Below are positions 1-64,000 of a stretch of 64,000 bases of DNA, in pieces. Made by a program: the position numbers and the translations under genes. Position 1 is the stretch's first letter. Each line of letters starts with the position of its first letter. This DNA comes from Thermosynechococcaceae cyanobacterium MS004 (GTDB taxonomy: Bacteria > Cyanobacteriota > Cyanobacteriia > Thermosynechococcales > Thermosynechococcaceae). The stretch covers positions 1 through 64,000 of the forward strand of contig JAKRSB010000143.1 of NCBI GenBank assembly GCA_022402525.1, written 5' to 3'. The notes beneath the pieces are model-generated. The model did not search any database. It was not told where the DNA came from and saw only the letters and a list, made by a program, of their open reading frames with translations.

Positions 1-131
1 CACCCCAAACCCCTCTCCCAAAGGCGAGGGGCTTAAGAAGCTTGATTTTTAATTTTTAGTTGCCCCTCCTTCTCCCTAGGGAGAAGGAGGATGGGAGGAT
101 GAGGGGCGGTTGTTTTTTGTCGAACTCACGT
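1..131. repeat. MITE-like palindromic repeat, copy 1 (left end outside window)
   Basis: This is the right-hand part of a repeat that recurs at 4425-4504 and, in opposite orientation, at 31367-31522. It holds a hairpin core at 10-31 (CCCCTC/GAGGGG arms), the motif CTTAAGAAG, a perfect 26-bp palindrome at 65-90, and the terminal inverted repeat TCGAACTCACGT at 120-131. No reading frame runs through it. It is probably a non-autonomous element; which transposase would move it is unknown. Confidence 0.75.
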
Positions 132-256
132 TGCTTTAGACTGAGAGCCAAAATGAACGCATTGCCAGCTTACGGTAGTGTAGTCTCTTTAGAATCGTAG
201 ATTTTCAAGTCTCTATCCGCTGGAGATGCGTTTTGGTGTATTAGAACCGTGTAGCC

Positions 257-1399
257 GTGTACCTAGAACAGCTCCATCTCCAAAATTTTCGCAACTATCA
301 AGACCAGTTTGTGGTGTTTGGTGCCCCCAAGACGATCCTTGTGGGCGCAAACGCCCAGGGCAAGTCAAATCTGCTGGAAGCGGTCGAGCTGCTCTCTACC
401 CTCAGATCCCATCGCACCAGCCGCGATCGCGACTTGGTGTTAGACGGTGCGCCCACTGCTCAAATTACGGCCCAGCTCCGCCGCGATAGCGGCTCCGTAG
501 ATCTGCGGCTTGCCTTACAAATCAGCGGACGGCGGACAGCTATGGTGCATAGTGAAGCCGTTAAACGTCAGCTTGACTTTTTAGGCTACCTCAACGCCGT
601 CCAGTTTTCTTCCCTCGACTTAGACCTAGTGCGGGGTGGCCCCGGAGAGCGGCGTACCTGGCTAGATGGCGTGTTGATTCAGCTAGAACCCCTCTATGCA
701 CACCTACTTCAGCAATATCAGCAGGTACTCAAGCAGCGCAATGCCTTCCTCAAGCGCCAGCGCAGCCTGAATAACCCCAATCTAGACCCTGCTCAGCTCG
801 TGCTGTGGAATCAGCAGTTGGCTACCCTCGGCGCACGGGTCATTCAGCGCCGCCACCGAATGCTAAATCGGCTAGAACCCCTCGCCCAGACTTGGCACCA
901 AGCCATCAGCGGCCAAACCGAACACCTCAGCCTTGAGTATGAGCCCAACGTGCGCCACGACCTGACCCAACCAGAGCAATTATTTCCAGAGTTTTTAGCG
1001 CAGATGCAGACCAAGGCGATCGCCGAGTACCATCAAGCCACTTCCCTCGTCGGCCCCCACCGTGATGAAGTTAACCTCACCATTAACCAAACCCCAGCCC
1101 GTCAGTACGGATCCCAAGGACAGCAGCGCACCCTCGTTTTGGCGCTAAAGCTAGCCGAACTGCAGCTCATTGAAGAAGTCATTGGGGAACCACCCTTACT
1201 GTTGTTAGACGATGTGTTAGCAGAACTAGACCTCAATCGTCAAAATCAGCTGCTAGACGCCATTCAAGATCGGTTTCAGACCCTCATTACCACCACGCAC
1301 TTGGGCGCATTTGATGCCAAGTGGCTACAGTCTGCAGAAGTCTTTGCAGTGGAGTCTGGATATTTGAGTGCCGTCGCGCTGAATCCATCTCTGGGATAG
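257..1399 (+). CDS. recF: DNA replication and repair protein RecF
   Basis: RecF is an SMC-like ATPase that binds ss/dsDNA junctions at stalled or gapped forks and, with RecO and RecR, loads RecA. The 380-residue length fits the family. Walker A (GANAQGKS) is at residues 30-37 of an N-terminal LHLQNFRNY strand-helix. An ABC-type signature (GSQGQQRT) and a Walker B segment ([12 protein letters not shown]) lie near the C-terminus, followed by the TTTHL switch. The start is a GTG with no clear ribosome site. The gene stands alone, away from dnaA/dnaN/gyrB, as is common in cyanobacteria. An overlapping ORF at 226-489 is a frame shadow. Confidence 0.95.
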
Positions 1400-1459
1400 T
1401 TGGCAGCACACTTGGAGAATTGGCAGGATTAAAGTGAGCAGAAAGGTTTAGGCAGGAAC

Positions 1460-1519
1460 GGCCAGAATGAGACTGGCCAGAATGAAGCTGGTCAGAATGA
1501 GACTGGCCAGAGCGAGACT
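1460..1519. repeat. Tandem repeat, 4 x 15 bp
   Basis: Four copies of a 15-bp unit close to GGCCAGAATGAGACT lie head to tail in the recF-glgC spacer; the last three copies carry point changes. This is one of several such intergenic arrays in the window. No function can be read from it. Confidence 0.85.
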
Positions 1520-1649
1520 AGCAGGAGAGGAAAGAGCTACCTCAAGGGCGGTGCCCGTTTTTCCATCTCTTAACTTTCCCCCCCTTGTCAAGGGTGACTC
1601 ACAGGTTGACACTGGATCTTAGGGAAGATTGGCAGCTTAAGAGGTTTTT

Positions 1650-2942
1650 ATGAAAAAGGTTATGGCCATCATTTTGGGTGGAGGGGCAGGTAGCCGACTC
1701 TATCCGCTCACCAAGCAGCGCGCAAAACCCGCTGTCCCTTTGGCCGGGAAATATCGGCTGATTGATATTCCAGTCAGCAACTGCATTAATTCAGAAATCA
1801 ATAAAATCTACGTCCTTACGCAGTTTAATTCTGCCTCCTTGAACCGCCATCTCTCCCGCGCCTATATTTTTTCAGGCTTTTCTAATGGGTTTGTTGAAGT
1901 GCTCGCAGCGCAGCAAACGACCGAAAATCCAAACTGGTTTCAGGGCACAGCCGATGCGGTGCGTCAGTACCTGTGGATGTTCTCAGCTTGGAATGAAGTT
2001 GACGAGTTCATTATTTTGTCTGGGGATCATCTTTATCAGATGGACTACCGCGACTTCATTCAGCGACACCGCGAAACCAATGCAGACATTACGCTCTCAG
2101 TGCTTCCCATCGACGAGCGTCGCGCCTCTAGCTTTGGCCTGATGAAGATTGATGAAAACGGTCGCGTGGTTGATTTTAGCGAGAAGCCAGAAGGGGATGC
2201 CCTGCGGCAAATGCAGGTGGATACCTCCGTGCTTGGCCTATCCCCTACAGAAGCGCAGGAAAAGCCCTACATTGCGTCTATGGGGATTTATGTGTTTAAG
2301 AAGCAGGTGCTGTTTGACCTGCTCAACAATATGCCCGAATCAACAGACTTCGGCAAAGAAATCATCCCGGCTGCTGCACCTGGCCACAACGTGCAGGCGT
2401 ACCTCTTTAACGGGTATTGGGAAGATATTGGAACGATTGAGTCGTTCTACGATGCAAATCTGGCGCTTACAAAGCAGCCCCACCCGCCCTTCAGCTTTTA
2501 TAACGAGAATGCGCCTATTTACACGCGCTCTCGCTATTTGCCCCCCACTAAAATGCTCGACTGTCAGATTACAGAGTCGATGATTGGGGAAGGCTGTATC
2601 TTAAAGAATTGCCAAATTCACCACTCTGTACTGGGCGTGCGATCGCGCATTGAGGCTGGCGCGGTCATTCATGATGCGCTCTTGATGGGGTCTGACTATT
2701 ACCAAGCCCAAGCTGAACGGGATGGACGAACGGAGAGCGGCAAAATTCCGATGGGGATTGGCGAAAATACGCGAATTAGTCGGGCGATCGTCGATAAGAA
2801 TGCTCGCATTGGCAAGAATGTTCAGATTATCAATAAAGACCGTGTAGACGAGTCCAACCGCGAAAGCGAAGGGTTTTATATTCGCAGCGGCATCGTGGTG
2901 ATCCTTAAGGATGCGGTCATCGAAGACGGCACCATTATCTAG
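1650..2942 (+). CDS. glgC: Glucose-1-phosphate adenylyltransferase (ADP-glucose pyrophosphorylase)
   Basis: The enzyme makes ADP-glucose and PPi from ATP and glucose-1-phosphate, the committed step of glycogen synthesis. All 430 residues align with cyanobacterial GlgC. The N-terminal nucleotidyltransferase signature [13 protein letters not shown] spans residues 9-21, followed by [18 protein letters not shown] and [11 protein letters not shown] left-handed beta-helix C-terminal domain contains [12 protein letters not shown]; lysines here bind the activator 3-phosphoglycerate in the family. The ATG is preceded by AAGAGG at good spacing. Transcription ends at the hairpin at 3014-3047. The phosphoglucomutase at 35013 would supply its substrate but is not linked. 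Confidence 0.97.
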
Positions 2943-3013
2943 ACTCAACAGGACTAGACTCAACGGCTCATCAGTCTTAACCTCAGCTTTAATCAAGCAA
3001 GGTAAGGACAAAG

Positions 3014-3047
3014 AAGGTGGCGGCAATTCATCTCTTGCCGCCACCTT
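3014..3047 (+). terminator. Rho-independent terminator after glgC
   Basis: A perfect 13-bp stem (AAGGTGGCGGCAA with its complement) closes an 8-nt loop and is followed by GATTTTTAAA. It lies 72 bases after the glgC stop and between two convergent genes, so it may also stop transcription of the cupin gene from the other side, although the T-run is better on the + strand. Confidence 0.88.
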
Positions 3048-3079
3048 GATTTTTAAAGGGCTCTGATTTTAAAGGGTTC

Positions 3080-3520
3080 TTAGGCCCCTAGCGGCAGCGC
3101 AAGCCGTGCTAGGGCAGCCGCTGCTGCCTTCAGATCGTAGGGGAAGGGAGGTCGCAAGGGTCGGTAGTCGCTGGGGTGGGGCGCGCCATGCTTCAGCACG
3201 GCATTCACGATCACGCAGGGCTCTGAACTGACGTTGATTGCACCATGGGGAGTCCCCGGAGGAATGGTGACTACAGCCGGTAGCGCCTCGCTCAAGGCGA
3301 TGTACTGATAGCGGCGGTTTTGAAGCCCAACCAAGACAAAGCTCCCCCGCACCACCAAAATTTGATCGGTCTGGAAGTGATGCACAAAGAGATCGTCAAT
3401 GGTGCCCGCCGGAATGTTCACCAGCATGGTTTCATGGCTGGCCTGGGGGGTATAAAACTCCGCCATTCCCCCTCGGATAGATTCCAGCGGACGAACCTGA
3501 ATGCTTTGCGCTAATCCCAT
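3080..3520 (-). CDS. RmlC-like cupin domain protein
   Basis: A small single-domain protein of about 146 residues. A double-stranded beta-helix (cupin) is suggested by a first motif around VHHFQTDQILVVRG (residues 46-60), with two histidines and a later glutamine placed as metal ligands, and by a second motif PPGTPHGAINVSSEP. The substrate is unknown; the fold is shared by sugar epimerases, dioxygenases and sensors. ATG at 3520 is preferred over the GTG directly before it, since AAGGTGACAGG lies just upstream. A TATAAT box at 3560-3565 fits as its promoter. It converges on glgC. Confidence 0.7.
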   Translation of the reverse strand: MGLAQSIQVRPLESIRGGMAEFYTPQASHETMLVNIPAGTIDDLFVHHFQTDQILVVRGSFVLVGLQNRRYQYIALSEALPAVVTIPPGTPHGAINVSSEPCVIVNAVLKHGAPHPSDYRPLRPPFPYDLKAAAAALARLALPLGA

Positions 3521-3559
3521 CACCTGTCACCTTACGGATGCGTTGATTCCAGTACATCC

Positions 3560-3565
3560 ATTATA
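3560..3565 (-). promoter_or_regulatory. Putative -10 box (TATAAT) of the cupin gene
   Basis: A consensus TATAAT on the minus strand lies about 40 bases before the cupin start codon, in an AT-rich stretch. No -35 hexamer sits at 16-18 bp, so this would be a -10-dominated or activator-dependent promoter. Confidence 0.45.
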
Positions 3566-3625
3566 AGATGTCAAATTTTAAATAAATGTTACTTTTGAGA
3601 CTTTGCGAGCACAAATATGCATTTG

Positions 3626-4261
3626 CTATGCTGTAATTCGCGTGAACCAGGCGCGGTAGACAGGTCTGTCCTGAGACAGCGTAAATTGCTCGCGCTCTGT
3701 GGCGATCGCCAAGGGATTATGGTTCATCCAGGGGTTAGAGTCTGGGCTGGGCTGGAAGGCGGGGTGAGCGTTAATTTCGGTGTAGAGGTGTTCTGCGATC
3801 GCCAGTACATCGGACTGAACAAACAGATAGCCTCCTGGCCGAATTTGGGTGGAGAGGGTCTGGATCAGCTCCGGCTGCGCGACGCGGCGTTTTTGGTGAC
3901 GCTTTTTGAACCACGGGTCAGGAAATTGAATGGTTGCAGAATCTAGCGTATTGGGCGCAAGCAAATTTGCAAGTGAAACATTAATGTTGCAAAACAAAAA
4001 ATGAAGATTTCTGAGTCCTAGCGCCTCTCGATCTGCGTTGGCGCGGACTACCAGAGGCTCACGAATTTCAACCCCTAGAAAATTGCGTTCTGGTTGAGCC
4101 TGCGCCAACTCGATTAAAAATTGACCCCGCGCACAGCCAATATCAAGGTGCAGCGGCTGGGTAGGATGGTCGTAGATTTCCGTCCAGTCCGGGGCGATCG
4201 CGGAAGACTGGTATTTACTGCTCAGCGGATTGACATGCTGGCGGACTCTAATCACACTCAT
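3626..4261 (-). CDS. trmB: tRNA (guanine-N7-)-methyltransferase
   Basis: TrmB uses S-adenosylmethionine to form m7G46 in the variable loop of tRNAs. The 211-residue protein has the SAM-binding loop LDIGCARGQF (residues 39-48), the acidic strand end FLGVEIREP, and the family signature FPDPWFKKRHQKRRV (about 113-127), which carries the catalytic/tRNA-binding Asp and basic residues. Length and motifs are complete. It stands alone, with about 100 bp between its stop and the cupin start. Confidence 0.95.
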   Translation of the reverse strand: MSVIRVRQHVNPLSSKYQSSAIAPDWTEIYDHPTQPLHLDIGCARGQFLIELAQAQPERNFLGVEIREPLVVRANADREALGLRNLHFLFCNINVSLANLLAPNTLDSATIQFPDPWFKKRHQKRRVAQPELIQTLSTQIRPGGYLFVQSDVLAIAEHLYTEINAHPAFQPSPDSNPWMNHNPLAIATEREQFTLSQDRPVYRAWFTRITA

Positions 4262-4424
4262 TCTGGCTGTACCTATCTGCTAATCGTGTCCATTTTCATT
4301 CATTGCATTGATCGATTGAGATAAATCGCCATAGAGAACCTGCCAGTAATGGACTTCACTTCTACGGCAGGGCCAAATACGGCAGAGCCAAATTATTATC
4401 CATTAACCTGATCCATTCACCAAA

Positions 4425-4504
4425 CGTGAGTTTGATGATGCACTTGAGGCTGCTCACCCCAAACCCCTCTCCCAAAGGCGAGGGGCTTAAGAAGATTGAT
4501 TTTA
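4425..4504. repeat. MITE-like palindromic repeat, copy 2 (truncated)
   Basis: It begins with the inverted-repeat end ACGTGAGTTTGATGATG, contains the hairpin core at 4464-4485 and CTTAAGAAG, and then stops matching the other copies after GATTTT. The right half, including the long palindrome and right terminal repeat, is absent. It sits just downstream of the response-regulator gene ending at 4553. Confidence 0.75.
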
Positions 4505-4552
4505 AAGAAAACAACCCAAACAGTCGAATCTATAGGGCTTCCGCATTATTTT

Positions 4553-5707
4553 TCATCCTGCAATCAGCGCTCGCCCATGCTCTCGCCCATTACTTTCGGA
4601 TTGTTGGGGAACAGAAGGAGTCGTAGGCAAAACAACACAAGCGGTTATTTTGCCAAGAGTATCGCTTGAAATCGTGAGCTGACCACCGTAAAGTTCGGTC
4701 AAGCGCTTAGAAAGTGCTACCCCTAAGCCCAGAATATCTGTTTTATAGAGCCTTTGTTCAAAGGGTATATCTGTTCTAAGCTCCTCAATCTCTTTAGACG
4801 TTAATCTTTCGCCTATATTGATAATTCGCAAATAAAACTTGTTGTCCTCAACAGTCGTTTCTACATTGATATAAGTATTTTTAGGCGAGAACTTAAAGGC
4901 ATTATCGAGCAGCTCTTCAAAAATCTTCGCCAAGTTTGCCGGCAGGATAGGCACCTCAGATTCAACAAGCTGTAGGGATAGGTCTTCTGAACGCCCATAG
5001 TCTCTTGCCAAAATGTTAGCAAGATCTGTAATGAGCTGTTTACTGCTGTTCGTTCGATAATACCTGAGTGAATCTACTAATTCAGGGTTCTTTGAAGTAT
5101 TTTCTAGCAGCGCATAGAATAAAAAATTCTGAAGCAGTCGCTCTAAATGCAGACTGGATTCGTAGGCTTGCCCAGTTATTGTCAATATCTTAGATTGATC
5201 TAAGGAAGCATAATTTTGATTAAGCGTGCGTAAACTATGCTGAATTTGAGTGATGGGTTTTAGGAGTGAGTCTGGAACTGCCTCCGTGACGCTTTTTAGC
5301 AGAGTATTAAGCTGCTGCTGAAACTGAGCATCTAGCGTGGCCTTCTTGGTCAATCGGGCACGCACTGCGCCCAATAACTCATCTCTATTAAATGGTTTAG
5401 TGAGATAGTCATCGGCACCTAGTTCTATGCCGTAGCGAATGTCTGCTCTGTCGGCCTTGGCCGTCAGAAAGACAAAGGGAATGACTGCGGTGGCAGGATC
5501 CTGAGAAAGCCTACGGCGAACTTCGTAGCCATCCAGAGTTGGCATCATAATATCGCAGAGAATCAAGTCTGGGCGTCGCTCTTCTGCCAGCTTTAAGCCA
5601 GTTTCTCCATTCTCTGCACCAAGAGTCTCATACTTTTCAAATTGAAGAATTTTAATAATATTGGCCCGTACTACAGGCTCATCTTCAATGACAAGGATTT
5701 GATACAT
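4553..5707 (-). CDS. Response regulator with degenerate histidine kinase-like ATPase domain
   Basis: The N-terminal receiver domain (residues 1-120) is intact, with acidic pocket E8-D9, phospho-acceptor D52 (LILCDIMMP) and the conserved KP at LTKPF. A helical region (about 140-205) replaces HisKA. Where a kinase has SHELRTPL it reads PDSLLKPI, so the phospho-accepting histidine is gone. The ATPase domain keeps the N-box asparagine (LLDNAFKFSP), but the G1 box DxGxG has become NIGER and the second glycine box is altered (LGLGVAL). It is thus likely a receiver coupled to a pseudo-kinase. It follows a close paralogue with a 48-bp gap and belongs to the cluster that starts with the hybrid kinase at 9328. 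Confidence 0.85.
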   Translation of the reverse strand: MYQILVIEDEPVVRANIIKILQFEKYETLGAENGETGLKLAEERRPDLILCDIMMPTLDGYEVRRRLSQDPATAVIPFVFLTAKADRADIRYGIELGADDYLTKPFNRDELLGAVRARLTKKATLDAQFQQQLNTLLKSVTEAVPDSLLKPITQIQHSLRTLNQNYASLDQSKILTITGQAYESSLHLERLLQNFLFYALLENTSKNPELVDSLRYYRTNSSKQLITDLANILARDYGRSEDLSLQLVESEVPILPANLAKIFEELLDNAFKFSPKNTYINVETTVEDNKFYLRIINIGERLTSKEIEELRTDIPFEQRLYKTDILGLGVALSKRLTELYGGQLTISSDTLGKITACVVLPTTPSVPQQSESNGREHGRALIAG

Positions 5708-5755
5708 AATCTTGATATATTATTATTCAATAAAACTCTGGAAAAGCTAAATATC

Positions 5756-6865
5756 TCAATGAGCAATAGGCAAAACAATCTGGACGACCGTACGTTTAGA
5801 TAGTTCGCTGTCAATCTCAAACAGACCGCCATGGAGTTCCGTCAACCGCTTTACGATCATTAAGCCCAGCCCTGCACTTCCTTTGCCGCTGAGTTTTTGA
5901 CCAAACTGGACATAGGCACCCAGATTATCTAGCTCTTGCACAGACAGGCCTTTGCCTTCGTCGGAAACCTTCAGTAAAAACTGCCCAGACTCGACCGATG
6001 TAGACACATGCACTGGCGAATTTTGGGGCGAGAATTTAAAGGCATTGCTCAGCAGCTCCTCTACAATCTTGGCTAGGTTGGCTTCCAGTATTAGCAGCGT
6101 TGCGGGCTGAAGCTGTAGTTCCAAATCGGCCTCTCGTCCAAACTCCTTAGCCTTCTCTTGGGCGATTTCGGCAATCAGCGTTTTATTCTCAGTCATGGAC
6201 TTTCCGCAAAAGACCGCTGCTTGGGAAGGGTCTTGAATCGCGATTTCCAACAGCGCATAGAGCAAGAAATTTTGCAAGAGTTTTTCTAAATGTAGACTGG
6301 CTTTATGGCTTTCTTGTGCTTCAGATAATAGAGTTTCAGGTAATAGAGTTGAATGAGCTAGAGCAGCCTCTTCTCGACATAGTGTTTCTAGGAAAGAACG
6401 AATTCTTTGAAGCGGGACAAAAAGCTCTGCGGGTAAGGATGTGGAGATGTTTCCCTTGAGCTGATCGAGTTTTCCTTGGAACTGTTTTTGGACGACAGCC
6501 TGTTTATCGAGTCGAGCAAAAATACTTTCTAGTAGCTCTTCTCGACTAAAGGGCTTAGTGAGGTAGTCGTCAGCGCCCAAGGTCATGGCTAAGCGCATAT
6601 CCGCTCGATCTGCTTTTGCGGTCAGGAAAATGAAGGGAATAGTTGCCGTTTTTAGATCTTGGCATAGCGCATTCTGGACGGCATACCCATCGATATCCGG
6701 CATCATAATGTCGCACAAAATCAAGTCAGGCTTCTGCTCCTGAGCGATCTTTACGCCTGTTTCTCCATTATCGGCACCGATGGGATCAAAGTTTTCAAAC
6801 TTAAGAATTTTGAGAATATTTAAAAGAACAGATTTTTCATCTTCGATTACTAAGATTTTTTTCAC
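5756..6865 (-). CDS. Response regulator with histidine kinase-like ATPase domain, acceptor histidine absent
   Basis: A 369-residue paralogue of the downstream gene. Its receiver domain has E8-D9, D52 (LILCDIMMP) and LTKPF. The dimerisation region reads PAELFVPL where active kinases have SHELRTPL, so the phospho-acceptor histidine is replaced by alanine. Unlike its neighbour, the ATPase domain looks intact: N-box LLSNAFKFSP, G1 box SDEGKGL, G2 box AGLGLMIVKRL. It may bind ATP and act on another protein, or signal by conformation. It follows the hybrid kinase by 45 bp on the same strand, so co-transcription is likely. The acceptor loss is inferred by aligning motifs by eye. Confidence 0.87.
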   Translation of the reverse strand: MKKILVIEDEKSVLLNILKILKFENFDPIGADNGETGVKIAQEQKPDLILCDIMMPDIDGYAVQNALCQDLKTATIPFIFLTAKADRADMRLAMTLGADDYLTKPFSREELLESIFARLDKQAVVQKQFQGKLDQLKGNISTSLPAELFVPLQRIRSFLETLCREEAALAHSTLLPETLLSEAQESHKASLHLEKLLQNFLLYALLEIAIQDPSQAAVFCGKSMTENKTLIAEIAQEKAKEFGREADLELQLQPATLLILEANLAKIVEELLSNAFKFSPQNSPVHVSTSVESGQFLLKVSDEGKGLSVQELDNLGAYVQFGQKLSGKGSAGLGLMIVKRLTELHGGLFEIDSELSKRTVVQIVLPIAH

Positions 6866-6910
6866 AAGAAAGTCCTTAACTAATGCACTAATTTTTGAAT
6901 TATTTATCTC

Positions 6911-9328
6911 TTAGAACTCTTTCCTAGCTTGTTCCTGAATGAGACCAAATATTTGAGATTCTGAATGGAGCGGTAGCACGACGGTAAAGACTGTGCCGCA
7001 ACCAATCTCACTTTCTACGCTGATGGAGCCCCCGTGAATGTCAACAAGTCGCTTAACAATGGATAGGCCCAAACCAGTCCCCACAACATTACCTACATTG
7101 TTGGCTCTGAAGAAAGATTCAAATAGATTCTGAATTGCTTCTGGGGGAATGCCAATGCCCTGATCTTGGACATAAAAAGTCACGACTGGGTCTTGACAGA
7201 TAGCATTAAACTTAATGATTCCCTCTTGGGGTGAATACTTGACAGCATTTGAGATTAAGTTTGAAAAAATGTAGCGCATCAAGTTTGCATCCATTTCAAC
7301 TTGAGAATATTGACCCTCAATGCTAAACAAGATACGGTGCTCTGTTTTTATGCTGCTCTGTAATTCAGCAACTAAATCTTGGCAGAAATTTTTGAGATCA
7401 AGTCGTGCTGGATTAAAGACAAGTTTACCAGCGGCAGATTTCTCTAGGGTCAGAACGTCGCTTAGCAAATCTGTCATACGCTGAACGGAAATGCGGATTT
7501 GCTGGAAATACTCTTTTTTTTCTTGCTCTGTAGAGCGATGTCCATAGTATTCCAGCAGCTCTAGAGAAGAAAGGATTGTCGCTAGCGGGGTACGATATTC
7601 ATGGGAAACCATTGTAATGAAGCGAGTTCTTAGATCGTTTAGCTCGCGCTCTTTCTCCAGATTCTTAAGAATTTCTAATTCAGCCCGTTTGCGATCGCTG
7701 ATGTCCATAATATAGGAAATCATGCCAATGCTTTCCCCGCCCTCATTCTTCAGAACGGAAAGAGAAAGAAGTGCTAAAAACTTATCCTGATTTTGGGTCA
7801 GCATCTCTACTTCTACTTCATGACTTCCTTTCTGAAGTAAAGGTTGAAGGATTTGATTTTGAAAAAATTCGTTCTGCTCGTTCAAAAACAACACAGAGAA
7901 ATTTTGGCCAATGACTTCTTCACTGGAGTAGCCAAAGCGATTTTCAGCCCCTTTATTCCAGCTCATAATGACGCCTCTGAGGTCAGTCGTCAAAACTGGA
8001 TCGTGGACTTGATCAATAATTTGTGCCTGACGCTGTAAGGTCAGCTCTGCTGCTTTGCGATCGCTCATATCGCGCTGAATTGCAATCCAATGGGTGATTA
8101 AGCCCTGTTCGTTGGTTCGAGGCGTAATGTTTAAGTCCACCCAAAATTCTGATCCATTTTTGGTGTAGTTGAGAAGTTCTCCCCGAAATGGCTGCCATGA
8201 CTCTAACGCCGCCCGAATGTTGGCTCGCATGGCGTCGCTTGTTTTTGGCCCCTGCAAAATTCGAGGTGTTTTACCCAAAACTTCTTCGGCTCGATAGCCT
8301 GTCATTTTCGTGAATGCTTCATTCACGTAAAGAATTCTTGGCCCAGGCTCATCAAAAGGCTCTGCTTCAGTAATTAAGACAGCATCGTTTGCATTAACTA
8401 CCACAGATTCCAGAAGCTTTAGCTTGTCTTCTGTCTGCGTATATTGCCAGATAGCCAGCGTTGCCCGCAGTTTGTCCAATATGGGTTGTCCGCGATCGCT
8501 AATGTCTTTACAAATGGCAACATATTGATTGGGAACACCATCCTCACCTAGCAGGGGAATGACTACAGTATCAACCCAATAGAAGCTGCCATCTTTTGCC
8601 CGATTTCGGACCTCACTTTTCCAGACTTTTCCTTGGCGAATGGTTTGCCACATTAGCTGAAAAAATTCTTTAGAATGAAATCCCGAATTAAGGATGCGAT
8701 GGGTCTGCCCAATCAACTCATGACGGGCGTATTTCGAAATTTTGCAAAAGTGGTCATTAGCATAGGTAATATATCCGTTAGCATCAGTTATTGCGAGCAT
8801 AGAAGACTGATCTAACGCAAACTTAATATCAATGACTTCGCGCATGGCTTGCCGTAAAGACTTCTCTGCCTGTTCACGAACTCTGATTTCATGCTCTAAC
8901 ACAGTTGTTTGATCAATAAGCTCTCTTTGCATTCGATGGAGTCTTAATTGATGCTCAACTCGGACGAGTACCTCTTCAATATATAGTGGCTTTGTCAGGT
9001 AGTCAGTACCACCTACCGAAAAAGCTTTTACCTTATCAATAGGTTCACTGAGAGTGCTCACAAAAATAATTGGAATATTTTGAGTTTTTTCCTTATTTTT
9101 GAGAATTCTGCATACTTCATAGCCATCCATATCAGGCATTAGGATGTCTAGCAAAATTAAGTCTGGAGAGTGTTTAAGTGCGGAATCAATTGCTGAACTA
9201 CCACTTGAGGCAACAAAAACTTTATAGCCTTGATCTGACAAAATTTTTCTAAGAATTTCTAAGTTATGAGAAACATCATCTACAACAAGAATTGTGTTAT
9301 AATTCTCAAAATCCGAAGATGATCTCAT
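6911..9328 (-). CDS. Hybrid sensor histidine kinase (REC-PAS-PAS-PAS-HisKA-HATPase)
   Basis: A cytosolic kinase of about 805 residues with no membrane segment. Order: receiver domain (phospho-acceptor at about residue 61-65 in LILLDILMPDMDG); a short coiled-coil; PAS1 (ALDQSSMLAITDANGYI); PAS2 (VNANDAVLITE...), whose companion motifs resemble LOV-type PAS domains but whose flavin-binding GRNCRFLQ motif reads GKTPRILQ, without cysteine; PAS3; HisKA with intact VSHEYRTPLA; HATPase with N-box SNLISNAVKYSP, DQGIGI and GTGLGLSIVKRL. The ATG at 9328 is preferred over an in-frame TTG at 9340. It is likely the only active kinase of the cluster, with the two receiver/pseudo-kinase proteins downstream as candidate partners. 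Confidence 0.92.
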   Translation of the reverse strand: MRSSSDFENYNTILVVDDVSHNLEILRKILSDQGYKVFVASSGSSAIDSALKHSPDLILLDILMPDMDGYEVCRILKNKEKTQNIPIIFVSTLSEPIDKVKAFSVGGTDYLTKPLYIEEVLVRVEHQLRLHRMQRELIDQTTVLEHEIRVREQAEKSLRQAMREVIDIKFALDQSSMLAITDANGYITYANDHFCKISKYARHELIGQTHRILNSGFHSKEFFQLMWQTIRQGKVWKSEVRNRAKDGSFYWVDTVVIPLLGEDGVPNQYVAICKDISDRGQPILDKLRATLAIWQYTQTEDKLKLLESVVVNANDAVLITEAEPFDEPGPRILYVNEAFTKMTGYRAEEVLGKTPRILQGPKTSDAMRANIRAALESWQPFRGELLNYTKNGSEFWVDLNITPRTNEQGLITHWIAIQRDMSDRKAAELTLQRQAQIIDQVHDPVLTTDLRGVIMSWNKGAENRFGYSSEEVIGQNFSVLFLNEQNEFFQNQILQPLLQKGSHEVEVEMLTQNQDKFLALLSLSVLKNEGGESIGMISYIMDISDRKRAELEILKNLEKERELNDLRTRFITMVSHEYRTPLATILSSLELLEYYGHRSTEQEKKEYFQQIRISVQRMTDLLSDVLTLEKSAAGKLVFNPARLDLKNFCQDLVAELQSSIKTEHRILFSIEGQYSQVEMDANLMRYIFSNLISNAVKYSPQEGIIKFNAICQDPVVTFYVQDQGIGIPPEAIQNLFESFFRANNVGNVVGTGLGLSIVKRLVDIHGGSISVESEIGCGTVFTVVLPLHSESQIFGLIQEQARKEF

Positions 9329-9413
9329 GACAACTCTCAAGAAAATTTTTCAAATAAGTATCAAAAATCTAGATATAAAATTCAATTTCTTCGTGACAAA
9401 AATTTAATTTTCT

Positions 9414-9722
9414 CTATATCCTAATTTCTCTATATCCTAATATTTCTAATATTTCTGATTTTAGTTTAACCAAGCTTTGCAAATCTTTTTGTTTACTATG
9501 AATTTGATATATTTTTAGAAGTGTTTCTAATTTTTTTACAACGAAGGATAATTCAAGAGAATTTTTGTAAACTGATTTTAATATCTTTTTTATGTCAATT
9601 TCACCGGGGTTTTCGGGAATGACTATCGAAGACTTTACTGGTTGAATATTATTTCTGTTTTCAACTAAGATATTTCTTATTAGGTAGGTTGTCATCAATG
9701 AAATTTCAATGGAATCAGTCAT
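9414..9722 (-). CDS. Hypothetical protein, AT-rich
   Basis: A 102-residue protein not recognised from any family. It is rich in Ile, Lys, Leu and Ser and looks mainly helical in its second half (VYKNSLELSFVVKKLETLLKIYQ). It has no signal peptide, cysteine motif or membrane segment. Base composition is far more AT-rich than in most of the window. It lies 85 bp before the hybrid kinase and about 90 bp after the next unknown gene, all on the minus strand. A short duplication (CTCTATATCCTAATTT) overlaps its stop codon. It may be a small partner of the kinase cluster; that is inference from position only. Confidence 0.55.
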   Translation of the reverse strand: MTDSIEISLMTTYLIRNILVENRNNIQPVKSSIVIPENPGEIDIKKILKSVYKNSLELSFVVKKLETLLKIYQIHSKQKDLQSLVKLKSEILEILGYREIRI

Positions 9723-9814
9723 ATCTTAAAGGTGATTTAAAATAATATATCTATACAATGCCTTACTCATAACAATTCAGATACGATCTAAGAGTTTGTC
9801 AAGAGTAATGAGCA

Positions 9815-10684
9815 TCATGGCAAAGTGTCTCCAAAGAGGCTTTCAGAGAAGTCTCCTGAAAAATTATTCATGTCTTGAAGGTATTCAGAAGTGTAAATAG
9901 AAATTATTTTTCTGTAGCTGTCATCAATCTTCTCTTTTTCTAGTCGTTCAGGTAAATCACGAATGACTTGACAACACTGGTTCATGAATTTTCGAGTCCA
10001 TTCTCTAATATGAAGAATAGAGATTGGATTTATTTTTTGACTAGAATCTCCAATAAATATAATTGAAGAAGAGTATTTGATTTCAAATTTGGATAGCCAT
10101 TCGTATTCAGGACGAGATATATTCCAAAAATTAGAGGTAATTTTTGGACCTAAAAAGCTGCATACAAATTGACTCAAATAATTGAGTGCAGCCAGAATCA
10201 AATCAAGGTCTGGCTCATCGTAGATTTCTTTGGAAATATATTCATCAGTTAATTTATTTTTTCTAGAATCATCAAATAAAATATTTTCTTGTATAGATTG
10301 TTTATTCGGAATATTTTGTTTCGATAAATTATTAAATATCCTAATTGTCTGATGAATGTCTTCTTGTAATTTATTACATAGTTGCTTTGCTCTAAATGTT
10401 TTGACTACATTATTGTCGTGAACAACTAGAATTAGAATTCTATATATTTCGTCTAATCGATAAATGTATCCATAAAAATCTTTTATTGAAAATTCAAAGA
10501 AATCTAAGTCTTTAGGTAAATCTGAGATTATATTTTTAATATTAATTGTTAATTCTTTTTTGTTTAATGTTTCGTCAAATTCCTTCTTAAAATATGAACT
10601 TGCTATGAGTTTTGACTGACAAAGACTGATACCAATCACAACAGGTATCTCTAGGAAATTTTTAATATACTCATCATGCAACAT
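9815..10684 (-). CDS. Hypothetical protein at head of signalling cluster
   Basis: A 289-residue protein, strongly AT-rich, first in the minus-strand cluster. Residues 1-95 show a strand/helix pattern ending in YGYIYRLDEIYRILILVVHDNN, which recalls Roadblock/LC7-type regulators; this is a weak likeness only. The middle (about 125-165) is polar and Asn/Lys-rich. The C-terminal half is helical (LAALNYLSQFVCSFLGPKI, EWTRKFMNQCCQVIRDLPE). There is no transmembrane segment. With the kinase downstream, a role as regulator or effector in the same pathway is plausible. The composition suggests transfer or relaxed constraint. Confidence 0.6.
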   Translation of the reverse strand: MLHDEYIKNFLEIPVVIGISLCQSKLIASSYFKKEFDETLNKKELTINIKNIISDLPKDLDFFEFSIKDFYGYIYRLDEIYRILILVVHDNNVVKTFRAKQLCNKLQEDIHQTIRIFNNLSKQNIPNKQSIQENILFDDSRKNKLTDEYISKEIYDEPDLDLILAALNYLSQFVCSFLGPKITSNFWNISRPEYEWLSKFEIKYSSSIIFIGDSSQKINPISILHIREWTRKFMNQCCQVIRDLPERLEKEKIDDSYRKIISIYTSEYLQDMNNFSGDFSESLFGDTLP

Positions 10685-11439
10685 ACTTTTAAGATTGATT
10701 CGACCAGAGGAGGATATAGTCTCTATGATTTAACTTTTATCAATTTAATATTAGGAAGTTTTCTCTAGATTCTTGTAAATTATTAGGTTTGCAAATTTTT
10801 CTATTTGAATTGAACTTATGCCATGGTTGCTGGAAAACTTCAAGGAGAGAATCTTAGGCTTTGATTCCTTGCTAGCCCCCAGCGTTAGCTGCTCCACACT
10901 AAAAGTAGACTGAAGCCTCTATAGAGTTATCGGCTGGCTGTCAAACCGTGACGGGAGCAATGCTTGGCGTGGACTTTAATCTAGGATTCCCAAAACTTCG
11001 TAGGTTAAGACTCCTGGAAGCCCGTATTGGTAGGTCAAAAGCTCTGAGCCATGCGCTTTTTGGGTAGAACCACTTTTCCCTTACGCCGCTCAACGCTTTG
11101 CTCTTATTGCTTTCCAGCGCTTTTCAGTAAATTTTCAAGAAGCGGCTTTCATTAAGCGTTTTGGCCTTACAATGGTCTGAAAAAGCGTCCTTCTCTCATA
11201 TTGGTTGACCAAACTTTGTATTTGGCGACTGAACCCGCAGCGACAAGAACAACATCAGTCTGGGCAAACTGCCGGAACTCTTAATGTATCGTTGATGTGT
11301 TAGGTCTGCGCTTGTATATAGGTCTGTACTTGTACAACAGCCGTGAGGCTTAGGCGGGCTTTGTTGTTTTATTTGTTGTTTTTTAAGGGCATTGGCGTAG
11401 CCGCCTGTCCGCAGGGCGTATTCGGTAGCCTCAACATAA
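10685..11439. other. Gene-poor spacer
   Basis: No convincing gene is visible. The first ~120 bases are very AT-rich and would hold the promoter of the minus-strand signalling cluster. The rest has average composition and only short open frames. At 11392-11415 lies TTGGCGTAGCC-GCC-TGTCCGCAGG, a motif found again at 48876-48896. A structured RNA cannot be excluded, but no known RNA family was recognised. Confidence 0.5.
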
Positions 11440-11481
11440 AGCGCAGAGAGTCGAGCATATTATTCCTCGACTCTCTGCGCT
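11440..11481. terminator. Long perfect hairpin, possible bidirectional terminator
   Basis: A perfect 16-bp stem (AGCGCAGAGAGTCGAG and its complement) encloses a 10-nt loop. It is followed by TATTTGG on one side and preceded by ACATAA on the other, so the T-tract is short. It lies 48 bases beyond the 3' end of the small zinc-ribbon frame at 11529-11753 and could terminate it. Confidence 0.5.
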
Positions 11482-11528
11482 ATTTGGTGCTTTATCTAGT
11501 GCTTAATTTAGCGCTTATTGTGTGGGAC

Positions 11529-11753
11529 TTAAGCTGGTGGGATTTCGCTGTCTGTCCAGCCGCAGCAAGCGCATGAGCTTTGTCCGGGCGTCCGGGCTAC
11601 GAGGGCTAGCTTTTGCTTACACGCTGGGCATCGACCCGTAAAAAAGGGATGGGTCGTCAAGACGCGAATTTGCTCGAAGTAGTTTAGCTGAGAACGCTTG
11701 CAGAGCGGTGAGGTTGAAAAGGGCGACTTGAGGGGGTCTGTCACAATGTTCAT
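11529..11753 (-). CDS. Possible small zinc-ribbon protein
   Basis: A 74-residue frame whose C-terminal half carries two cysteine pairs, CPAC (residues 43-46) and CACC (about 61-64), separated by 14 residues and followed by GWTDS. This is the spacing of a zinc ribbon (C-x2-C...C-x2-C-GW). The N-terminal ~35 residues look unstructured, so the true start may be internal. It stands alone in a gene-poor region with a long hairpin downstream. The cysteine pattern is the only support; function is unknown. Confidence 0.4.
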   Translation of the reverse strand: MNIVTDPLKSPFSTSPLCKRSQLNYFEQIRVLTTHPFFTGRCPACKQKLALVARTPGQSSCACCGWTDSEIPPA

Positions 11754-12290
11754 GGGCAGTGCGGATGAGGAAAAGGGGTTGGCGGTTTGAAGGAGCTGCT
11801 TTGAGGGATGAATTTCGAGAGATGGATTTCGAGGGATGGATTCGAGGGATGACTTGGAGAATCGATTGAGATAGACGGTTCGGAGAGGTAGTTTGAAGAG
11901 GCCGTTTGGAGAGGCCGTTTGGAGCAGTACGATCGCTCTTCTAGGCTGTCAGATTGGGTTCTAAAGCGTCAACTGTGGAAACTACGGAACTCAAGCACGG
12001 CCACTGTCTGAGACAACCGAGGAATTGCGGGGAAGCCTGAAAGTCCAGCAGACTGTATGAACTAATGCAGGTTTTCACACTTGTTTGCGCTCTTGTTTAG
12101 CCTGGATCTGATGGGTTTAATCCGTCACGCTGCGATCGCCATTTTGGTCGAGGCTGTTTGGCATTTTTCGGTTGAGATTTAAGCTTGGATGGTCAGTTTG
12201 CCGCCCGACATTTTATTTTGAACCCTGCTTTTTGGAGAGCTGTTATCTTAGTAGCAATGGGATGGGTTGCAACGGGATTGAGCGTTTGGC
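11754..12290. other. Spacer before uvrB with tandem repeats
   Basis: No gene seen. At 11801-11853 there are four 13-14-bp units close to TTCGAGGGATGGA. At 11898-11923 there are two perfect copies of GAGGCCGTTTGGA. The remainder leads into uvrB with no clear promoter or riboswitch. Confidence 0.6.
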
Positions 12291-14294
12291 ATGAAAGACT
12301 TTTCAACTCAGGCTCCCTTTGAGCCGACGGGCGACCAGCCCAAAGCGATCGCCCAGCTCACCCAGTCACTCCAGGCTCAGAATCGCTTTCAGACGCTGCT
12401 GGGCGCGACCGGGACGGGCAAAACCTACACCGTGGCAAAAGTCATTGAAAAGATTGGCAAGCCTACTTTGGTGCTGGCCCACAATAAAACCCTCGCCGCC
12501 CAGCTTTGTAATGAGCTGCGGGAATTTTTTCCCGAAAATGCGGTGGAGTATTTCATTAGCTATTACGACTACTATCAGCCAGAAGCCTATATTCCCGTTA
12601 CCGATACCTACATCGAAAAAACAGCTTCTATTAACCAAGAAATTGATATGCTGCGCCACTCCGCGACGCGATCGCTGTTTGAGCGCAAGGATGTCATTGT
12701 AGTGGCCTCCATTAGCTGTATTTACGGTCTGGGGATGCCCTCGGAGTACCTCAAAGCCTCTATTCCGCTCCATGTGGGAGCCGAGGTCAATCAGCGCGAA
12801 CTCCTGCGATCGCTCACCAATATTCAGTACACCCGCAACGATGTGGACTTAGGACGGGGCAACTTCCGGGTGCGGGGGGACGTGCTCGAAATTGGCCCCG
12901 CCTACGAAGACCGAATTGTGCGGGTAGAATTTTTTGGCGACGAAATTGATGCGGTGCGCCTCGTCGATCCGGTGACGGGCGAAATTTTGCAGAGCCTAGA
13001 GGGTCTGAATATCTACCCCGCCCGTCACTTCGTGACCCCTGTCGAGCGACTCGAAGGAGCGATCGCAGAGATTTCAGCGGAGCTAGACGCCCAGATTCTG
13101 CACCTAGAGCGCGAGGGTAAGCTGCTAGAAGCACAGCGCATTAGCCAGCGCACCCGCTACGACCTAGAGATGCTGCGAGAAGTGGGCTACTGCAACGGCG
13201 TAGAAAACTACTCTCGCCACCTGGCCGGCCGCGAAGCAGGGGCACCTCCAGAATGCCTGGTAGACTACTTCCCCAAAGACTGGCTGCTGATTGTAGATGA
13301 ATCCCACGTCACGGTGCCGCAGATTCGGGGGATGTACAACGGCGACCAGGCACGCAAAAAAGTCCTCATCGACCACGGCTTCCGGTTGCCCAGCGCAGCG
13401 GACAACCGCCCCCTGAAGTCCGATGAGTTTTGGGACAAGGTGGAGCAGTGCATTTTTGTCTCCGCCACCCCTGGCGACTGGGAGTTGGACATCTCAGAAG
13501 GCCGAATTGTGGAGCAAGTGATTCGGCCTACGGGTGTGCTAGATCCAGAGCTATTCGTGCGCCCCTCGGAAGGCCAAATTGACGATCTGCTGGGCGAAAT
13601 TAAGGAGCGAGTGGCTCTGAACGAACGGACGCTAGTCACCACTCTCACCAAACGCATGGCAGAGGACTTAACGGAATACCTTCAAGAGCGCGGCATACGG
13701 GTGCGCTATCTGCACTCAGAAATTGGCGCGATCGAGCGTATTGAAATCCTGCAGGATCTACGTAAGGGCGTGTTTGATGTGCTGATTGGGGTCAACCTTC
13801 TGCGGGAAGGGCTAGACTTACCGGAAGTGTCCCTAGTAGCGATTTTGGATGCTGACAAAGAGGGCTTCTTACGGGCCGCGCGATCGCTGATTCAAACCAT
13901 TGGCCGTGCCGCGCGACACATTAAGGGGCAAGCCATTCTGTACGCAGACAAGCTTACCGACAGTATGGCGAAGGCTATCAGCGAAACCGAGCGCCGCCGC
14001 GCGATTCAGATTGCCTACAACGAAGCCCACGGCATTACGCCCACCGCTATTACCAAAAAGTCCGGCAACGCAATTTTGGCGTTTTTGGATGTGTCTCGCC
14101 GCCTCAATGCCCAGGAACTAGAGGAAGCCTACACCCACGTAAATGACCTCCCCCTCGAAGATATTCCAGCATTGATTACGCAGCTCGAGACCCAAATGAA
14201 AGAAGCCGCTAAAGCCCTAGAGTTTGAAGAAGCGGGTAAATATCGCGATCGCATCAAGCAACTTCGTGAAAAGCTGGTCGGCAAACGGACATGA
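12291..14294 (+). CDS. uvrB: Excinuclease ABC subunit B
   Basis: UvrB is the damage-verifying helicase-like subunit of nucleotide excision repair; it is loaded by UvrA and recruits UvrC. The 667-residue protein has Walker A GATGTGKT (38-45), the beta-hairpin segment [16 protein letters not shown] that clamps DNA, the DESH Walker B box ([10 protein letters not shown]), helicase motifs V-VI ([23 protein letters not shown]) and a C-terminal UVR domain ([18 protein letters not shown]) that contacts UvrC. All motifs are complete. The gene is isolated; its ribosome site is weak. Confidence 0.97.
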
Positions 14295-14403
14295 GCAGCT
14301 CACTGAAAGCGTTGATTCAGGTCATACTCTTCATTAACTATAATTGACCTCTATCATTTGTTAATGTAAGGAGTGAATGGAATTTAATTTTTAAGCATAT
14401 AAA

Positions 14404-14916
14404 ATGGCTATACAAAAAGTAAATTCAGGCACCGCCTATCTACTTTGGTGTTTATCTTTTTTTGGAATTTCTGGCATTCAACGGCTTTATACTGGCAATA
14501 TTGGACTAGGAATCGTTTATCTTTTCACCTTTGGTTTTTGCTGGATTGGTCAATTTATTGATTTATTTCTAATTCCTGGCATGGTAGAAAAACGTAACCT
14601 CTACCTTAAGGGCCTGTCTGGCACCCAAGAACCTAACTTCAATCCATCTATCACATTAAATATTGGAGACATCCCGCAACTCAAGGCGCTAAACACAGCG
14701 GAGCCTTATGAAAGCCCTGGCAAGACTCCCATGCAAAAGTTACTCAAAGCTGCCAAGAGTGAAGGGGGACAACTCTCTATGGCTCAAGCCGCGATGTATA
14801 CTGAGCTGGAGCCTGACGCGCTCAAAAAACTTCTTAACGAGGCTGAAAATGCTGGATATGCTCAAATTGGCAATGATCCAAATACGGGAGCTATTCGATA
14901 TTTTTTCGATATTTAG
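14404..14916 (+). CDS. TM2 domain-containing protein
   Basis: A 170-residue protein. Residues 8-55 form a TM2 domain: two hydrophobic helices (AYLLWCLSFFGISG, GIVYLFTFGFCWIG) joined by a short turn with QRLYTGN, ending in FIDLFLIPGMV. The soluble C-terminal part (about 105-170) is helical and resembles a winged helix (GQLSMAQAAMYTELEPDALKKLLNEAENAGY). TM2 proteins are of unknown function in bacteria. The gene follows uvrB by 109 bp, with an AT-rich leader of its own. Confidence 0.8.
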   Translation: MAIQKVNSGTAYLLWCLSFFGISGIQRLYTGNIGLGIVYLFTFGFCWIGQFIDLFLIPGMVEKRNLYLKGLSGTQEPNFNPSITLNIGDIPQLKALNTAEPYESPGKTPMQKLLKAAKSEGGQLSMAQAAMYTELEPDALKKLLNEAENAGYAQIGNDPNTGAIRYFFDI

Positions 14917-15015
14917 ATTCTCATGATTTCAAAAAGCTATTAAAATTAATCTAAAAATTAACAAAATTTATTTTATTTACTTTCAATAATCTATTGCTCA
15001 AAGATTAATTTTTCT

Positions 15016-15528
15016 ATGCTGAATTTTGAAAAAACGAGCCTTATTCATGCACCCGTCGAAGCGGTTTGGCGGTTTCATGAGCGCCCTGACATCTTAAATA
15101 TTCTGACACCCCCTTGGCAGCCTGTTCAGATTATTCGACGGGAAGGGGGATTAGGCGTGGGCGCAGTCTCAGAATTTCGGCTTTGGATTGGGATTGTTCC
15201 AGTTCAGTGGATTGCAGTCCATACCGAATGCGAACCCCAGCATTATTTTGTAGATGAACAGCAGACTGGCCCAATGGCCTCTTGGCGGCACCGCCATCAG
15301 TTTGAGCCGCAGAACGGCGTACAGAACGACACACAGAACGGACAAGGCAGATCGCCTCAAGGTGAATGGACTAAGCTGACCGATGCGATCGCCTTCTCAT
15401 TACCAGGAGGACAGGCTGTAGAATCACTTTTGGCAGGATGGGTACAGGCACGGCTTTCGGATATGTTTGACTACCGCCATCGGGTTACAAAGCTCCACTG
15501 CGAGCCTCAGCAGACCCATAAATCGTGA
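15016..15528 (+). CDS. SRPBCC (START-like) family protein
   Basis: A 170-residue protein with the N-terminal pattern of the SRPBCC/polyketide-cyclase fold (FEKTSLIHAPVEAVWRFHERPDILNILTPPW), then RLWIGIVPVQWIAVH and a C-terminal long helix (AVESLLAGWVQARLSDMFDYRHRVTKL). Such proteins bind hydrophobic ligands in a helix-grip pocket. The ligand is unknown. Residues about 98-109 are a Gln-Asn-Gly repeat made by a short tandem duplication, probably a surface loop. The next gene, thiD, starts 50 bp downstream. Confidence 0.8.
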   Translation: MLNFEKTSLIHAPVEAVWRFHERPDILNILTPPWQPVQIIRREGGLGVGAVSEFRLWIGIVPVQWIAVHTECEPQHYFVDEQQTGPMASWRHRHQFEPQNGVQNDTQNGQGRSPQGEWTKLTDAIAFSLPGGQAVESLLAGWVQARLSDMFDYRHRVTKLHCEPQQTHKS

Positions 15529-15578
15529 CCATTCAGCCATGCCCATTTCAGCATGACAACTAGCCACGAAAACCAACC

Positions 15579-16373
15579 ATGACCATTCCCATTGCGCTTA
15601 CCATTGCTGGATCAGATAGTGGCGGAGGAGCTGGCATTCAGGCTGACTTACGCACCTTTGCCTTTCATAAAGTTCACGGCACCAGCGCCCTGACCTGCGT
15701 GACGGCACAAAACACTTTGGGCGTGAGTCGCGTGGATGCACTGCCGCCAGCGGCGGTAGAAGCGCAAATCCAGGCTGTCATCTCTGATATTGGCGTGGAT
15801 GCCGTTAAGACAGGAATGCTCTTGAATCCTGAAATCATTGAGGCCGTTGCGGTGGCGGTGGAAATGCACCGGATCCGCAAGCTGGTGGTTGATCCGGTGA
15901 TGGTGTCCCGAACGGGGACACAGCTCATTGATAATACGGCGATCGCCACCCTCATCCATCGACTTATCCCCCAGGCGCTAATTGTGACCCCCAACCGTTA
16001 TGAAGCGCAGATCCTGGCCGGCATAGAAATCAACAGCCTAGAAGATATGAAAGCCGCCGCCCACAAAATCTTTGAGCTGGGCTCTAGGTTTGTGCTGGTT
16101 AAAGGGGGCGGCATGGCCGAAGCGCTTCAGGGCGTAGACTTTTGGTTTGATGGCAAGACGGAGCAAGTCTTGACCACCCAGCGCATTGAAACCATTCATA
16201 CCCACGGTACCGGCTGTACCCTATCGGCAGCGATCGCCGCCAATCTTGCTCTGGGTTTAGCGCCCCTTGCAGCAACCCAAGCAGCCAAGCGCTACGTGAC
16301 CCAAGCGCTCAAGCATTCCCTCAAGATTGGTCAGGGGCAAGGGCCTGTAGGACACTGGTTCCCACTCCTGTAA
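15579..16373 (+). CDS. thiD: Hydroxymethylpyrimidine/phosphomethylpyrimidine kinase
   Basis: ThiD phosphorylates HMP and HMP-P to HMP-PP, which ThiE joins to the thiazole to form thiamine phosphate. The 264 residues carry the ribokinase-fold N-terminal signature TIAGSDSGGGAGIQADL (about 8-24), VKTGML, VVDPVMVSRTG and the anion-hole/catalytic THGTGCTLSAAIAANLA near the C-terminus. It is complete and not fused to ThiE or TenA. thiO and thiG are elsewhere in the window, so the pathway is not in one operon. A 15-bp tandem array begins five bases after its stop. Confidence 0.96.
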   Translation: MTIPIALTIAGSDSGGGAGIQADLRTFAFHKVHGTSALTCVTAQNTLGVSRVDALPPAAVEAQIQAVISDIGVDAVKTGMLLNPEIIEAVAVAVEMHRIRKLVVDPVMVSRTGTQLIDNTAIATLIHRLIPQALIVTPNRYEAQILAGIEINSLEDMKAAAHKIFELGSRFVLVKGGGMAEALQGVDFWFDGKTEQVLTTQRIETIHTHGTGCTLSAAIAANLALGLAPLAATQAAKRYVTQALKHSLKIGQGQGPVGHWFPLL

Positions 16374-16378
16374 TGGAG

Positions 16379-16438
16379 TTGCCTAGAGTGAGATTGCCTA
16401 GAGTGGGATTGCCTAGAGTGGGGTTCCCTAGAGTGGGC
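16379..16438. repeat. Tandem repeat, 4 x 15 bp
   Basis: Four head-to-tail units of TTGCCTAGAGTGGGA, with one to two changes per copy, start five bases after the thiD stop and reach to about 50 bases before the 3' end of the opposing esterase gene. They are not a terminator: the units are direct, not inverted. Confidence 0.9.
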
Positions 16439-16489
16439 CAGATAAAGATTGGGTCAGAGTCTTGGGGCAGCCATACCAAACGCGATCGC

Positions 16490-17863
16490 CTAGGGAACCA
16501 GCAGCGCCCAAGCCAAGAAGCGTTCCGTGTAGTAGAGGGCAAGCTGATTGCTAATGCCGTTAAAGACCGAATCAAAGGCATGATCCGCCCAGGGAATTTC
16601 TAGAAAGACGGCTTGATTCCCTGCCGCCAGTAGGCGCTTATGCATCGCCCGTCCATACTTAGACTGCACCACGTTATCGCGTCCGCCGTAGACCAAAAGA
16701 GTTGGCGGAGCAGAGCCGGACACAAAATTGATGGGCGAAGCGCTCGCATAGCGCTGTGGGAAATCGCTGGGAGCCCCACCCAGCAGCGCCGTGAGTACCA
16801 TTCGCGTATCAATCGGGCTAGGGCTAGGCGGGTTATAGTAGCCCTCGGCTAAGTCAACAGGGCCGTAGTAATCAACCACAGCCTTGATGGGTGGAGCCCC
16901 CGGACGATAGGCCGCTAGCATGGCCAGTTGAGCGCCAGCAGAACGACCCAGCAGCGCAACGCGATCAGGGTCGGTTTCGTACTCTGCGGCATGAGTCCGC
17001 AAAAAGGAAAGGGCGTCTTCTACATCTTCAAGCTGAGTCGGAAACTGATAGCGCGGTGCATGGCGATAGGAAATTGCCCACACCACATAGCCCCGCGCTG
17101 CCATGTAGCGGCTAAAATCGGCATTGCTAAGCGGACTGCCAGTCTGCCACGCGCCGCCATAAATGACCACTAGGGCTGGATATTGACCTACTTGAGGGGG
17201 CCTATAGAGATCAAGCGTGAGCGGGGCATCGTCCGAGATAGTTTCTGGAATGGCTTCTGGAGTAGCTTCTGGAATGGCTTCTGGAGTAGCTTCTGAGATG
17301 ACTTCTACCCCCTCAGGGGCAGGTTTAGGAATCTTCTTAAAGGAAATGCCAGGGGTATAGCGAACGGTAAGCTCAGGAATGCCACCCAGAGACTCTGTCA
17401 GCACAAAAGGCTGCGATCGCATCTGAGCCTGCACAGCCAGGGGAACCTTGGCCAGATAGTCTGACCCCAACCCCTGCGCCATCGCCGCGATCGCCCGTTG
17501 ATTGGTGGCCGACAACTGACTAAAAGGCAGCAGGCAAAGCAGCGCACCGACAACACTCAAGCCCAGCGCAACACGACTTAGCAGACCTGAAGTGGTTTGA
17601 TTCCCAGTCTTTTGGTTGACGGTCTTTTGGTTTACAACCTTTTGATTTAGAGACTTTGAGTTTAGGGATTTTTTACTGGAAGCACCCCCAAAAGACAGGA
17701 GCGCACCTAGTGCATTAAGACCCAGCAGCCAAGGGCTCACTTCCGGCGCACCCACGCTCAGGGGCAGTAACAAAAAAGTTGGAGCCGGAATCACAATCCA
17801 GCCGCTCAGCCCCAGCCCAAGGCTGCTAACCACCAAAGCAAACCAGTGATAAACAGCCTTCAT
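16490..17863 (-). CDS. Membrane-anchored alpha/beta hydrolase (esterase/lipase)
   Basis: A 457-residue protein with an N-terminal membrane region of about three hydrophobic segments within residues 1-125. A polar linker with SLNSKSLNQ/VNQKTVNQK repeats separates the second and third. The catalytic domain (about 220-457) has the oxyanion segment VIYGGAWQTG, the nucleophile elbow GRSAGAQLA, the acid loop YGGRDNVV and the histidine in WADHAFD, giving a Ser-Asp-His triad. The fold is near the BD-FAE/Hsl-type esterases; the HGG motif is YGG here. A Pro-Glu-Ala tandem linker (17241-17300) precedes it. The substrate is unknown; the active site probably faces the periplasm. Confidence 0.85.
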   Translation of the reverse strand: MKAVYHWFALVVSSLGLGLSGWIVIPAPTFLLLPLSVGAPEVSPWLLGLNALGALLSFGGASSKKSLNSKSLNQKVVNQKTVNQKTGNQTTSGLLSRVALGLSVVGALLCLLPFSQLSATNQRAIAAMAQGLGSDYLAKVPLAVQAQMRSQPFVLTESLGGIPELTVRYTPGISFKKIPKPAPEGVEVISEATPEAIPEATPEAIPETISDDAPLTLDLYRPPQVGQYPALVVIYGGAWQTGSPLSNADFSRYMAARGYVVWAISYRHAPRYQFPTQLEDVEDALSFLRTHAAEYETDPDRVALLGRSAGAQLAMLAAYRPGAPPIKAVVDYYGPVDLAEGYYNPPSPSPIDTRMVLTALLGGAPSDFPQRYASASPINFVSGSAPPTLLVYGGRDNVVQSKYGRAMHKRLLAAGNQAVFLEIPWADHAFDSVFNGISNQLALYYTERFLAWALLVP

Positions 17864-17982
17864 TGAGCACTCATGAAGAAAAGAAGTTCATGAAAAATAC
17901 TGGACAAAAAAGACTGAGGCAAGAGATCTGGGCATGTAATGGGCATGTTATGGGCATGTTATGAGCATATTAATGGGCCAGT

Positions 17983-18771
17983 CTAGGATGCAGCCGAATC
18001 CAGGTCGGGAGACAGAGGCAGCTCAACGGGCAGTCCTAAAACGGGCAGCTCCACATTGACGGCAGGACGAAAGGGCCGCAGCCGCAGATCTTGGTAAAAT
18101 TCTTGCTGGTCTAGCTCAATTTTACTTTGGGCACTCAGAAGCAGGAGCGCCCAAAAGAACCCCACGCGATCGTTTTTAATGGCCATGAGGGCTTCAAAAT
18201 CAATCCAGTTTTGCTCAAACCCCAGTTCTGCCAGCATTAGCTCTAGCTCTGCTGCTACTTCGGTTAAATTTTCGACGTGGGACAGTTGAGAAATGGCTTT
18301 AATAGACTGTGCGCGGCTAGGGCGCACTACTTTTTTATGGGCAGCTTGCTTGGACTGACGCTCGACCGCAACGGCAATGAGCTCAAGCTGTTGAATCAGC
18401 TCGCCCAAGGTGACACGCCGCTTGGGGTAGGGGTGCGCAACCGGACGTCGATGCAAGTGCTGCTCTAGGTTGGCAGGGAGCGATCGCCCCTGCCCTACGA
18501 GGTCAAATCCTTCAAACCCCTCTAGCCCGTCATCCAGAATTTCCTCCGGTGGATTTAGCCCCGCAAGAGATTCGGCTTTGAGCAAAATCAGCATGGAGGC
18601 GTACAAAAACGCCTGACCAGAGGTTGCTAAATCCTGGGAATCTTTGAGGGTTAATTCACTCAGAAATCGATCAAAAACCTCCACCACATTGACATCCCAA
18701 GCATCGATCTCGCCTCGCTGGGCCAGATCGATCAGAAGCGCGATCGCATCATCGGCAAAGGACTGACTCAT
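17983..18771 (-). CDS. scpA: Segregation and condensation protein A
   Basis: ScpA is the kleisin that bridges SMC heads and, with ScpB, forms the bacterial condensin. The 262-residue protein has the N-terminal SMC-neck-binding segment (DDAIALLIDLAQRGEIDAWDVNVVEVFDRFLSEL, given here as residues about 7-40 in separate helices), the conserved FLYASMLILLKAESL helix, and a C-terminal winged helix (FFWALLLLSAQSKIELDQQEFYQDLRL). ATG at 18771 is preferred to the TTG at 18786. No scpB or smc is in the window. Confidence 0.92.
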   Translation of the reverse strand: MSQSFADDAIALLIDLAQRGEIDAWDVNVVEVFDRFLSELTLKDSQDLATSGQAFLYASMLILLKAESLAGLNPPEEILDDGLEGFEGFDLVGQGRSLPANLEQHLHRRPVAHPYPKRRVTLGELIQQLELIAVAVERQSKQAAHKKVVRPSRAQSIKAISQLSHVENLTEVAAELELMLAELGFEQNWIDFEALMAIKNDRVGFFWALLLLSAQSKIELDQQEFYQDLRLRPFRPAVNVELPVLGLPVELPLSPDLDSAAS

Positions 18772-18940
18772 AGTGCCAAAGGCCAACCGTCACCACACTT
18801 GATCGAGTTGATTCTACAGGGTAGGACTTAAAAAGTCGAACCAAAGTCGAACTTTACTAAAGCCGAACGTTAGAATCCGTGAAGCAATAGACCCTTTTGC
18901 TCAAGCTTTTTACGCCAGACTTTTTTACCCAAGACACTTC

Positions 18941-19279
18941 TTAGGATTCAGTCGTCAGCCTTGCACCAGGAAGCAGGCGCTGCTGTTCTTCTAGTTCAGC
19001 CTTATAGCGCTCTAGGTCAGCCTGTAAGATCTCAATTTCCTCATCGCGCTCACCCAATACCTGGCGCGTTTCTAAGGTGGACTGTAGCCCAGCCCAAACG
19101 CTGAAAACCCAGGCCAGCACAGCCCCAATTCCCATCGCCAAAATTAGCTCGATCGCAAGGGGAGCCTTGACCTCTACGCCCTGAATAATATTAATGTTGA
19201 CAAGCTGAGTATTTTCAATGCCGAACAGCACCAGCGCTAAAGAAATTACAAAGATGAGAAAGAAGTTAACCTGTCGCAT
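18941..19279 (-). CDS. LapA-domain (DUF1049) membrane protein
   Basis: A 112-residue protein with two transmembrane helices (FFLIFVISLALVLFGIEN at 6-23 and a Gly/Ala-rich helix at about 43-62), typical of the lipopolysaccharide assembly protein A domain. The tail from about 68 to 104 is a charged coiled-coil (GERDEEIEILQADLERYKAE). In proteobacteria LapA/LapB act in envelope assembly; in cyanobacteria the role is unknown. It sits alone between scpA and an esterase gene. Confidence 0.8.
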   Translation of the reverse strand: MRQVNFFLIFVISLALVLFGIENTQLVNINIIQGVEVKAPLAIELILAMGIGAVLAWVFSVWAGLQSTLETRQVLGERDEEIEILQADLERYKAELEEQQRLLPGARLTTES

Positions 19280-19567
19280 CAGTCTACATCCACTCCAAAA
19301 CTATAGGTGAGAAATTCAGGCTATCAAGTTCAGATCATCAAGTTAGATTATTAATTTAGATCATCAAGTTCCGATGAATTCCGATCAGAGTATTTTAGCC
19401 ACCCCCTTTACCTCAGCCATTCTGCCTAAACCCTTCTAAGGATCAAGGCAACCTTCCCTTGGAGAACAAGGCATGTAGGAAAGATCCAGGAAGAATATAG
19501 AAACGATCCAGGAACGATCCAGGAATGATTAAAGGTTAGCTCAATTCATGACTGGCTGAATCATGAT

Positions 19568-20281
19568 TTATTGAGATAAAGATTTATTGAGATAAAGCGG
19601 GGAGAGAAAATCAGAGATGGATTCCCAGAGTAAGGGCAAAACATCCCCCAAGGCATGATCGCTTTGCAGCGCCCGGAGGCGACAGTGCTTTCGCTGGTCT
19701 GCAAACGCTTGGCTGGCTTCCAGGGGAATCACCTCATCCGCAACGCCATGCAAAATTAACGTTGGCACAGGACGGGTCAAGGCTGCTTCAGAATACTGGC
19801 TGGCATCTTGCCAAAATTGATAGCTCAAGGGAAGCGATCGCCGTTCTCCATAGTGATATACCTCGATGGAGCCATTGGTCTGCCATTCCTGTAGAGCGGC
19901 CTCGCCTAGCTTTTGCTGCCAATGTGCCAAAAAGTCAAAGGCGGGTGCCAAAAGAACCAGAGCCTGCACCTGAAGGTTGCGCTGACCCAGCCAAGCCGCC
20001 GTTAATCCACCAAAACTGGAGCCAATAATAGTCCAAGGGTTTGGGTCTTGCTTAAGGATTGCTTCACACTGCTGGAGCTGACGGGTGAGGGTCAGGTTGA
20101 AGAAATCGCCCTGGTTAAGATCTGGCCGCTGCACCGCTATTCCCTGCTCAGCAAAGCGATCGCAAAGGTACTGTGCCTTAGTGGATTGGGGGCCAGAGGC
20201 AAACCCATGCAGATACAGATAGTTAGGCCGCTCACTAGGCTGACTGGGTAGGCGGCTTGAAGGCTCGTTGAGGGACGTCAT
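19568..20281 (-). CDS. YqiA/YcfP-type alpha/beta-fold esterase
   Basis: A compact 237-residue hydrolase. YLYLHGFASGPQSTKAQ (residues 21-37) marks the YqiA family; the nucleophile elbow is GSSFGGL, the acid lies in HGVADEVIP and the histidine in SDHALGD near the C-terminus, so the Ser-Asp-His triad is complete. E. coli YqiA hydrolyses short acyl esters; the natural substrate is unknown. Its ATG overlaps the stop of the upstream small gene by four bases (ATGA at 20278-20281), so the two are translationally coupled. Confidence 0.88.
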   Translation of the reverse strand: MTSLNEPSSRLPSQPSERPNYLYLHGFASGPQSTKAQYLCDRFAEQGIAVQRPDLNQGDFFNLTLTRQLQQCEAILKQDPNPWTIIGSSFGGLTAAWLGQRNLQVQALVLLAPAFDFLAHWQQKLGEAALQEWQTNGSIEVYHYGERRSLPLSYQFWQDASQYSEAALTRPVPTLILHGVADEVIPLEASQAFADQRKHCRLRALQSDHALGDVLPLLWESISDFLSPLYLNKSLSQ

Positions 20282-20640
20282 TCTGCAGTGCGTGAAGAGG
20301 GGGGTGAAGAGGAGAGTGAAGAAATTGGGAGGAAAGGTTCGTTAACGGATTCCTCAAGATTGTCCCAAATTAAATCATCTGCCTCTGGCTGTAGCCAAAA
20401 GTCAGGTTCAGTCGGGCCTGATTCAGTCGGGCTTGATTCAGAGTAGATTATCTGCTGGGTCTGGGGTGCTGCTCCAAGAGTTCGCCGTGGCCTGTCTGGT
20501 TCAGGCGTATCTAACTCAGGGGAGAGAGGGGCTGGCGTGGGAAAAAGGGTCACCAAAACCCTAGCGCCTTCCGGCAGATCGATGGGGTCTAATAGCTCAA
20601 TTTTGCCTTGGCTTACCGTAGCCCAGACGGTGGTTGGCAT
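20278..20640 (-). CDS. Small protein with AbrB/DUF104-like N-terminus
   Basis: About 120 residues. The first 35 (TTVWATVSQGKIELLDPIDLPEGARVLVTLFP) resemble the DUF104/AF2212-type antitoxin strand pattern. The rest is a low-complexity tail rich in Pro, Glu and Ser, with SESSPTESGPTEPD made by a short tandem duplication. No toxin gene lies beside it; the coupled downstream gene is an esterase. ATG at 20640 is chosen because GGAAGG lies 7 bases before it; an upstream in-frame GTG is less likely. A true antitoxin role is doubtful. Confidence 0.65.
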   Translation of the reverse strand: MPTTVWATVSQGKIELLDPIDLPEGARVLVTLFPTPAPLSPELDTPEPDRPRRTLGAAPQTQQIIYSESSPTESGPTEPDFWLQPEADDLIWDNLEESVNEPFLPISSLSSSPPSSRTAE

Positions 20641-20971
20641 CACGCTTCCTTCCACGGGGAACCTCAGTCATAACGAATTGCATTCCCCCTGGTCTTGTTC
20701 AATGGGTCTTGCTTAATGGGCTGAACATCACTTAGTTCAAGACTTAGTTCAAGATGTTAGCCAGCAATCATAGTCAATGACCACACTATAGGGCTGATTT
20801 ACGCCTCGAATATCATTACTCGAATATCATTAGATTTCTCTAGAACTTATCCTATCTGGCTTAGGCTAGACCTGCCGACTCTCTTTAGGCTGACTTATTG
20901 TAGGTTCATCCTTGAGCAGAACGGTCTGGCCTATACTAGCTTGCGGTGTGGGTCAATTCAGGAAATGGGCG
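20641..20971. other. Divergent spacer between small gene and tyrA
   Basis: About 330 bases with no gene. It holds direct repeats of CTTAGTTCAAGA near 20731-20760 and two copies of CTCGAATATCATTA near 20805-20832. It must contain promoters in both directions, but no certain -10/-35 pair was found. Confidence 0.5.
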
Positions 20972-21814
20972 ATGAAGATTGGGATTGTGGGGTTAGGGCT
21001 AATTGGCGGCTCGCTTGGGTTTGATTTTCGCGCGGCAGGGCATCAGGTACTGGGGTTGAGTCGGAATGCTGAGACGAGCCAAACTGCGATCGCGTTGGGT
21101 GCGGTAGATGAGGCAAGCGTCAACCCGCAGATTCTGAGGAATGCAGAAGTGGTTTTTCTCTGTACGCCCTTAGGCATGATGGCGCAAACAGCGCAGTCAC
21201 TGCTTCCCTATCTTTCGTCAGATGCAGTTTTGACCGATGTGGGTTCTGTTAAAGCTTCGGTGGTGGAAGCGCTGGAACCCCTCTGGCCCCAGTTTATTGG
21301 TGGGCATCCGATGGCGGGTAAGACGATCGCTGGCATTACGGCAGCACAGCCCGGTCTATTTGTGGATCGGCCTTATGTGCTGACGCCCACAGCTCAGAGT
21401 TCACCTGCGGCAAAAGAACTTTTAGTAGCGCTAATTCAGACTCTACGCAGCCGATACTATGAATGTTCAGCAGCCCAGCATGACCGAGCTGTGGCCTGGA
21501 TTTCGCATTTGCCCGTGATGGTGAGCGCTAGCCTGATTGCTAGCTGCGGACAAGAATCAGATGCCGCTACGCTTCAGCTTGCTCAGGCGTTGGCTAGCTC
21601 TGGTTTTCAAGACACCAGCCGTGTGGGCGGCGGCAACCCAGAGCTAGGGCGAATGATGGCGCAGTATAACCGCGCAGAAGTGCTGCGATCGCTTCAAACC
21701 TATCGTCACGCCCTAGACCACCTCACGGCGCTCATTGAGCAAAATCAGTGGGAAGACCTAGAAACCCTACTCCACCAAACTCAGCAAGACCGATCCCAGT
21801 TTATCGATCCGTAG
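20972..21814 (+). CDS. tyrA: Prephenate/arogenate dehydrogenase
   Basis: The enzyme oxidatively decarboxylates arogenate (or prephenate) in tyrosine synthesis; cyanobacterial TyrA proteins mostly use arogenate with NADP. The 280 residues start with a Rossmann motif MKIGIVGLGLIGGSLG, followed by LCTPLGMM, TDVGSVKASV, GGHPMAGK and the catalytic HDRAVAWISHLPVM segment. ATG at 20972, with AGGA 9 bases before it, is preferred to an upstream in-frame start at 20912. Its stop is one base from the end of the convergent thiO gene. Confidence 0.93.
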   Translation: MKIGIVGLGLIGGSLGFDFRAAGHQVLGLSRNAETSQTAIALGAVDEASVNPQILRNAEVVFLCTPLGMMAQTAQSLLPYLSSDAVLTDVGSVKASVVEALEPLWPQFIGGHPMAGKTIAGITAAQPGLFVDRPYVLTPTAQSSPAAKELLVALIQTLRSRYYECSAAQHDRAVAWISHLPVMVSASLIASCGQESDAATLQLAQALASSGFQDTSRVGGGNPELGRMMAQYNRAEVLRSLQTYRHALDHLTALIEQNQWEDLETLLHQTQQDRSQFIDP

Positions 21815-21815
21815 T

Positions 21816-22970
21816 TTAGTGATTCCTAGGGTGATTTCCAGGGGCAAACCGATCCCATCGAAAATTCTCCAGAATGGGGTCAAGCTGCTGCCCTACAATC
21901 CAGTCCGCCATGAGCTGCGCGGTGATGGGCGTGAGCAAAATCCCATTGCGGTAGTGTCCTGTGGCCAAGGTCAGATTCTCATAAGGACTTGGCCCCAAAA
22001 TCGGCAGTTCGTCGGGAGTGGTGGGCCGGAACCCCCACCAGCAGCGTTCTAGTACCCAGTCCTGTAGGGGCGGAAAGAGTCGAGTTGCTGCCCCTAAAAG
22101 CTGCTGCACACCTGCGGGAGTATTGTGGGGCGTAAACCCGACCGCCTCACTGGTGGCACCAATCACAATCTGACCAGACAGGCGCGGCACGATGTAGGCA
22201 TCCCGGCCAAACAGGACGTGCCGCAAAGGTTGCTGCGCTGATGGCGCACGGACAGACAACATCTGTCCCTTACGCGGCACTACCGGAAGCTGTAGCAGCT
22301 CGCCTGCCCAGGCTCCAGAGGCCAGGACATAGTGATCAGCCTGATACAGATCTGCCGAGGTCTGTAGGCCGGTGACTTGGGTGCCGTTGTGGCAGATCTG
22401 CTCTACCGCAACTCCGTCGTGAATCTTGACGCCTAGACCTTCTAGGGCACTGAGCAGCACCTTCGCCATTTGCTGATTGTTGACCTGGCCATCTTCAGGA
22501 AACCACCAGCCCCCTACGACCTCCCGACCCAGGCCGGACTGGAGATGATCTAGAGAAGGGCGATCGCACCACACCGCACTGCTAGCCCCAACTTGCTCAG
22601 CCCCAGCTTGCTCAGCCTCGATCTGTTTAGCTTGGATCTGTTCAAACTGCTCGGAAGCTTGAGGCTCCTCAGCATACTGAGGGGCGAGAATTCCGCAGGG
22701 CCAATACCCACAATCCATACCCGTCAAGGATTCCAGCTTGCGCGTCCAGTCTGGGTAAAGGGTTCGGCTTCGGAGACAAAGCGCTAGCATCGGCCCCGGC
22801 AGGAGTCCCTCCGCCTGGGGAGCCAGCATTCCCGCCGCTGCATAGAGCGCGGCCTCTTGGGCATTGCGGCTGAGTACCGTCACAGCGACCCCACGCAGCG
22901 CCAGCTCTAAAGCGGTTCCTAGCCCAATGGCTCCCCCTCCCACGATCAAAACATCGCTGTGCGTCTTCAT
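21816..22970 (-). CDS. thiO: Glycine oxidase ThiO
   Basis: ThiO is an FAD enzyme that oxidises glycine to the imine used with ThiG and ThiS for the thiazole ring of thiamine. The 384-residue protein begins with the FAD-binding dinucleotide motif LIVGGGAIGLGTALELA (about 8-24), has VPRKGQMLSVRAP and ends with a second FAD contact (ATGHYRNGILLTPITA). In many cyanobacteria ThiO is fused to ThiG; here it is separate, with thiG at 46461. Residues about 120-140 are a Glu/Gln/Ala repeat (QIQAKQIEAEQAGAEQ) created by tandem duplication, an insert relative to the family. Confidence 0.92.
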   Translation of the reverse strand: MKTHSDVLIVGGGAIGLGTALELALRGVAVTVLSRNAQEAALYAAAGMLAPQAEGLLPGPMLALCLRSRTLYPDWTRKLESLTGMDCGYWPCGILAPQYAEEPQASEQFEQIQAKQIEAEQAGAEQVGASSAVWCDRPSLDHLQSGLGREVVGGWWFPEDGQVNNQQMAKVLLSALEGLGVKIHDGVAVEQICHNGTQVTGLQTSADLYQADHYVLASGAWAGELLQLPVVPRKGQMLSVRAPSAQQPLRHVLFGRDAYIVPRLSGQIVIGATSEAVGFTPHNTPAGVQQLLGAATRLFPPLQDWVLERCWWGFRPTTPDELPILGPSPYENLTLATGHYRNGILLTPITAQLMADWIVGQQLDPILENFRWDRFAPGNHPRNH

Positions 22971-23276
22971 GAGCGCTTAGTCTTCACTGCCTTGAGATTG
23001 GTTTGAGGTTGATTGAGAACTGTTGACCCAAGGTTGCTAACTGCCCAAGGTTGCTGAGTGAATATTCAACCCTGACTGCTTCCACCCCGCTATTCTTCAA
23101 TTGTAGAAGACCCCGTCCCCTATCAAATCAGCAGACGCCAACCCCTTCAAGCCTTTTTACAGCTTTCCTTAGGTTCTTTTTGTTGCCTTCTGGCCTTCTG
23201 AAGGATCAAAAATCTAAACATACGCGGCAAACGACGGAAAGCGGGAATCCTAACGGTATGCCCCTCTGCGTTTTTT
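22971..23276. other. Divergent spacer
   Basis: Between thiO and the next membrane-protein gene. It contains short direct repeats (CCAAGGTTGCT twice near 23030-23055) and a T/C-rich stretch. No gene or clear regulatory site is seen. Confidence 0.45.
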
Positions 23277-24497
23277 ATGGTTAACCCTGATTCTAGCCCT
23301 GACTTTAGACCCCACGAGGCCATGAGGCTTGATCTCGACCTGGAGGCTCTTACAACGGTCTTGCAGCGATCGCTGGTGCATAAAGCTATTGATGTACAGG
23401 TTACGCGCGATCGCCAGACCCTTTTCATTAGCCTTCAATCAGCAGAGACACCAGACCAGCGGGTGTCCGTCATGCTGTTCGGTCGGGCACTCCTGCCCTA
23501 TCTCCTGAACCCCGATGGATTAGGCACCCTCACAACGCTGAGCATTACGGGTCAGGCTATCCCTCTGATGAATGGATTCTGGGAACTTGATCTGTCCATT
23601 CTGGATGTGCCCGATCAGCCTACGGTTCGTCAAGCGGCTCAGGGGCTGCTCTGGCCAAAGCCCAACCGGAATCGTTCTGACCACGCTAGTGCAGTCCAGG
23701 CTAGACCAGACCAGATTAGACCAGTCCAGGCTAGACCAGACCAGATTAGACCAGACCAAACTAGACCAGCTCAAATGATTTCAAACCCAACAGGCTGGAG
23801 GGCGATCACCATTGGGGCCATGCTTGTGGTGGGGGTATTCTGCGTCCCGTTTTTGACCTTTGTGCTGAGTCCGCTGCTGATTATGGTGCATGAGTTAGGC
23901 CATGCCGCTACCAACTGGATTTTTGGCTATCCGGCCATTCCGGCGCTGGATTTTATGTTTGGCGGCGGCATTACCTTACAGAGTGAGCAACGGGTGCCTC
24001 TGATTGTGGGGCTGATCTATGCAGGTTTTGGGTTCCTGCTGTATCGGTATTGGCAGCATGTCGCCCTTTCGCGGATCTTTCTGGCGATGGCGATCGCCTA
24101 CACCCTGTGCATCACCACTCCCCTCCAGAACTTTCTCATTGTGACGATGGGCCACGGCTTTGAGCTAATTTTTGCCGGCATTTTTCTCCATCGCGCCGTC
24201 AGTGGTGCTGCCTGCCGAAATGCCCTAGAGCGACCAATTTATGCCCTACTGGGGCTTTATTTTGTCATTTATAATCTGCGATTTAGCTGGGGACTGCTCT
24301 TTAATGCAGAGCAGAGAGCCATCTATGAGCAGGGCAAAGGCGACATCCTCGACCACGACCTCGTGCGAGTTGCAAGGGACTATCTCCACCTGCCGCTGTC
24401 GATGGTTGTCGTGGTCATGCTGGTTTGTACCTTACTAACCCCTGCGATCGTGCTCTGGATGGATCGATCGCAACTCTCTTCTAGTAGGAATGGCTAG
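23277..24497 (+). CDS. Polytopic membrane protein with HELGH motif (M50-like?)
   Basis: A 406-residue protein. Residues 1-130 are a soluble domain with LVHKAIDVQVTRDRQTLFISLQS. A 25-residue Arg/Pro/Asp/Gln linker (about 139-163) is encoded by a perfect 30-bp tandem duplication. From about 170 on there are roughly six hydrophobic helices. The first ends in LLIMVHELGHAATNWIFGYP, an HExxH zinc-binding motif at a membrane helix as in site-2 proteases, but the second M50 motif (NxxPxxxxDG) is not seen. Function is unknown; a membrane metalloprotease is possible. An ATG at 23322 is an alternative start, with GAGG just before it. Confidence 0.75.
   Translation: MVNPDSSPDFRPHEAMRLDLDLEALTTVLQRSLVHKAIDVQVTRDRQTLFISLQSAETPDQRVSVMLFGRALLPYLLNPDGLGTLTTLSITGQAIPLMNGFWELDLSILDVPDQPTVRQAAQGLLWPKPNRNRSDHASAVQARPDQIRPVQARPDQIRPDQTRPAQMISNPTGWRAITIGAMLVVGVFCVPFLTFVLSPLLIMVHELGHAATNWIFGYPAIPALDFMFGGGITLQSEQRVPLIVGLIYAGFGFLLYRYWQHVALSRIFLAMAIAYTLCITTPLQNFLIVTMGHGFELIFAGIFLHRAVSGAACRNALERPIYALLGLYFVIYNLRFSWGLLFNAEQRAIYEQGKGDILDHDLVRVARDYLHLPLSMVVVVMLVCTLLTPAIVLWMDRSQLSSSRNG
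23692..23751 (+). repeat. Perfect 30-bp tandem duplication inside a gene
   Basis: Two identical 30-bp units (each starting CAGTCCAGGCTAGACC) lie side by side and are themselves built of smaller ATTAGACCAGACC-like pieces that continue to about 23770. The unit is a multiple of three and adds ten residues to the linker of the host protein without breaking the frame. Confidence 0.92.
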
Positions 24498-24555
24498 TCG
24501 GATTGCAGAGGGCTGAGATTTGATCGACAGGAATTTCAATATTTTTAAATTTCAT
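24481..24555 (-). pseudogene. Truncated 5' end of a nucleotidyltransferase-like gene
   Basis: A 24-codon frame beginning MKFKNIEIPVDQISALC resembles the N-terminus of MntA-type minimal nucleotidyltransferases of HEPN-MNT pairs, where this segment precedes the GSxxRG active site. It then runs into unrelated sequence and stops inside the 3' end of the convergent gene. Only a remnant is left. The family likeness rests on a short stretch. Confidence 0.3.
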
Positions 24556-24694
24556 ATCAGGTTCACTCTCCAAGTTTTTAGCTGCTGATCGATTCAAGTT
24601 TTTGCTGTGGCTTCATCGGTTTCGCGCAGCTTTGTCGTTACCGCTAGGGTCGCTCTTTCTACTCCTGTTTTAGCCATTTCCAGCAGTTTGCGAA

Positions 24695-24922
24695 TTATCC
24701 CAATAATCTGATCAGTTCATCTTTAGTGAGGTCGGCATCTTTAAAAATTTTTAGGAGTAGCCCCTTCCCAACATTTTTACGAGCATGGACTGGAATTGTG
24801 ACAACGCGATCGTCTTCGTGTTTTAAGCGAATATGGCTCCCTTTCTGTCTGACAACCTCGAAGCCAATCTTTTCAAGCGCGGTGATGAGTTCTTTTCCCG
24901 TTGGACTTGGAAGTTTTGCCAT
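24695..24922 (-). CDS. hicA: HicA-family mRNA interferase toxin
   Basis: HicA toxins have a dsRNA-binding-like fold and cleave mRNA. The 75-residue protein has the family layout: GKELITALEKIGFEVVRQKGSHIRLKH, with the catalytic histidine in KGSHIRL, then VVTIPVHARKNVGKGLLLKIFKDADLT. The ATG at 24922 shares its A with the TGA of hicB, so expression is translationally coupled. The order, antitoxin before toxin, is the reverse of E. coli hicAB but common in cyanobacteria. Nothing suggests inactivation. Confidence 0.9.
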   Translation of the reverse strand: MAKLPSPTGKELITALEKIGFEVVRQKGSHIRLKHEDDRVVTIPVHARKNVGKGLLLKIFKDADLTKDELIRLLG

Positions 24923-25131
24923 CACATTACCAATTTCTGAATGCCAATAAATTCAGTGGTTGATTCTTCTTCAAGTTCTTCAAGACACATTTCGATAACC
25001 TCGCGGATATTTTGCATGAGTTCATCGACGGTTTCTCCTTGGCTATAACACGCTTTGAGTTGCGGAACTTCACCAACATAGATTCCATCTTCATCACGCT
25101 CAATGACAACGTAAAATTCTTTGTTTCTCAT
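24922..25131 (-). CDS. hicB: HicB-family antitoxin
   Basis: A 69-residue partner of HicA. FYVVIERDEDGIYVGEVPQLKACYSQGETVDELMQN... is the partial RNase H-like HicB fold (residues 6-55). It is the short form, without the C-terminal HTH or RHH DNA-binding domain, so autoregulation of the operon is uncertain. AAGGAG lies 11 bases before the ATG. The start overlaps the TGA of an upstream remnant frame (25128-25250). Confidence 0.9.
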   Translation of the reverse strand: MRNKEFYVVIERDEDGIYVGEVPQLKACYSQGETVDELMQNIREVIEMCLEELEEESTTEFIGIQKLVM

Positions 25132-25250
25132 TTTTCTATCTTCTCCTTTGTTAATTTGATATTCAAAGTTTCAAATTGTCGATCAATCCAATCAATTGCG
25201 CTTTTTTCGTCAGTCGCGATCGCTCTTTCCGCACGTGAGCAGACCTGTAC
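25128..25250 (-). pseudogene. Remnant 3' end of an unknown gene coupled to hicB
   Basis: An open frame of 40 codons without a start codon ends in a TGA that overlaps the hicB ATG (ATGA arrangement). It reads TDEKSAIDWIDRQFETLNIK near its end, a coherent amphipathic helix. The tight overlap suggests it was once the first gene of a coupled operon and has lost its 5' part. No family is recognised. Confidence 0.3.
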
Positions 25251-25473
25251 TCATGCGTAACTCGACAAACTCAGTGCTGTATGCGTTATGTTTAGCCAGT
25301 CATAATCAAACAGCTATCAAGATCACAAGCGAGATCTTTAATCGATACGAAAGATTGAGAAATCTGGGAAGATAGCTTTTCGACCTTACCAGATACCCTG
25401 TAACTGTGCCCCACCCAGAACTGAGCGTCATAACAAGCAAATAGCAAAACTTCGGCTCAAGGTTCTCTCCCTT

Positions 25474-25632
25474 CTAGTAATCATTGTCCGCTACGCAAAT
25501 TCCTTTACACTTCAGTCCGTTTGTCGCGGTGCGCTTGCAGTGAATGCAGAGAACTTTTTGATCGCCGTCTGCCGCGATCGCCTCTGGCTGAGAAGAAGCT
25601 GGGTGGGAGTCTTGTACTATTTGTGATTTCAC
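25474..25632 (-). CDS. Small cysteine-rich protein
   Basis: A 52-residue frame from a GTG start. Its last 26 residues, VLCIHCKRTATNGLKCKG-ICVADNDY, contain four cysteines (C-x2-C, x9, C-x3-C) and look like a compact metal-binding motif, while the first half is polar. The frame is open further upstream into the end of the radical SAM gene, but that part looks like a shadow. It lies 37 bp downstream of that gene on the same strand and might be co-transcribed with it. Function unknown. Confidence 0.5.
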   Translation of the reverse strand: MKSQIVQDSHPASSQPEAIAADGDQKVLCIHCKRTATNGLKCKGICVADNDY

Positions 25633-25669
25633 GGTCGTGGGAGTGGTGCGTAAGGATTGGGGGATAGGT

Positions 25670-27274
25670 TTAGAACAGCGCAACGGCTTCTTCACGGTGC
25701 TTGAGAAGGGTAGATTGTGGCAGCGGCCCCTGAAGGTGAGACCAGGGCAGCACCCAATCCGTGGGCCAGTCTTGATGCACATAAAAGTCGAGCGGGGGCA
25801 GTTTTCCTTTCAGTTCCTTGAAGACTCGTCGATAGCTCCCCAAGGAATCCCCATACTGACGGGTGCGCTCTAACAGAAAAGAGAGTCGACGATCGCCCCG
25901 TGAAATGAGCGCCTGAATGACAGACCAGCTATAGCTCTCTGGCCGAAAGTCAATGCCCTGCGATCGCAGATGCTTTTGCAAAAACTGGAGACGTTTTTCC
26001 GCCTGGGGCTGCACCCCAAACCACTGGAAGGGCGTATGGGCTTTGGGCACAAAGGTGCTACACCCTAAAGTCAAGCGCAATCCAGGCACCTTTTGCTTAA
26101 TGGCTTTTAAGAGCGCCACTGTAGCCTCTAGATCGGCCTCTGTCTCTCCGGGGAGTCCTGCCATACCGTATAGCTTGAGGCTGCTGAGTCCGCCCGCCTT
26201 CGCGTGAGCAGCAGCTTCAAAAATAGAGTCTGGGTCTAGCTTTTTGTTAATAATCTGACGCAGCCGATCAGATCCACTCTCGATCGCAATGGTAATGGAG
26301 CGGGTATCGTGGGTCGCCAGAATATGCGCCAGCTTTTCCGTCACGGTATTGGTGCGCACAGAAGCAATACTCAGGCGTACAGCATCGCACTCTGGCCGCG
26401 TAAAAAAGTCGAGGAGCGCGTCAAATTCTGGATGCTGGGTGACGGATGCGCCCAAGAGGCCAATCCGGTGGGTGACCTGTAACCCCTTCTGAATCGCCGG
26501 AATCAGCGTCTGCTCCACGCTGGGCGTCCGAAAGGGAAGAGTGAGGTAGCTGGCCAGACAAAAGCGACAAAGCTCTGGGCAACTCCTGACCACCTCAACC
26601 ATATAGATATTTTCCCAGGCTGCTTCTGGCGTGACCACGGTGGAAGTAGAGAGGGTATTGCCGCGAAAGGTCTGCTTTTGCACCTGGGCGGGAATGGCGC
26701 TCTCCAGGGGCAGAATTTTTTCGAGGGGGCCGTCTGGCGCAGCATAGGTGACGTTGTAAAGGCTGGGCACATAGATACCCGGAACCTGTGCCAGATGCCT
26801 CAGCTGATCTTGCCGAGGCTGCGATCGCACGGTCTGGTATGCCTCAATAAACTGATGCAAAAGATCTTCACCATCGCCCAGCAGCACCAAGTCAAAAAAG
26901 TCCGCAAAGGGCTCTGGGTTAGCGGAAAGCACAGGGCCCCCGCCAAAGACCAGCGGATGCTCCTGCGATCGCCCAGCAGCGCGCACCGGAATCTCAAGCT
27001 GCTCTAAAACATCTAAAAGATGCACATAATCTAGCTCCCAAGAGAGCGAGAATCCCAGGATTTCTGGTGCAGCGGGCAGATCGTCCGCGCGATCTGTAAA
27101 CAGTCGACTTACGACTAAGTCGGGTCGGCTGGCGAGGAGCGCCCACACTACCTGGTATCCCAGACTCGTAATGCCAACGCTATAGGTATTGGGAAACGCA
27201 AAAATTAGCGGCACCGCGTCTGCCGCAGACATTACGGGCTGAAATAAAAGCTGTTCGGAATCAAAAACGGGCAC
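25670..27274 (-). CDS. B12-binding-type radical SAM protein
   Basis: A 534-residue protein. The N-terminal ~170 residues (LIFAFPNTYSVGITSLGYQVVWALL, GFSLSWELDYVHLLDVLE, FGGGPVLSANPEPF) resemble the cobalamin-binding-like domain of class B radical SAM enzymes, but no DxHxxG cobalamin motif is evident. The radical SAM core has its cluster motif in SCPELCRFC (C-x3-C-x2-C), then LGASVTQHPEF and SITIAIESGSDRLR. It is close to the TIGR03960-type proteins, whose reactions are unknown. It stands alone, apart from a possible small gene downstream. Confidence 0.9.
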   Translation of the reverse strand: MPVFDSEQLLFQPVMSAADAVPLIFAFPNTYSVGITSLGYQVVWALLASRPDLVVSRLFTDRADDLPAAPEILGFSLSWELDYVHLLDVLEQLEIPVRAAGRSQEHPLVFGGGPVLSANPEPFADFFDLVLLGDGEDLLHQFIEAYQTVRSQPRQDQLRHLAQVPGIYVPSLYNVTYAAPDGPLEKILPLESAIPAQVQKQTFRGNTLSTSTVVTPEAAWENIYMVEVVRSCPELCRFCLASYLTLPFRTPSVEQTLIPAIQKGLQVTHRIGLLGASVTQHPEFDALLDFFTRPECDAVRLSIASVRTNTVTEKLAHILATHDTRSITIAIESGSDRLRQIINKKLDPDSIFEAAAHAKAGGLSSLKLYGMAGLPGETEADLEATVALLKAIKQKVPGLRLTLGCSTFVPKAHTPFQWFGVQPQAEKRLQFLQKHLRSQGIDFRPESYSWSVIQALISRGDRRLSFLLERTRQYGDSLGSYRRVFKELKGKLPPLDFYVHQDWPTDWVLPWSHLQGPLPQSTLLKHREEAVALF

Positions 27275-27751
27275 ACGCGTTGGCTGGATAGGGTAAAAAA
27301 GTCAAAAAAGTAGGCAAATCGCTGGGCAATTCGCTCATTAGGCAATTCACTGGCAGCTTCTCTACTCTAGTCAATTTTTGCAGGGTCTACGTCGCTTGAA
27401 GGTATCGCTAAAATCAAAAACGCGGAGCGCATTTACTTACGATCATCAGCAATGGCTCCTCCTTCCCCTCGAAAAATTGACGAAAGTTCAGTTCCGCAGA
27501 GACAATGAAACATTAAACTAAAATTTATAGGGCTATTTATAGCGTTAAGGTTACAAAGAAAAGGCTTTAAAGTCGTTTTGTACTAAGATATGCGCGGTTG
27601 CGAGGGCTGAGGCGAGGATAGACTGCTCTAGCAAGCAAATTCTCTAATTTACCGCAAGGTTTTGCCAAAAAGCTTGTTGTGGCTATGGGTCTTGACTTCA
27701 CTGATCGCCGTTTTGAATCGGCTTCCCTGGCATTTGTCATAAGGAATTCTC
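27275..27751. other. Divergent spacer before the PP2C gene
   Basis: About 480 bases without a convincing gene; the frame at 27679-27888 overlaps the PP2C start out of frame and is taken as a shadow. It should hold the promoters of both divergent genes. AAGGAATTCTC just before 27752 supplies the PP2C ribosome site. Confidence 0.5.
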
Positions 27752-30208
27752 ATGCAGCAAGCTTTGCCGATGATCTACTGTCCAAACCTCAAGTGCCGCG
27801 CTGCAAATCCAGAGGGCGAGGTTGCCTGCCATCAGTGCGGCACTCGTCTTCCAAATCGGTATTTGTGGGTGGTGGGCCTAGATCCTGAGGTTGAGACGGT
27901 AGAGAATTTGCTCGGCGATCGCTATCCGTTTCGTGGGCCGCAGGTGGTCGTAGAAACCCAACCCGGACTTCCCCTCGCCAGCAGCTTTGACATTACGGAG
28001 TCAATCCTGCCCTACCTCAAGCTTTTTCCGTGGCGGCTCCACTTGCCTCAGCTCTATAGCTTACTCACTGGCGAACGTTCTCTGCTCCTGCTGGAGGGGG
28101 CACCGCTCTCCCTCCAGGATTTCAACATTCTGTCGCCTGCGGGTACTGAAAAAGGTGATGCTACGGTTGATTTCACAAAAATTGCGATCGCCGAAAACTT
28201 TACGGACGCCTGGAAACAAGCGCCAGCCCTGCGTCAAGTCAACTGGCTGTGGCAGATGGCGCAGCTCTGGGCACCGCTACAGCGGGAGGGCGTTGCCTCT
28301 AGCCTGATCGATCCGCAGCTCTTGCGGGTAGAGGGGCCGCTCCTGCGGCTGCTGTCCCTGAACTATCAGGCTAACCTTGTGCTGCCGCTTTCAGAGCTTG
28401 GACGATTTTGGGCAAAGTGGTGTCTGCCCTCAGTTGGGCGCTGGCAGACAAAATTTACCGAACTGTGCGATCAGCTCATGGAAGGAGAAATTACCGCTCC
28501 AGACGAGCTAATCGAAAACCTCGAAGCTTGGCTGGCGGCAGTGCGAACCACCTCTAGCATCCAGGTTGACGTTGCAACCCGCACGGATTCCGGCCCCACC
28601 CGCGAACACAACGAAGACGCCTGCTATCCCCACCACGGTGCAGTTGCCCAGAATGCCTCAGCAGGTCTCATGGTGGTGTGTGACGGGGTGGGCGGCCACG
28701 CTGGCGGAGAAGTCGCCTCTGGGCTTGCCATCAAGACTATTACAGAATATCTCCAGCAAACGCCACTGCCGCAGCTCACCCCAGCAGAGCTTATTCAAGA
28801 GCTAGAGACAGGCATTGGCCTTGCCAACGACCAAATTGCCCAGCAGAATGACCAGGAAAATCGCCACGATCGCGATCGCATGGGCACTACCCTCGTGATG
28901 GCGCTGGCGCAAAATCAAGACCTATACATTTCTAACCTAGGGGACAGCCGCGCCTACCTGATTACCGAGCAAGCCTGCTATCAAATCACCACCGATGACG
29001 ATATCGCCACCCGCGAAGTGCGCCTAGGCTATTTGCCCCACCGCGAAGCCATGCGACAGCCCGGTGCAGGCTCCTTAATTCAGGCGCTAGGGATGGTTCC
29101 TTCCTCCATGCTGCGCCCCGCCACCACGCGATTTTTACTCGACTCCGACTGTCTGTTTTTACTCTGTTCCGATGGCCTCAGTGATTTTGAGCGGGTCGAA
29201 AGCCTTTGGCGAGAAGAACTATTGCCGCTCCTGCAGGGCAAAATCGACCTCGCCGAAACCACCAAGCGCCTCATTGCAGCGGCAAATCGCTTTAACGGTC
29301 ACGATAACGTCACCGTTGCGCTCATGCACTGCCATCAGGTGGACGCCAGTACCGCAAAGACTGCCATTACGGCAACATCCGATCAATCTCAAAAGCCCAC
29401 GCTCCTCAAGACTCAGCTTCGCGATCGCCCTTTTACAAAATCCGTACCGCGCTCTACCTCCATCCTGCCCTGGGCGATTGTCGGGTTCCTGACCGTCTTT
29501 GGACTGGGAGCCGTCCTCGCGTATCTGCTTCGTCCGTCCCCAAAGCCTGACGCCACGTCTTCGACCGGCTCGCCCCAGCCCACCGCAACCGGTACGGCTA
29601 GCGCAGAGCCGACTTCTCCATCTGCCACCGATCTAAAACCGGATACCTACTGGAGAATTCAGGCTGCACCTCCAGCAACCGTGGGCAACCCTCCTACCGT
29701 CTCATCTTCTCCTCCCATTGCCATCAGGAGCAGACCTGACCTGGCCCTAAAGCCCTTGGCTACGCTGCCGTCTGGGGCGATCTTAAAAATCTTAGAGACG
29801 GCACCAGAAACGACACCAGAAGCAACACCAGAAGCGACACCAGAAACGAAAGAAGTCTCTGGCTGGAAAAAAGTACAGCTTTGCTACCAGCCACCCGTTG
29901 GAGCCGTACCCAGTCCAGCCCAATCTGCCCAAGGTTCTGCTAACGCAACCCCTACCCCTCCAAGCTCACCCAGCGTAGGGGGTACCGAGCCACCGCCCGC
30001 TGAATCTCCCACTCAACCAAACGGGGCTGCTGCCAATGGGCCTAGCGATCGCGTGAAGGGGGGTGAGGCGAGTGGCTCCATCCAGCCCAACCAGTCTGGA
30101 TATGTGGAAGTAACTCCCTTTTTATCCCGTGCCCGTCGTGTCGAGACACAAGCTTTGGAGCCAAGTCAGCGTGCAGGGTGTCTAGCAGAAGACGACGCGC
30201 CGAGCTAG
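27752..30208 (+). CDS. Zinc-ribbon/PP2C-type serine/threonine phosphatase, membrane-anchored
   Basis: An 818-residue signalling protein. Residues 8-32 form a zinc ribbon (C10-x4-C15 ... C26-x2-C29). Residues 40-270 form a helical region reminiscent of a kinase-like fold but without catalytic motifs. A PP2C phosphatase domain (about 275-540) has TDSGPTREHNEDA, VVCDGVGGHAGGEVAS, DRMGTTLV, NLGDSRAYL, CSDGLSDF and HDNVTVAL, all metal-binding aspartates present. One transmembrane helix (ILPWAIVGFLTVFGLGAVLAYLL) follows at about 567-590, then a Pro/Thr/Ser-rich, probably periplasmic tail with an SH3-like stretch and a PEAT tandem repeat. The cytosolic phosphatase may thus be linked to an envelope signal. 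Confidence 0.92.
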   Translation: MQQALPMIYCPNLKCRAANPEGEVACHQCGTRLPNRYLWVVGLDPEVETVENLLGDRYPFRGPQVVVETQPGLPLASSFDITESILPYLKLFPWRLHLPQLYSLLTGERSLLLLEGAPLSLQDFNILSPAGTEKGDATVDFTKIAIAENFTDAWKQAPALRQVNWLWQMAQLWAPLQREGVASSLIDPQLLRVEGPLLRLLSLNYQANLVLPLSELGRFWAKWCLPSVGRWQTKFTELCDQLMEGEITAPDELIENLEAWLAAVRTTSSIQVDVATRTDSGPTREHNEDACYPHHGAVAQNASAGLMVVCDGVGGHAGGEVASGLAIKTITEYLQQTPLPQLTPAELIQELETGIGLANDQIAQQNDQENRHDRDRMGTTLVMALAQNQDLYISNLGDSRAYLITEQACYQITTDDDIATREVRLGYLPHREAMRQPGAGSLIQALGMVPSSMLRPATTRFLLDSDCLFLLCSDGLSDFERVESLWREELLPLLQGKIDLAETTKRLIAAANRFNGHDNVTVALMHCHQVDASTAKTAITATSDQSQKPTLLKTQLRDRPFTKSVPRSTSILPWAIVGFLTVFGLGAVLAYLLRPSPKPDATSSTGSPQPTATGTASAEPTSPSATDLKPDTYWRIQAAPPATVGNPPTVSSSPPIAIRSRPDLALKPLATLPSGAILKILETAPETTPEATPEATPETKEVSGWKKVQLCYQPPVGAVPSPAQSAQGSANATPTPPSSPSVGGTEPPPAESPTQPNGAAANGPSDRVKGGEASGSIQPNQSGYVEVTPFLSRARRVETQALEPSQRAGCLAEDDAPS

Positions 30209-30255
30209 TCAGACTGTCTCCTCGCGACAACGCCCTGTCGTTTCAGTACCCCTTC

Positions 30256-31344
30256 ATGAGCAATCTCGATAAGACTCACCCAGAGAATACTTACCCCAAG
30301 AATACTTACCTAGACAATATTTTAGAGCAGCCCGACGTGCTCAGGTCTATCACCCAACTCTATCAGGACTCTGATGTATGGGAGGCGATACATCAAGCCT
30401 GGTCTTCGCGATCGCAGTATCGCCTAGTGCTGACGGGGCTGGGTGCTTCGTTTAATGCGCTGTATCCAGCCCGATACTACCTACATCAGCAGGGACTACC
30501 TGCACTCCACATCGATACGGGGGAATTGATCCATTATCTACCGGAGCTGCTTCAGCAGCCGCTGTTTTTGGTGGTCGTGTCTCAGTCCGGCGAAAGTATT
30601 GAAATTCAAAGACTACTGGAGCAGATCGCCCAGCAGCGTAGCGCAGGTTCTCCGCACTGGCTGGTGAGCATCACCAATCAGTCCGGCAACCGACTGGCTC
30701 AGGCCAGCGACCTTGCGCTCTATACCCAAGCCGGGAGGGAGGTGGGCGTTGCGACGAAAACCTACACCAGTACGCTTGCAGTGCTGCACTGGCTGGCTAG
30801 GGCGATCGCAGGGCAGCCTCTCCACGCCCAAGAGATTCTCCAGGTCGCTGACCACTGCGACTTATTTTTGGCAGACTGGCAGGTCACGATTCAACCTGCC
30901 TTCTCAGCGGCGAAAGATGCCGCGAGCTTTGCCTTAGTCGCACGCGGCCCCTCTATTGCTTCGGCCTGTAACGGCGCACTGGGACTTCAGGAAGCAGCAC
31001 GCTGTCCGGCCAGCGGATATGTGGGCAGTCAGTTTCGCCACGGCCCGATGGAGATGATTTCCCCCGCTTTGGCAACGCTGCTCTGGACACTCCCCGATCA
31101 AACCTTTGACCTGAGCGCCCGAATGGCCAAGGATATTGGCGATCGCGGCGGCTGTTTGGTGACGATGGGTGCTGCCGTTCCAGGACTAGACAACGCACAC
31201 ATTTCCCTTCCTCGACTCAGTTCTTGGCTTAGCCCCATCTTAGACATCCTGCCCGTCCAGCTCCTGATCGCCGAATTAGCAGAGGCACAGGGGATAATTC
31301 CCGGCCAGTTTCGCTGGAGCGGAAAAGTCATCCATCAAGAGTAG
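30256..31344 (+). CDS. SIS-domain sugar isomerase/deaminase-like protein
   Basis: About 362 residues with two SIS domains, as in the isomerase half of GlmS and in AgaS/FrlB proteins. The first has VLTGLGASFNALYPARYYL, VSQSGESIE and ITNQSGNRLAQ; the second has GRGPS-type VARGPSIASACNGALGLQEAA and FRHGPMEMI, with the conserved RHGP. There is no glutaminase domain, so it probably acts on a phosphosugar amine such as glucosamine-6-phosphate. ATG at 30256 is chosen; the frame before it overlaps the PP2C gene. A MITE-like element has inserted 14 bp after its stop. Confidence 0.87.
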   Translation: MSNLDKTHPENTYPKNTYLDNILEQPDVLRSITQLYQDSDVWEAIHQAWSSRSQYRLVLTGLGASFNALYPARYYLHQQGLPALHIDTGELIHYLPELLQQPLFLVVVSQSGESIEIQRLLEQIAQQRSAGSPHWLVSITNQSGNRLAQASDLALYTQAGREVGVATKTYTSTLAVLHWLARAIAGQPLHAQEILQVADHCDLFLADWQVTIQPAFSAAKDAASFALVARGPSIASACNGALGLQEAARCPASGYVGSQFRHGPMEMISPALATLLWTLPDQTFDLSARMAKDIGDRGGCLVTMGAAVPGLDNAHISLPRLSSWLSPILDILPVQLLIAELAEAQGIIPGQFRWSGKVIHQE

Positions 31345-31366
31345 GCTAATCGTCGGCTCTTTCTTA

Positions 31367-31522
31367 ACGTGAGTTCGACAAGCAACAACCGCCCTTCATC
31401 CTCCCATTCTCCTTCTCCCTAGAGGAGAAGGAGGGGCAATGAAAAATCAAGCTTCTTAAGCCCCTCTCCCAAAGGCGAGGGGTTTGGGGTGAGGGGCTTC
31501 AAGTACATCATCGGACTCACGT
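31367..31522. mobile_element. MITE-like element, complete copy with 8-bp target duplication
   Basis: A 156-bp non-coding element with terminal inverted repeats ACGTGAGTTCGA (31367-31378) and TCGGACTCACGT (31511-31522), matching 11 of 12. It is flanked by identical CTTTCTTA octamers at 31359-31366 and 31523-31530, a target-site duplication. Inside are a long imperfect palindrome near 31400-31440 and a hairpin core at 31461-31482. It is opposite in orientation to the copies at 1-131 and 4425-4504. It has no ORF; the parental transposase is not in the window. Confidence 0.85.
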
Positions 31523-31612
31523 CTTTCTTAAACGCTTAACCACCTGAACGCCAAACCACCTAAGCGCAAGATCACCCAAGAAAAAGAACGAACTCGGCCA
31601 GGTTCTCTTGCC

Positions 31613-32722
31613 CTAACGGCGAGATCCCGCCATCGAAGGAGAAGCCCCGTTGTAAGCGCTGTCTTCTTCGGCAATTCCAAAGACCTGGTTGAATACTTTT
31701 TGAACCTTATAGCCCGAATCAATGGACTCCAGAGGATCTTTCCGGAGGCGATGGCGCAGACACAACGTAATGACGCGCTGAATATCATCCACAGTCACCT
31801 CTGTACGCCCTTCAAAGGCCGTTAGCGCCTTTGCTGCCCGATTGGTGACGATATCGCCCCGCAGTCCATCTACATCTAGCTCGGAGCAAACCTGAGAAAT
31901 ATTCACCCGTAGCTCATGATCAATCTGAACTTGGCCAAGCCGCTGCTGCGCCGCCACGATTTTTTCCTGGAGGTCAACCTGCATGGGCTGATGAGCGGTG
32001 AGAAAGTCTTGTGGGTCTTGGTCAAAACTGGTGCGCTCTTCCACAATCTGAACCCGCAAATGGGGGTCTCTGACGGTGCGAATTTCGGCGTGCATGCCAA
32101 AGCGATCTAGGAGCTGAGGACGCAGTTCCCCTTCTTCGGGGTTGCCGGAGCCCACGAGGACAAATCTGGCCGGGTGGCGAATGGAGATGCCTTCGCGCTC
32201 TACCGTATTCCAGCCCGAAGCGGCAGAATCCAGCAGCACATCCACAAGGTGGTCATCTAGGAGGTTCACCTCATCCACGTAGAGAATGCCGCGATTGGCC
32301 TTGGCGAGCAGCCCTGGCTCAAAGGCTTTGATGCCTTCTGAGAGCGCTTTTTCAATATCAATGGTGCCGCAGACGCGATCTTCCGTTGCGCCTAAGGGCA
32401 AGTCCACCATGGGCACTTTTTTCTGAGCCAGGGCAAGGGGTTTACCCTCGGTGACTAAGGCCTTCACCTCGTCACTCATCATTTCGGGGTCGCTAGGGTG
32501 GCTGCTGAAGGGATCATCAGCAACGACTTCAATTTCAGGCAGTAAGTCCGCAAGTGCCCGAATGGTCGTCGATTTACCGGTGCCGCGATCGCCCATAATC
32601 ATCACGCCCCCAATCCGTGGGTCAATGACATTGAGAATCAGAGCCAGCTTCATTTCTTCTTGGCCCACGATCGCAGTGAAGGGATAGACGGCTCGTTGGG
32701 GAGTTTTTACAGTTGCACTCAC
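31613..32722 (-). CDS. chlI: Magnesium chelatase ATPase subunit I
   Basis: ChlI is the AAA+ motor that, with ChlD and ChlH, inserts Mg2+ into protoporphyrin IX, the first step of the chlorophyll branch. The 369 residues carry Walker A GDRGTGKST (about 44-52), Walker B ILYVDEVNLLDDHLVDVLLD, sensor 1 LVGSGNPEEG, the arginine-finger region DRFGMHAEIRTV and a C-terminal lid domain. All are intact. Its spacer downstream holds the MITE-like element. Confidence 0.97.
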   Translation of the reverse strand: MSATVKTPQRAVYPFTAIVGQEEMKLALILNVIDPRIGGVMIMGDRGTGKSTTIRALADLLPEIEVVADDPFSSHPSDPEMMSDEVKALVTEGKPLALAQKKVPMVDLPLGATEDRVCGTIDIEKALSEGIKAFEPGLLAKANRGILYVDEVNLLDDHLVDVLLDSAASGWNTVEREGISIRHPARFVLVGSGNPEEGELRPQLLDRFGMHAEIRTVRDPHLRVQIVEERTSFDQDPQDFLTAHQPMQVDLQEKIVAAQQRLGQVQIDHELRVNISQVCSELDVDGLRGDIVTNRAAKALTAFEGRTEVTVDDIQRVITLCLRHRLRKDPLESIDSGYKVQKVFNQVFGIAEEDSAYNGASPSMAGSRR

Positions 32723-32994
32723 AGAATTACCTGACTCTTAAACCATGATCCAGTGTTTCTCATTGTGCCACAGATCCTGACCCCCCTGGTTTGGGCAACG
32801 ACTGGGGCGACGATTGGGGCGATCGCCCTTCGGAGGCAAGACTTCCTAGAACTGATCACTGCGTCTGATTACATCTAACTCTCGCATCAGACCGCTCCAT
32901 CGTCTGAACCTAAACGTTTTAGAATGGCAAATGAGCAGGGCAGAAGCCCACTCGATTGTTTATTCATGTTGTTTATGTAGTCAATTCTAGGTTC

Positions 32995-33684
32995 ATGAGC
33001 CAGCCGAACCCCATTGGGCAAGCCCTTGAAGGTGCCTTCAAAAGCCTTCAGTCTACCGTCGAATCCGTTAACCATGCCGTAGATAGCCTCATTCCTGCCG
33101 TTCAGCAGTATGTGGAGCAGGGTACAGAAGGGCTGGGCCATGCCGCCACCGTCATTGCCGAAAACCCGCTCCTCAAGGCTACCGCGCGCCTCCCTGGACT
33201 GCGGTGGATGGCTGCAGCCTTGGGGCAGGTCAATGTTCTTGATATTCAGAAAAAAACCGAGGATCTGCGACAGCAGTATCCCCAAGAGACCACCGATGAG
33301 CTTGTGCAGCGCGTCATTCAGTCGGCCACCGTCACGGCTGGCGGCATTGGACTAGCCGCCAACTTTTTGCCGCCCCTCGCAGTGGCGCTCTTTGCCGTCG
33401 ATATTGCCGCCGTTGCCACCCTTCAGGCTGAGATGCTGTATCGCATTGCCGCCCTCTATGGATTTGAGGCGAATGAGCCCGCTCGGCGCGGTGAGGTACT
33501 CGCCATCTACGCACTGTCGGTCGGCGGGACAGGTGTCTCCAAGACCATTCTCAGCTTTGTAGAAGCCATTCCGGTTTTGGGTGCGGTGATTGGGGCCTCA
33601 AGTAATGCTGCCCTACTCTACGGTCTAGGACAAGTTGCAAATTTGTACTATGCCGCCAAACGCAACCGACAGATGGTTCCCTAG
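32995..33684 (+). CDS. EcsC-like family protein
   Basis: About 229 residues from an ATG at 32995, where MSQPNPIGQALEGAF starts the natural N-terminal helix. The C-terminal half has hydrophobic, Gly/Ala-rich stretches (VTAGGIGLAANFLPPLAVALFAVDIAAVATLQAEMLYRIAALYG and ILSFVEAIPVLGAVIGASSNAALLYGLG, taken as several helices) typical of the EcsC protein family. In Bacillus EcsC is linked to an ABC transporter; the biochemical role is unknown. It lies between divergent chlI and a convergent universal stress gene. Confidence 0.75.
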   Translation: MSQPNPIGQALEGAFKSLQSTVESVNHAVDSLIPAVQQYVEQGTEGLGHAATVIAENPLLKATARLPGLRWMAAALGQVNVLDIQKKTEDLRQQYPQETTDELVQRVIQSATVTAGGIGLAANFLPPLAVALFAVDIAAVATLQAEMLYRIAALYGFEANEPARRGEVLAIYALSVGGTGVSKTILSFVEAIPVLGAVIGASSNAALLYGLGQVANLYYAAKRNRQMVP

Positions 33685-33718
33685 CGTATACGGGAGAATG
33701 GTTAGAGAATGGGCGGGG

Positions 33719-34267
33719 CTAATGGCTATCCCCTGCGGCACAGGCTTGGGACTGGCCTACAGCGTCTTTTCCCAGGTGATTGGCTGGGTGCTGGAGATTG
33801 CAGACTAGAACCGTCGTGTCAGCATGATGGACGACGTAGTTACTGACGCTGCCAATAAGCATTTCATCAAAGACGGAATGACCACGCCGCCCAATCACAA
33901 TCAGGTCAGCCTTTAGTTCTTGAGCCATTTCGCAAATGGTTTTGCCAGGACGTCCAACCTTTTGGTGAACCTCGGCTACAACACCAGCCGCTTCAGCTTG
34001 GCGTTTATAGTCGGCCAGCATGACTAAGCTTTTAGCTTGAAAGGCTTTCCACTCCTCTTCATAGAGTTCTAACGTTGTGACGCTTAAGGAGGGATAATAT
34101 TCTGGAACCGGAATGAGCGGCATTGTAGGGCTCATGACCTCTTCCGAGCTTAAAACATGCAGCAGCAGCAGTTTTCCTTTGACAGACTGGGCAAGGGCGA
34201 TCGCCTGTTTGAGCACAACTTGACTTAGGGTAGAGCTATCGAGCGCAACGAGAATTTGACCATACAT
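33719..34267 (-). CDS. Universal stress protein (UspA family)
   Basis: A single-domain Usp of 182 residues. It starts MYGQILVALDSSTLSQVVLKQAI with the ATP-contacting Asp, and has the nucleotide-binding motif G-x2-G-x9-G-S in GRRGHSVFDEMLIGSVS followed by VVHHADTTVLVC, so it is of the ATP-binding subclass. A tail of about 20 residues follows the fold. Such proteins respond to starvation and oxidative stress, but the target is unknown. Confidence 0.93.
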   Translation of the reverse strand: MYGQILVALDSSTLSQVVLKQAIALAQSVKGKLLLLHVLSSEEVMSPTMPLIPVPEYYPSLSVTTLELYEEEWKAFQAKSLVMLADYKRQAEAAGVVAEVHQKVGRPGKTICEMAQELKADLIVIGRRGHSVFDEMLIGSVSNYVVHHADTTVLVCNLQHPANHLGKDAVGQSQACAAGDSH

Positions 34268-34449
34268 AAATCCTCCTAAACCCGCTGTTTGAGCGGCATA
34301 CGTGAGGTGTCTACCTTTATTATAAGAACGCTAGATCTGCCCAAACGCTTTCCCAGACAAAAGTAAACAATCGCGGCAGGCTATACTTGTTGGCCCAGAT
34401 TGTTGGCCCAGATCTATAGATGGCGTTTAGATGACGTTACATCATGCCA

Positions 34450-34947
34450 TCACATCGTAAAAGTGAAAATATAAATCTGTCCGGTCTGCTGCGAGACGCC
34501 AACCCAGCCATTCACTCTGCCCGTCAGCGCGTCCGGCTTATAAAACTGAAGTGAGCTAAAAACATCACGGGCAATCCACCAGTCGCGCGGCTTTGCTGGG
34601 GCGGCATATTCAGCTGTCGTTCCAAGGGGTGTCAGATCCTTGGTCCACTGGGCAAGGTTTAGTCGGGCAACCTTGATGGCATAGAACGCCCGGAAGTCTG
34701 AGGGGCCTAAAACCCCGTCGCCGATCTGTTCCTCTAAAAAGTAGGCATCCAGGATAGCGGTTGGCGGGGTCTTGGCTTTGGCGAGGATCGCTGAAACCTC
34801 CGCAACACGCTTTTTACTGCTGCCGATCACCTCCGCAACTGAAGTTTTGGGTGCAGACGCAGGATTGACCTTGCAGGCTGGAAGAGCCAACAGAGCAATA
34901 AGGATAATTCCTCTGAGCTGAACATTGCGAAGTGGCCTAGATTTCAT
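34450..34947 (-). CDS. Hypothetical lipoprotein
   Basis: A 165-residue protein with a lipoprotein signal: basic start MKSRPLRNVQLRG, hydrophobic IILIALLALPA and lipobox cysteine at C25 (LPAC). The mature part has a helical stretch (SSKKRVAEVSAILAKAKTPPTAILDAYFLEEQIGDG) and a C-terminal beta-like region (RDWWIARDVFSSLQFYKPDA...GWVGVSQQTGQIYIFTFTM). No family is recognised. It should be anchored to a membrane on the periplasmic side. Confidence 0.75.
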   Translation of the reverse strand: MKSRPLRNVQLRGIILIALLALPACKVNPASAPKTSVAEVIGSSKKRVAEVSAILAKAKTPPTAILDAYFLEEQIGDGVLGPSDFRAFYAIKVARLNLAQWTKDLTPLGTTAEYAAPAKPRDWWIARDVFSSLQFYKPDALTGRVNGWVGVSQQTGQIYIFTFTM

Positions 34948-35012
34948 TGGCTCCCAGGGAAACGCCTAAATTGAAACACCATTGAAACACCTAAGTGATT
35001 GAAGCACCTAAG

Positions 35013-36500
35013 TTAAGGATTGGGTTCATGACTAAGCGCCCACTGTTTTGCCCACTGGAGGAGTTGAGCCACCCGCTCTTCTGTGGCGGCTTCACAGTAA
35101 AGCCGTAGGACTGGTTCTGTGCCGCTAAAGCGAATCAGCAACCAGCTTCCGTCCACAAGGCGCACTTTGAAGCCGTCCGGATTGGTAAATTCAGAAACGG
35201 CAGTGCCCAAAACTTCGGTAAAGGGAGTGTGGGAGAGGGTTTGAATCAGCGCCTGTTTGGTTGCGTCGCTGGAGAGGGTGAGGTCAATGCGATCGTAGGC
35301 GCTGGCAAAGCCTGTCCGCTCTTGAAGGTTGTGGTATGAGTCGCTGAGGTCTTTGCCACTCATCGCTATCGCCTCAAGGACATAGAGCGCTGAAAGTAGG
35401 CCATCCCGCTCTGGAATATGGGTGCCAAACCCAATGCCGCCCGATTCTTCCCCACCGAGGAGGACGTTGCCAGACTGCATCATGCGGTCAGCAATATATT
35501 TATAGCCAATGGGGGTTTCAAAGACGGGTAGATTATAGAGCTGCGCCACCTTGGGCATTAAATCCGAGCCGCTCACGGTTTTGATAAATTCCCCCGTAAA
35601 GCCCCGACGGCTGGCAAGATGCTCTAGCAGAATAGGAATCAGGATTTGGGAGCTGAGGAAATTTCCCTGCCCGTCTACCGCCGCAATGCGATCGCCATCT
35701 CCATCAAACACAAATCCCACGGTGACGCCCGCTTGCGACCCTGAAGCCGCCCGCGTTTGGATGGTTTCTAAAAGCTGCTTCATGTACTTCGGCAGAGGTT
35801 CAGGAGCGCCACCGCCAAAAAATGGGTCGCGCGCTGAACGCAATTCATGGACAGAGGCTTGTAGAACCTGTCCCAATCCAGTGGCCGTTGCCCCATGCAT
35901 CACGTCTACGTAGACCGTAATTTTACCGCTGGCGATCGCAGACTGGATAGCGCTGAGGTCAACCTTGGAGCGCAGAATATTGCAGTAGTCTGGCCAGGGA
36001 TTAAACCGCGTTAAGGTTCCTGGCGTGGCCTCAGGAAACACTCGACCGAGCTGTGCCTGAATGTCTTGGGTGATGGATGGGGGCACAGACCCCCCAAACG
36101 CACCCTTCACCTTCAGGCCAGAATAAGCGCCAGGGTTATGGCTGGCGGTAATCACGAGGCCGCCCAGCGCCTGATGCTGCTTCACCGCCCAGCTTACGGC
36201 TGGGGTGGGGCAGTAGTCCTCAGAAAGCAGCACATCAAAGCCAGCCTTTTGCACCGCGATCGCCGTGGCCTCTGCAAATTCTTCAGAGAGAAAGCGACGG
36301 TCGTAACCCACGACGACAAGGCGGCTGTTTGTTTCTGCGCCGTAGGTTTGGGCCAGTACCTGAGCCGCGACCGGAGCCACCTGCACCAATCGTTCAAAGG
36401 TGAAATCTGCTGCAATAATGCCGCGCCAGCCATCGGTGCCAAAGGTAATGGGGGCAGGGGTTGCCAGAGCGGCAAAGGGAGGCATAGCCATACAGGACAT
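35013..36500 (-). CDS. Phosphoglucomutase/phosphomannomutase family protein
   Basis: The alpha-D-phosphohexomutase superfamily interconverts 1- and 6-phosphosugars. The 495-residue protein has all four signatures: catalytic serine loop VITASHNPGAYSGLKVKG, metal-binding loop FDGDGDRIAAVD, sugar-binding loop GGEESGGIGF and phosphate-binding loop RFSGTEPVLRLY. Whether it prefers glucose or mannose cannot be decided from the motifs. It could feed glucose-1-phosphate to GlgC. It faces the sat gene head to head. Confidence 0.93.
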   Translation of the reverse strand: MSCMAMPPFAALATPAPITFGTDGWRGIIAADFTFERLVQVAPVAAQVLAQTYGAETNSRLVVVGYDRRFLSEEFAEATAIAVQKAGFDVLLSEDYCPTPAVSWAVKQHQALGGLVITASHNPGAYSGLKVKGAFGGSVPPSITQDIQAQLGRVFPEATPGTLTRFNPWPDYCNILRSKVDLSAIQSAIASGKITVYVDVMHGATATGLGQVLQASVHELRSARDPFFGGGAPEPLPKYMKQLLETIQTRAASGSQAGVTVGFVFDGDGDRIAAVDGQGNFLSSQILIPILLEHLASRRGFTGEFIKTVSGSDLMPKVAQLYNLPVFETPIGYKYIADRMMQSGNVLLGGEESGGIGFGTHIPERDGLLSALYVLEAIAMSGKDLSDSYHNLQERTGFASAYDRIDLTLSSDATKQALIQTLSHTPFTEVLGTAVSEFTNPDGFKVRLVDGSWLLIRFSGTEPVLRLYCEAATEERVAQLLQWAKQWALSHEPNP

Positions 36501-36812
36501 CCTTAAAGCGTGAGCTAAAACTTATGGGCTAAAGCTTATGGGCTAAAAATGCTGGCACTGCTCGAAAAACCTTTCGCCAGATTGAGCGGCCATTGCACTA
36601 TACCCAATTGCACCATACCCAATTGCACCATACTGCTACCGCTAAAGAATCGGTTAATTTCAAACATCCGTCAAGATCTCGTCATCACTGGGGGAGTGGG
36701 AACTCCCGCCAGGATTTATGATGGGTTACGAGCCATTCAGGTAAAGCCCATTGAGGTAAAACCCATTGAGGTAAAACCATTGGCATCCAAAACTATTGAA
36801 GAGGGTTCTACT
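36501..36812. other. Divergent spacer before sat with short tandem repeats
   Basis: About 310 bases. It contains tandem copies of ACCCAATTGCACCAT near 36595-36635 and of GTAAAACCCATTGAG near 36740-36782. Both lie in an apparent extension of the sat frame but are of the intergenic repeat type seen throughout the window. Promoters for sat and the phosphomutase should lie here. Confidence 0.6.
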
Positions 36813-37979
36813 GTGAGTCTGCATCAGGACGCGATCGCTCCCCACGGCGGTGTATTGGTTAATCGAATTGTGACGCACGCCCAGCGACAGGACTTTCTCG
36901 CCCAGGCTGAAACCTTACCCCGTGTCCAGCTTGACGACCGTGCCCTATCAGACCTAGAGCTCATTGCGATCGGCGGATTTAGCCCCCTGACGGGCTTTCT
37001 GGGTGAAGCAGACTACCTCCAGGTTGTGAACCAAATGCACCTGGCCAATGGTCTGCCCTGGAGTATCCCCATTACGCTCTCGGTGACAGAAGAGGTTGCC
37101 GAGCCGCTTCAGGTGGGCAGTACAGTGCGATTAGATGACCCTGCCGGACAGTTTATTGGCGTGCTGGAGCTGACTGAGAAATATAGCTACGACAAAAACC
37201 ACGAAGCCCTCAAGGTCTATCTCACCAATGAGAGCCAGCACCCTGGGGTGAAGGTTGTCTACGACCAGGGCGCTGTGAACTTGGCTGGCCCCATTTGGCT
37301 CATGGAGCGTCGCCCTCACCCATTTTTCCCGAAGTATCAGATCGACCCCGTAGACTCCCGCGCCCTCTTTCGAGATAAGGCCTGGAAAACGATTGTGGGC
37401 TTTCAGACCCGCAACCCAATCCACCGCGCCCACGAGTACATTCAAAAATGTGCCCTAGAAACCGTGGACGGGCTGTTTTTGCACCCCCTCGTAGGGGCAA
37501 CCAAGAGCGACGATATTCCGGCAGATGTGCGGATGCGTTGCTATGAGGTGCTTTTAGAAAAATATTTCCCCCACGATCGCGTGACCTTAGCCATCAATCC
37601 AGCAGCGATGCGCTATGCGGGGCCGAGGGAGGCAATTTTCCACGCCCTTGTGCGCAAAAACTATGGCTGTACGCACTTCATTGTGGGACGGGACCATGCG
37701 GGGGTGGGGGACTACTACGGCACCTACGATGCCCAGTACATTTTTGATGAATTTGACCCCGCCGCCTTGGGGATCACGCCCATGAAATTTGAGCACGCCT
37801 TTTACTGCACGCGATCGCAGGGGATGGCCACCTCTAAGACCAGTTCTAGTCTGCCAGAAGAACGAATCCACCTTTCCGGCACCAAGGTGCGGGAAATGCT
37901 GCGGCGGGGTGAGCTACCGCCCCCCGAATTTTCGCGGCCTGAGGTGGCGTCGATTCTCATTGATGCCATGAAGGGTTAA
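36813..37979 (+). CDS. sat: Sulfate adenylyltransferase (ATP sulfurylase)
   Basis: Sat activates sulfate with ATP to adenosine 5'-phosphosulfate, the first step of assimilation. From the GTG at 36813 the protein is 388 residues, the normal bacterial length. It has the family N-terminus [24 protein letters not shown], the nucleotide/sulfate motif [49 protein letters not shown] in consecutive segments, and [19 protein letters not shown] lies 7 bases before the GTG. The frame is open back to 36549, but that part is made of repeats ([20 protein letters not shown]) and belongs to the spacer. Confidence 0.95.
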
Positions 37980-37998
37980 GAACAGCGGTAGATTCACG

Positions 37999-38826
37999 AT
38001 GGCCTTGTCTTCCAGCCTACCCATTCCCCCCCGCCCGTTCTTGAAGTGGGCAGGGGGGAAAAGCCGCCTGATTGTCCAGTATCAGCCCTTTTTGCCCCAG
38101 GCGTTTGACACCTATTACGAGCCGTTTTTGGGGGGTGGGGCGCTCTTTTTTTACCTGCGGCCCCAGCGGGCGGTCTTGTCAGACATTAATCCAGAGCTGG
38201 TGAATGTCTATACCTGCGTCCGCGATCGCGTGGAGGAGCTGATTGAGCAGTTGACGCACCATGCTGCCCACCACGGGCAGGACTACTATTATCAGATGCG
38301 CGCTGAAACTCCTGAGCCCCCTGTCGCACGCGCTGCAAGGCTGATTTATCTGAATAAAACCTGCTTTAACGGGCTCTATCGCGTCAATGCCCAAGGGCAG
38401 TTTAATGTCCCTATGGGGCGGTATAGCAACCCTAAAATTTGCGATCGCGATTTGCTCCAGGCCGCTTCCGAGGCGCTACAGTCTGCCACTATTGTGCAGC
38501 GATCGTTTCATCAGATCTTGGAGGCTAACATTACGCCCCAGGACTTTGTCTACTTTGACCCGCCCTACCAGCCCTTGAGCGTGACCAGCAACTTCACGGG
38601 CTACAGTCGAGATGCGTTTACCGCCGCGCATCAAATCCAGCTCAGAGATATTTTTGCCCAACTTGCCCAGCATCAGGTGCAGGTTTTGCTCTCCAACTCA
38701 GACTGCCCGTTTATCCGTGAGCTGTATCAGGACTTCCCCATTCAGACCATTCATGCGGCCAGAGCCATTAATGTCCATGCCCAGAAGCGCGGCAAAATTA
38801 ATGAGGTTTTAGTCACCGCTCCGTAG
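37999..38826 (+). CDS. dam: Dam-like DNA adenine methylase (D12 class)
   Basis: A 275-residue N6-adenine methyltransferase. Motif I is FLKWAGGKSRL (about 14-24) with EPFLGGGALFFYL after it; the catalytic motif IV is DFVYFDPPYQPL; ARLIYLNKTCFNGLYRVN matches the GATC-recognition region of Dam/DpnM-type enzymes. Cyanobacteria commonly methylate GATC with such an enzyme; GATC is the centre of the abundant HIP1 octamer. It starts 19 bp after sat, so co-transcription is likely. No nuclease is adjacent, which fits an orphan methylase. Confidence 0.9.
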   Translation: MALSSSLPIPPRPFLKWAGGKSRLIVQYQPFLPQAFDTYYEPFLGGGALFFYLRPQRAVLSDINPELVNVYTCVRDRVEELIEQLTHHAAHHGQDYYYQMRAETPEPPVARAARLIYLNKTCFNGLYRVNAQGQFNVPMGRYSNPKICDRDLLQAASEALQSATIVQRSFHQILEANITPQDFVYFDPPYQPLSVTSNFTGYSRDAFTAAHQIQLRDIFAQLAQHQVQVLLSNSDCPFIRELYQDFPIQTIHAARAINVHAQKRGKINEVLVTAP

Positions 38827-38877
38827 CAATCGCGCAGCAGCACTCACATTACACACTGCTCACATCACACAATCACA

Positions 38878-41418
38878 TCACACAATCACTTGCCAGAGCA
38901 GCACCAGTAGTCCAAGAGCAGTGAACTGATGAGGCCAGAGCTTTGTGATCGGCTGTCGGCCAATTTTTTGAATCAGTAGCCCCGTCAAGGCAGTTCCCAT
39001 CACCAAGACCGTCCCCTGCAAGAAGGCCGTCACCGCCGGATGAGCAATCAGGACGGGCAGGTTGACCCCGCGATCGCCTAGTCCAAAGGTTGCTAAGGTT
39101 ACAGGCAAAACTTGACCCGCTTCATTCAGTCCCAACCGTAGGTAATGAGCGAGGGTGCCGCAAAGCACGAGGGGGAGGTAGCCATAGGCCAATTCCAGAA
39201 AGGGTCGATGCTTCCCAGGACTCAGAAGATTTAAGAACCCTTGTCCGAACAGCGGGATGAGGGCTGCGATCGCCAAAACCGCCACAGACACTCCAGCATG
39301 GGGCCAAAATTGCGTCAGATGGAAGTCTAAGCCTAGCTTTCCTTCAATCTCAGGGAGCCGATGTAAGAAAATACCGCCCAGGAGCAGCAACAAGAGCGCT
39401 ACCTCGTGGCTGCGGGGCTGGTGAGTCGTCCAAAGTTCAATACCGGGAGGACGTAAGTTTAGCTCCACGGAGCGGTGGGGGCAGGCTTTGAGACAGGTCA
39501 TACACAACACACAGTCTCGATTGTCCACAAGCTGCGCCGGATGGGAATACAGAGGGCAGCCGAGGGTTTCTTGACCTTCGCCCTTCACGGGGCCGCCTTT
39601 ATAGCACTGGTAGGTCGTGCATTCTGCGGAGCAGGTGCCCTGCTGGGCGCGGAGTTCGGTCATGGAGAGCTTGGCAAAAAGGCCATTCATGCCGCCGATG
39701 GGGCAGAGGTAGCGGCACCAAAACCGCCGCTCAAAAATTTGAGAGCAAATCACCGCACCCGCCGTAATCAGCAACAGCAGCCAGCTTGAAAGGTAGGCCG
39801 TGTTCTCTAAGTTCCACAGTTCTTCCCATAGAAAAATCAGCGTAAATAGACCCAATAAAAACCACCCGCCCCACCGATCTGCGGTGTCTCGTGGCCAGCG
39901 CTGGAGAGTGCGCGGAAACACCTTTAGGGATAGCCACTGCATCGCTTCGCCATAAATCATGAAGGGGCACACCGCACACCACAGCCGACCCACAAAGGGA
40001 AACCCAATCAGCACTAGCGGCCACCACCAGGCCCAAAATAAATTCAGGGCGACGTTATGCTGCCGATCTTGAGGCCCCCAAAACAGCAAAAACACCACCA
40101 GCGCAAAGACGCCTAGGGTAAAGCCATAGTTAATTCTGGTCGGCCACCAGTCGCTTCTGAGAAACTGCCGCAGTTTTGGGTAGGTATTCAGTAAATTAAG
40201 GCGGAACTGCTGCTTTTTGGCTTCCGCTGGCCAAAATAGCTCGTCCGTGAGGGCACATTGCTCAGGTGCCTGGGCGATCGCGCGGCTCATGAGGCTTTGC
40301 AGTTCGGCGAGGTTTCCGGGATAGCTGTAGGCCTGAAGTCGCCGCAGGGCTTCGGGGGTGAGGGTGCGCTTGGGTTCGCCCTTGCGCTGCGCCATGAGGC
40401 TGAGATAGTAAGTAACCTGGGCTTTGAGGTCGGGTTTGCGGACACGAAGGGGCGGCACTTTAATGGTGTGTCCCATCAGGTTTTCGAGGCCGGGGATGGT
40501 TTTTTCCGCCACCAAAATCACGCGCGCCTGACTCGATTTTGGGTCAACTGCCTGGGATTCCTTCGGGCCTTCGTTTCGCCGCACCGGGATAAATGTGTTT
40601 TGCTCCAGGAGTACTGTGATCTGCGGCAGCAGGGCGGGGTCAAGCTCGTGAATATTGTTCAGCAGGATTGTGCCCATTCCCAAAGCTTCGAGCAGTCCTG
40701 GTTTGCCACCCATCCGGCCAAAAAGCTCTGCCCCGCTGACCTGTAGGGTATTGCAGTTCACCTGAATCATAGGTTCGCGGCGGCTGGGCGACCCAAAGTG
40801 AATCAGCGTGGCGATGTTGTCTTTTTCTAAACCTGGTTCGCCAAAAATTAGGACGGGTTTGCGATCGCGGGCGGCTTCTTTGATCTGCTGGCGCAGCCGT
40901 ACCGCATAGCGGCTGGTGCCCACAATGCCGCGCTTGGCTTTAGTGAGGAGGTAGGGTCTTAAAATCGCCTGACGCTCTTGCTCAAAGGCAAGCTGGGCGG
41001 ATAGCTCCACCACATCTTCGGCAAGCTGGCGCGAGACAGACTGCATCATTTCGGGAAACTGCTGGGCGATCGCCATCAGCTCAGCCTTGGGCAGCACCCA
41101 AAATTCGCAGTCTGTGAGGGTGACAATCGTATCCTGGACGGGCTGCTCCAGCAGAATTTCGGTGAGATGGAGGACAGAACCGGGCAGCAGGCTGCTAGCC
41201 AAGGCCAGACTATTGGGGCTGGTGCGATAGCGCTCTAGCCGCCCCCGCACCAAAACATAGAGCGCATTGGGCAGGGTTTGCTCTAGGATGACGCGCCGAT
41301 TTGCAGCAATGGATTCAGGCTGAAGCTTAGAGGCGATCGCTTCTAGGATGCGATCGCTCAAGGTGCCCAGCATCGTCCGCTCTTTGAGCCATTCCAAGGA
41401 GAGTCCGGGGTTAGACAT
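38878..41418 (-). CDS. Fusion of cNMP-type sensor, degenerate sigma-54-activator AAA+ domain and NapH-like polyferredoxin
   Basis: An 846-residue protein with three parts. Residues 15-130 form a cyclic-nucleotide-binding-like barrel. Residues 165-400 have the layout of a sigma-54 activator AAA+ domain, but Walker A reads GEPGLEKD (193-200), the GAFTGA loop expected after ELFG (231-234) is missing, and Walker B is ILLNN (251-255) instead of LDE. It should neither hydrolyse ATP nor contact sigma-54. From about 435 there are several membrane helices with cysteine motifs CAVCPF, CRYLCPIGG, CSAECTTYQC and CVLCMTCLKACP, as in NapH/CcoG-type iron-sulfur proteins. The whole may be a redox-coupled membrane sensor or electron carrier. 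Confidence 0.88.
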   Translation of the reverse strand: MSNPGLSLEWLKERTMLGTLSDRILEAIASKLQPESIAANRRVILEQTLPNALYVLVRGRLERYRTSPNSLALASSLLPGSVLHLTEILLEQPVQDTIVTLTDCEFWVLPKAELMAIAQQFPEMMQSVSRQLAEDVVELSAQLAFEQERQAILRPYLLTKAKRGIVGTSRYAVRLRQQIKEAARDRKPVLIFGEPGLEKDNIATLIHFGSPSRREPMIQVNCNTLQVSGAELFGRMGGKPGLLEALGMGTILLNNIHELDPALLPQITVLLEQNTFIPVRRNEGPKESQAVDPKSSQARVILVAEKTIPGLENLMGHTIKVPPLRVRKPDLKAQVTYYLSLMAQRKGEPKRTLTPEALRRLQAYSYPGNLAELQSLMSRAIAQAPEQCALTDELFWPAEAKKQQFRLNLLNTYPKLRQFLRSDWWPTRINYGFTLGVFALVVFLLFWGPQDRQHNVALNLFWAWWWPLVLIGFPFVGRLWCAVCPFMIYGEAMQWLSLKVFPRTLQRWPRDTADRWGGWFLLGLFTLIFLWEELWNLENTAYLSSWLLLLITAGAVICSQIFERRFWCRYLCPIGGMNGLFAKLSMTELRAQQGTCSAECTTYQCYKGGPVKGEGQETLGCPLYSHPAQLVDNRDCVLCMTCLKACPHRSVELNLRPPGIELWTTHQPRSHEVALLLLLLGGIFLHRLPEIEGKLGLDFHLTQFWPHAGVSVAVLAIAALIPLFGQGFLNLLSPGKHRPFLELAYGYLPLVLCGTLAHYLRLGLNEAGQVLPVTLATFGLGDRGVNLPVLIAHPAVTAFLQGTVLVMGTALTGLLIQKIGRQPITKLWPHQFTALGLLVLLWQVIV

Positions 41419-41644
41419 ATTCTCTAAGCCTTGTATACCTCTCTTTAGAGAAGCATCATGGCCTTGAAAAAACGAAGATGCCCATGAATATTCATAACTC
41501 GTTGCCTATCCAGGCTCTCAGATAGTCTGCTAACTAATGTTTAAAGGTTAGTAGACAGCGATTCTTGTCTACTAGCTATCGACAAATGGAATTATTCTGT
41601 TGAAGGTTACTTTTGATGAACCAGATTTAGGCCGTGCAGAAAAT

Positions 41645-42442
41645 TTAGGTGCGATATTCGATAATTTCGTTCGGATCAAGTTCACTTGCTTGCACGAGCT
41701 TATAGTGTCGTTCTTCGACTATCTGTAACTGGTCATTGTCGATCTTGAGTTCAAACAGAGCAATCTGATCACTGGCGACGAACTGTGCAGAAATAGCGCG
41801 GCATCGTAAATTCGGATGCTTTTGTTTGCACCATGCGGTGTCTTGTGTCGTCTGCACAACGGAGATTTGATCCTTTCCGCCCTTGGCCTGTACAGGGATG
41901 ATGTAATGACACCCATATTTATCAATGCCGACATAAAGTTCATCGATCTCGATCTGCCCGATGTCGCGCACACTTGTCCGCAAGTGGTTCTGTAGAGAAA
42001 ATGTGGTCAGGCCAAGGAAAATATCGATTAAGCGGTTATAGCGTACCTTGGCCAGCAAGGCCTGTTCGTCGTCAAGCGCGTAAGAAGTGATAATTTCCGG
42101 TGTGCAGTCGGGGATACGGATAACTGCAAGGTTTGGATTGGGGATGATGCGGTTCTCTCTGGTCAACCGGAAACGGTATTTAGCACGGCCTACCAGTTCG
42201 ATGATCCATTCGTATCCCTCTGGCTGTGTTTCCAGAACTTTTGAAGGCATGGTAGTGCGAAAACGCAAAGAGTAAAGCACATCGCCGAGATTGCTCGGCA
42301 AGCGTATATCAAGAGTCTTTGCTGCCGTCTCCAGAGCCGTGCGTTCAAACGGAATTTCCGTAGCACCCTCAGTATATCCATCGAGAAATATCTTCTCGAT
42401 CAACTGGTTATAGCGGTTTTTAGCTTTCGCTTTATCTGCCAT
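41645..42442 (-). CDS. Putative type II restriction endonuclease
   Basis: About 265 residues, encoded directly after and overlapping a C5-cytosine methylase gene by 11 bases. The middle region carries IEIDELYVGIDKYGCHYIIPVQAKGG, which fits a PD-(D/E)xK nuclease core (acidic residues then QAK). The N-terminal half is mixed helical and strand-rich (YEWIIELVGRAKYRFRL). There is no close tie to a named enzyme, and the recognition site is unknown. Position next to the methylase is the main support for the call. ATG at 42442 (MADKAKAKN) is preferred to the upstream in-frame start. Confidence 0.75.
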   Translation of the reverse strand: MADKAKAKNRYNQLIEKIFLDGYTEGATEIPFERTALETAAKTLDIRLPSNLGDVLYSLRFRTTMPSKVLETQPEGYEWIIELVGRAKYRFRLTRENRIIPNPNLAVIRIPDCTPEIITSYALDDEQALLAKVRYNRLIDIFLGLTTFSLQNHLRTSVRDIGQIEIDELYVGIDKYGCHYIIPVQAKGGKDQISVVQTTQDTAWCKQKHPNLRCRAISAQFVASDQIALFELKIDNDQLQIVEERHYKLVQASELDPNEIIEYRT

Positions 42443-43700
42443 GAAGCACACTTTTTTGAGATTCTTCTAGTAGGCGAGGCAGGCGTGTGCGAGGAGCGAT
42501 GACGGAACTGGACACGCCGAACATAGCAGCAGCATCGGACATCGAAATTCCGATTAAACTTTCCTCACGCAGGTCTATTGTCTCACTAGGCTTTTGTGGT
42601 TTTTTTCCCAAGGCTTTCAGAATTTCCCCGCCGACAGCACGAGCCAGCAATGGCGGCACACTATTGCCGATTTGGCGGAACCCGTGCCACTTGGTTGCAT
42701 GAAATCGAAACCAGTCCGGGTAAGAGTGTAGCCGTGCCCCTTCGCGAACGGTAATAACCCGTGGGTAAGTTGGATGAATAGGGCGTGGTGAAGTGAACGC
42801 CCCGCGATCGCTAGCAGTGCCTGCCCGTAAGGTGTTGCAGATACCGTCGAGAGAAAGTTTTTTGAAGCGGCTGATTGGCTCCACATCGTCGGGAGTCGTG
42901 GCGGCGAAACGCTGGCGCGATAATTCTGTGTGATTGGTGAGTAGGGAGCAAGTCAGCACCTTGGGATCGAAGCGGCGGAGATAACCAAAATCCTGCGGGT
43001 CTTCTTTTCTTCCGCTAAGCATCGCCGCATAGTGAGAAGGCTTGCCTAATTTAACTTTTACCCAATCGCGTTCCCACAGTTCGGGAAACGCTTCCGCATC
43101 GGGAAGATCACTGATCGCTTCGCCAACCGTCGTTTGTCCTGTCGGTTGCGGATAAGTCGGCAGTTGCAGTCCAGCTCGCGCCCCCATCAAAAACAGGCGA
43201 CGGCGGTCTTGCGGAACAAAGTAATCTTTAGCATTCAGAACCTTATAGTCGGTTACAACGTCGTAACCACCTTCGCCGAATGCTTCAATAATCTCTTGCA
43301 GAAAACGTCGGTGCTTTCCTATTGTCAAGCCTTTCACGTTCTCGAAAACGAAGTATTTCGGCTTCAGCTCCATCACCAGCCGCACATAGTGATAGACAAG
43401 CTGGTTTCGACTGTCATCGAGTGCCCGTTTGCCGATTAGGGAAAAGCCTTGGCAGGGGGCACCGCCGATCACAATGTCGAGGTCGCGGCGACCGATTCCG
43501 GCGCGACGACGCAGCTCGTCTCCAGTCAGATCAACGACACTTTTGCAAATAGTCGCGCAGTTTGGGAAGTTGAATTTGTGGATGGCGCAGTGGATTGGAT
43601 CGATATCCACTGACGCCACAATATCGAAGCCTGCTTGCTCAAAGCCAAGGCTGAGTCCACCCGCACCTGCGAATAGATCAATCCCGATCGGTCTTGTCAT
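42432..43700 (-). CDS. DNA (cytosine-5-)-methyltransferase
   Basis: A 422-residue C5 methylase with motifs in the standard order: I IDLFAGAGGLSLGFEQAGF (5-23), IV GGAPCQGFS with the catalytic cysteine, VI FVFENVKGL, VIII QDRRRLFLMGAR, a target-recognition region, then IX-X (RLHSYPDWFRF, GFRQIGNSVPPLLARAVG). A ~45-residue tail (MSDAAAMFGVSSSVIAPRTRLPRLLEES) resembles a helix-turn-helix and might bind DNA. Specificity cannot be read. It protects the host against the overlapping nuclease. Confidence 0.93.
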   Translation of the reverse strand: MTRPIGIDLFAGAGGLSLGFEQAGFDIVASVDIDPIHCAIHKFNFPNCATICKSVVDLTGDELRRRAGIGRRDLDIVIGGAPCQGFSLIGKRALDDSRNQLVYHYVRLVMELKPKYFVFENVKGLTIGKHRRFLQEIIEAFGEGGYDVVTDYKVLNAKDYFVPQDRRRLFLMGARAGLQLPTYPQPTGQTTVGEAISDLPDAEAFPELWERDWVKVKLGKPSHYAAMLSGRKEDPQDFGYLRRFDPKVLTCSLLTNHTELSRQRFAATTPDDVEPISRFKKLSLDGICNTLRAGTASDRGAFTSPRPIHPTYPRVITVREGARLHSYPDWFRFHATKWHGFRQIGNSVPPLLARAVGGEILKALGKKPQKPSETIDLREESLIGISMSDAAAMFGVSSSVIAPRTRLPRLLEESQKSVLHGR

Positions 43701-43991
43701 GCAGTGTCCTTATTGTGGGAAAGCTGATTCAGCGATGATACGCGAAAAAGATCGCTTTGTCGATCGTTTTTTTTGAAATAAGACATTTCTACTTTGCTAC
43801 AACAACAACATTCGACAAAATGATCCAAATTGTCGAGAGCCTGAAATGAGAGGTGCGATGGGATAAGGGTTTTAGCTCTGTGGTATAGGGCAAGCTCTCG
43901 ACAAAACGATGGGCGATCACAATTATCTGACTGACTGGAGACGGAGCGGCTGATTGCGACAATTAAAGTGAGCCGGAATGAGAAGCGCGAT

Positions 43992-45968
43992 CTATGCCAG
44001 ATTCTGTTGCACCTTACGATACCGAGCGATCGCCGTCAGCGGAAAGTGCTGATAGTACAGGTTGTAGCGTAGGTAAAAATGCCCCGGAAAACCAGTGCCT
44101 GTGAAGTAGGGTTCATCCCAGCTTCCGTCTGGATTTTGGGTGTCTACTAAATGATGGATGCCGCGCTCAATCTCTGGGAGAGCATAGTCCCCCGTCGCAT
44201 CTCCCGCAGCCAACAGGCCCATTAAGGCCCAAGCCGTTTGGGAAGGGGTGCTGGTGCCTTGGCCTTTCAAGCTAGGGTCATCGTAGCTGCGGCAGGTTTC
44301 TCCCCAGCCCCCATCTGGGTTCTGGCAGCTCACCAGCCAGTCTGCTGCTTTTTGAATTTGCGGAGCAAACCGCTTGGGTGCCACCAAAGACAGCGCGGAT
44401 AAAACGCCACAGGTGCCGTAAATGTAGTTCACGCCCCAGCGCCCAAACCAGCAGCCTTCTGGCTCTTGCTCATTGATCAAATACTGAAGGGCGCGCTCTA
44501 CACTGCGCGTGCCCGTGGTGACATCGCAGCGCCCAACCATCTCTAAGACCCGTGCCGTCACATCGGCGGTGTTGGGGTCAATCATGGCCTTCAGGTCGCC
44601 GTAGGGAATCCAGTTGAGCCAGTCTTGGTCATTGTCCACATCAAACGCCGCCCAGCCCCCTGGCCGACACTGCATGGACGACACCCACTGCACCCCACGG
44701 TTGATCGCCGCCTGTTTTACCGCTTCATGGGGCAGCTCAACCTCCTGGAGCGCCATGATCACGACAGCGGTATCATCTACGTCCGGATAGTAGTTATTGA
44801 TAAATTCAAAGGCCCAGCCTCCTGGCTGTCCCGTTTTATTCTTAACCGCCCAGTCCCCATAGTCCAAAATTTGGTTGTTCAGCAGCCATTCCCCAGCCTT
44901 CACCAGCATCGGATGGTTGCGCTCTAGGCCAGACTCCGCCAAGGCTCTGACCACCAGTGCCGTATCCCACACCGGAGACACACAGGGCTGAATCCAGTAG
45001 ATTTCGTCCGTTTCCACCGCAAAGCGCGTAACCGCCTCCAGTCCACGCTGCACAGCGGGGTCATTGAGGTCATAGTTGAGGGTGCGCATCATCAGCAGCG
45101 CATTCAGCATGGGGGGAATAATGCCGCCCCAGTCGCCCGTCGGCTCTTGACGCTCTAAAATCCAGCGCTCGGCTGCTTTTAAGCCCTCCTCTCGAAAGGG
45201 GACGAGGTTAAACTGCTCGGCAAGCTTAAAAGCCCCATCCAGCGCCACAAACAGATCTGTCCAGTCGCCCTGACGCGGCAGCTCAAAGACCGCGCGATCG
45301 CGGCCTTCAACGTATAGCTCATCTAAGGTAATGGGGTTGCTGATCCGAAATACGGGCTTCTTGTCCATCACAATGAACAACGGCACCGTACTTTCCCGCG
45401 CCCAGCTCGACATTTCGTAAACATTGAAGGGCGAAAACTCCGGCAGCAACATAATCCAGGCGGGGAGAGCGGGCAACCCTTGCCACTCGTAGCATCCAAC
45501 CAGCGCGAGATGCAGCTTGGAAAAGATACGGGTCTGGGTAATGCCGCCTTTGGCTAAAATAAAGTCTTTGGCCTTCAGCAAGGCTGGGTCTGAGGCCGGA
45601 ACCCCCAGCAGTCTTAGCCCCAGGTAGCCCTCGACCGTCACGCTAATTTCGCCGCCATCTCCAGCGTAGAGTTCCCAAGCACCCTGCTCATTCTGCTGCT
45701 GGCGCAGATAGGTCTCAAGCTTAGCGAGGGGATACTGAGACTCAATGCCCCAGATCTTGTACAGGAGCAGCGCTTCAACAGTGATGCAGACATTAGACTC
45801 TAGCTCTGCCCACCAGTAGCCTTCAGGATATTGGCGCTCTAGCAAATGACGCTGACTCGCTGCGATCGCGCTATTCACCCGATCAGGGTTAGGGGGTGAG
45901 TTTTGACTTTTGTCTTGAACGACCTTATCTAGAACAGGCTCTTGTACTGGCATAGCTTCTACTGGCAT
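43992..45968 (-). CDS. shc: Squalene-hopene cyclase
   Basis: Shc cyclises squalene to hopene/hopanol, giving hopanoids that order membranes. The 658-residue protein has the catalytic DVDDTAVV motif (the family DxDDTA), several QW repeats (QNPDGGWGE, QNPDGSWDEPYFTGTGFPG, QEPTGDWGG), the substrate-channel region and the C-terminal FPGHFYLRYNLYYQHFPL. It is a peripheral, monotopic membrane enzyme. The first codons (MPVEAMPVQE) come from a small tandem duplication, so the ATG at 45953 is an alternative start. Confidence 0.95.
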   Translation of the reverse strand: MPVEAMPVQEPVLDKVVQDKSQNSPPNPDRVNSAIAASQRHLLERQYPEGYWWAELESNVCITVEALLLYKIWGIESQYPLAKLETYLRQQQNEQGAWELYAGDGGEISVTVEGYLGLRLLGVPASDPALLKAKDFILAKGGITQTRIFSKLHLALVGCYEWQGLPALPAWIMLLPEFSPFNVYEMSSWARESTVPLFIVMDKKPVFRISNPITLDELYVEGRDRAVFELPRQGDWTDLFVALDGAFKLAEQFNLVPFREEGLKAAERWILERQEPTGDWGGIIPPMLNALLMMRTLNYDLNDPAVQRGLEAVTRFAVETDEIYWIQPCVSPVWDTALVVRALAESGLERNHPMLVKAGEWLLNNQILDYGDWAVKNKTGQPGGWAFEFINNYYPDVDDTAVVIMALQEVELPHEAVKQAAINRGVQWVSSMQCRPGGWAAFDVDNDQDWLNWIPYGDLKAMIDPNTADVTARVLEMVGRCDVTTGTRSVERALQYLINEQEPEGCWFGRWGVNYIYGTCGVLSALSLVAPKRFAPQIQKAADWLVSCQNPDGGWGETCRSYDDPSLKGQGTSTPSQTAWALMGLLAAGDATGDYALPEIERGIHHLVDTQNPDGSWDEPYFTGTGFPGHFYLRYNLYYQHFPLTAIARYRKVQQNLA

Positions 45969-46019
45969 AGCTTCGGCGAAGATAAAAGGTTTTCGGGGAG
46001 AGAAGAAAATGTAGACTTC

Positions 46020-46086
46020 ATTCTCGGATGCTCATTTTTGAGCACTCATTCTCGGATGCTCATTTTTGGGCGCTCATTCTCGGATA
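46020..46086. repeat. Tandem repeat, 2.4 x 28 bp
   Basis: Two full copies and a partial third of a 28-bp unit starting ATTCTCGGATGCTCATTT lie directly upstream of shc. Copies differ at one or two positions. The array might affect the shc promoter, which must lie here or further out. Confidence 0.88.
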
Positions 46087-46109
46087 CTTAATTTACGCCC
46101 TTCAACAAC

Positions 46110-46139
46110 AAGCGGTCGTGAGCAAGATCACAACCGCTT
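46110..46139 (-). terminator. Hairpin, probable terminator of psb34
   Basis: Arms AAGCGGT/ACCGCTT (7 bp) continue, after one mismatch, with GTGA/TCAC around a 6-nt loop. It lies 50 bases after the psb34 stop on the minus strand and is followed there by TGTTGTTG, a weak T-rich tract. Confidence 0.5.
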
Positions 46140-46189
46140 AGCGTAAATAAAGAGGGAAGTAGCGCTAGAGAAAAGGCGTGCGTCAAAGC

Positions 46190-46360
46190 TTAGGATACGG
46201 CAACGGCGATCGCAAATAGGCCACCCACCAGCGCAGCGGCAGCTAAACCCATCACCACATAAATTCGCTGCTGCTTCGGGTTGGGGGGTTCAGCCTGGTA
46301 CATTTTGGGCTCTACCGCAAAGTTATTAAGCTTTCCGTCTCCTTCACTGGTATAGCGCAT
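46190..46360 (-). CDS. psb34: Photosystem II assembly protein Psb34 (ssl1498 family)
   Basis: A 56-residue protein. The N-terminal soluble part contains GDGKLNNFAVEPKMYQAEPP, the hallmark of the ssl1498/Psb34 family, and a single transmembrane helix follows (VVMGLAAAALVGGLFAIAVAV, about 35-55). In the family it resembles high-light-inducible proteins and binds PSII assembly intermediates containing CP47 in the thylakoid membrane. It is short enough to be missed by length-limited gene finders. It stands alone between shc and thiG, with a hairpin downstream. Confidence 0.9.
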   Translation of the reverse strand: MRYTSEGDGKLNNFAVEPKMYQAEPPNPKQQRIYVVMGLAAAALVGGLFAIAVAVS

Positions 46361-46460
46361 GTTAAAACCTTAATAAAAATACACTTTTGCTAACTATAGC
46401 AAATCTTGGAGCCTTGCCGTTTTCTCGTCCTTAAAATCTGCCCAAGCAGAGAGCCATCCC

Positions 46461-47294
46461 TCAGCTTGCCACCAGTCCCGACAGCGGAGAACTAGCGCTG
46501 GCGTGAGCCTTGACCGGAATTCGTCCTGACAAAAACGCTAGCCGTCCGGCCTCTGTCGCCAGCGCCATGGCCCGCGCCATGACTGCCGGAGCCTGGGCTT
46601 GGGCGATCGCTGTATTCACCAGCAGCGCATCCGCCCCCATCTCCATGGCTTGAGCCGCCTCGCTGGGGGTTCCGATGCCCGCATCCACCACCACCGGAAC
46701 CCTTGCGTTTTCAATAATGATCTGAATATTGGCCGCATTGCGAATTCCCTGGCCGGAGCCAATGGGCGACCCCAAGGGCATCACCGTCGCACAGCCAGCT
46801 TCCTCCAAGCGCTTGGCCAGGATGGGGTCAGCATTGATATAGGGCAGTACCGCAAACCCCTCCTTGACGAGTTGTTCTGCAGCCTGAAGCGTACCAATGG
46901 GGTCTGGCAGCAGATACTGGAGGTCAGGAATGACCTCTAGCTTGACAAAATTATTGTCTTCTTGTCCCAGGAGCTTTGCCATTTCGCGCCCTAGCCGCGC
47001 CACTCGAATGGCATCCTCTGCGGTCTGGCAACCTGCGGTGTTGGGCAGCATCCAAATTTTGTTCCAGTCTAGAGCGTCAGCTAGACCCTCGTGGCCAGGG
47101 GCATTGGTCTGCACCCGACGCACGGCTACGGTGACAATCTCGCAGCCGCTTTGGTCAATGCTCTGGCGCATTTCGTCAAAGTTGCGATACTTGCCTGAGC
47201 CGGTCATGAGGCGTGACCTAAAGGTACGGCCTGCAATGGTCAGTAAAGTTTCTTCAGAAGACGGGATTGTTAAAGGCTGGTCTAGGGTCTGCAT
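46461..47294 (-). CDS. thiG: Thiazole synthase
   Basis: ThiG condenses deoxyxylulose phosphate, ThiS thiocarboxylate and dehydroglycine (from ThiO) into the thiazole of thiamine. The 277-residue TIM barrel has [61 protein letters not shown] and [29 protein letters not shown], the last two phosphate-binding loops, in order. The lysine in KLEVI forms the Schiff base in the family. It is neither fused to ThiO nor next to thiS. No TPP riboswitch was found upstream. Confidence 0.95.
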
Positions 47295-47555
47295 GGAGGT
47301 ATATAGAAGAAAAGGCTGGGGGAAGACTGAGAAGAAGGTTAGGCTATAGCGGCGATCGCGCTCTAATTTTTGGGTTACACAGCTCTGGACGATCCGGAGT
47401 GAGGTGCTGCGGGGTAGCCCATTTCATTTTCCCCTGAACAGTCCCGAACTGACCAAGTGCTGAGGGAAGATTTTAGGCAGGCTGCGGGAGAACTACACCT
47501 AGGCGCGTTTCTTGGGCTTATTTTTGAGCTTATTTTTAGTCTTACTTTTTTGGGC

Positions 47556-48557
47556 TCATGGCGTGGGTTCGGGCCGTGGGTTGATGAGCTGCGATCGCAG
47601 GGTTTGGCGAAACTCTGGATTGATAAAGCGCTGCTGAATCGGCTGCCAAGCCTGCCAAGCCTGAAGCTGAACCTGCTGAAGTCGTCGAGCGACGGTGGGC
47701 ATCACATCCTCCAACCGCGTTTCAAGCTCATTCACCAAAAAGTCGTCCAGCACGGAACAATCTTGAATTTGACCCAAAATATTCTGAATCCTCTTCAGGT
47801 CTGCAAGATAGTCCCTGTAGGACTGCCCATAGAGGTCGGTAAAAAGCTCAGCCTGGTAGCGGACTCCCTTCACCTGCTTACGCAAGCGGTGGAGCGCATC
47901 TTGGTGTTGATCTAGCTGGCCTAGTTCAAACGGTTGCTGACCCTGGAGTAGTGCAGACGGTGTAGGGTTCGGCTCGCTGGCACCGACAACCCAGTCTCGG
48001 CCAATCCACCAGGCTGGATCGAGCAAGAGGCGACTCGTGGACGGGAGCACCAGATCGGGCACAACAGCGCTCAGGGGCAGCTCACTCAGGATGTGAAAGG
48101 TTGGTGCTGCCAGCCAGTCCACCAGGGTTTGTTTGAGCGCCAGGTAGCGATCGCTTTTTAAGGTCTTTTTGAGGTCGCTGAAGCAGTGCTTTCGCTGGGT
48201 TTGGAGGCTTTTGAGAATAGTCTGGAGCTGATCTTGCTCAATACCATGAAGCAGCGGCTGATAGTCTTGCGTCAGGGAATCTTGCAGAACATCTAGGTCA
48301 CGCGCTTTACCCAGTCGTCTGGCCGTTTTTGCAATATCCTGTACCGCAATTTCCTGCGGCCATCGAACCACGGCAGAAAAAGTATAGAGCGCGGCGCGGA
48401 GGCGGCGCATTGCGACCCGCATCTGGTGCAGTGGCTCTGGATCAAGGTCTTCTAAAACAGCCGACTCCTGCATGAACAGTCGCTGAAACTGCTTTTGAAT
48501 CACGGCATGGGCATAGCTCCCTACCGTCAGAGGAGCTTGGACGACCGATGCAGACAT
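47556..48557 (-). CDS. CHAD domain protein
   Basis: About 333 residues built from the CHAD (conserved histidine alpha-helical) domain: SYAHAVIQKQFQRLFMQ, DPEPLHQMRVAMRRLRAALYTF, ARRLGKARDLDVL and LHRLRKQVKGVRYQAELF carry the conserved His, Arg and Lys of the two four-helix repeats. CHAD domains bind inorganic polyphosphate. There is no CYTH (triphosphatase) domain. ATG at 48557 is selected because AGGAGAG lies 6 bases upstream; the longer frame to 48608 lacks this. Confidence 0.88.
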   Translation of the reverse strand: MSASVVQAPLTVGSYAHAVIQKQFQRLFMQESAVLEDLDPEPLHQMRVAMRRLRAALYTFSAVVRWPQEIAVQDIAKTARRLGKARDLDVLQDSLTQDYQPLLHGIEQDQLQTILKSLQTQRKHCFSDLKKTLKSDRYLALKQTLVDWLAAPTFHILSELPLSAVVPDLVLPSTSRLLLDPAWWIGRDWVVGASEPNPTPSALLQGQQPFELGQLDQHQDALHRLRKQVKGVRYQAELFTDLYGQSYRDYLADLKRIQNILGQIQDCSVLDDFLVNELETRLEDVMPTVARRLQQVQLQAWQAWQPIQQRFINPEFRQTLRSQLINPRPEPTP

Positions 48558-49062
48558 GAACCCCACTCTCCTCAGAAAGTCCAGCAGATGTGGGCTTTCA
48601 TATACCATCTACCTTCATTTTATGAGGCTTTAGCGCAATGGAGCCGCAACATTACGAGACATAAACGAGCAAAATAGGAGCGACGTTCTGGCCCAATCTC
48701 TTTGGCCCAATCTCTTTGGCCCAGTCTTTCTGGCCTAGTCGGCCCTTGATTAACTGAAAAAACCTTTCGCTTAGCGGTTGAAACCGCAGCTACAAGACCG
48801 AAATCCGCCTTCGCGGATTGCTGAAACCCTTGATGCATTTAGTCTGCGTAGGCAGACTTTATTCTTGTAGGCGCGTTGGCGTAGCCTGTCCGCAGGACTT
48901 ATCCATTCGCTGGCTCCAGTAACTGCTTGAGTATCTTGGCGAACAAGATTTCGGGATGCGTTTGGGCGTTGGGTTAGCCTCGCGCCATCCTTTCTGAAAC
49001 CATTCACCTCACACTGGCCTGAACAACGATCCCAAACAGGGACTCTAAACAGCCATCACTAA
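48558..49062. other. Spacer with a run of small palindromes
   Basis: About 500 bases with no gene. At 48690-48745 are direct repeats of CAATCTCTTTGGCC. At 48774-48902 four inverted repeats follow one another: GCGGTT/AACCGC, AATCCGC/GCGGATT with a CTTC loop, AGTCTGC/GCAGACT with a GTAG loop, and TTGGCGTAGCC-TGTCCGCAGG. The rest leads to the tRNA gene. Confidence 0.7.
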
Positions 49063-49144
49063 TGCGGACAAAAGGACTTGAACCTTCACATCTTGCGATA
49101 CTAGAACCTAAATCTAGCGCGTCTACCAATTCCGCCATGTCCGC
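49063..49144 (-). tRNA. tRNA-Leu (anticodon UAG)
   Basis: The 82-nt minus-strand sequence folds as a class II tRNA. The acceptor stem is GCGGACA/TGTCCGC with discriminator A. The D arm starts GGCGGAATTGGTAGACGC, the leucine-type D arm. The anticodon stem is CTAGA/TCTAG with loop TTTAGGT, giving UAG for CUA codons (and others by wobble). A long variable arm is followed by the T arm GGTTCAAGTCC. CCA is not encoded. Confidence 0.96.
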
Positions 49145-49195
49145 AGGAATTTAGTCTCGTTTATCATAGCATTTTGAGTTCAGAACGTAAGCCCC

Positions 49196-50992
49196 CTACC
49201 ACGTCACGCGATCGCCCAGTTGCTGAAGCAGTTTTGGCCCCACCCCTGACACCTGGTCTAAGTCATTCAAAGACTGAAACGGTTTGCGCTGTCGAGCTGC
49301 AATAATGCGCTGAGCAAGCTTTTGTCCTACCCCTGGAAGCTGCTCTAGGTCTTGAAGGGAGGCCGTATTGAGGTTGACTTTTGTTCCTGCCGCTAGACTA
49401 CCTGCCGCTAGACTACCTGTCGCCAGTTCCGGTACCGCGCTAGAGGCAGTAACCCTGGACTGAGTTCTGCAGGCAGCAAGGGTGCTTGTTTTTTCCTGAA
49501 TCTTTTTTTGAAGCCTTTGGGGTAAACCGAGACGGCTATTGGCCCAGAGTCGATTAAATTCTTGAGTATAGTGAGCGGCAACCCTAGGGTTTTGGATGAC
49601 CAGTAAGGTTTCATCATTCTGATAGTCAGCGGCTTCTGTCCAGTTGTGAGAGCCTATGATGACTGTGCGCTCATCCACGATCCCAAATTTATGGTGCAGC
49701 AGGTCACCAGGAGGCAGAAGGGGAATTCCAACGGTTTGAATGGGACGTTCCCAAACCTGATTGTCCGGCTCCATGCCACAGCGATCGCCGGATGGTTCCG
49801 ACTGGGCTGCTTTGGCAGGCAGATTTTTAGCGGGCTGATTTTTAGCCTGCGGATCATTAACGTTCTGGTCTTTTGTTTTTTGAACCGTGCGAGCCGGAAG
49901 CGCCGCACCCAGTAAATCAAGGGCTTCACTGTAATACTGATAGGCGAAAGTCGGCTCTATCAAAACCCGCAGCGTTGTGCCTTGCTGCACCGGAGGCTCA
50001 AGGGCATTGGCAATCTGCTGATCTGAAAAGACAAAGAGCGCTAGGTCAATGGTTTTTCGGCTGTTGCTGAGGGACTGGGCAATCAGGCCGTTGGTGCTGC
50101 TTTGCCAAGGAATAGTGGCTGAGGTTGGCGAAAATTTCACCTGAATGGTTCCCGCCCCCACTGCAATCGACTGCACCGCTCGAAAGGTTTTTTTGACCCC
50201 AAAGCGACTGTCTGGTTGGCCGCCGGGACCATCTCCCCACATCAGGTTAAATTCTTCGGCAAACAACTGGGCGATCGCGGGACTTTGAATCTGGACCAGG
50301 GAATTGGGATTGCCGAGGCTTTTCGGAGATTTCAAATCTCCATGCAGGTCAGACAGCGTGAGGTTGGCGGAGGTAACGATAACCTGTTGTCCATCAACCA
50401 CCACAAACTTATGGTGCATCAGCCCACTCCCCGCAGACCCATCGGCGGTATCGTCTAGCCAAGGAATGCTGGCTTGCCGAATGATGGCAAGCGCATCGTA
50501 GGTCTGAATTTCTGTGGGGGAAAGCTGGCCGTCTTGGTTATGGTCGATGAGGCGAAGGTTATCGCGGTAGCGCTCCTGCATTCGGGCATCGAAGGTTTGG
50601 GCTTCCGCTGCGGTGATGCTGCTCCAGGGCCTGCTATAGATATTTTCGAGAATCAGACGTACCCGTACTCCAGCTCGATGGCGATCGCGCAGGGCTTGGG
50701 CAATCAGGGGCGATCGTAGCTCCTGCACTGCTATATCTACACTCCCTTTTGCGACACGGATCTGGTCAACAATGATCTGCTCCAGATTGTCGCCAGGACG
50801 GGTTTGCGATCGATAGGGTTCGCGGTAAGAAGCTGCGGGATTGTGGTTCATAAAGACCCGCACGAGCGGATCCTGGGGCAGCGGACTGATGCGCTGAGCC
50901 AGTAAATCAGGAGCCTGCCACCAGCGCACAATGAGCGCAAGCGCAAATCCAGCCGCTAAGAATGTGAGTCCTAACCACAAGCGCTTAGCCAT
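49196..50992 (-). CDS. PLD-type nuclease/phospholipase with EF-hand and ComEA-like HhH tail
   Basis: A 598-residue exported or membrane-anchored protein. A hydrophobic helix lies at 5-22 (WLGLTFLAAGFALALIV). Two HKD motifs of the phospholipase D superfamily are present: H193-x-K195-x4-D200 with SANLT, and HHKFGIVDE with GSHNWT near 440. Residues 150-161 (DHNQDGQLSPTE) form a perfect EF-hand calcium loop between the halves of the first PLD domain. The last 60 residues are two helix-hairpin-helix units (LNTASLQDLEQLPGVGQKLA, LNDLDQVSGVGPKLL) as in the DNA receptor ComEA. A periplasmic or extracellular DNA-acting nuclease is a reasonable inference. Confidence 0.9.
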   Translation of the reverse strand: MAKRLWLGLTFLAAGFALALIVRWWQAPDLLAQRISPLPQDPLVRVFMNHNPAASYREPYRSQTRPGDNLEQIIVDQIRVAKGSVDIAVQELRSPLIAQALRDRHRAGVRVRLILENIYSRPWSSITAAEAQTFDARMQERYRDNLRLIDHNQDGQLSPTEIQTYDALAIIRQASIPWLDDTADGSAGSGLMHHKFVVVDGQQVIVTSANLTLSDLHGDLKSPKSLGNPNSLVQIQSPAIAQLFAEEFNLMWGDGPGGQPDSRFGVKKTFRAVQSIAVGAGTIQVKFSPTSATIPWQSSTNGLIAQSLSNSRKTIDLALFVFSDQQIANALEPPVQQGTTLRVLIEPTFAYQYYSEALDLLGAALPARTVQKTKDQNVNDPQAKNQPAKNLPAKAAQSEPSGDRCGMEPDNQVWERPIQTVGIPLLPPGDLLHHKFGIVDERTVIIGSHNWTEAADYQNDETLLVIQNPRVAAHYTQEFNRLWANSRLGLPQRLQKKIQEKTSTLAACRTQSRVTASSAVPELATGSLAAGSLAAGTKVNLNTASLQDLEQLPGVGQKLAQRIIAARQRKPFQSLNDLDQVSGVGPKLLQQLGDRVTW

Positions 50993-51024
50993 GATCTACA
51001 GATCTAAAGCATGAGACGGATCAA

Positions 51025-51088
51025 AGTCCAGACGCTACTCAGTCCAGACGCTACTCAGTCCAGACGCTACTCAGTCCAGACGCTACTG
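51025..51088. repeat. Tandem repeat, 4 x 16 bp, nearly perfect
   Basis: Four head-to-tail copies of AGTCCAGACGCTACTC; only the last base of the array differs. It fills the gap between the PLD gene start and the end of the permease gene. The identity of the copies suggests recent expansion. Confidence 0.95.
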
Positions 51089-51107
51089 GGTAGGTTAGCA
51101 AACCCAG

Positions 51108-51959
51108 CTATCCCTTGACGCCCGTTGTGGCAATGCCCCTAACGAGCTGTCGCTGCCCTAAAATAGAGAGCAGCACAATAGGCAAACTTGAAATGACCAC
51201 CGCCGCCATCATCAGCGGCCAGTTGTTGGTAAACTGCTCCTGAAAATTAGCCAGGGTGAGCTGCACCGTAATGAGTTCCGGTCTGGTGGTAAACACCAGC
51301 GGCTTAAACAAATCATTCCACTCCCCAATAAACGTAAACAAACACAGCGTCACAATTGCCGGTCGCGTTAGGGGCAGCAGCACCTGCCACAGCATTTGCC
51401 AGCGCGTCGCCCCGTCGAGCAGGGCGGCTTCCTCCAGCTCTATGGGAATGGTGAGAAAAAACTGTCGCATCAGTACAATACCAAAGCCATTTGCCGCCGT
51501 TGGCAAAATCAAGGCCCCATAGGTATTTAGCAAATGGGCTGACCTCAGCACCAAAAAGACCGGAATCACCAAGAGCTGAAACGGAATCACCAGGGTGGCT
51601 AAGGCAATGAGCAAAACCGTCTGACGCCCCCAAAACTGGAGCCGAGCAAGGGCATAACCCGCTAAAGCCGAGGTAATCACCTGGAGCGCCGTTACGCTCA
51701 AGGCGACGAGGGTGGAATTGGCAAAGGCTAAGAAGAAACGCCCGCCCAGCCAAGCCTGACGATAGTTTTCGCCTGACCAGCCCTGCTGCGGCCAAAAGGC
51801 TCCAGTGGCAGAACCCGCTGGCAGAAAGGAGGTCATGACCACAATCAGCAGCGGCAACAGCACCATGACCGTACCAATGCTCAAAATACTAGCGCTCAAG
51901 ATACCAGTCCTCAAGCTCGTGAGGCTCAGGCCGCTCCGTCGGGGTAGGTTTTGAGTCAT
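51108..51959 (-). CDS. Carbohydrate ABC transporter permease (MalG type)
   Basis: A 283-residue inner-membrane permease with about six helices. The cytoplasmic EAA loop EEAALLDGATRWQMLWQVLLPL contacts the ATPase. LQVITSALAGYALARLQFWGR and FIGEWNDLFKPLVF are typical of MalG/UgpE-type sugar permeases. No binding protein, MalF-type partner or MalK-type ATPase is adjacent; the double ATPase at 53278 is of the peptide type. ATG at 51959 avoids overlap with the upstream gene; a 14-bp duplication lies across this start. Confidence 0.88.
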   Translation of the reverse strand: MTQNLPRRSGLSLTSLRTGILSASILSIGTVMVLLPLLIVVMTSFLPAGSATGAFWPQQGWSGENYRQAWLGGRFFLAFANSTLVALSVTALQVITSALAGYALARLQFWGRQTVLLIALATLVIPFQLLVIPVFLVLRSAHLLNTYGALILPTAANGFGIVLMRQFFLTIPIELEEAALLDGATRWQMLWQVLLPLTRPAIVTLCLFTFIGEWNDLFKPLVFTTRPELITVQLTLANFQEQFTNNWPLMMAAVVISSLPIVLLSILGQRQLVRGIATTGVKG

Positions 51960-52008
51960 GGGGTTTGAGTCATGGGGTTTAAGGCATCCAAAATCGCCGC
52001 GATCGCAC

Positions 52009-52980
52009 TTAAGACGCCTCATCATCGAGACGCCCAGAAATCACGAGGGTATCGCGGTCATGGATAGACTTGGGCGAGACATCCTTCAGGCGATCGCTCA
52101 CCTCCTCTGGGGAAGGCAGCGTCTCCACCTGGTCTTCTGGCACTTCTAGAGATGTAGACTGCTGCGGCATAATCAAATGCTTCATCAGGTACTCAATGGT
52201 TTGTTCCTTGAGCCATCCCCTAGAGACGGCAATTTCACCAAACCGCATTCCCGTCGAGGCCTGATCCGATAAAATCAGGTCAACCTGAGCAGTGGACAAT
52301 AGCCCCGCCTCTAGCAAATAATTTCCAATACATTTGGAAGACGACATCAGGGAAGGCGTTAAGCTTTCCTCTGCGTTTGGGTCGCTGAAGGATGTACCTG
52401 CTCCGTTTTGGCCAGCATCTGGATGGATAATTCCGTCCCCAGCAGGCTTCGCATCGGCCTTCATTAACCACACCACGCGCTCAGCGGGCTGAATCGAGAT
52501 TTCATTGCCCCAGCTTAAGATGCTTAAAACACCCTGCTTGCAGTCAATATTACGGATGGGGTACCAGGTTCTACCGTGCCAGACCAGCATTCCCAATAGC
52601 CCAGATTTATCCTCTTGTTTTTGATACTGCCACCAGGCCTGCAGCAGCAGCAGACCATCGGTATAGTTCACCTCATAGTGAGGCGGCACTTTTGCAAACT
52701 CGTACTGATAAAACCCTTTGCAGGGGGCTGGATGGAGGGGCAAAAAGCTATTGTCCAGCAGGGTATTGTGAAGGCTGGGCCAGTAGTGGGTTTTATCCTT
52801 AAGGATGACGGAGGCCGTGGTTTGGGCTAATCGCGCGCTGGCAATCATTCCCTCTTGCTTCGCCCAGAGCTGTAGCGTATCGCCAATGGGCTCAAGACGC
52901 AGCTCTGAGTTGGCCATGAGCGCTCGTTTTCCGGCGAGGGCGCTTTCTACAAAGGAAGAAATTAGGCTCAAGTTGTCCAT
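52009..52980 (-). CDS. Hypothetical protein with MshEN-like C-terminal domain
   Basis: A 323-residue soluble protein. The N-terminal ~185 residues contain WHGRTWYPIRNIDCKQGVLSILSWGNEISI and many aromatic residues but no recognised domain. After a linker, residues about 215-270 (CIGNYLLEAGLLSTAQVDLILSDQASTGMRFGEIAVSRGWLKEQTIEYLM, seen as three helices) look like the N-terminal helical domain of GspE/MshE-type ATPases, which in some proteins binds c-di-GMP or partners. The tail is acidic. Similar proteins are common in cyanobacteria but uncharacterised. Confidence 0.65.
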   Translation of the reverse strand: MDNLSLISSFVESALAGKRALMANSELRLEPIGDTLQLWAKQEGMIASARLAQTTASVILKDKTHYWPSLHNTLLDNSFLPLHPAPCKGFYQYEFAKVPPHYEVNYTDGLLLLQAWWQYQKQEDKSGLLGMLVWHGRTWYPIRNIDCKQGVLSILSWGNEISIQPAERVVWLMKADAKPAGDGIIHPDAGQNGAGTSFSDPNAEESLTPSLMSSSKCIGNYLLEAGLLSTAQVDLILSDQASTGMRFGEIAVSRGWLKEQTIEYLMKHLIMPQQSTSLEVPEDQVETLPSPEEVSDRLKDVSPKSIHDRDTLVISGRLDDEAS

Positions 52981-53277
52981 GAAGGCACTGACTCTTGGGG
53001 CGAGGTCAAAAGCGGACGCTATTTTTATAGCGTTTTCAAAACGGCTCTAGTCTTCAATTCCTCTCTTCAATTCCTCTGGCCTTGAAAATAGAGAATACCC
53101 ATTTTCGCCAGTCTAACACGCTTGTTTAATCCGTCAGTTATGGGTTTTTGTTAGGTCTTAACGGAAGTTACGGGCATAAGTTGCAGGCATAAGTTGCAGA
53201 CATAATCTTGAACTCAAAAGGGCGATCGCATTTCTAACTTGTTCTAGCTTGCTTGTTCTAACTTGCTTGATGGCGGA

Positions 53278-55155
53278 CTAGGCGGCTTGGGGCGGCTTGC
53301 CGGAGGGAATGGCTGCAATAAGCTGGCGCGTATAGTCCTGTTGGGGGTGCTGATAGATGCGCTCTGCGGGGCCAATCTCTTCGATTTTGCCTTGGTTCAT
53401 GACCATGATGCGATCGCTCATAAATTTGACGACGCTCAGGTCATGGGAAATAAACAGGTAGGTGAGGTTAAAGTCCTGCTGTAGCTCTTTAAGCAAGTTC
53501 AGCACCTGAGCCTGCACCGAGACATCTAAGGCCGAGACGGATTCATCGCAGACAATAAACTTAGGGTTGAGGGCGAGCGATCGCGCAATGCAGATTCGCT
53601 GCCGCTGTCCCCCAGAAAATTCGTGGGGGTAGCGCCGCATATCTTTGGGCTGTAGCCCCACCCGCTCTAATAGATAGGCCGCGCGATCGCGGAAGGTTTG
53701 CTTGGGCTGCGTGCCGCTGAGTTTAGCAAAAATCCGCATCGGCTCCATGACAATCGCCCCCACGGACATGCGCGGGTTGAGGGAACTATAGGGATCTTGA
53801 AAAATAATCTGTAGGTCTTGCCGCAGTCGGCGGAGGGCTTTACCTTCGAGCTGGGTGAGGTTTTGGCCTTCAAACCAAATCTTGCCCCCCGTTGGCTCAA
53901 TCAACCGCACCAGTGCCCGACCGAGGGTGGTTTTTCCGCAGCCCGACTCACCCACCAGCCCCAGGGTTTCGCCGGGACGCACCTGAAACGACACATCATT
54001 CACCGCCATCACGTAGCGCTTGGCCTGTCCCAGCAGCCCACGCACCGGAAAAAAGACCTGTAAATTTTCCACCGCTAGCAGCGGGGTTTCTAGGGCAAAA
54101 GTACTCAGCCGCTGTTCCTGCTCAGCATCGGTCACTTCAATCACCGGACGGGGATGGGCGGACTCATCCTTAGCCTGAATAACCGCCTGCCCCGACCCAT
54201 TGAGAACCGTTTCCATAAAGTCCGTCACGGTAGGGAGATACTTAAGGCGCTTACTGGGCTGGGGGCGGCAGGCTAGTAGGCCCTTCGTATAGGGATGCTG
54301 GGGCTGATTAAAGATTTGCTGAATGCTGCCGTACTCTACGATTTTGCCGCCATACATCACCGCCACCGTATCAGCAATTTCAGCAATAATGCCCAGGTCG
54401 TGGGATACAAAAATAATGGACATGCCCCGCTTATCCCGCAGTTCGCGCAGCAGGTCTAAAATTTTGGCCTGGACGGTGACATCCAGTGCCGTGGTGGGTT
54501 CATCGGCAATCAGGACGGCGGGGTTGCAGGAGATGGCCATCGCAATCATGATTCGCTGGATTTGTCCCCCCGATAATTCGTGGGGATAGCGCCGCAAAAA
54601 GGACTGTTTGCGCTCATTGATCTGCCCAAGAAGCTGCCGCTCCGTTAAGACTTCTCCCTTTGCATCGGCTTCCGCCAAAATCTGGCGGTTAAGGTCTGCA
54701 TCTTCTGGAATCAGCTTAACCTCTTGTAATAGGGCGATCGCCTCTCGTCTAGCCTCTGGTTCTGAGATGGCCTTGTGCAGCAGGAGCGCTTCTGTGAGCT
54801 GGAATCCGCAGGTAAAAACCGGATTCAGAGAACTCATCGGCTCTTGAAAAATCATCGAAATGCGGCTGCCCCGATAGCGCTGAAGCTGCTTTTCTGGCAG
54901 CGCCAAAAGGTTGACCGCCGGACTGCCAAGCGCCTCAAACCAAACCTCACCGCCCACCACCTGCCCCGGCGGACTCGGCACTAGCCCCATCAAAGACAGC
55001 GCCGTGACAGATTTTCCAGACCCAGACTCGCCTACAATTCCGAGGGTTTGGCCACGGGGGAGAGTAAACGAAATATCGTCCACCGCCTTGGTAATGCCCT
55101 CTTCCCCCTGAAACTGAACCTGGAGGTTTTGCACCGCCAAGATGCTGTCTGCCAT
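53278..55155 (-). CDS. Double ABC ATPase of a peptide transporter (DppD-DppF fusion)
   Basis: A 625-residue tandem ATPase. The first half has Walker A GESGSGKS (about 40-47), signature LSGGQIQR and Walker [15 protein letters not shown]; the second has [16 protein letters not shown] and [14 protein letters not shown]. Both carry the oligopeptide/nickel-family C-terminal helices ([29 protein letters not shown]). It would energise uptake of di- or oligopeptides or similar ligands (compare GsiA/YejF). A ~35-residue insert (about 170-200) lies between Walker A and the signature of the first half. No permease or binding protein is beside it. Confidence 0.93.
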
Positions 55156-55509
55156 GCCCTTATCCTCATGAACTGCCCGTTGCTCGACCAGCGTTAAGCC
55201 TCATTGGCGAAATGAACACTTAAACGGCAAAGATGGGTAATATAAGCGAGATCTTAGCAGGTGTTTTTACGGGAAACATGCTCGCGCTCATTGAGCGTGA
55301 TACGGCCACAACGCTTGCCCCTTGCGTGCCTAATCCTCATTTTCTACGCCGCAGCCTAACGCTGGGAAGGGTCTACCAGTCTTCTCAAACCGTAAATCCA
55401 TATACTGAAGCTTGTTTAAATCTATACAGTCTTGAGGGATGACTCACTGAATCAGGGTACTTTAGAGACGCAATACTTCAGAGACGGGATCTTCGGGTGG
55501 GGAACAAGC

Positions 55510-56379
55510 ATGATCAGTGGCCTATTTCAGCTTGGTATTGTGCAATCTTGGGTCAACACCTTAGGGCGCTTACCTGCCGCCATCATGCTGGGTCTTAGCC
55601 TGTTCCTGACGCTGGGGCTGGGCATCCTTCAGGTTTGGCTGGTGCCTCCAGAGCTGTCGCTCTCTGTGATTTATCTGCTGCCCATTGCGATCGCCACGTG
55701 GTTCGTGGGGGCAAAGCCTGGACAATTCCTCGCGTTTCTGAGTGCTGGAGCCACCTATTGTGCACTCTTGCTGCGAGACATCCCGATGGTGAGTGCCATA
55801 TGGAATACGGCCGTCCTGTGGATCACTGCGGCGATCGTGGCTGAGCTGCTGCACTGGGTTAAGACGACCACCGAAGTCGGCAAACAGTTAAGCCGCATTG
55901 ATAGCGCAACGGGTGCCATCAACCGTCGCTTTTTTATGGAGTTACTCGAGGCTGAATATAGTCGATCAGAGCGGTACCGCTTTGCCCTCACCATTGTCCA
56001 CATTCACCTTGAAAACTGGAGTGACTTAAAAAAACAGCTAGGGCACCAATCCAGCAACGAACTGCTCTATCAGTTTGTAGGACAGTTAAGTGATACCCTC
56101 CGCGCTAATGACGTGGTGGCTCGGCTTGGGGACGCTGACTTTGTGCTCTTGCTCCCCCAAACCAATGATGTTCAGGCGCAGCAGCTTTTTACCAGACTTC
56201 AGCCTCACATGAAAGCAGCGATCGCCTCTGACACCATTCCGCTTCAGTACAGCATCGGCGTAACCACCTTTCTAGAAATGCCGGAAACCTTAGAAGAACT
56301 GATGGAGCTAACTGAAAAGCTTTCAGAGTCCCTAAAGTCCCACGGCAAAAATCACTTGGAATATCAGGTGTTTCCTTAG
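55510..56379 (+). CDS. Membrane protein with degenerate GGDEF domain
   Basis: About 289 residues from the ATG at 55510 (GGTGGGG upstream); a TTG at 55432 is an alternative. Three to four hydrophobic helices (LPAAIMLGLSLFLTLGLGILQVW, LSVIYLLPIAIATWFVGA, FLAFLSAGATYCALL, AVLWITAAIVAELL) are followed by a diguanylate cyclase fold: DSATGAINRRFF, then ARLGDADFVLLLPQT, where the active site GGDEF reads GDADF. Key catalytic residues are altered, so c-di-GMP synthesis is unlikely. It may act as a receptor or structural partner. Confidence 0.82.
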   Translation: MISGLFQLGIVQSWVNTLGRLPAAIMLGLSLFLTLGLGILQVWLVPPELSLSVIYLLPIAIATWFVGAKPGQFLAFLSAGATYCALLLRDIPMVSAIWNTAVLWITAAIVAELLHWVKTTTEVGKQLSRIDSATGAINRRFFMELLEAEYSRSERYRFALTIVHIHLENWSDLKKQLGHQSSNELLYQFVGQLSDTLRANDVVARLGDADFVLLLPQTNDVQAQQLFTRLQPHMKAAIASDTIPLQYSIGVTTFLEMPETLEELMELTEKLSESLKSHGKNHLEYQVFP

Positions 56380-56487
56380 CGTTTTAAGGCTGCACGGAAT
56401 CGACCATCATTCTGTTGGACAGCTTCTGGTGGGTGCGCTCCACAATTTGCAATAACAACCTTGCAATAACAACCTTGCAATAACGAC

Positions 56488-57678
56488 CTATGGTCGTGGC
56501 GGAGACAGCTTTGGAAACCAGTCTTCAACGACGCTGATTGGAAATCCTAGATAAACCTTACCCTTGGGCTGATCCGACACCAGTAATTTCGCATCCAGCA
56601 AGGCCTTCAGGACAGTACGAGCCTGCCTCTCCTGATAGCCCGTAATCGATCCTGCTTGACCGCGCTCAAATTCATCAAAAATCAAAGCTTCTCGCAACAG
56701 AGAAAATGAACCCTTGGGCAACCGCTTCCCTAGAACTTCGCCCGCAATATGTCGCTCTATGCGCCGCAACAGTTCACCAGGCTCCAGTAAAGACTGCATA
56801 AACTCGACCTGATCAATGCAGGTCTCCAGAAAAAATTCACAGAAGCTTTTCAACGCCTTAGCGCTGAGGTTCCCTCGACCATCCAAATCATTCCATCTTT
56901 GTCGATCTGCTGCCATCAGTAATGCTTTATAGTCCTGTACTCTGCGAGCAAGTCCCCGCGAGACAGACCACAAGCCGCTACCAATGCCAATACTTTTTAG
57001 ATAAGCATGGGAAAGTAGCCGTACCACACGGCCATTCCCGTCTAAGAAGGGATGAATCCATAGCAATCGATGATGGGCTGCTGCTGCTGCGACAACTTGG
57101 CGGAGCCGCGATAGTCGGCTGGGCTGATAGGCTTCAGAAAATCGGTTTAGGAACCGTGGCAGCGCGCCTGCACTGGGTGGAATATGCTGCCCCACGCAAA
57201 CTAAAGTGGTTCTCAACTCGCCTGGTATTACCTTAAGCCGATTCCCTGTCTCTGGATTTTCAGCCCACAGCATCTCATCCGGTAAACGTGAGCAAAAGGC
57301 TTCATGGAGCCAAGTCACGTACTCTACTGAGACAATATCCTCTGGCCCTTGGCCTTCATCAATCATGGCCTGCACTTCAATATGCGATCGCGCCTCCAAC
57401 TGGAGACAGCGCTTCCTAAAATCTTGAGAATAGTCTCCCGCTAGTGCCCGATCAATGTCGACTGGATGCGTATTGTGTCCCTCTATCAAGTTGCTGTAAT
57501 AGCAGTTCATAGAGCGTACCAGTGAGCTCATCGACTGACGGACTCTCGGCTTAACCTGATGATTCAAAGCGCTAGCCTTTTCAGCGAGCTGCATCGATAA
57601 ATCCTCTAATCTGCGATCGCCTTCTGCTGGCATCATAGGCTCTAGCAGGGTAATCCACTCTCCATCATCTGCAAGCAT
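56488..57678 (-). CDS. Fic family protein (probable AMP transferase)
   Basis: Fic enzymes transfer AMP or other nucleotide parts to hydroxyl side chains of proteins. The 396-residue protein has the active-site loop HPFLDGNGRVVR (H209 onward), with all catalytic residues, and an N-terminal inhibitory helix S62-N-L-I-E66-G matching [ST]xxxE[GN], so it is a class II, self-inhibited Fic. The flap is at RTTLVCVGQHIPPS. The C-terminal ~100 residues (ALIFDEFERGQAGSITGYQERQARTVLKALLDAKLL) form a winged helix. No separate antitoxin is adjacent. The target is unknown. Confidence 0.92.
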   Translation of the reverse strand: MLADDGEWITLLEPMMPAEGDRRLEDLSMQLAEKASALNHQVKPRVRQSMSSLVRSMNCYYSNLIEGHNTHPVDIDRALAGDYSQDFRKRCLQLEARSHIEVQAMIDEGQGPEDIVSVEYVTWLHEAFCSRLPDEMLWAENPETGNRLKVIPGELRTTLVCVGQHIPPSAGALPRFLNRFSEAYQPSRLSRLRQVVAAAAAHHRLLWIHPFLDGNGRVVRLLSHAYLKSIGIGSGLWSVSRGLARRVQDYKALLMAADRQRWNDLDGRGNLSAKALKSFCEFFLETCIDQVEFMQSLLEPGELLRRIERHIAGEVLGKRLPKGSFSLLREALIFDEFERGQAGSITGYQERQARTVLKALLDAKLLVSDQPKGKVYLGFPISVVEDWFPKLSPPRP

Positions 57679-57887
57679 TTTGCCGATCTATATAATCCCT
57701 ATATTTATCTTATGTCAAGAACTATAGGTTATTTGCTTTCTAAATTTTGCCGATCTTTTTGCCGATCTTTTTGCTGATCTGAACCTCAGCGATTGTCAAG
57801 AAACAAACGGAAACATGGGCGTCACTTTAGGATGGGTGGGGCTTGTTGTATGGGACTTGTTGTATGGGCAGCGCTTGAATTTTGACC

Positions 57888-58826
57888 TTAATTTTGATGG
57901 TTGTTGCTGCTGTAGTGGATCCTGGCCCCCGCCCACATCAGTTTTTCCCGCAAGGTTTGGTAGTAAGAATAGTCTTCGCGGAGCAAAATAAATCGGGCTT
58001 GAGCTTCGGCAACACTGACGTCTATGCGCTGCCCTGGCCAGATTGACGTGGCTAAAACACCATCCATCCAAAGTTTGGTGCTCAATTCACGGTCTTCTAG
58101 GGGCCAAATACTCACCACAGAACCAGCGGGCAGCACAACCGGACGACTGGATAGACTGAGCGGACAAATGGGCGTGACAATCATGGCATTCATGCCGGGA
58201 TGCACAATGGGGCCATTGGCGGCGAGGGTATAGCAGGTCGAACCTGTTGGCGTAGACACCAGTAAGCCATCCCCTTGGTACTGATCGACCACCGCCCCAT
58301 CGATCGCCAGTTCCAAAATGGAGGTGATCATGCGATCTGCGGAAGCGGGCTTTACGCACATTTCATTGAGCGCCAGATACACTGGTTCCGAGGCATCTAC
58401 GGAGGCTGTGCCGTCCTTAATATTTACAGAATCAACCAAAGTGGCTTTCAGCATCATGCGCTGCTGCATAGCGTAGCGATCGGACTGTAGCCGCTGCCAA
58501 ACGGTTTCCGTATCCTGAAAGATTTCAAAGGGTTCAGTCAAAAAGCCTAAATGCCCTCCGACGTTTACCGCCAAAATGGGGATGCCCTCTGGGGCTAAAT
58601 GTCTGGCCGCTGCAAGGGCTGTGCCGTCCCCACCAAGGACGATTGCCAGGTCAATGGGCTGGGTTGCAGAAGCTAAAAAAACGGGAAACGGATTGTCTTT
58701 ATAGCCACTGGGGCCAAGCAAAATGTGGCAGCCTTTTGCCTCTAGCTGTCGCGCACAGGTTTCAGCCCAACGCTTACTGAGTTTATCCCGAGCCTTATAT
58801 ACAATAATGACCTGATTCAGATTCAC
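57888..58826 (-). CDS. nadK: NAD kinase
   Basis: NAD kinase phosphorylates NAD to NADP with ATP or polyphosphate. The 312-residue protein has the GGDGT motif (LAIVLGGDGTALAAAR, about 63-78), NVGGHLGFL, NEMCVKPA (NE motif) and the substrate-binding TPTGSTCYTLAANGPIVHP. Cyanobacteria usually have two NAD kinases; this one is of the longer type. It stands alone, with its start 73 bp from the stop of the next gene upstream. Confidence 0.95.
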   Translation of the reverse strand: MNLNQVIIVYKARDKLSKRWAETCARQLEAKGCHILLGPSGYKDNPFPVFLASATQPIDLAIVLGGDGTALAAARHLAPEGIPILAVNVGGHLGFLTEPFEIFQDTETVWQRLQSDRYAMQQRMMLKATLVDSVNIKDGTASVDASEPVYLALNEMCVKPASADRMITSILELAIDGAVVDQYQGDGLLVSTPTGSTCYTLAANGPIVHPGMNAMIVTPICPLSLSSRPVVLPAGSVVSIWPLEDRELSTKLWMDGVLATSIWPGQRIDVSVAEAQARFILLREDYSYYQTLREKLMWAGARIHYSSNNHQN

Positions 58827-58899
58827 TAGAATTCTCTGGATGCGGTGGTTGGGTGATGGGAGGCGATCGCTCAGGATGCCCTGATCGATCAGAATGCGC

Positions 58900-59904
58900 C
58901 TAAGAATGTCCTTGAAGATGCACTTGATTTAGACTCGGCTTTCCCTGCTCAAAGTCTGTAATATTAGCCAACGTTGTCTCTGCGATATTGGTCAGTGCGT
59001 TGCGGGTAAAGAAGGCTTGATGGGCCGTGATCAGGACATTGGGGAAGGATTGTAGGATCTGAAAGGTATCGTCTTGAATAATGGTGTCCGATAAATCTTC
59101 AAAAAATAGCGCCTCTTCCTGCTCGTAGACGTCAATGCCAAGATAGCCAATGGTGCCAGACTTTATCGCCTCAATCACGGCCTGGGTATCGAGTAACCCG
59201 CCCCGACTGGTGTTGATCAGCATTGCACCGGACTTAAAGTGGTTCAGGGATTCGGCATTCACCAAATGGTGGGTTTGGGGCAGAAGAGGACAGTGGAGCG
59301 ATACCACATCAGACTGGGCAAACAGCGTTGAGAGCGCCACGTACTCTACCCCTAGCGCCTCGCAGTGGGCATTGGGCTGTACATCGTAGGCCAGTAGCCG
59401 ACAGCCAAAACCCTGCATAATTTGAGCAAAGCACTGTCCAATTTTGCCCGTGCCTACAATGCCCACCGTGGCGCTATGCAGGTCAAAGCCCATCAGCCCT
59501 TCCAAAGAAAAATTGTCGTCGCGCACACGATTATAGGCGCGATAAATTTTGCGGTTGAGTGCCAAAATCAGCGCAACGGCATGTTCGGCGACGGCGTAGG
59601 GGGAGTAGGCCGGCACGCGGACGACCGTTAGCCCCCTGGCCGCAGCAGCCTGGAGATCCACATGGTTGAACCCTGCAGACCGCAGCACAATGAGCTGCAC
59701 ACCGTAGTCCGCGATCGCCTGGATGACCGCTGCATCCAGGGTGTCGTTAATAAAGACACAGACGGCCTGAGATCCTGCGGCTAGGGCAGCGGTTACCGTC
59801 GTCAATCTTGGCTCCAAGAAAACTAACTCATGGCCGTGGCCAAGGTTTGCCGCTGCCAAAAACTGTCGATCGTAGGACTTTGTACTAAAGACAGCAACTT
59901 TCAT
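58900..59904 (-). CDS. D-2-hydroxyacid dehydrogenase (D-lactate dehydrogenase-like)
   Basis: About 334 residues. The start MKVAVFSTKSYDRQFL and FLEPRLT match D-lactate dehydrogenases. The NAD-binding motif is VGIVGTGKIGQCFAQIMQGFG (split as GxGxxG), followed by LHCPLLPQTHHLVN, INTSRGGLLDT (catalytic Arg) and the His of TAHQAFFTRNAL with an upstream Glu. It reduces pyruvate or a similar 2-oxoacid with NADH. ATG at 59904 is chosen; a longer frame to 59925 lies within a tandem repeat (59897-59952) that also spans the start codon. Confidence 0.92.
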   Translation of the reverse strand: MKVAVFSTKSYDRQFLAAANLGHGHELVFLEPRLTTVTAALAAGSQAVCVFINDTLDAAVIQAIADYGVQLIVLRSAGFNHVDLQAAAARGLTVVRVPAYSPYAVAEHAVALILALNRKIYRAYNRVRDDNFSLEGLMGFDLHSATVGIVGTGKIGQCFAQIMQGFGCRLLAYDVQPNAHCEALGVEYVALSTLFAQSDVVSLHCPLLPQTHHLVNAESLNHFKSGAMLINTSRGGLLDTQAVIEAIKSGTIGYLGIDVYEQEEALFFEDLSDTIIQDDTFQILQSFPNVLITAHQAFFTRNALTNIAETTLANITDFEQGKPSLNQVHLQGHS

Positions 59905-59952
59905 TGAGCAAGTTTCATTGAGCAAGTTTCATTGAGCAGGTTTCATTGAGCG
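59897..59952. repeat. Tandem repeat, 4 x 14 bp, spanning a start codon
   Basis: Four units close to AGTTTCATTGAGCA run from the first codons of the dehydrogenase gene into its leader. Each unit contains a CAT, i.e. an ATG on the coding strand, so the leader holds several spare ATG codons in different frames. The true ribosome site must overlap the array. Confidence 0.9.
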
Positions 59953-59979
59953 AGCTTCCCAGGGTTGTTGAACTTCAGA

Positions 59980-61155
59980 CTATTTGCCAAACCCTTTACC
60001 GCGCTGGGGAGACGCAAGAGTGAGACAGTTTTCAATCTGCGATCGCAATTTATCGTGGTCGAGATCTTGACCGATCAGCACGAGCTGATTTTTAGGCTCT
60101 CCTCTCCAGTCTTCGTCATCTAGAGAAAACCGCTTACCGCTCAGGTGAAAGACATGGCGCTTCGGGCTTTCCTCAAACCAGAGAATCCCCTTCGCCCGAA
60201 ACACGTTGGCAGGCATCTGCTCGTCTAGGAAATGCTGGAATTTCTTAACCGAAAACGGGCGATCGCTCGCAAAGGAAAGAGACGTAAACCCATCCATTTC
60301 TAAATGATCGCTATGGGCATGCCCGTGATGATCATGGGCATGGTGATCATGGGCATGGTGATCGTGTCCATCATGCTCGCAATGACCGTGGTCGTGATCG
60401 CAGGCACTATGGTCATGGGCATCCGCTTCAGCATGGTGGTCATGGTGGTCATGACTATGATCGGCATGGGCTTCATCCTTGTGCTCCTCTGCCTCAAAAT
60501 ACTTGTCCGTCTCAAATAGACCGACGCTCAGCACTAGGGGCAACGACACCTTACCCTGGATACTCCGCAGCATTCTTGTCCCTGGACGCATCTCCCGGAT
60601 ACGCACTTCAAGTAAATCCAAGTCCGCCTCATCCACCAAATCTGCCTTATTCAGCACAATGATGTCTGCGTAGGCAATTTGGTTTTCAGCCGCCTGACTG
60701 TTGAACAAATCAAGGCTAAAGTTTTCGGCATCCACCATCGTCACAATGGAGTCAAGACGGGTGAGATCCCGCAAATCTGTTCCCAAAAACGTCAGCGCCA
60801 CGGGCAGCGGATCGGCTAACCCAGTGGTTTCTACCACCAAGTAATCAATTTTTTCAGGACGCTCCAAGACCTTATAGACCGCATTCACCAAGTCGTTGTT
60901 GATAGTGCAGCAGATGCAGCCATTGCTCAGCTCCACCATGTCTTCGCCCGTGGTGACCAGCAGTTCGTTATCAATGCCAATTTCACCAAACTCATTCACC
61001 AAGACCGCTGTTTTTAGGCCTTCTTGATTACTCAAAATGTGGTTAAGCAGCGTTGTCTTACCGCTACCCAGAAACCCCGTAATAATCGTGACGGGGATGC
61101 CGCGCTTTTCAGCATTCATAGATAGGGAAGAAGGATGAACCGTCGTATTCGTCAT
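59980..61155 (-). CDS. CobW/ZNG-type GTP-binding metallochaperone with His-rich loop
   Basis: A 391-residue G3E-family GTPase. Walker A GFLGSGKT is at 27-34, the metal-binding NGCICCTI (CxCC) motif near 79-86, Walker B EFGEIGID and NKAD (VLNKADLVDE) follow. Between the GTPase and the C-terminal CobW domain there is a ~60-residue stretch that is about half histidine (HDH/HDHH repeats, about 225-285). Such proteins deliver zinc or cobalt to enzymes under shortage; the His tract likely stores or buffers zinc. An ATG 12 codons in (MNAEKRG) is an alternative start. Confidence 0.92.
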   Translation of the reverse strand: MTNTTVHPSSLSMNAEKRGIPVTIITGFLGSGKTTLLNHILSNQEGLKTAVLVNEFGEIGIDNELLVTTGEDMVELSNGCICCTINNDLVNAVYKVLERPEKIDYLVVETTGLADPLPVALTFLGTDLRDLTRLDSIVTMVDAENFSLDLFNSQAAENQIAYADIIVLNKADLVDEADLDLLEVRIREMRPGTRMLRSIQGKVSLPLVLSVGLFETDKYFEAEEHKDEAHADHSHDHHDHHAEADAHDHSACDHDHGHCEHDGHDHHAHDHHAHDHHGHAHSDHLEMDGFTSLSFASDRPFSVKKFQHFLDEQMPANVFRAKGILWFEESPKRHVFHLSGKRFSLDDEDWRGEPKNQLVLIGQDLDHDKLRSQIENCLTLASPQRGKGFGK

Positions 61156-61258
61156 GCTGTTTACTCGCGTCTTCTATTGATCTAGCCCTAGCAGAACCGA
61201 CTGGCGTTGCGCCAATGCCTAAGCGGATGTTTGGCGTAAGTAAGGACTTGGGGCGCAC

Positions 61259-61274
61259 AGACTGAATTCAGTCT
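61259..61274. promoter_or_regulatory. Perfect 16-bp palindrome upstream of the CobW gene
   Basis: AGACTGAATTCAGTCT is a perfect inverted repeat 104 bases before the CobW start, with half of it repeated at once after it (CTGAATTC). It could be an operator for a dimeric regulator. It does not match the usual AT-rich Zur box closely, so the regulator is unknown. Confidence 0.35.
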
Positions 61275-61381
61275 GAATTCTATTATGCCGCACAGGCCAC
61301 ACAGGTATTACGCTACGCTGAGCGGGCTGAGTACACAAACTAGATATACACAAACTGGATACGCAGACGATGCTAAAAACC

Positions 61382-61888
61382 TCAAGATCTGCGTTTGATT
61401 AAGAGCAAGCAGTTTCGCTGGTCGTTGACCGGGAGATAATCAATTTCGTTGGCAATTTTTCTGAGGAGCGCGAGTCCTCGGCCCGATTCTGCATCTATGA
61501 GGGGTGGGTCGGTATGGAGGTTCTCAAATAGGCTAAAGGGGGGGCCATAGTCCCAAATGCGCATCTCAATATGTGCGGCAAAAAAGTCAATATCAATTTC
61601 GATAGGGGTTTCTACAGGAAGTTCCCGATGGGCATGTCGCACGACGTTCGTGAAACCCTCTGCTAAGGCGATCTGACACTGCATCCAGTCTTCGTCCGTG
61701 ACAGAGCTTTGCTCTAGGGACTGAAACCACTTCAGAATTCTTGCGAGTTCACTAAGATTGGTACTAACGTGGATGTGCTGGGTATGCGGCACGCTATCCT
61801 CAAGTCTCAAAAGAGGGTGTGGAATCTGGTCTAATGCGCTCTTGCACCAAAAGGTTCTGATTAAAGTGTTTCCATAAGGCGCTCCCAT
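61382..61888 (-). CDS. Anti-sigma regulatory factor / serine kinase (RsbW-like)
   Basis: A 168-residue GHKL-type protein. N-box ALAEGFTNVVRHAHRE, G1 box RIWDYGPPF and G2 GRGLALLRKI are all present, typical of RsbW/SpoIIAB anti-sigma kinases (HATPase_c_2). It would phosphorylate and release a STAS antagonist such as the one at 63456. It is divergent from the PP2C-type response regulator at 62209. The first ~30 residues look less conserved, so the real start may be internal. Confidence 0.87.
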   Translation of the reverse strand: MGAPYGNTLIRTFWCKSALDQIPHPLLRLEDSVPHTQHIHVSTNLSELARILKWFQSLEQSSVTDEDWMQCQIALAEGFTNVVRHAHRELPVETPIEIDIDFFAAHIEMRIWDYGPPFSLFENLHTDPPLIDAESGRGLALLRKIANEIDYLPVNDQRNCLLLIKRRS

Positions 61889-62208
61889 AAAGCGTTCCCA
61901 TTAGGGCGCTCCAACCTAAACTACAGCATATTTAAGCCTGAGTTTACCTATCTACAGGTGTAGCAATATGCAAGTTTGAAGATTTTTTAAGGTTGATGAT
62001 CTAGCGTTAAGTTTTTTTAGCTTTAGCTTAGTCAGCGTTAAGTTGTCCGCGTTAAGTTGTCCGCGTTAAATGGCCTAGCGTTAAATGGCCCAATTTTACC
62101 CTTTGACTTTACGAAGCGTTCAAAACTTGATTCAAGGCTCAATTCAGTTTCAGGCTCAATTTCAGGCTCAATGTGGTTCTAGGCTCAATATGCGGGTGAG
62201 GAGGGACA
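61889..62208. other. Divergent spacer with tandem repeats
   Basis: About 320 bases between the anti-sigma factor and the response regulator. It has four units of GCGTTAAGTTGTCC or GCGTTAAATGGCC near 62034-62091, and three of CAGGCTCAATTT near 62150-62190. A strong ribosome site (GAGGAGGG) lies just before 62209. Confidence 0.6.
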
Positions 62209-63348
62209 ATGTATTCAATTTTAATTGTGGATGATGACCCCGTTTCTCAACTCATGCTGAAGCGCATTTTAGGGCAGCAGGAGGGCTACCAGGTCGCAAC
62301 AGCGATGAACGGTCAAGAGGGCATTCAAAAGGCGCAGGAAATGCATCCGGCGCTCATCATCTGTGACTGGATGATGCCGGTTACCAATGGGCTGGAGGTT
62401 TGTCGGTTTATTAAGACGCATCCGCAGCTCTGTACGTCTTTTTTTATTTTGCTGACGTCGCGAACAGATTTAGACGATCGCATTGAGGGCTTAAATGCGG
62501 GGGCGGATGAGTTCCTGGCTAAGCCCATCAACATGAATGAGCTGAAGGCGCGGGTTAGGGCGGGGCTAAGGCTCCATCAGCTTAATCAGGATTTACAGGC
62601 TCAAAAGCAGGCACTGGAAGCCGAATTGGCTGAGGCTGCGGGCTATGTGCGATCGCTCTTGCCTCCGTCTATGGTGTCTCCGCTTCGCATTGAGTCGCTT
62701 TTTTTACCCTCGCGTCAGCTAGGGGGGGACTGCTTCGACTATTTCTGGCTGACGAAAGAAACCCTAGCCCTTTACCTGCTGGATGTTTCTGGCCACGGCT
62801 TAGGCGCGGCGCTCCCGTCGGTGTCTATCCTGAATCTGCTGCGATCGCAATCTTTGTCCGGCGTTAACTATGCCGAGCCCGCTGAGGTCTTGACCGCCCT
62901 CAACAATGCTTTCCAAATGTCAAACCACGACAATAAATACTTCACAATCTGGTACGGGGTCTATCATTTACCCAGTCAGCGCCTAACCTATAGCAGCGCA
63001 GGCCATCCGCCCGCCCTGCTGTGGACAGCCCCGTCATCACAGCCAGCATCCTGTCAGCATCTTAAAACCGCTGGTTTTCCCATCGGGCTATTTGGAGAAG
63101 AAGAGTACACCAGCCTTCAGTGCGAAATTCCGTCCGGAAGTCTCATGTATATCTTGAGCGATGGAGTCTATGAAATCTATCGGCCCGACGGCAGCATTTG
63201 GGGTCTACAGTCTTTTGAGAGGCTACTTCATGATAGGCCAGAGGCTCATCAGCAGCCTTTAGCCCAAATCCTGCATGAGATCCAGACCCAGACCTGCACC
63301 ACGGCATTTCTTGACGACTTTTCCCTGCTCAAGATTCAGTTCCCCTAG
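62209..63348 (+). CDS. Response regulator with PP2C-type (RsbU/SpoIIE) phosphatase domain
   Basis: A 379-residue protein. The receiver domain (1-125) has DDD, phospho-acceptor in LIICDWMMP (about D53), and FLAKPI. A coiled-coil linker (LNQDLQAQKQALEAELAEAAGYV) leads to the SpoIIE/RsbU phosphatase domain (150-379): SRQLGGDCFDYFWL, LDVSGHGLGAALPS, YSSAGHPPALL and ILSDGVYE carry the metal-binding aspartates. It would dephosphorylate a STAS anti-anti-sigma protein when phosphorylated by a histidine kinase. The RsbW-like and STAS genes flank it on the opposite strand. Confidence 0.95.
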   Translation: MYSILIVDDDPVSQLMLKRILGQQEGYQVATAMNGQEGIQKAQEMHPALIICDWMMPVTNGLEVCRFIKTHPQLCTSFFILLTSRTDLDDRIEGLNAGADEFLAKPINMNELKARVRAGLRLHQLNQDLQAQKQALEAELAEAAGYVRSLLPPSMVSPLRIESLFLPSRQLGGDCFDYFWLTKETLALYLLDVSGHGLGAALPSVSILNLLRSQSLSGVNYAEPAEVLTALNNAFQMSNHDNKYFTIWYGVYHLPSQRLTYSSAGHPPALLWTAPSSQPASCQHLKTAGFPIGLFGEEEYTSLQCEIPSGSLMYILSDGVYEIYRPDGSIWGLQSFERLLHDRPEAHQQPLAQILHEIQTQTCTTAFLDDFSLLKIQFP

Positions 63349-63455
63349 AGAAGCGCGCTGAGTCTTGTCTTCTCATGGTGAATGACGACAAGCCATATTT
63401 TTAGCTCGCCTCCGCCCACATAAACTCACATCAGCTCACATCAGCTCATTTCAGC

Positions 63456-63788
63456 TCACGAGGCGAAATCGTCAGCAAGGGCCTGGTCAAATGCGCTGCG
63501 ATCGTCGAATATTTTGAAGACACGCCGCGTATCGGTGAGGTCAAGAAGCATACCCACCTGTTTGTTCACGGCGCAAAGCTGAAGCTGCTTTCCTGCAGCG
63601 CGCACCATTTTCAAGCCCGAAATGAGCGCGCCTAGTCCAGAGCTGTCCATAAAGCCTAGCTCCTGACAGTCGAGCAGAATTACATCAGTCCCTGACTCTA
63701 AGAATTGACGGATATTTTCGCGGAAGGTCGCAGCTTGAGTCCCGTCAAAGACGCCAGAAAGCGGCATTACAGAAACGTTTAAGGTCAT
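63456..63788 (-). CDS. STAS-domain anti-sigma factor antagonist (RsbV-like)
   Basis: A 110-residue STAS protein. VILLDCQELGFMDSSGLGALISGLKMVRAAGK carries the serine (DSSG) that RsbW-type kinases phosphorylate, here in the middle of the protein. ATG at 63788 gives the normal family length; the frame open to 63857 adds an unrelated N-terminus. With the flanking phosphatase and anti-sigma kinase it forms a likely partner-switching module. Confidence 0.92.
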   Translation of the reverse strand: MTLNVSVMPLSGVFDGTQAATFRENIRQFLESGTDVILLDCQELGFMDSSGLGALISGLKMVRAAGKQLQLCAVNKQVGMLLDLTDTRRVFKIFDDRSAFDQALADDFAS

Positions 63789-64000
63789 ACTGAAAAGAAT
63801 CCTGGAGGGCAGTGCGAAGCTTCCTCCCCATTCTAAGATGGACTGCGAGGTAAACATAAGAATACCCGCACCGGGCTAGAAGTCTTTCATCGAAGCAAAA
63901 AATTATCAGAAAAAATTAATCTTGAGGAACGCGACTATCCACGGCTTCAAACAAAGTGCAAAGCAGAATCAAGGTATCAATACAAAGTATCGATACAAAC

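What the first reader, a model, noticed from the sequence alone, without database searches (positions are those of the whole stretch)
38878..41418. Sensor, dead sigma-54-activator domain and polyferredoxin fused in one membrane protein
The central AAA+ domain has the layout of an NtrC-type activator, but the P-loop is GEPGLEKD, the GAFTGA loop after ELFG is deleted and Walker B is ILLNN. Cyanobacteria are known to lack sigma-54. The domain has probably been kept for something else, coupled to a cNMP-like barrel and to a membrane NapH/CcoG-like iron-sulfur module. A redox sensor or regulated electron carrier is possible.
Basis: partly seen in the sequence, partly recalled or inferred. Interest (0 to 1): 0.72.

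Follow-up and report, generated by a model that had tools for sequence, protein, structure and literature searches.

The report
Pseudo-AAA-gated iron-sulfur membrane protein
Cyanobacteria widely carry a membrane protein that joins an electron-carrying iron-sulfur module to a catalytically disabled copy of a gene-switch motor, which suggests that a transcription-factor engine was reused to control electron flow, probably in sulfur or low-oxygen metabolism.

Summary
Confirmed: window 38878-41418 (-) is an intact 846-aa gene for a cNMP-like barrel, a sigma-54-activator AAA+ domain and a NapH-like iron-sulfur membrane module. It is an ancient cyanobacterial family: over 60 genomes, 155 sequences examined. 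All of them lack GAFTGA. The arginine-finger segment is also deleted, Walker B is NN in 132 of 155, and the own genome has no detectable rpoN. The pocket is not decaying: GEPGLxKDN, NN and E305 are almost invariant, and Walker A Lys is invariant. Best reading: a hydrolysis-dead, possibly nucleotide-binding pseudo-AAA regulating a nine-helix, up-to-three-cluster electron carrier. It is not a transcription factor: no DNA-binding domain was found. A paralogue (group B, also in this genome) lies beside cysK in 8 of 11 genomes and on two cyanobacterial plasmids, amid sulfide/low-oxygen photosynthesis genes. That gives the first functional lead. The bare membrane module also occurs alone in Deinococcus. 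No paper on the family was found in the library searched. New variant of a known kind; mechanism moderately supported.

The parts
38878..41418 (-). whole gene, 846 aa, stop codon included
   Evidence: orthologues
41059..41313 (-). cNMP-like beta barrel (residues 36-120), no recognisable phosphate-binding cassette
   Evidence: PF00027 43.1 bits, cut-off 27.5; alignments
40453..40932 (-). AAA+ alpha/beta core of the sigma-54-activator type (residues 163-322)
   Evidence: PF00158; phmmer; Foldseek
40816..40842 (-). altered Walker A, GEPGLEKDN (residues 193-201)
   Evidence: K199 and D200 132/132, G193 132/132 in group A; K199 invariant across the 52-sequence A+B+C alignment
40702..40707 (-). junction where the 8-residue GAFTGA segment of loop L1 is missing (residues 238/239)
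   Evidence: no GAFTGA-like string in 155 homologues
40651..40674 (-). altered Walker B, GTILLNNI (residues 249-256)
   Evidence: NN in 132 of 155
40504..40506 (-). sensor I position, Glu305 in place of Asn
   Evidence: 133/133 in group A
40486..40491 (-). junction where the 11-residue arginine-finger segment is missing (residues 310/311)
   Evidence: alignment with intact activator domains; residues 310 and 314 variable
40219..40452 (-). AAA+ lid (residues 323-400)
   Evidence: PF25601 42.6 bits, cut-off 27; N369 and E372 invariant
38881..40215 (-). NapH-like membrane iron-sulfur module (residues 402-846), nine predicted membrane helices, N-terminus inside
   Evidence: net charge of loops fits positive-inside
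39964..39978 (-). CX2CP motif (C481, C484) at the cytoplasmic end of TM2
   Evidence: Cys in 153/153
39700..39717 (-). CX3CP motif (C568, C572)
   Evidence: Cys in 153/153
39481..39633 (-). ferredoxin-like cysteines C596, C600, C605, C621 and C636-x2-C639-x2-C642-x3-C646P
   Evidence: each Cys in at least 152 members, at most 1 substitution each; 91% mean identity in residues 563-660
38884..39411 (-). C-terminal membrane helices TM5-TM9 with conserved E672, H686 and E766

Best explanation
It is an inner- or thylakoid-membrane electron-transfer protein of the NapH/NosR-like kind. Its cytoplasmic front end is a sigma-54-activator AAA+ domain turned into a pseudo-ATPase: the parts that contact sigma-54, complete a neighbour's active site and cleave ATP are gone, while the cis nucleotide pocket is under strong selection in a new fixed form. 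The most likely mechanism: the pocket binds a nucleotide (or another phosphate ligand) without hydrolysing it, and the resulting conformation or oligomeric state opens or closes electron flow through two ferredoxin-like [4Fe-4S] clusters plus a possible third formed by the CX2CP and CX3CP cysteines, between the quinone pool and a cytoplasmic partner. Paralogue B does this in a sulfide/low-oxygen setting together with cysteine synthase; the window gene is the general, chromosomal version. Shown by sequence: domain order, motif losses, fixed pocket residues, 12 near-invariant cysteines, loop charges fitting N-in topology, B's gene neighbourhood. Inferred: nucleotide binding, gating, quinone as partner, cluster occupancy.
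For: Domain hits. Activator fold by Foldseek, TM 0.83. New pocket residues fixed in 130-133 of about 133 orthologues, while the arginine-finger positions vary. No DNA-binding domain among the Pfam matches. Twelve near-invariant cysteines. Fe-S region is the most conserved part: 91% mean identity against 63% for the AAA core and 47% for the barrel. Nine helices with positive-inside loop charges put the AAA domain and all Fe-S motifs on the same, cytoplasmic side. NapH-like by TIGR02163, 6.8e-16. NapH-like proteins are proposed to take electrons from a donor, probably quinol in some cases, through their clusters (PMC8238504). Group B: cysK within three genes downstream in 8 of 11 loci and immediately downstream on two plasmids, among Rieske, psbA, DsrE, rhodanese, ArsR and FAD-oxidoreductase genes. 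In an activator lacking GAFTGA (R. capsulatus NtrC), ATP binding rather than hydrolysis is what matters (PMC10274813).
Against: No biochemical data. Group A has no conserved gene neighbourhood across the phylum, so the sulfur/low-oxygen link rests on the paralogue. Walker B D to N should weaken Mg binding, so the pocket may hold something other than ATP or nothing. The Fe-S loop is poorly modelled (pLDDT below 50, residues 594-638) and the membrane module has no significant match to a solved structure. Bd-oxidase presence shows no tight co-occurrence.
Confidence: 0.4

Rival explanations
1. It is a membrane redox sensor, not an electron carrier: the Fe-S clusters read the quinone/sulfide/oxygen state and the pseudo-AAA passes the signal to a soluble partner such as a transcription factor, as GAFTGA-less activators act on sigma-70 promoters.
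For: GAFTGA-less activators with sigma-70 functions exist (PMC3162934; PMC10274813). The domain order puts the regulatory part in front. ArsR or MerR regulators lie near some group B genes.
Against: No DNA-binding domain was found. The output end of activators (loop L1, arginine fingers) is what has been lost. Twelve near-invariant cysteines plus five extra helices look like an electron path rather than a minimal sensor.
Confidence: 0.25
2. It is a metal reductase, CcoG-like, for copper or iron handling.
For: CcoG, a membrane polyferredoxin by general knowledge, reduces Cu2+ to Cu+ (PMC8456105). In Deinococcus ficus the bare module directly follows, and overlaps by 4 bp, a gene for a histidine-rich, probably exported protein.
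Against: No CcoG model among its matches up to E = 1. No copper or iron genes stood out near the cyanobacterial copies.
Confidence: 0.13
3. The AAA part is only a structural scaffold or dimerisation platform with no ligand; the conserved pocket residues form an internal network.
For: Every trans-acting catalytic feature is lost. Asp next to the P-loop Lys and Asn in place of the Walker B acidic residues could pair internally.
Against: Walker A Lys is invariant even in group B, which keeps a near-canonical GTGKT loop, so a shared phosphate-binding role is the simpler reading.
Confidence: 0.18
4. A working sigma-54 activator.
For: Pfam and NCBIfam annotate the domain as sigma-54 interacting.
Against: No GAFTGA, no arginine fingers, no DNA-binding domain found, no rpoN detected in the genome. 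Cyanobacteria were reported to lack sigma-54 and its activators (PMC3162934).
Confidence: 0.02

Closest known systems
Bacterial enhancer-binding proteins without GAFTGA (Caulobacter and Rhodobacter NtrC, VpsR, TyrR, DhaR, HupR)
   Same: Same AAA+ fold and the same kind of L1 deletion (eight residues, as reported for Caulobacter NtrC); adapted to work without sigma-54.
   Different: Those are DNA-binding transcription factors; this one also lacks arginine fingers and Walker B, has no DNA-binding domain found and is fused to a membrane Fe-S protein.
NapH/MauN family (TIGR02163) and NosR
   Same: Membrane helices with CXnCP motifs followed by ferredoxin-like cysteines.
   Different: 58.6 bits against a 213-bit cut-off. 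Carries regulatory domains in front and five more helices behind; one motif is CX2CP. No FMN-binding domain among its Pfam hits.
CcoG/RdxA/FixG cupric reductase
   Same: Membrane polyferredoxin (general knowledge).
   Different: No CcoG model among its matches up to E = 1.
CRP/FNR and other cNMP-binding barrels
   Same: PF00027 barrel above the curated cut-off.
   Different: No recognisable phosphate-binding cassette, no HTH found, and the barrel is dispensable in the family.
Stand-alone '4Fe-4S binding protein' of Deinococcus ficus (WP_027463891.1)
   Same: About 30% identity over 98% of the membrane module, with matching cysteine motifs.
   Different: No barrel and no AAA domain.

Membership tests
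sigma-54-dependent enhancer-binding protein | AAA+ fold of the activator type | tested here: met
   PF00158 over cut-off; TM 0.83 to NtrC1
sigma-54-dependent enhancer-binding protein | GAFTGA loop | tested here: not met
   8-residue deletion; absent in 155 of 155 homologues
sigma-54-dependent enhancer-binding protein | Walker B Asp-Glu | tested here: not met
   NN here; no family member keeps DE or DD at this place
sigma-54-dependent enhancer-binding protein | arginine fingers | tested here: not met
   11-residue segment missing
sigma-54-dependent enhancer-binding protein | DNA-binding domain | tested here: not met
   no HTH among Pfam matches up to E = 1
sigma-54-dependent enhancer-binding protein | rpoN in the same genome | tested here: not met
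   no PF04552 match; assembly 100% complete by the tool's estimate; controls ring as expected
sigma-54-dependent enhancer-binding protein | ATP binding | not testable with these tools
   Walker A Lys conserved, binding unmeasured
NapH/MauN family (TIGR02163) | score above the curated cut-off | tested here: not met
   58.6 bits against 213.05
NapH-like in the broad sense (Fer4_5, PF12801) | Pfam match above the gathering score in a multi-helix membrane protein | tested here: met
   28.8 bits, cut-off 22; nine helices in the model
NapH-like in the broad sense (Fer4_5, PF12801) | bound [4Fe-4S] clusters and quinol activity | not testable with these tools
   cysteines near-invariant; occupancy and donor unknown
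CcoG cupric reductase | match to a CcoG model | tested here: not met
   not among 14 matches up to E = 1
cyclic-nucleotide-binding protein | PF00027 barrel | tested here: met
   43.1 bits, cut-off 27.5
cyclic-nucleotide-binding protein | phosphate-binding cassette with Arg | tested here: inconclusive
   no cassette Arg visible in four aligned members or the solved-structure alignments, but the loop alignment is weak

The most novel reading that the evidence does not exclude
A transcription-activator AAA+ motor has been moved wholesale into bioenergetics: as a non-hydrolysing nucleotide sensor it switches a membrane multi-cluster electron path on and off, letting cyanobacteria match quinone-linked electron flow to energy charge, with a mobile copy specialised for photosynthesis under sulfide.
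Probability: 0.28. Interest if true: 0.8.

Novelty: new variant of a known kind. Interest (0 to 1): 0.56.

Why it matters
If right, it shows a sigma-54-activator domain surviving for a very long time in a phylum that lacks sigma-54, with a rebuilt pocket, inside an electron-transfer protein. It would name a function for a family found in over 60 sampled cyanobacterial genomes (496 matching contig stretches in a second collection) that databases label misleadingly as 'sigma 54-interacting' or 'nitrogen assimilation regulatory protein'. It also puts one member into plasmid-borne gene islands that look like kits for photosynthesis under sulfide.

Tried and rejected
Gene neighbourhood of group A over 94 loci: no conserved partner beyond lineage-specific ones; the neighbouring sat gene in the window was not seen beside the orthologue in the relatives whose neighbours were listed. 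Cytochrome bd as a co-occurring partner: many genomes have one without the other, and I made no formal test. Foldseek of the membrane module against the PDB: best E 0.6, meaningless. phmmer of the module against PDB sequences: only weak ferredoxin hits. Literature: nine searches found no paper on the family; the library holds only openly licensed papers. Promoter scan: 1 site found against 1.9 expected by chance.

Full report
Observation. The finding names an ORF at 38878-41418 on the minus strand; it is there, intact, 846 codons. Pfam places a cNMP barrel, a sigma-54-activator AAA+ core, its lid and a Fer4_5 membrane iron-sulfur domain in that order, each above its curated cut-off. NCBIfam gives only activators and NapH as relatives, all far below their family cut-offs.

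Anatomy of the AAA+ domain. I aligned the window protein, two paralogous groups and three intact activator domains from non-photosynthetic members of the phylum or their assemblies, and compared with solved activators. Loop L1 lacks eight residues, exactly the GAFTGA stretch. The segment that carries the arginine fingers lacks eleven. Walker B DE is NN and the sensor I Asn is Glu. Walker A is GEPGLEKD. The predicted structure keeps the activator fold (pLDDT 88; TM 0.83 to NtrC1).

Not decay. Among 133 group A sequences, G193, E194, K199 and D200 are fixed (132 of 132 with data), N254 and N255 are in 130 of 132, and E305 in 133 of 133, while the former arginine-finger region varies freely. A pocket that changed and then stayed fixed is being used. 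The trans-acting and sigma-54-contacting parts are the ones that went. In the wider family no GAFTGA-like hexapeptide was found in 155 sequences.

No sigma-54. The own genome has no match to the sigma-54 DNA-binding domain, while the control genomes expected to have it ring. In 291 genomes of the phylum two pass the cut-off: a lone domain in one Nostocaceae-like genome and a weak hit in a non-photosynthetic lineage. Francke and co-workers reported sigma-54 and its activators absent from 29 cyanobacteria (PMC3162934). GAFTGA-less activators are known: Caulobacter NtrC has an eight-residue L1 deletion, and R. capsulatus NtrC needs ATP binding rather than hydrolysis (PMC10274813). The losses alone therefore have precedents; the membrane fusion and loss of DNA binding do not, as far as I could find.

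Membrane module. Twelve cysteines are near-invariant across all groups: CX2CP (481/484), CX3CP (568/572), C596/C600/C605/C621 and CX2CX2CX3CP (636-646). That is enough for two ferredoxin-like clusters and possibly a third from the two CXnCP motifs; occupancy is inferred. The model has nine membrane helices, and loop charges across the family fit an inside N-terminus, so the barrel, AAA domain and all Fe-S motifs share the cytoplasmic side. Residues 563-660 are the most conserved part (91% mean pairwise identity, against 63% for the AAA core and 47% for the barrel). The Fe-S loop itself is modelled poorly, and Foldseek finds nothing for the module.

Distribution and family. The protein is found in over 60 sampled cyanobacterial genomes from many families, and a scan of a second collection found 496 related stretches, of which the best 80 are all cyanobacterial. 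Three groups emerge: A (this gene), B (about 40% identical, second copy in this genome on contig C64) and C (one family, without the barrel, on a long branch). Fourteen of the 155 sequences lack the barrel; some of these are fragments. The barrel is thus optional and the pseudo-AAA plus membrane module is the core. Group B keeps a GTGKT-type P-loop but also lacks GAFTGA, arginine fingers and an intact Walker B.

Context. Group A has no phylum-wide neighbour. Group B does: a cysteine synthase gene lies within three genes downstream in 8 of 11 loci from seven families, with cytochrome bd, SQR-like, HdrABC-like, nifH, flavodiiron, ArsR, TauE and D1-family genes nearby in one or more of them. On two cyanobacterial plasmids (Pseudanabaena galeata, Aulosira laxa) B and cysK stand side by side again, with Rieske protein, D1, DsrE, rhodanese, ArsR or MerR, and nitronate-monooxygenase-like genes. 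I read these as sulfide/low-oxygen islands; that label is inference. A distant NapH-like protein on a Chlorohelix plasmid also sits in a sulfur-transfer cluster. The bare membrane module occurs in Deinococcus ficus beside a histidine-rich protein, which keeps a metal-related role open.

Mechanism. I favour a non-hydrolysing ligand-binding AAA domain regulating electron flow through the Fe-S module, at 0.4. Shown: architecture, losses, fixed pocket, cysteines, B's neighbourhood. Inferred: ligand, gating, quinone partner, cluster number, and transfer of B's setting to A. Rivals are a redox sensor with a soluble partner (0.25), a ligand-free scaffold (0.18), a metal reductase (0.13) and a true activator (0.02).

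Verdict. A real, conserved, apparently undescribed fusion built from known parts: a new variant of the NapH-like kind with a repurposed activator domain. It is not a member of the sigma-54 activators, because defining features were tested and not met.

Noticed in passing
L185:1459-2067 (G152, Nostocaceae-like genome): A 202-aa ORF carrying a sigma-54 DNA-binding domain (62 bits, cut-off 22.8) with an RpoN-box-like stretch, in a phylum held to lack sigma-54. Relic, transfer or new use not resolved.
   Followed up: partly
L095:7249-9210 (G134, non-photosynthetic Cyanobacteriota): A 653-aa protein with two activator AAA+ domains in tandem (GAYTGA and GSFTNA), in a genome where the sigma-54 DNA-binding-domain search gave no match.
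   Followed up: no
L191 and L192 (plasmids of Pseudanabaena galeata and Aulosira laxa): Plasmid-borne islands that combine group B, cysK, a Rieske protein, a D1 protein and persulfide-handling genes: possibly a mobile kit for photosynthesis under sulfide.
   Followed up: partly
L080:6806-7960: A photosystem reaction-centre (D1-family) gene directly upstream of group B in another cyanobacterium; variant type not determined.
   Followed up: no
L194:5461-6399 (Chlorohelix allophototropha plasmid): NapH-like 4Fe-4S protein inside a cluster of TusA, DsrE, rhodanese, glutaredoxin, TrxB, MBL-fold and TauE genes.
   Followed up: no
L190:8042-8968 (Deinococcus ficus plasmid): Histidine-rich, probably exported protein whose gene overlaps the stand-alone membrane module by 4 bp.
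   Followed up: no
L189 (G161): The NtrC-like gene in this gut-type genome has neighbours that look like Bacteroidota genes; possibly a contaminating contig.
   Followed up: no
window 37999-38826 and 42432-43700: DNA methyltransferase genes (Dam-like and cytosine-5 type) near the gene on both sides; identity judged by eye from the translations.
   Followed up: no
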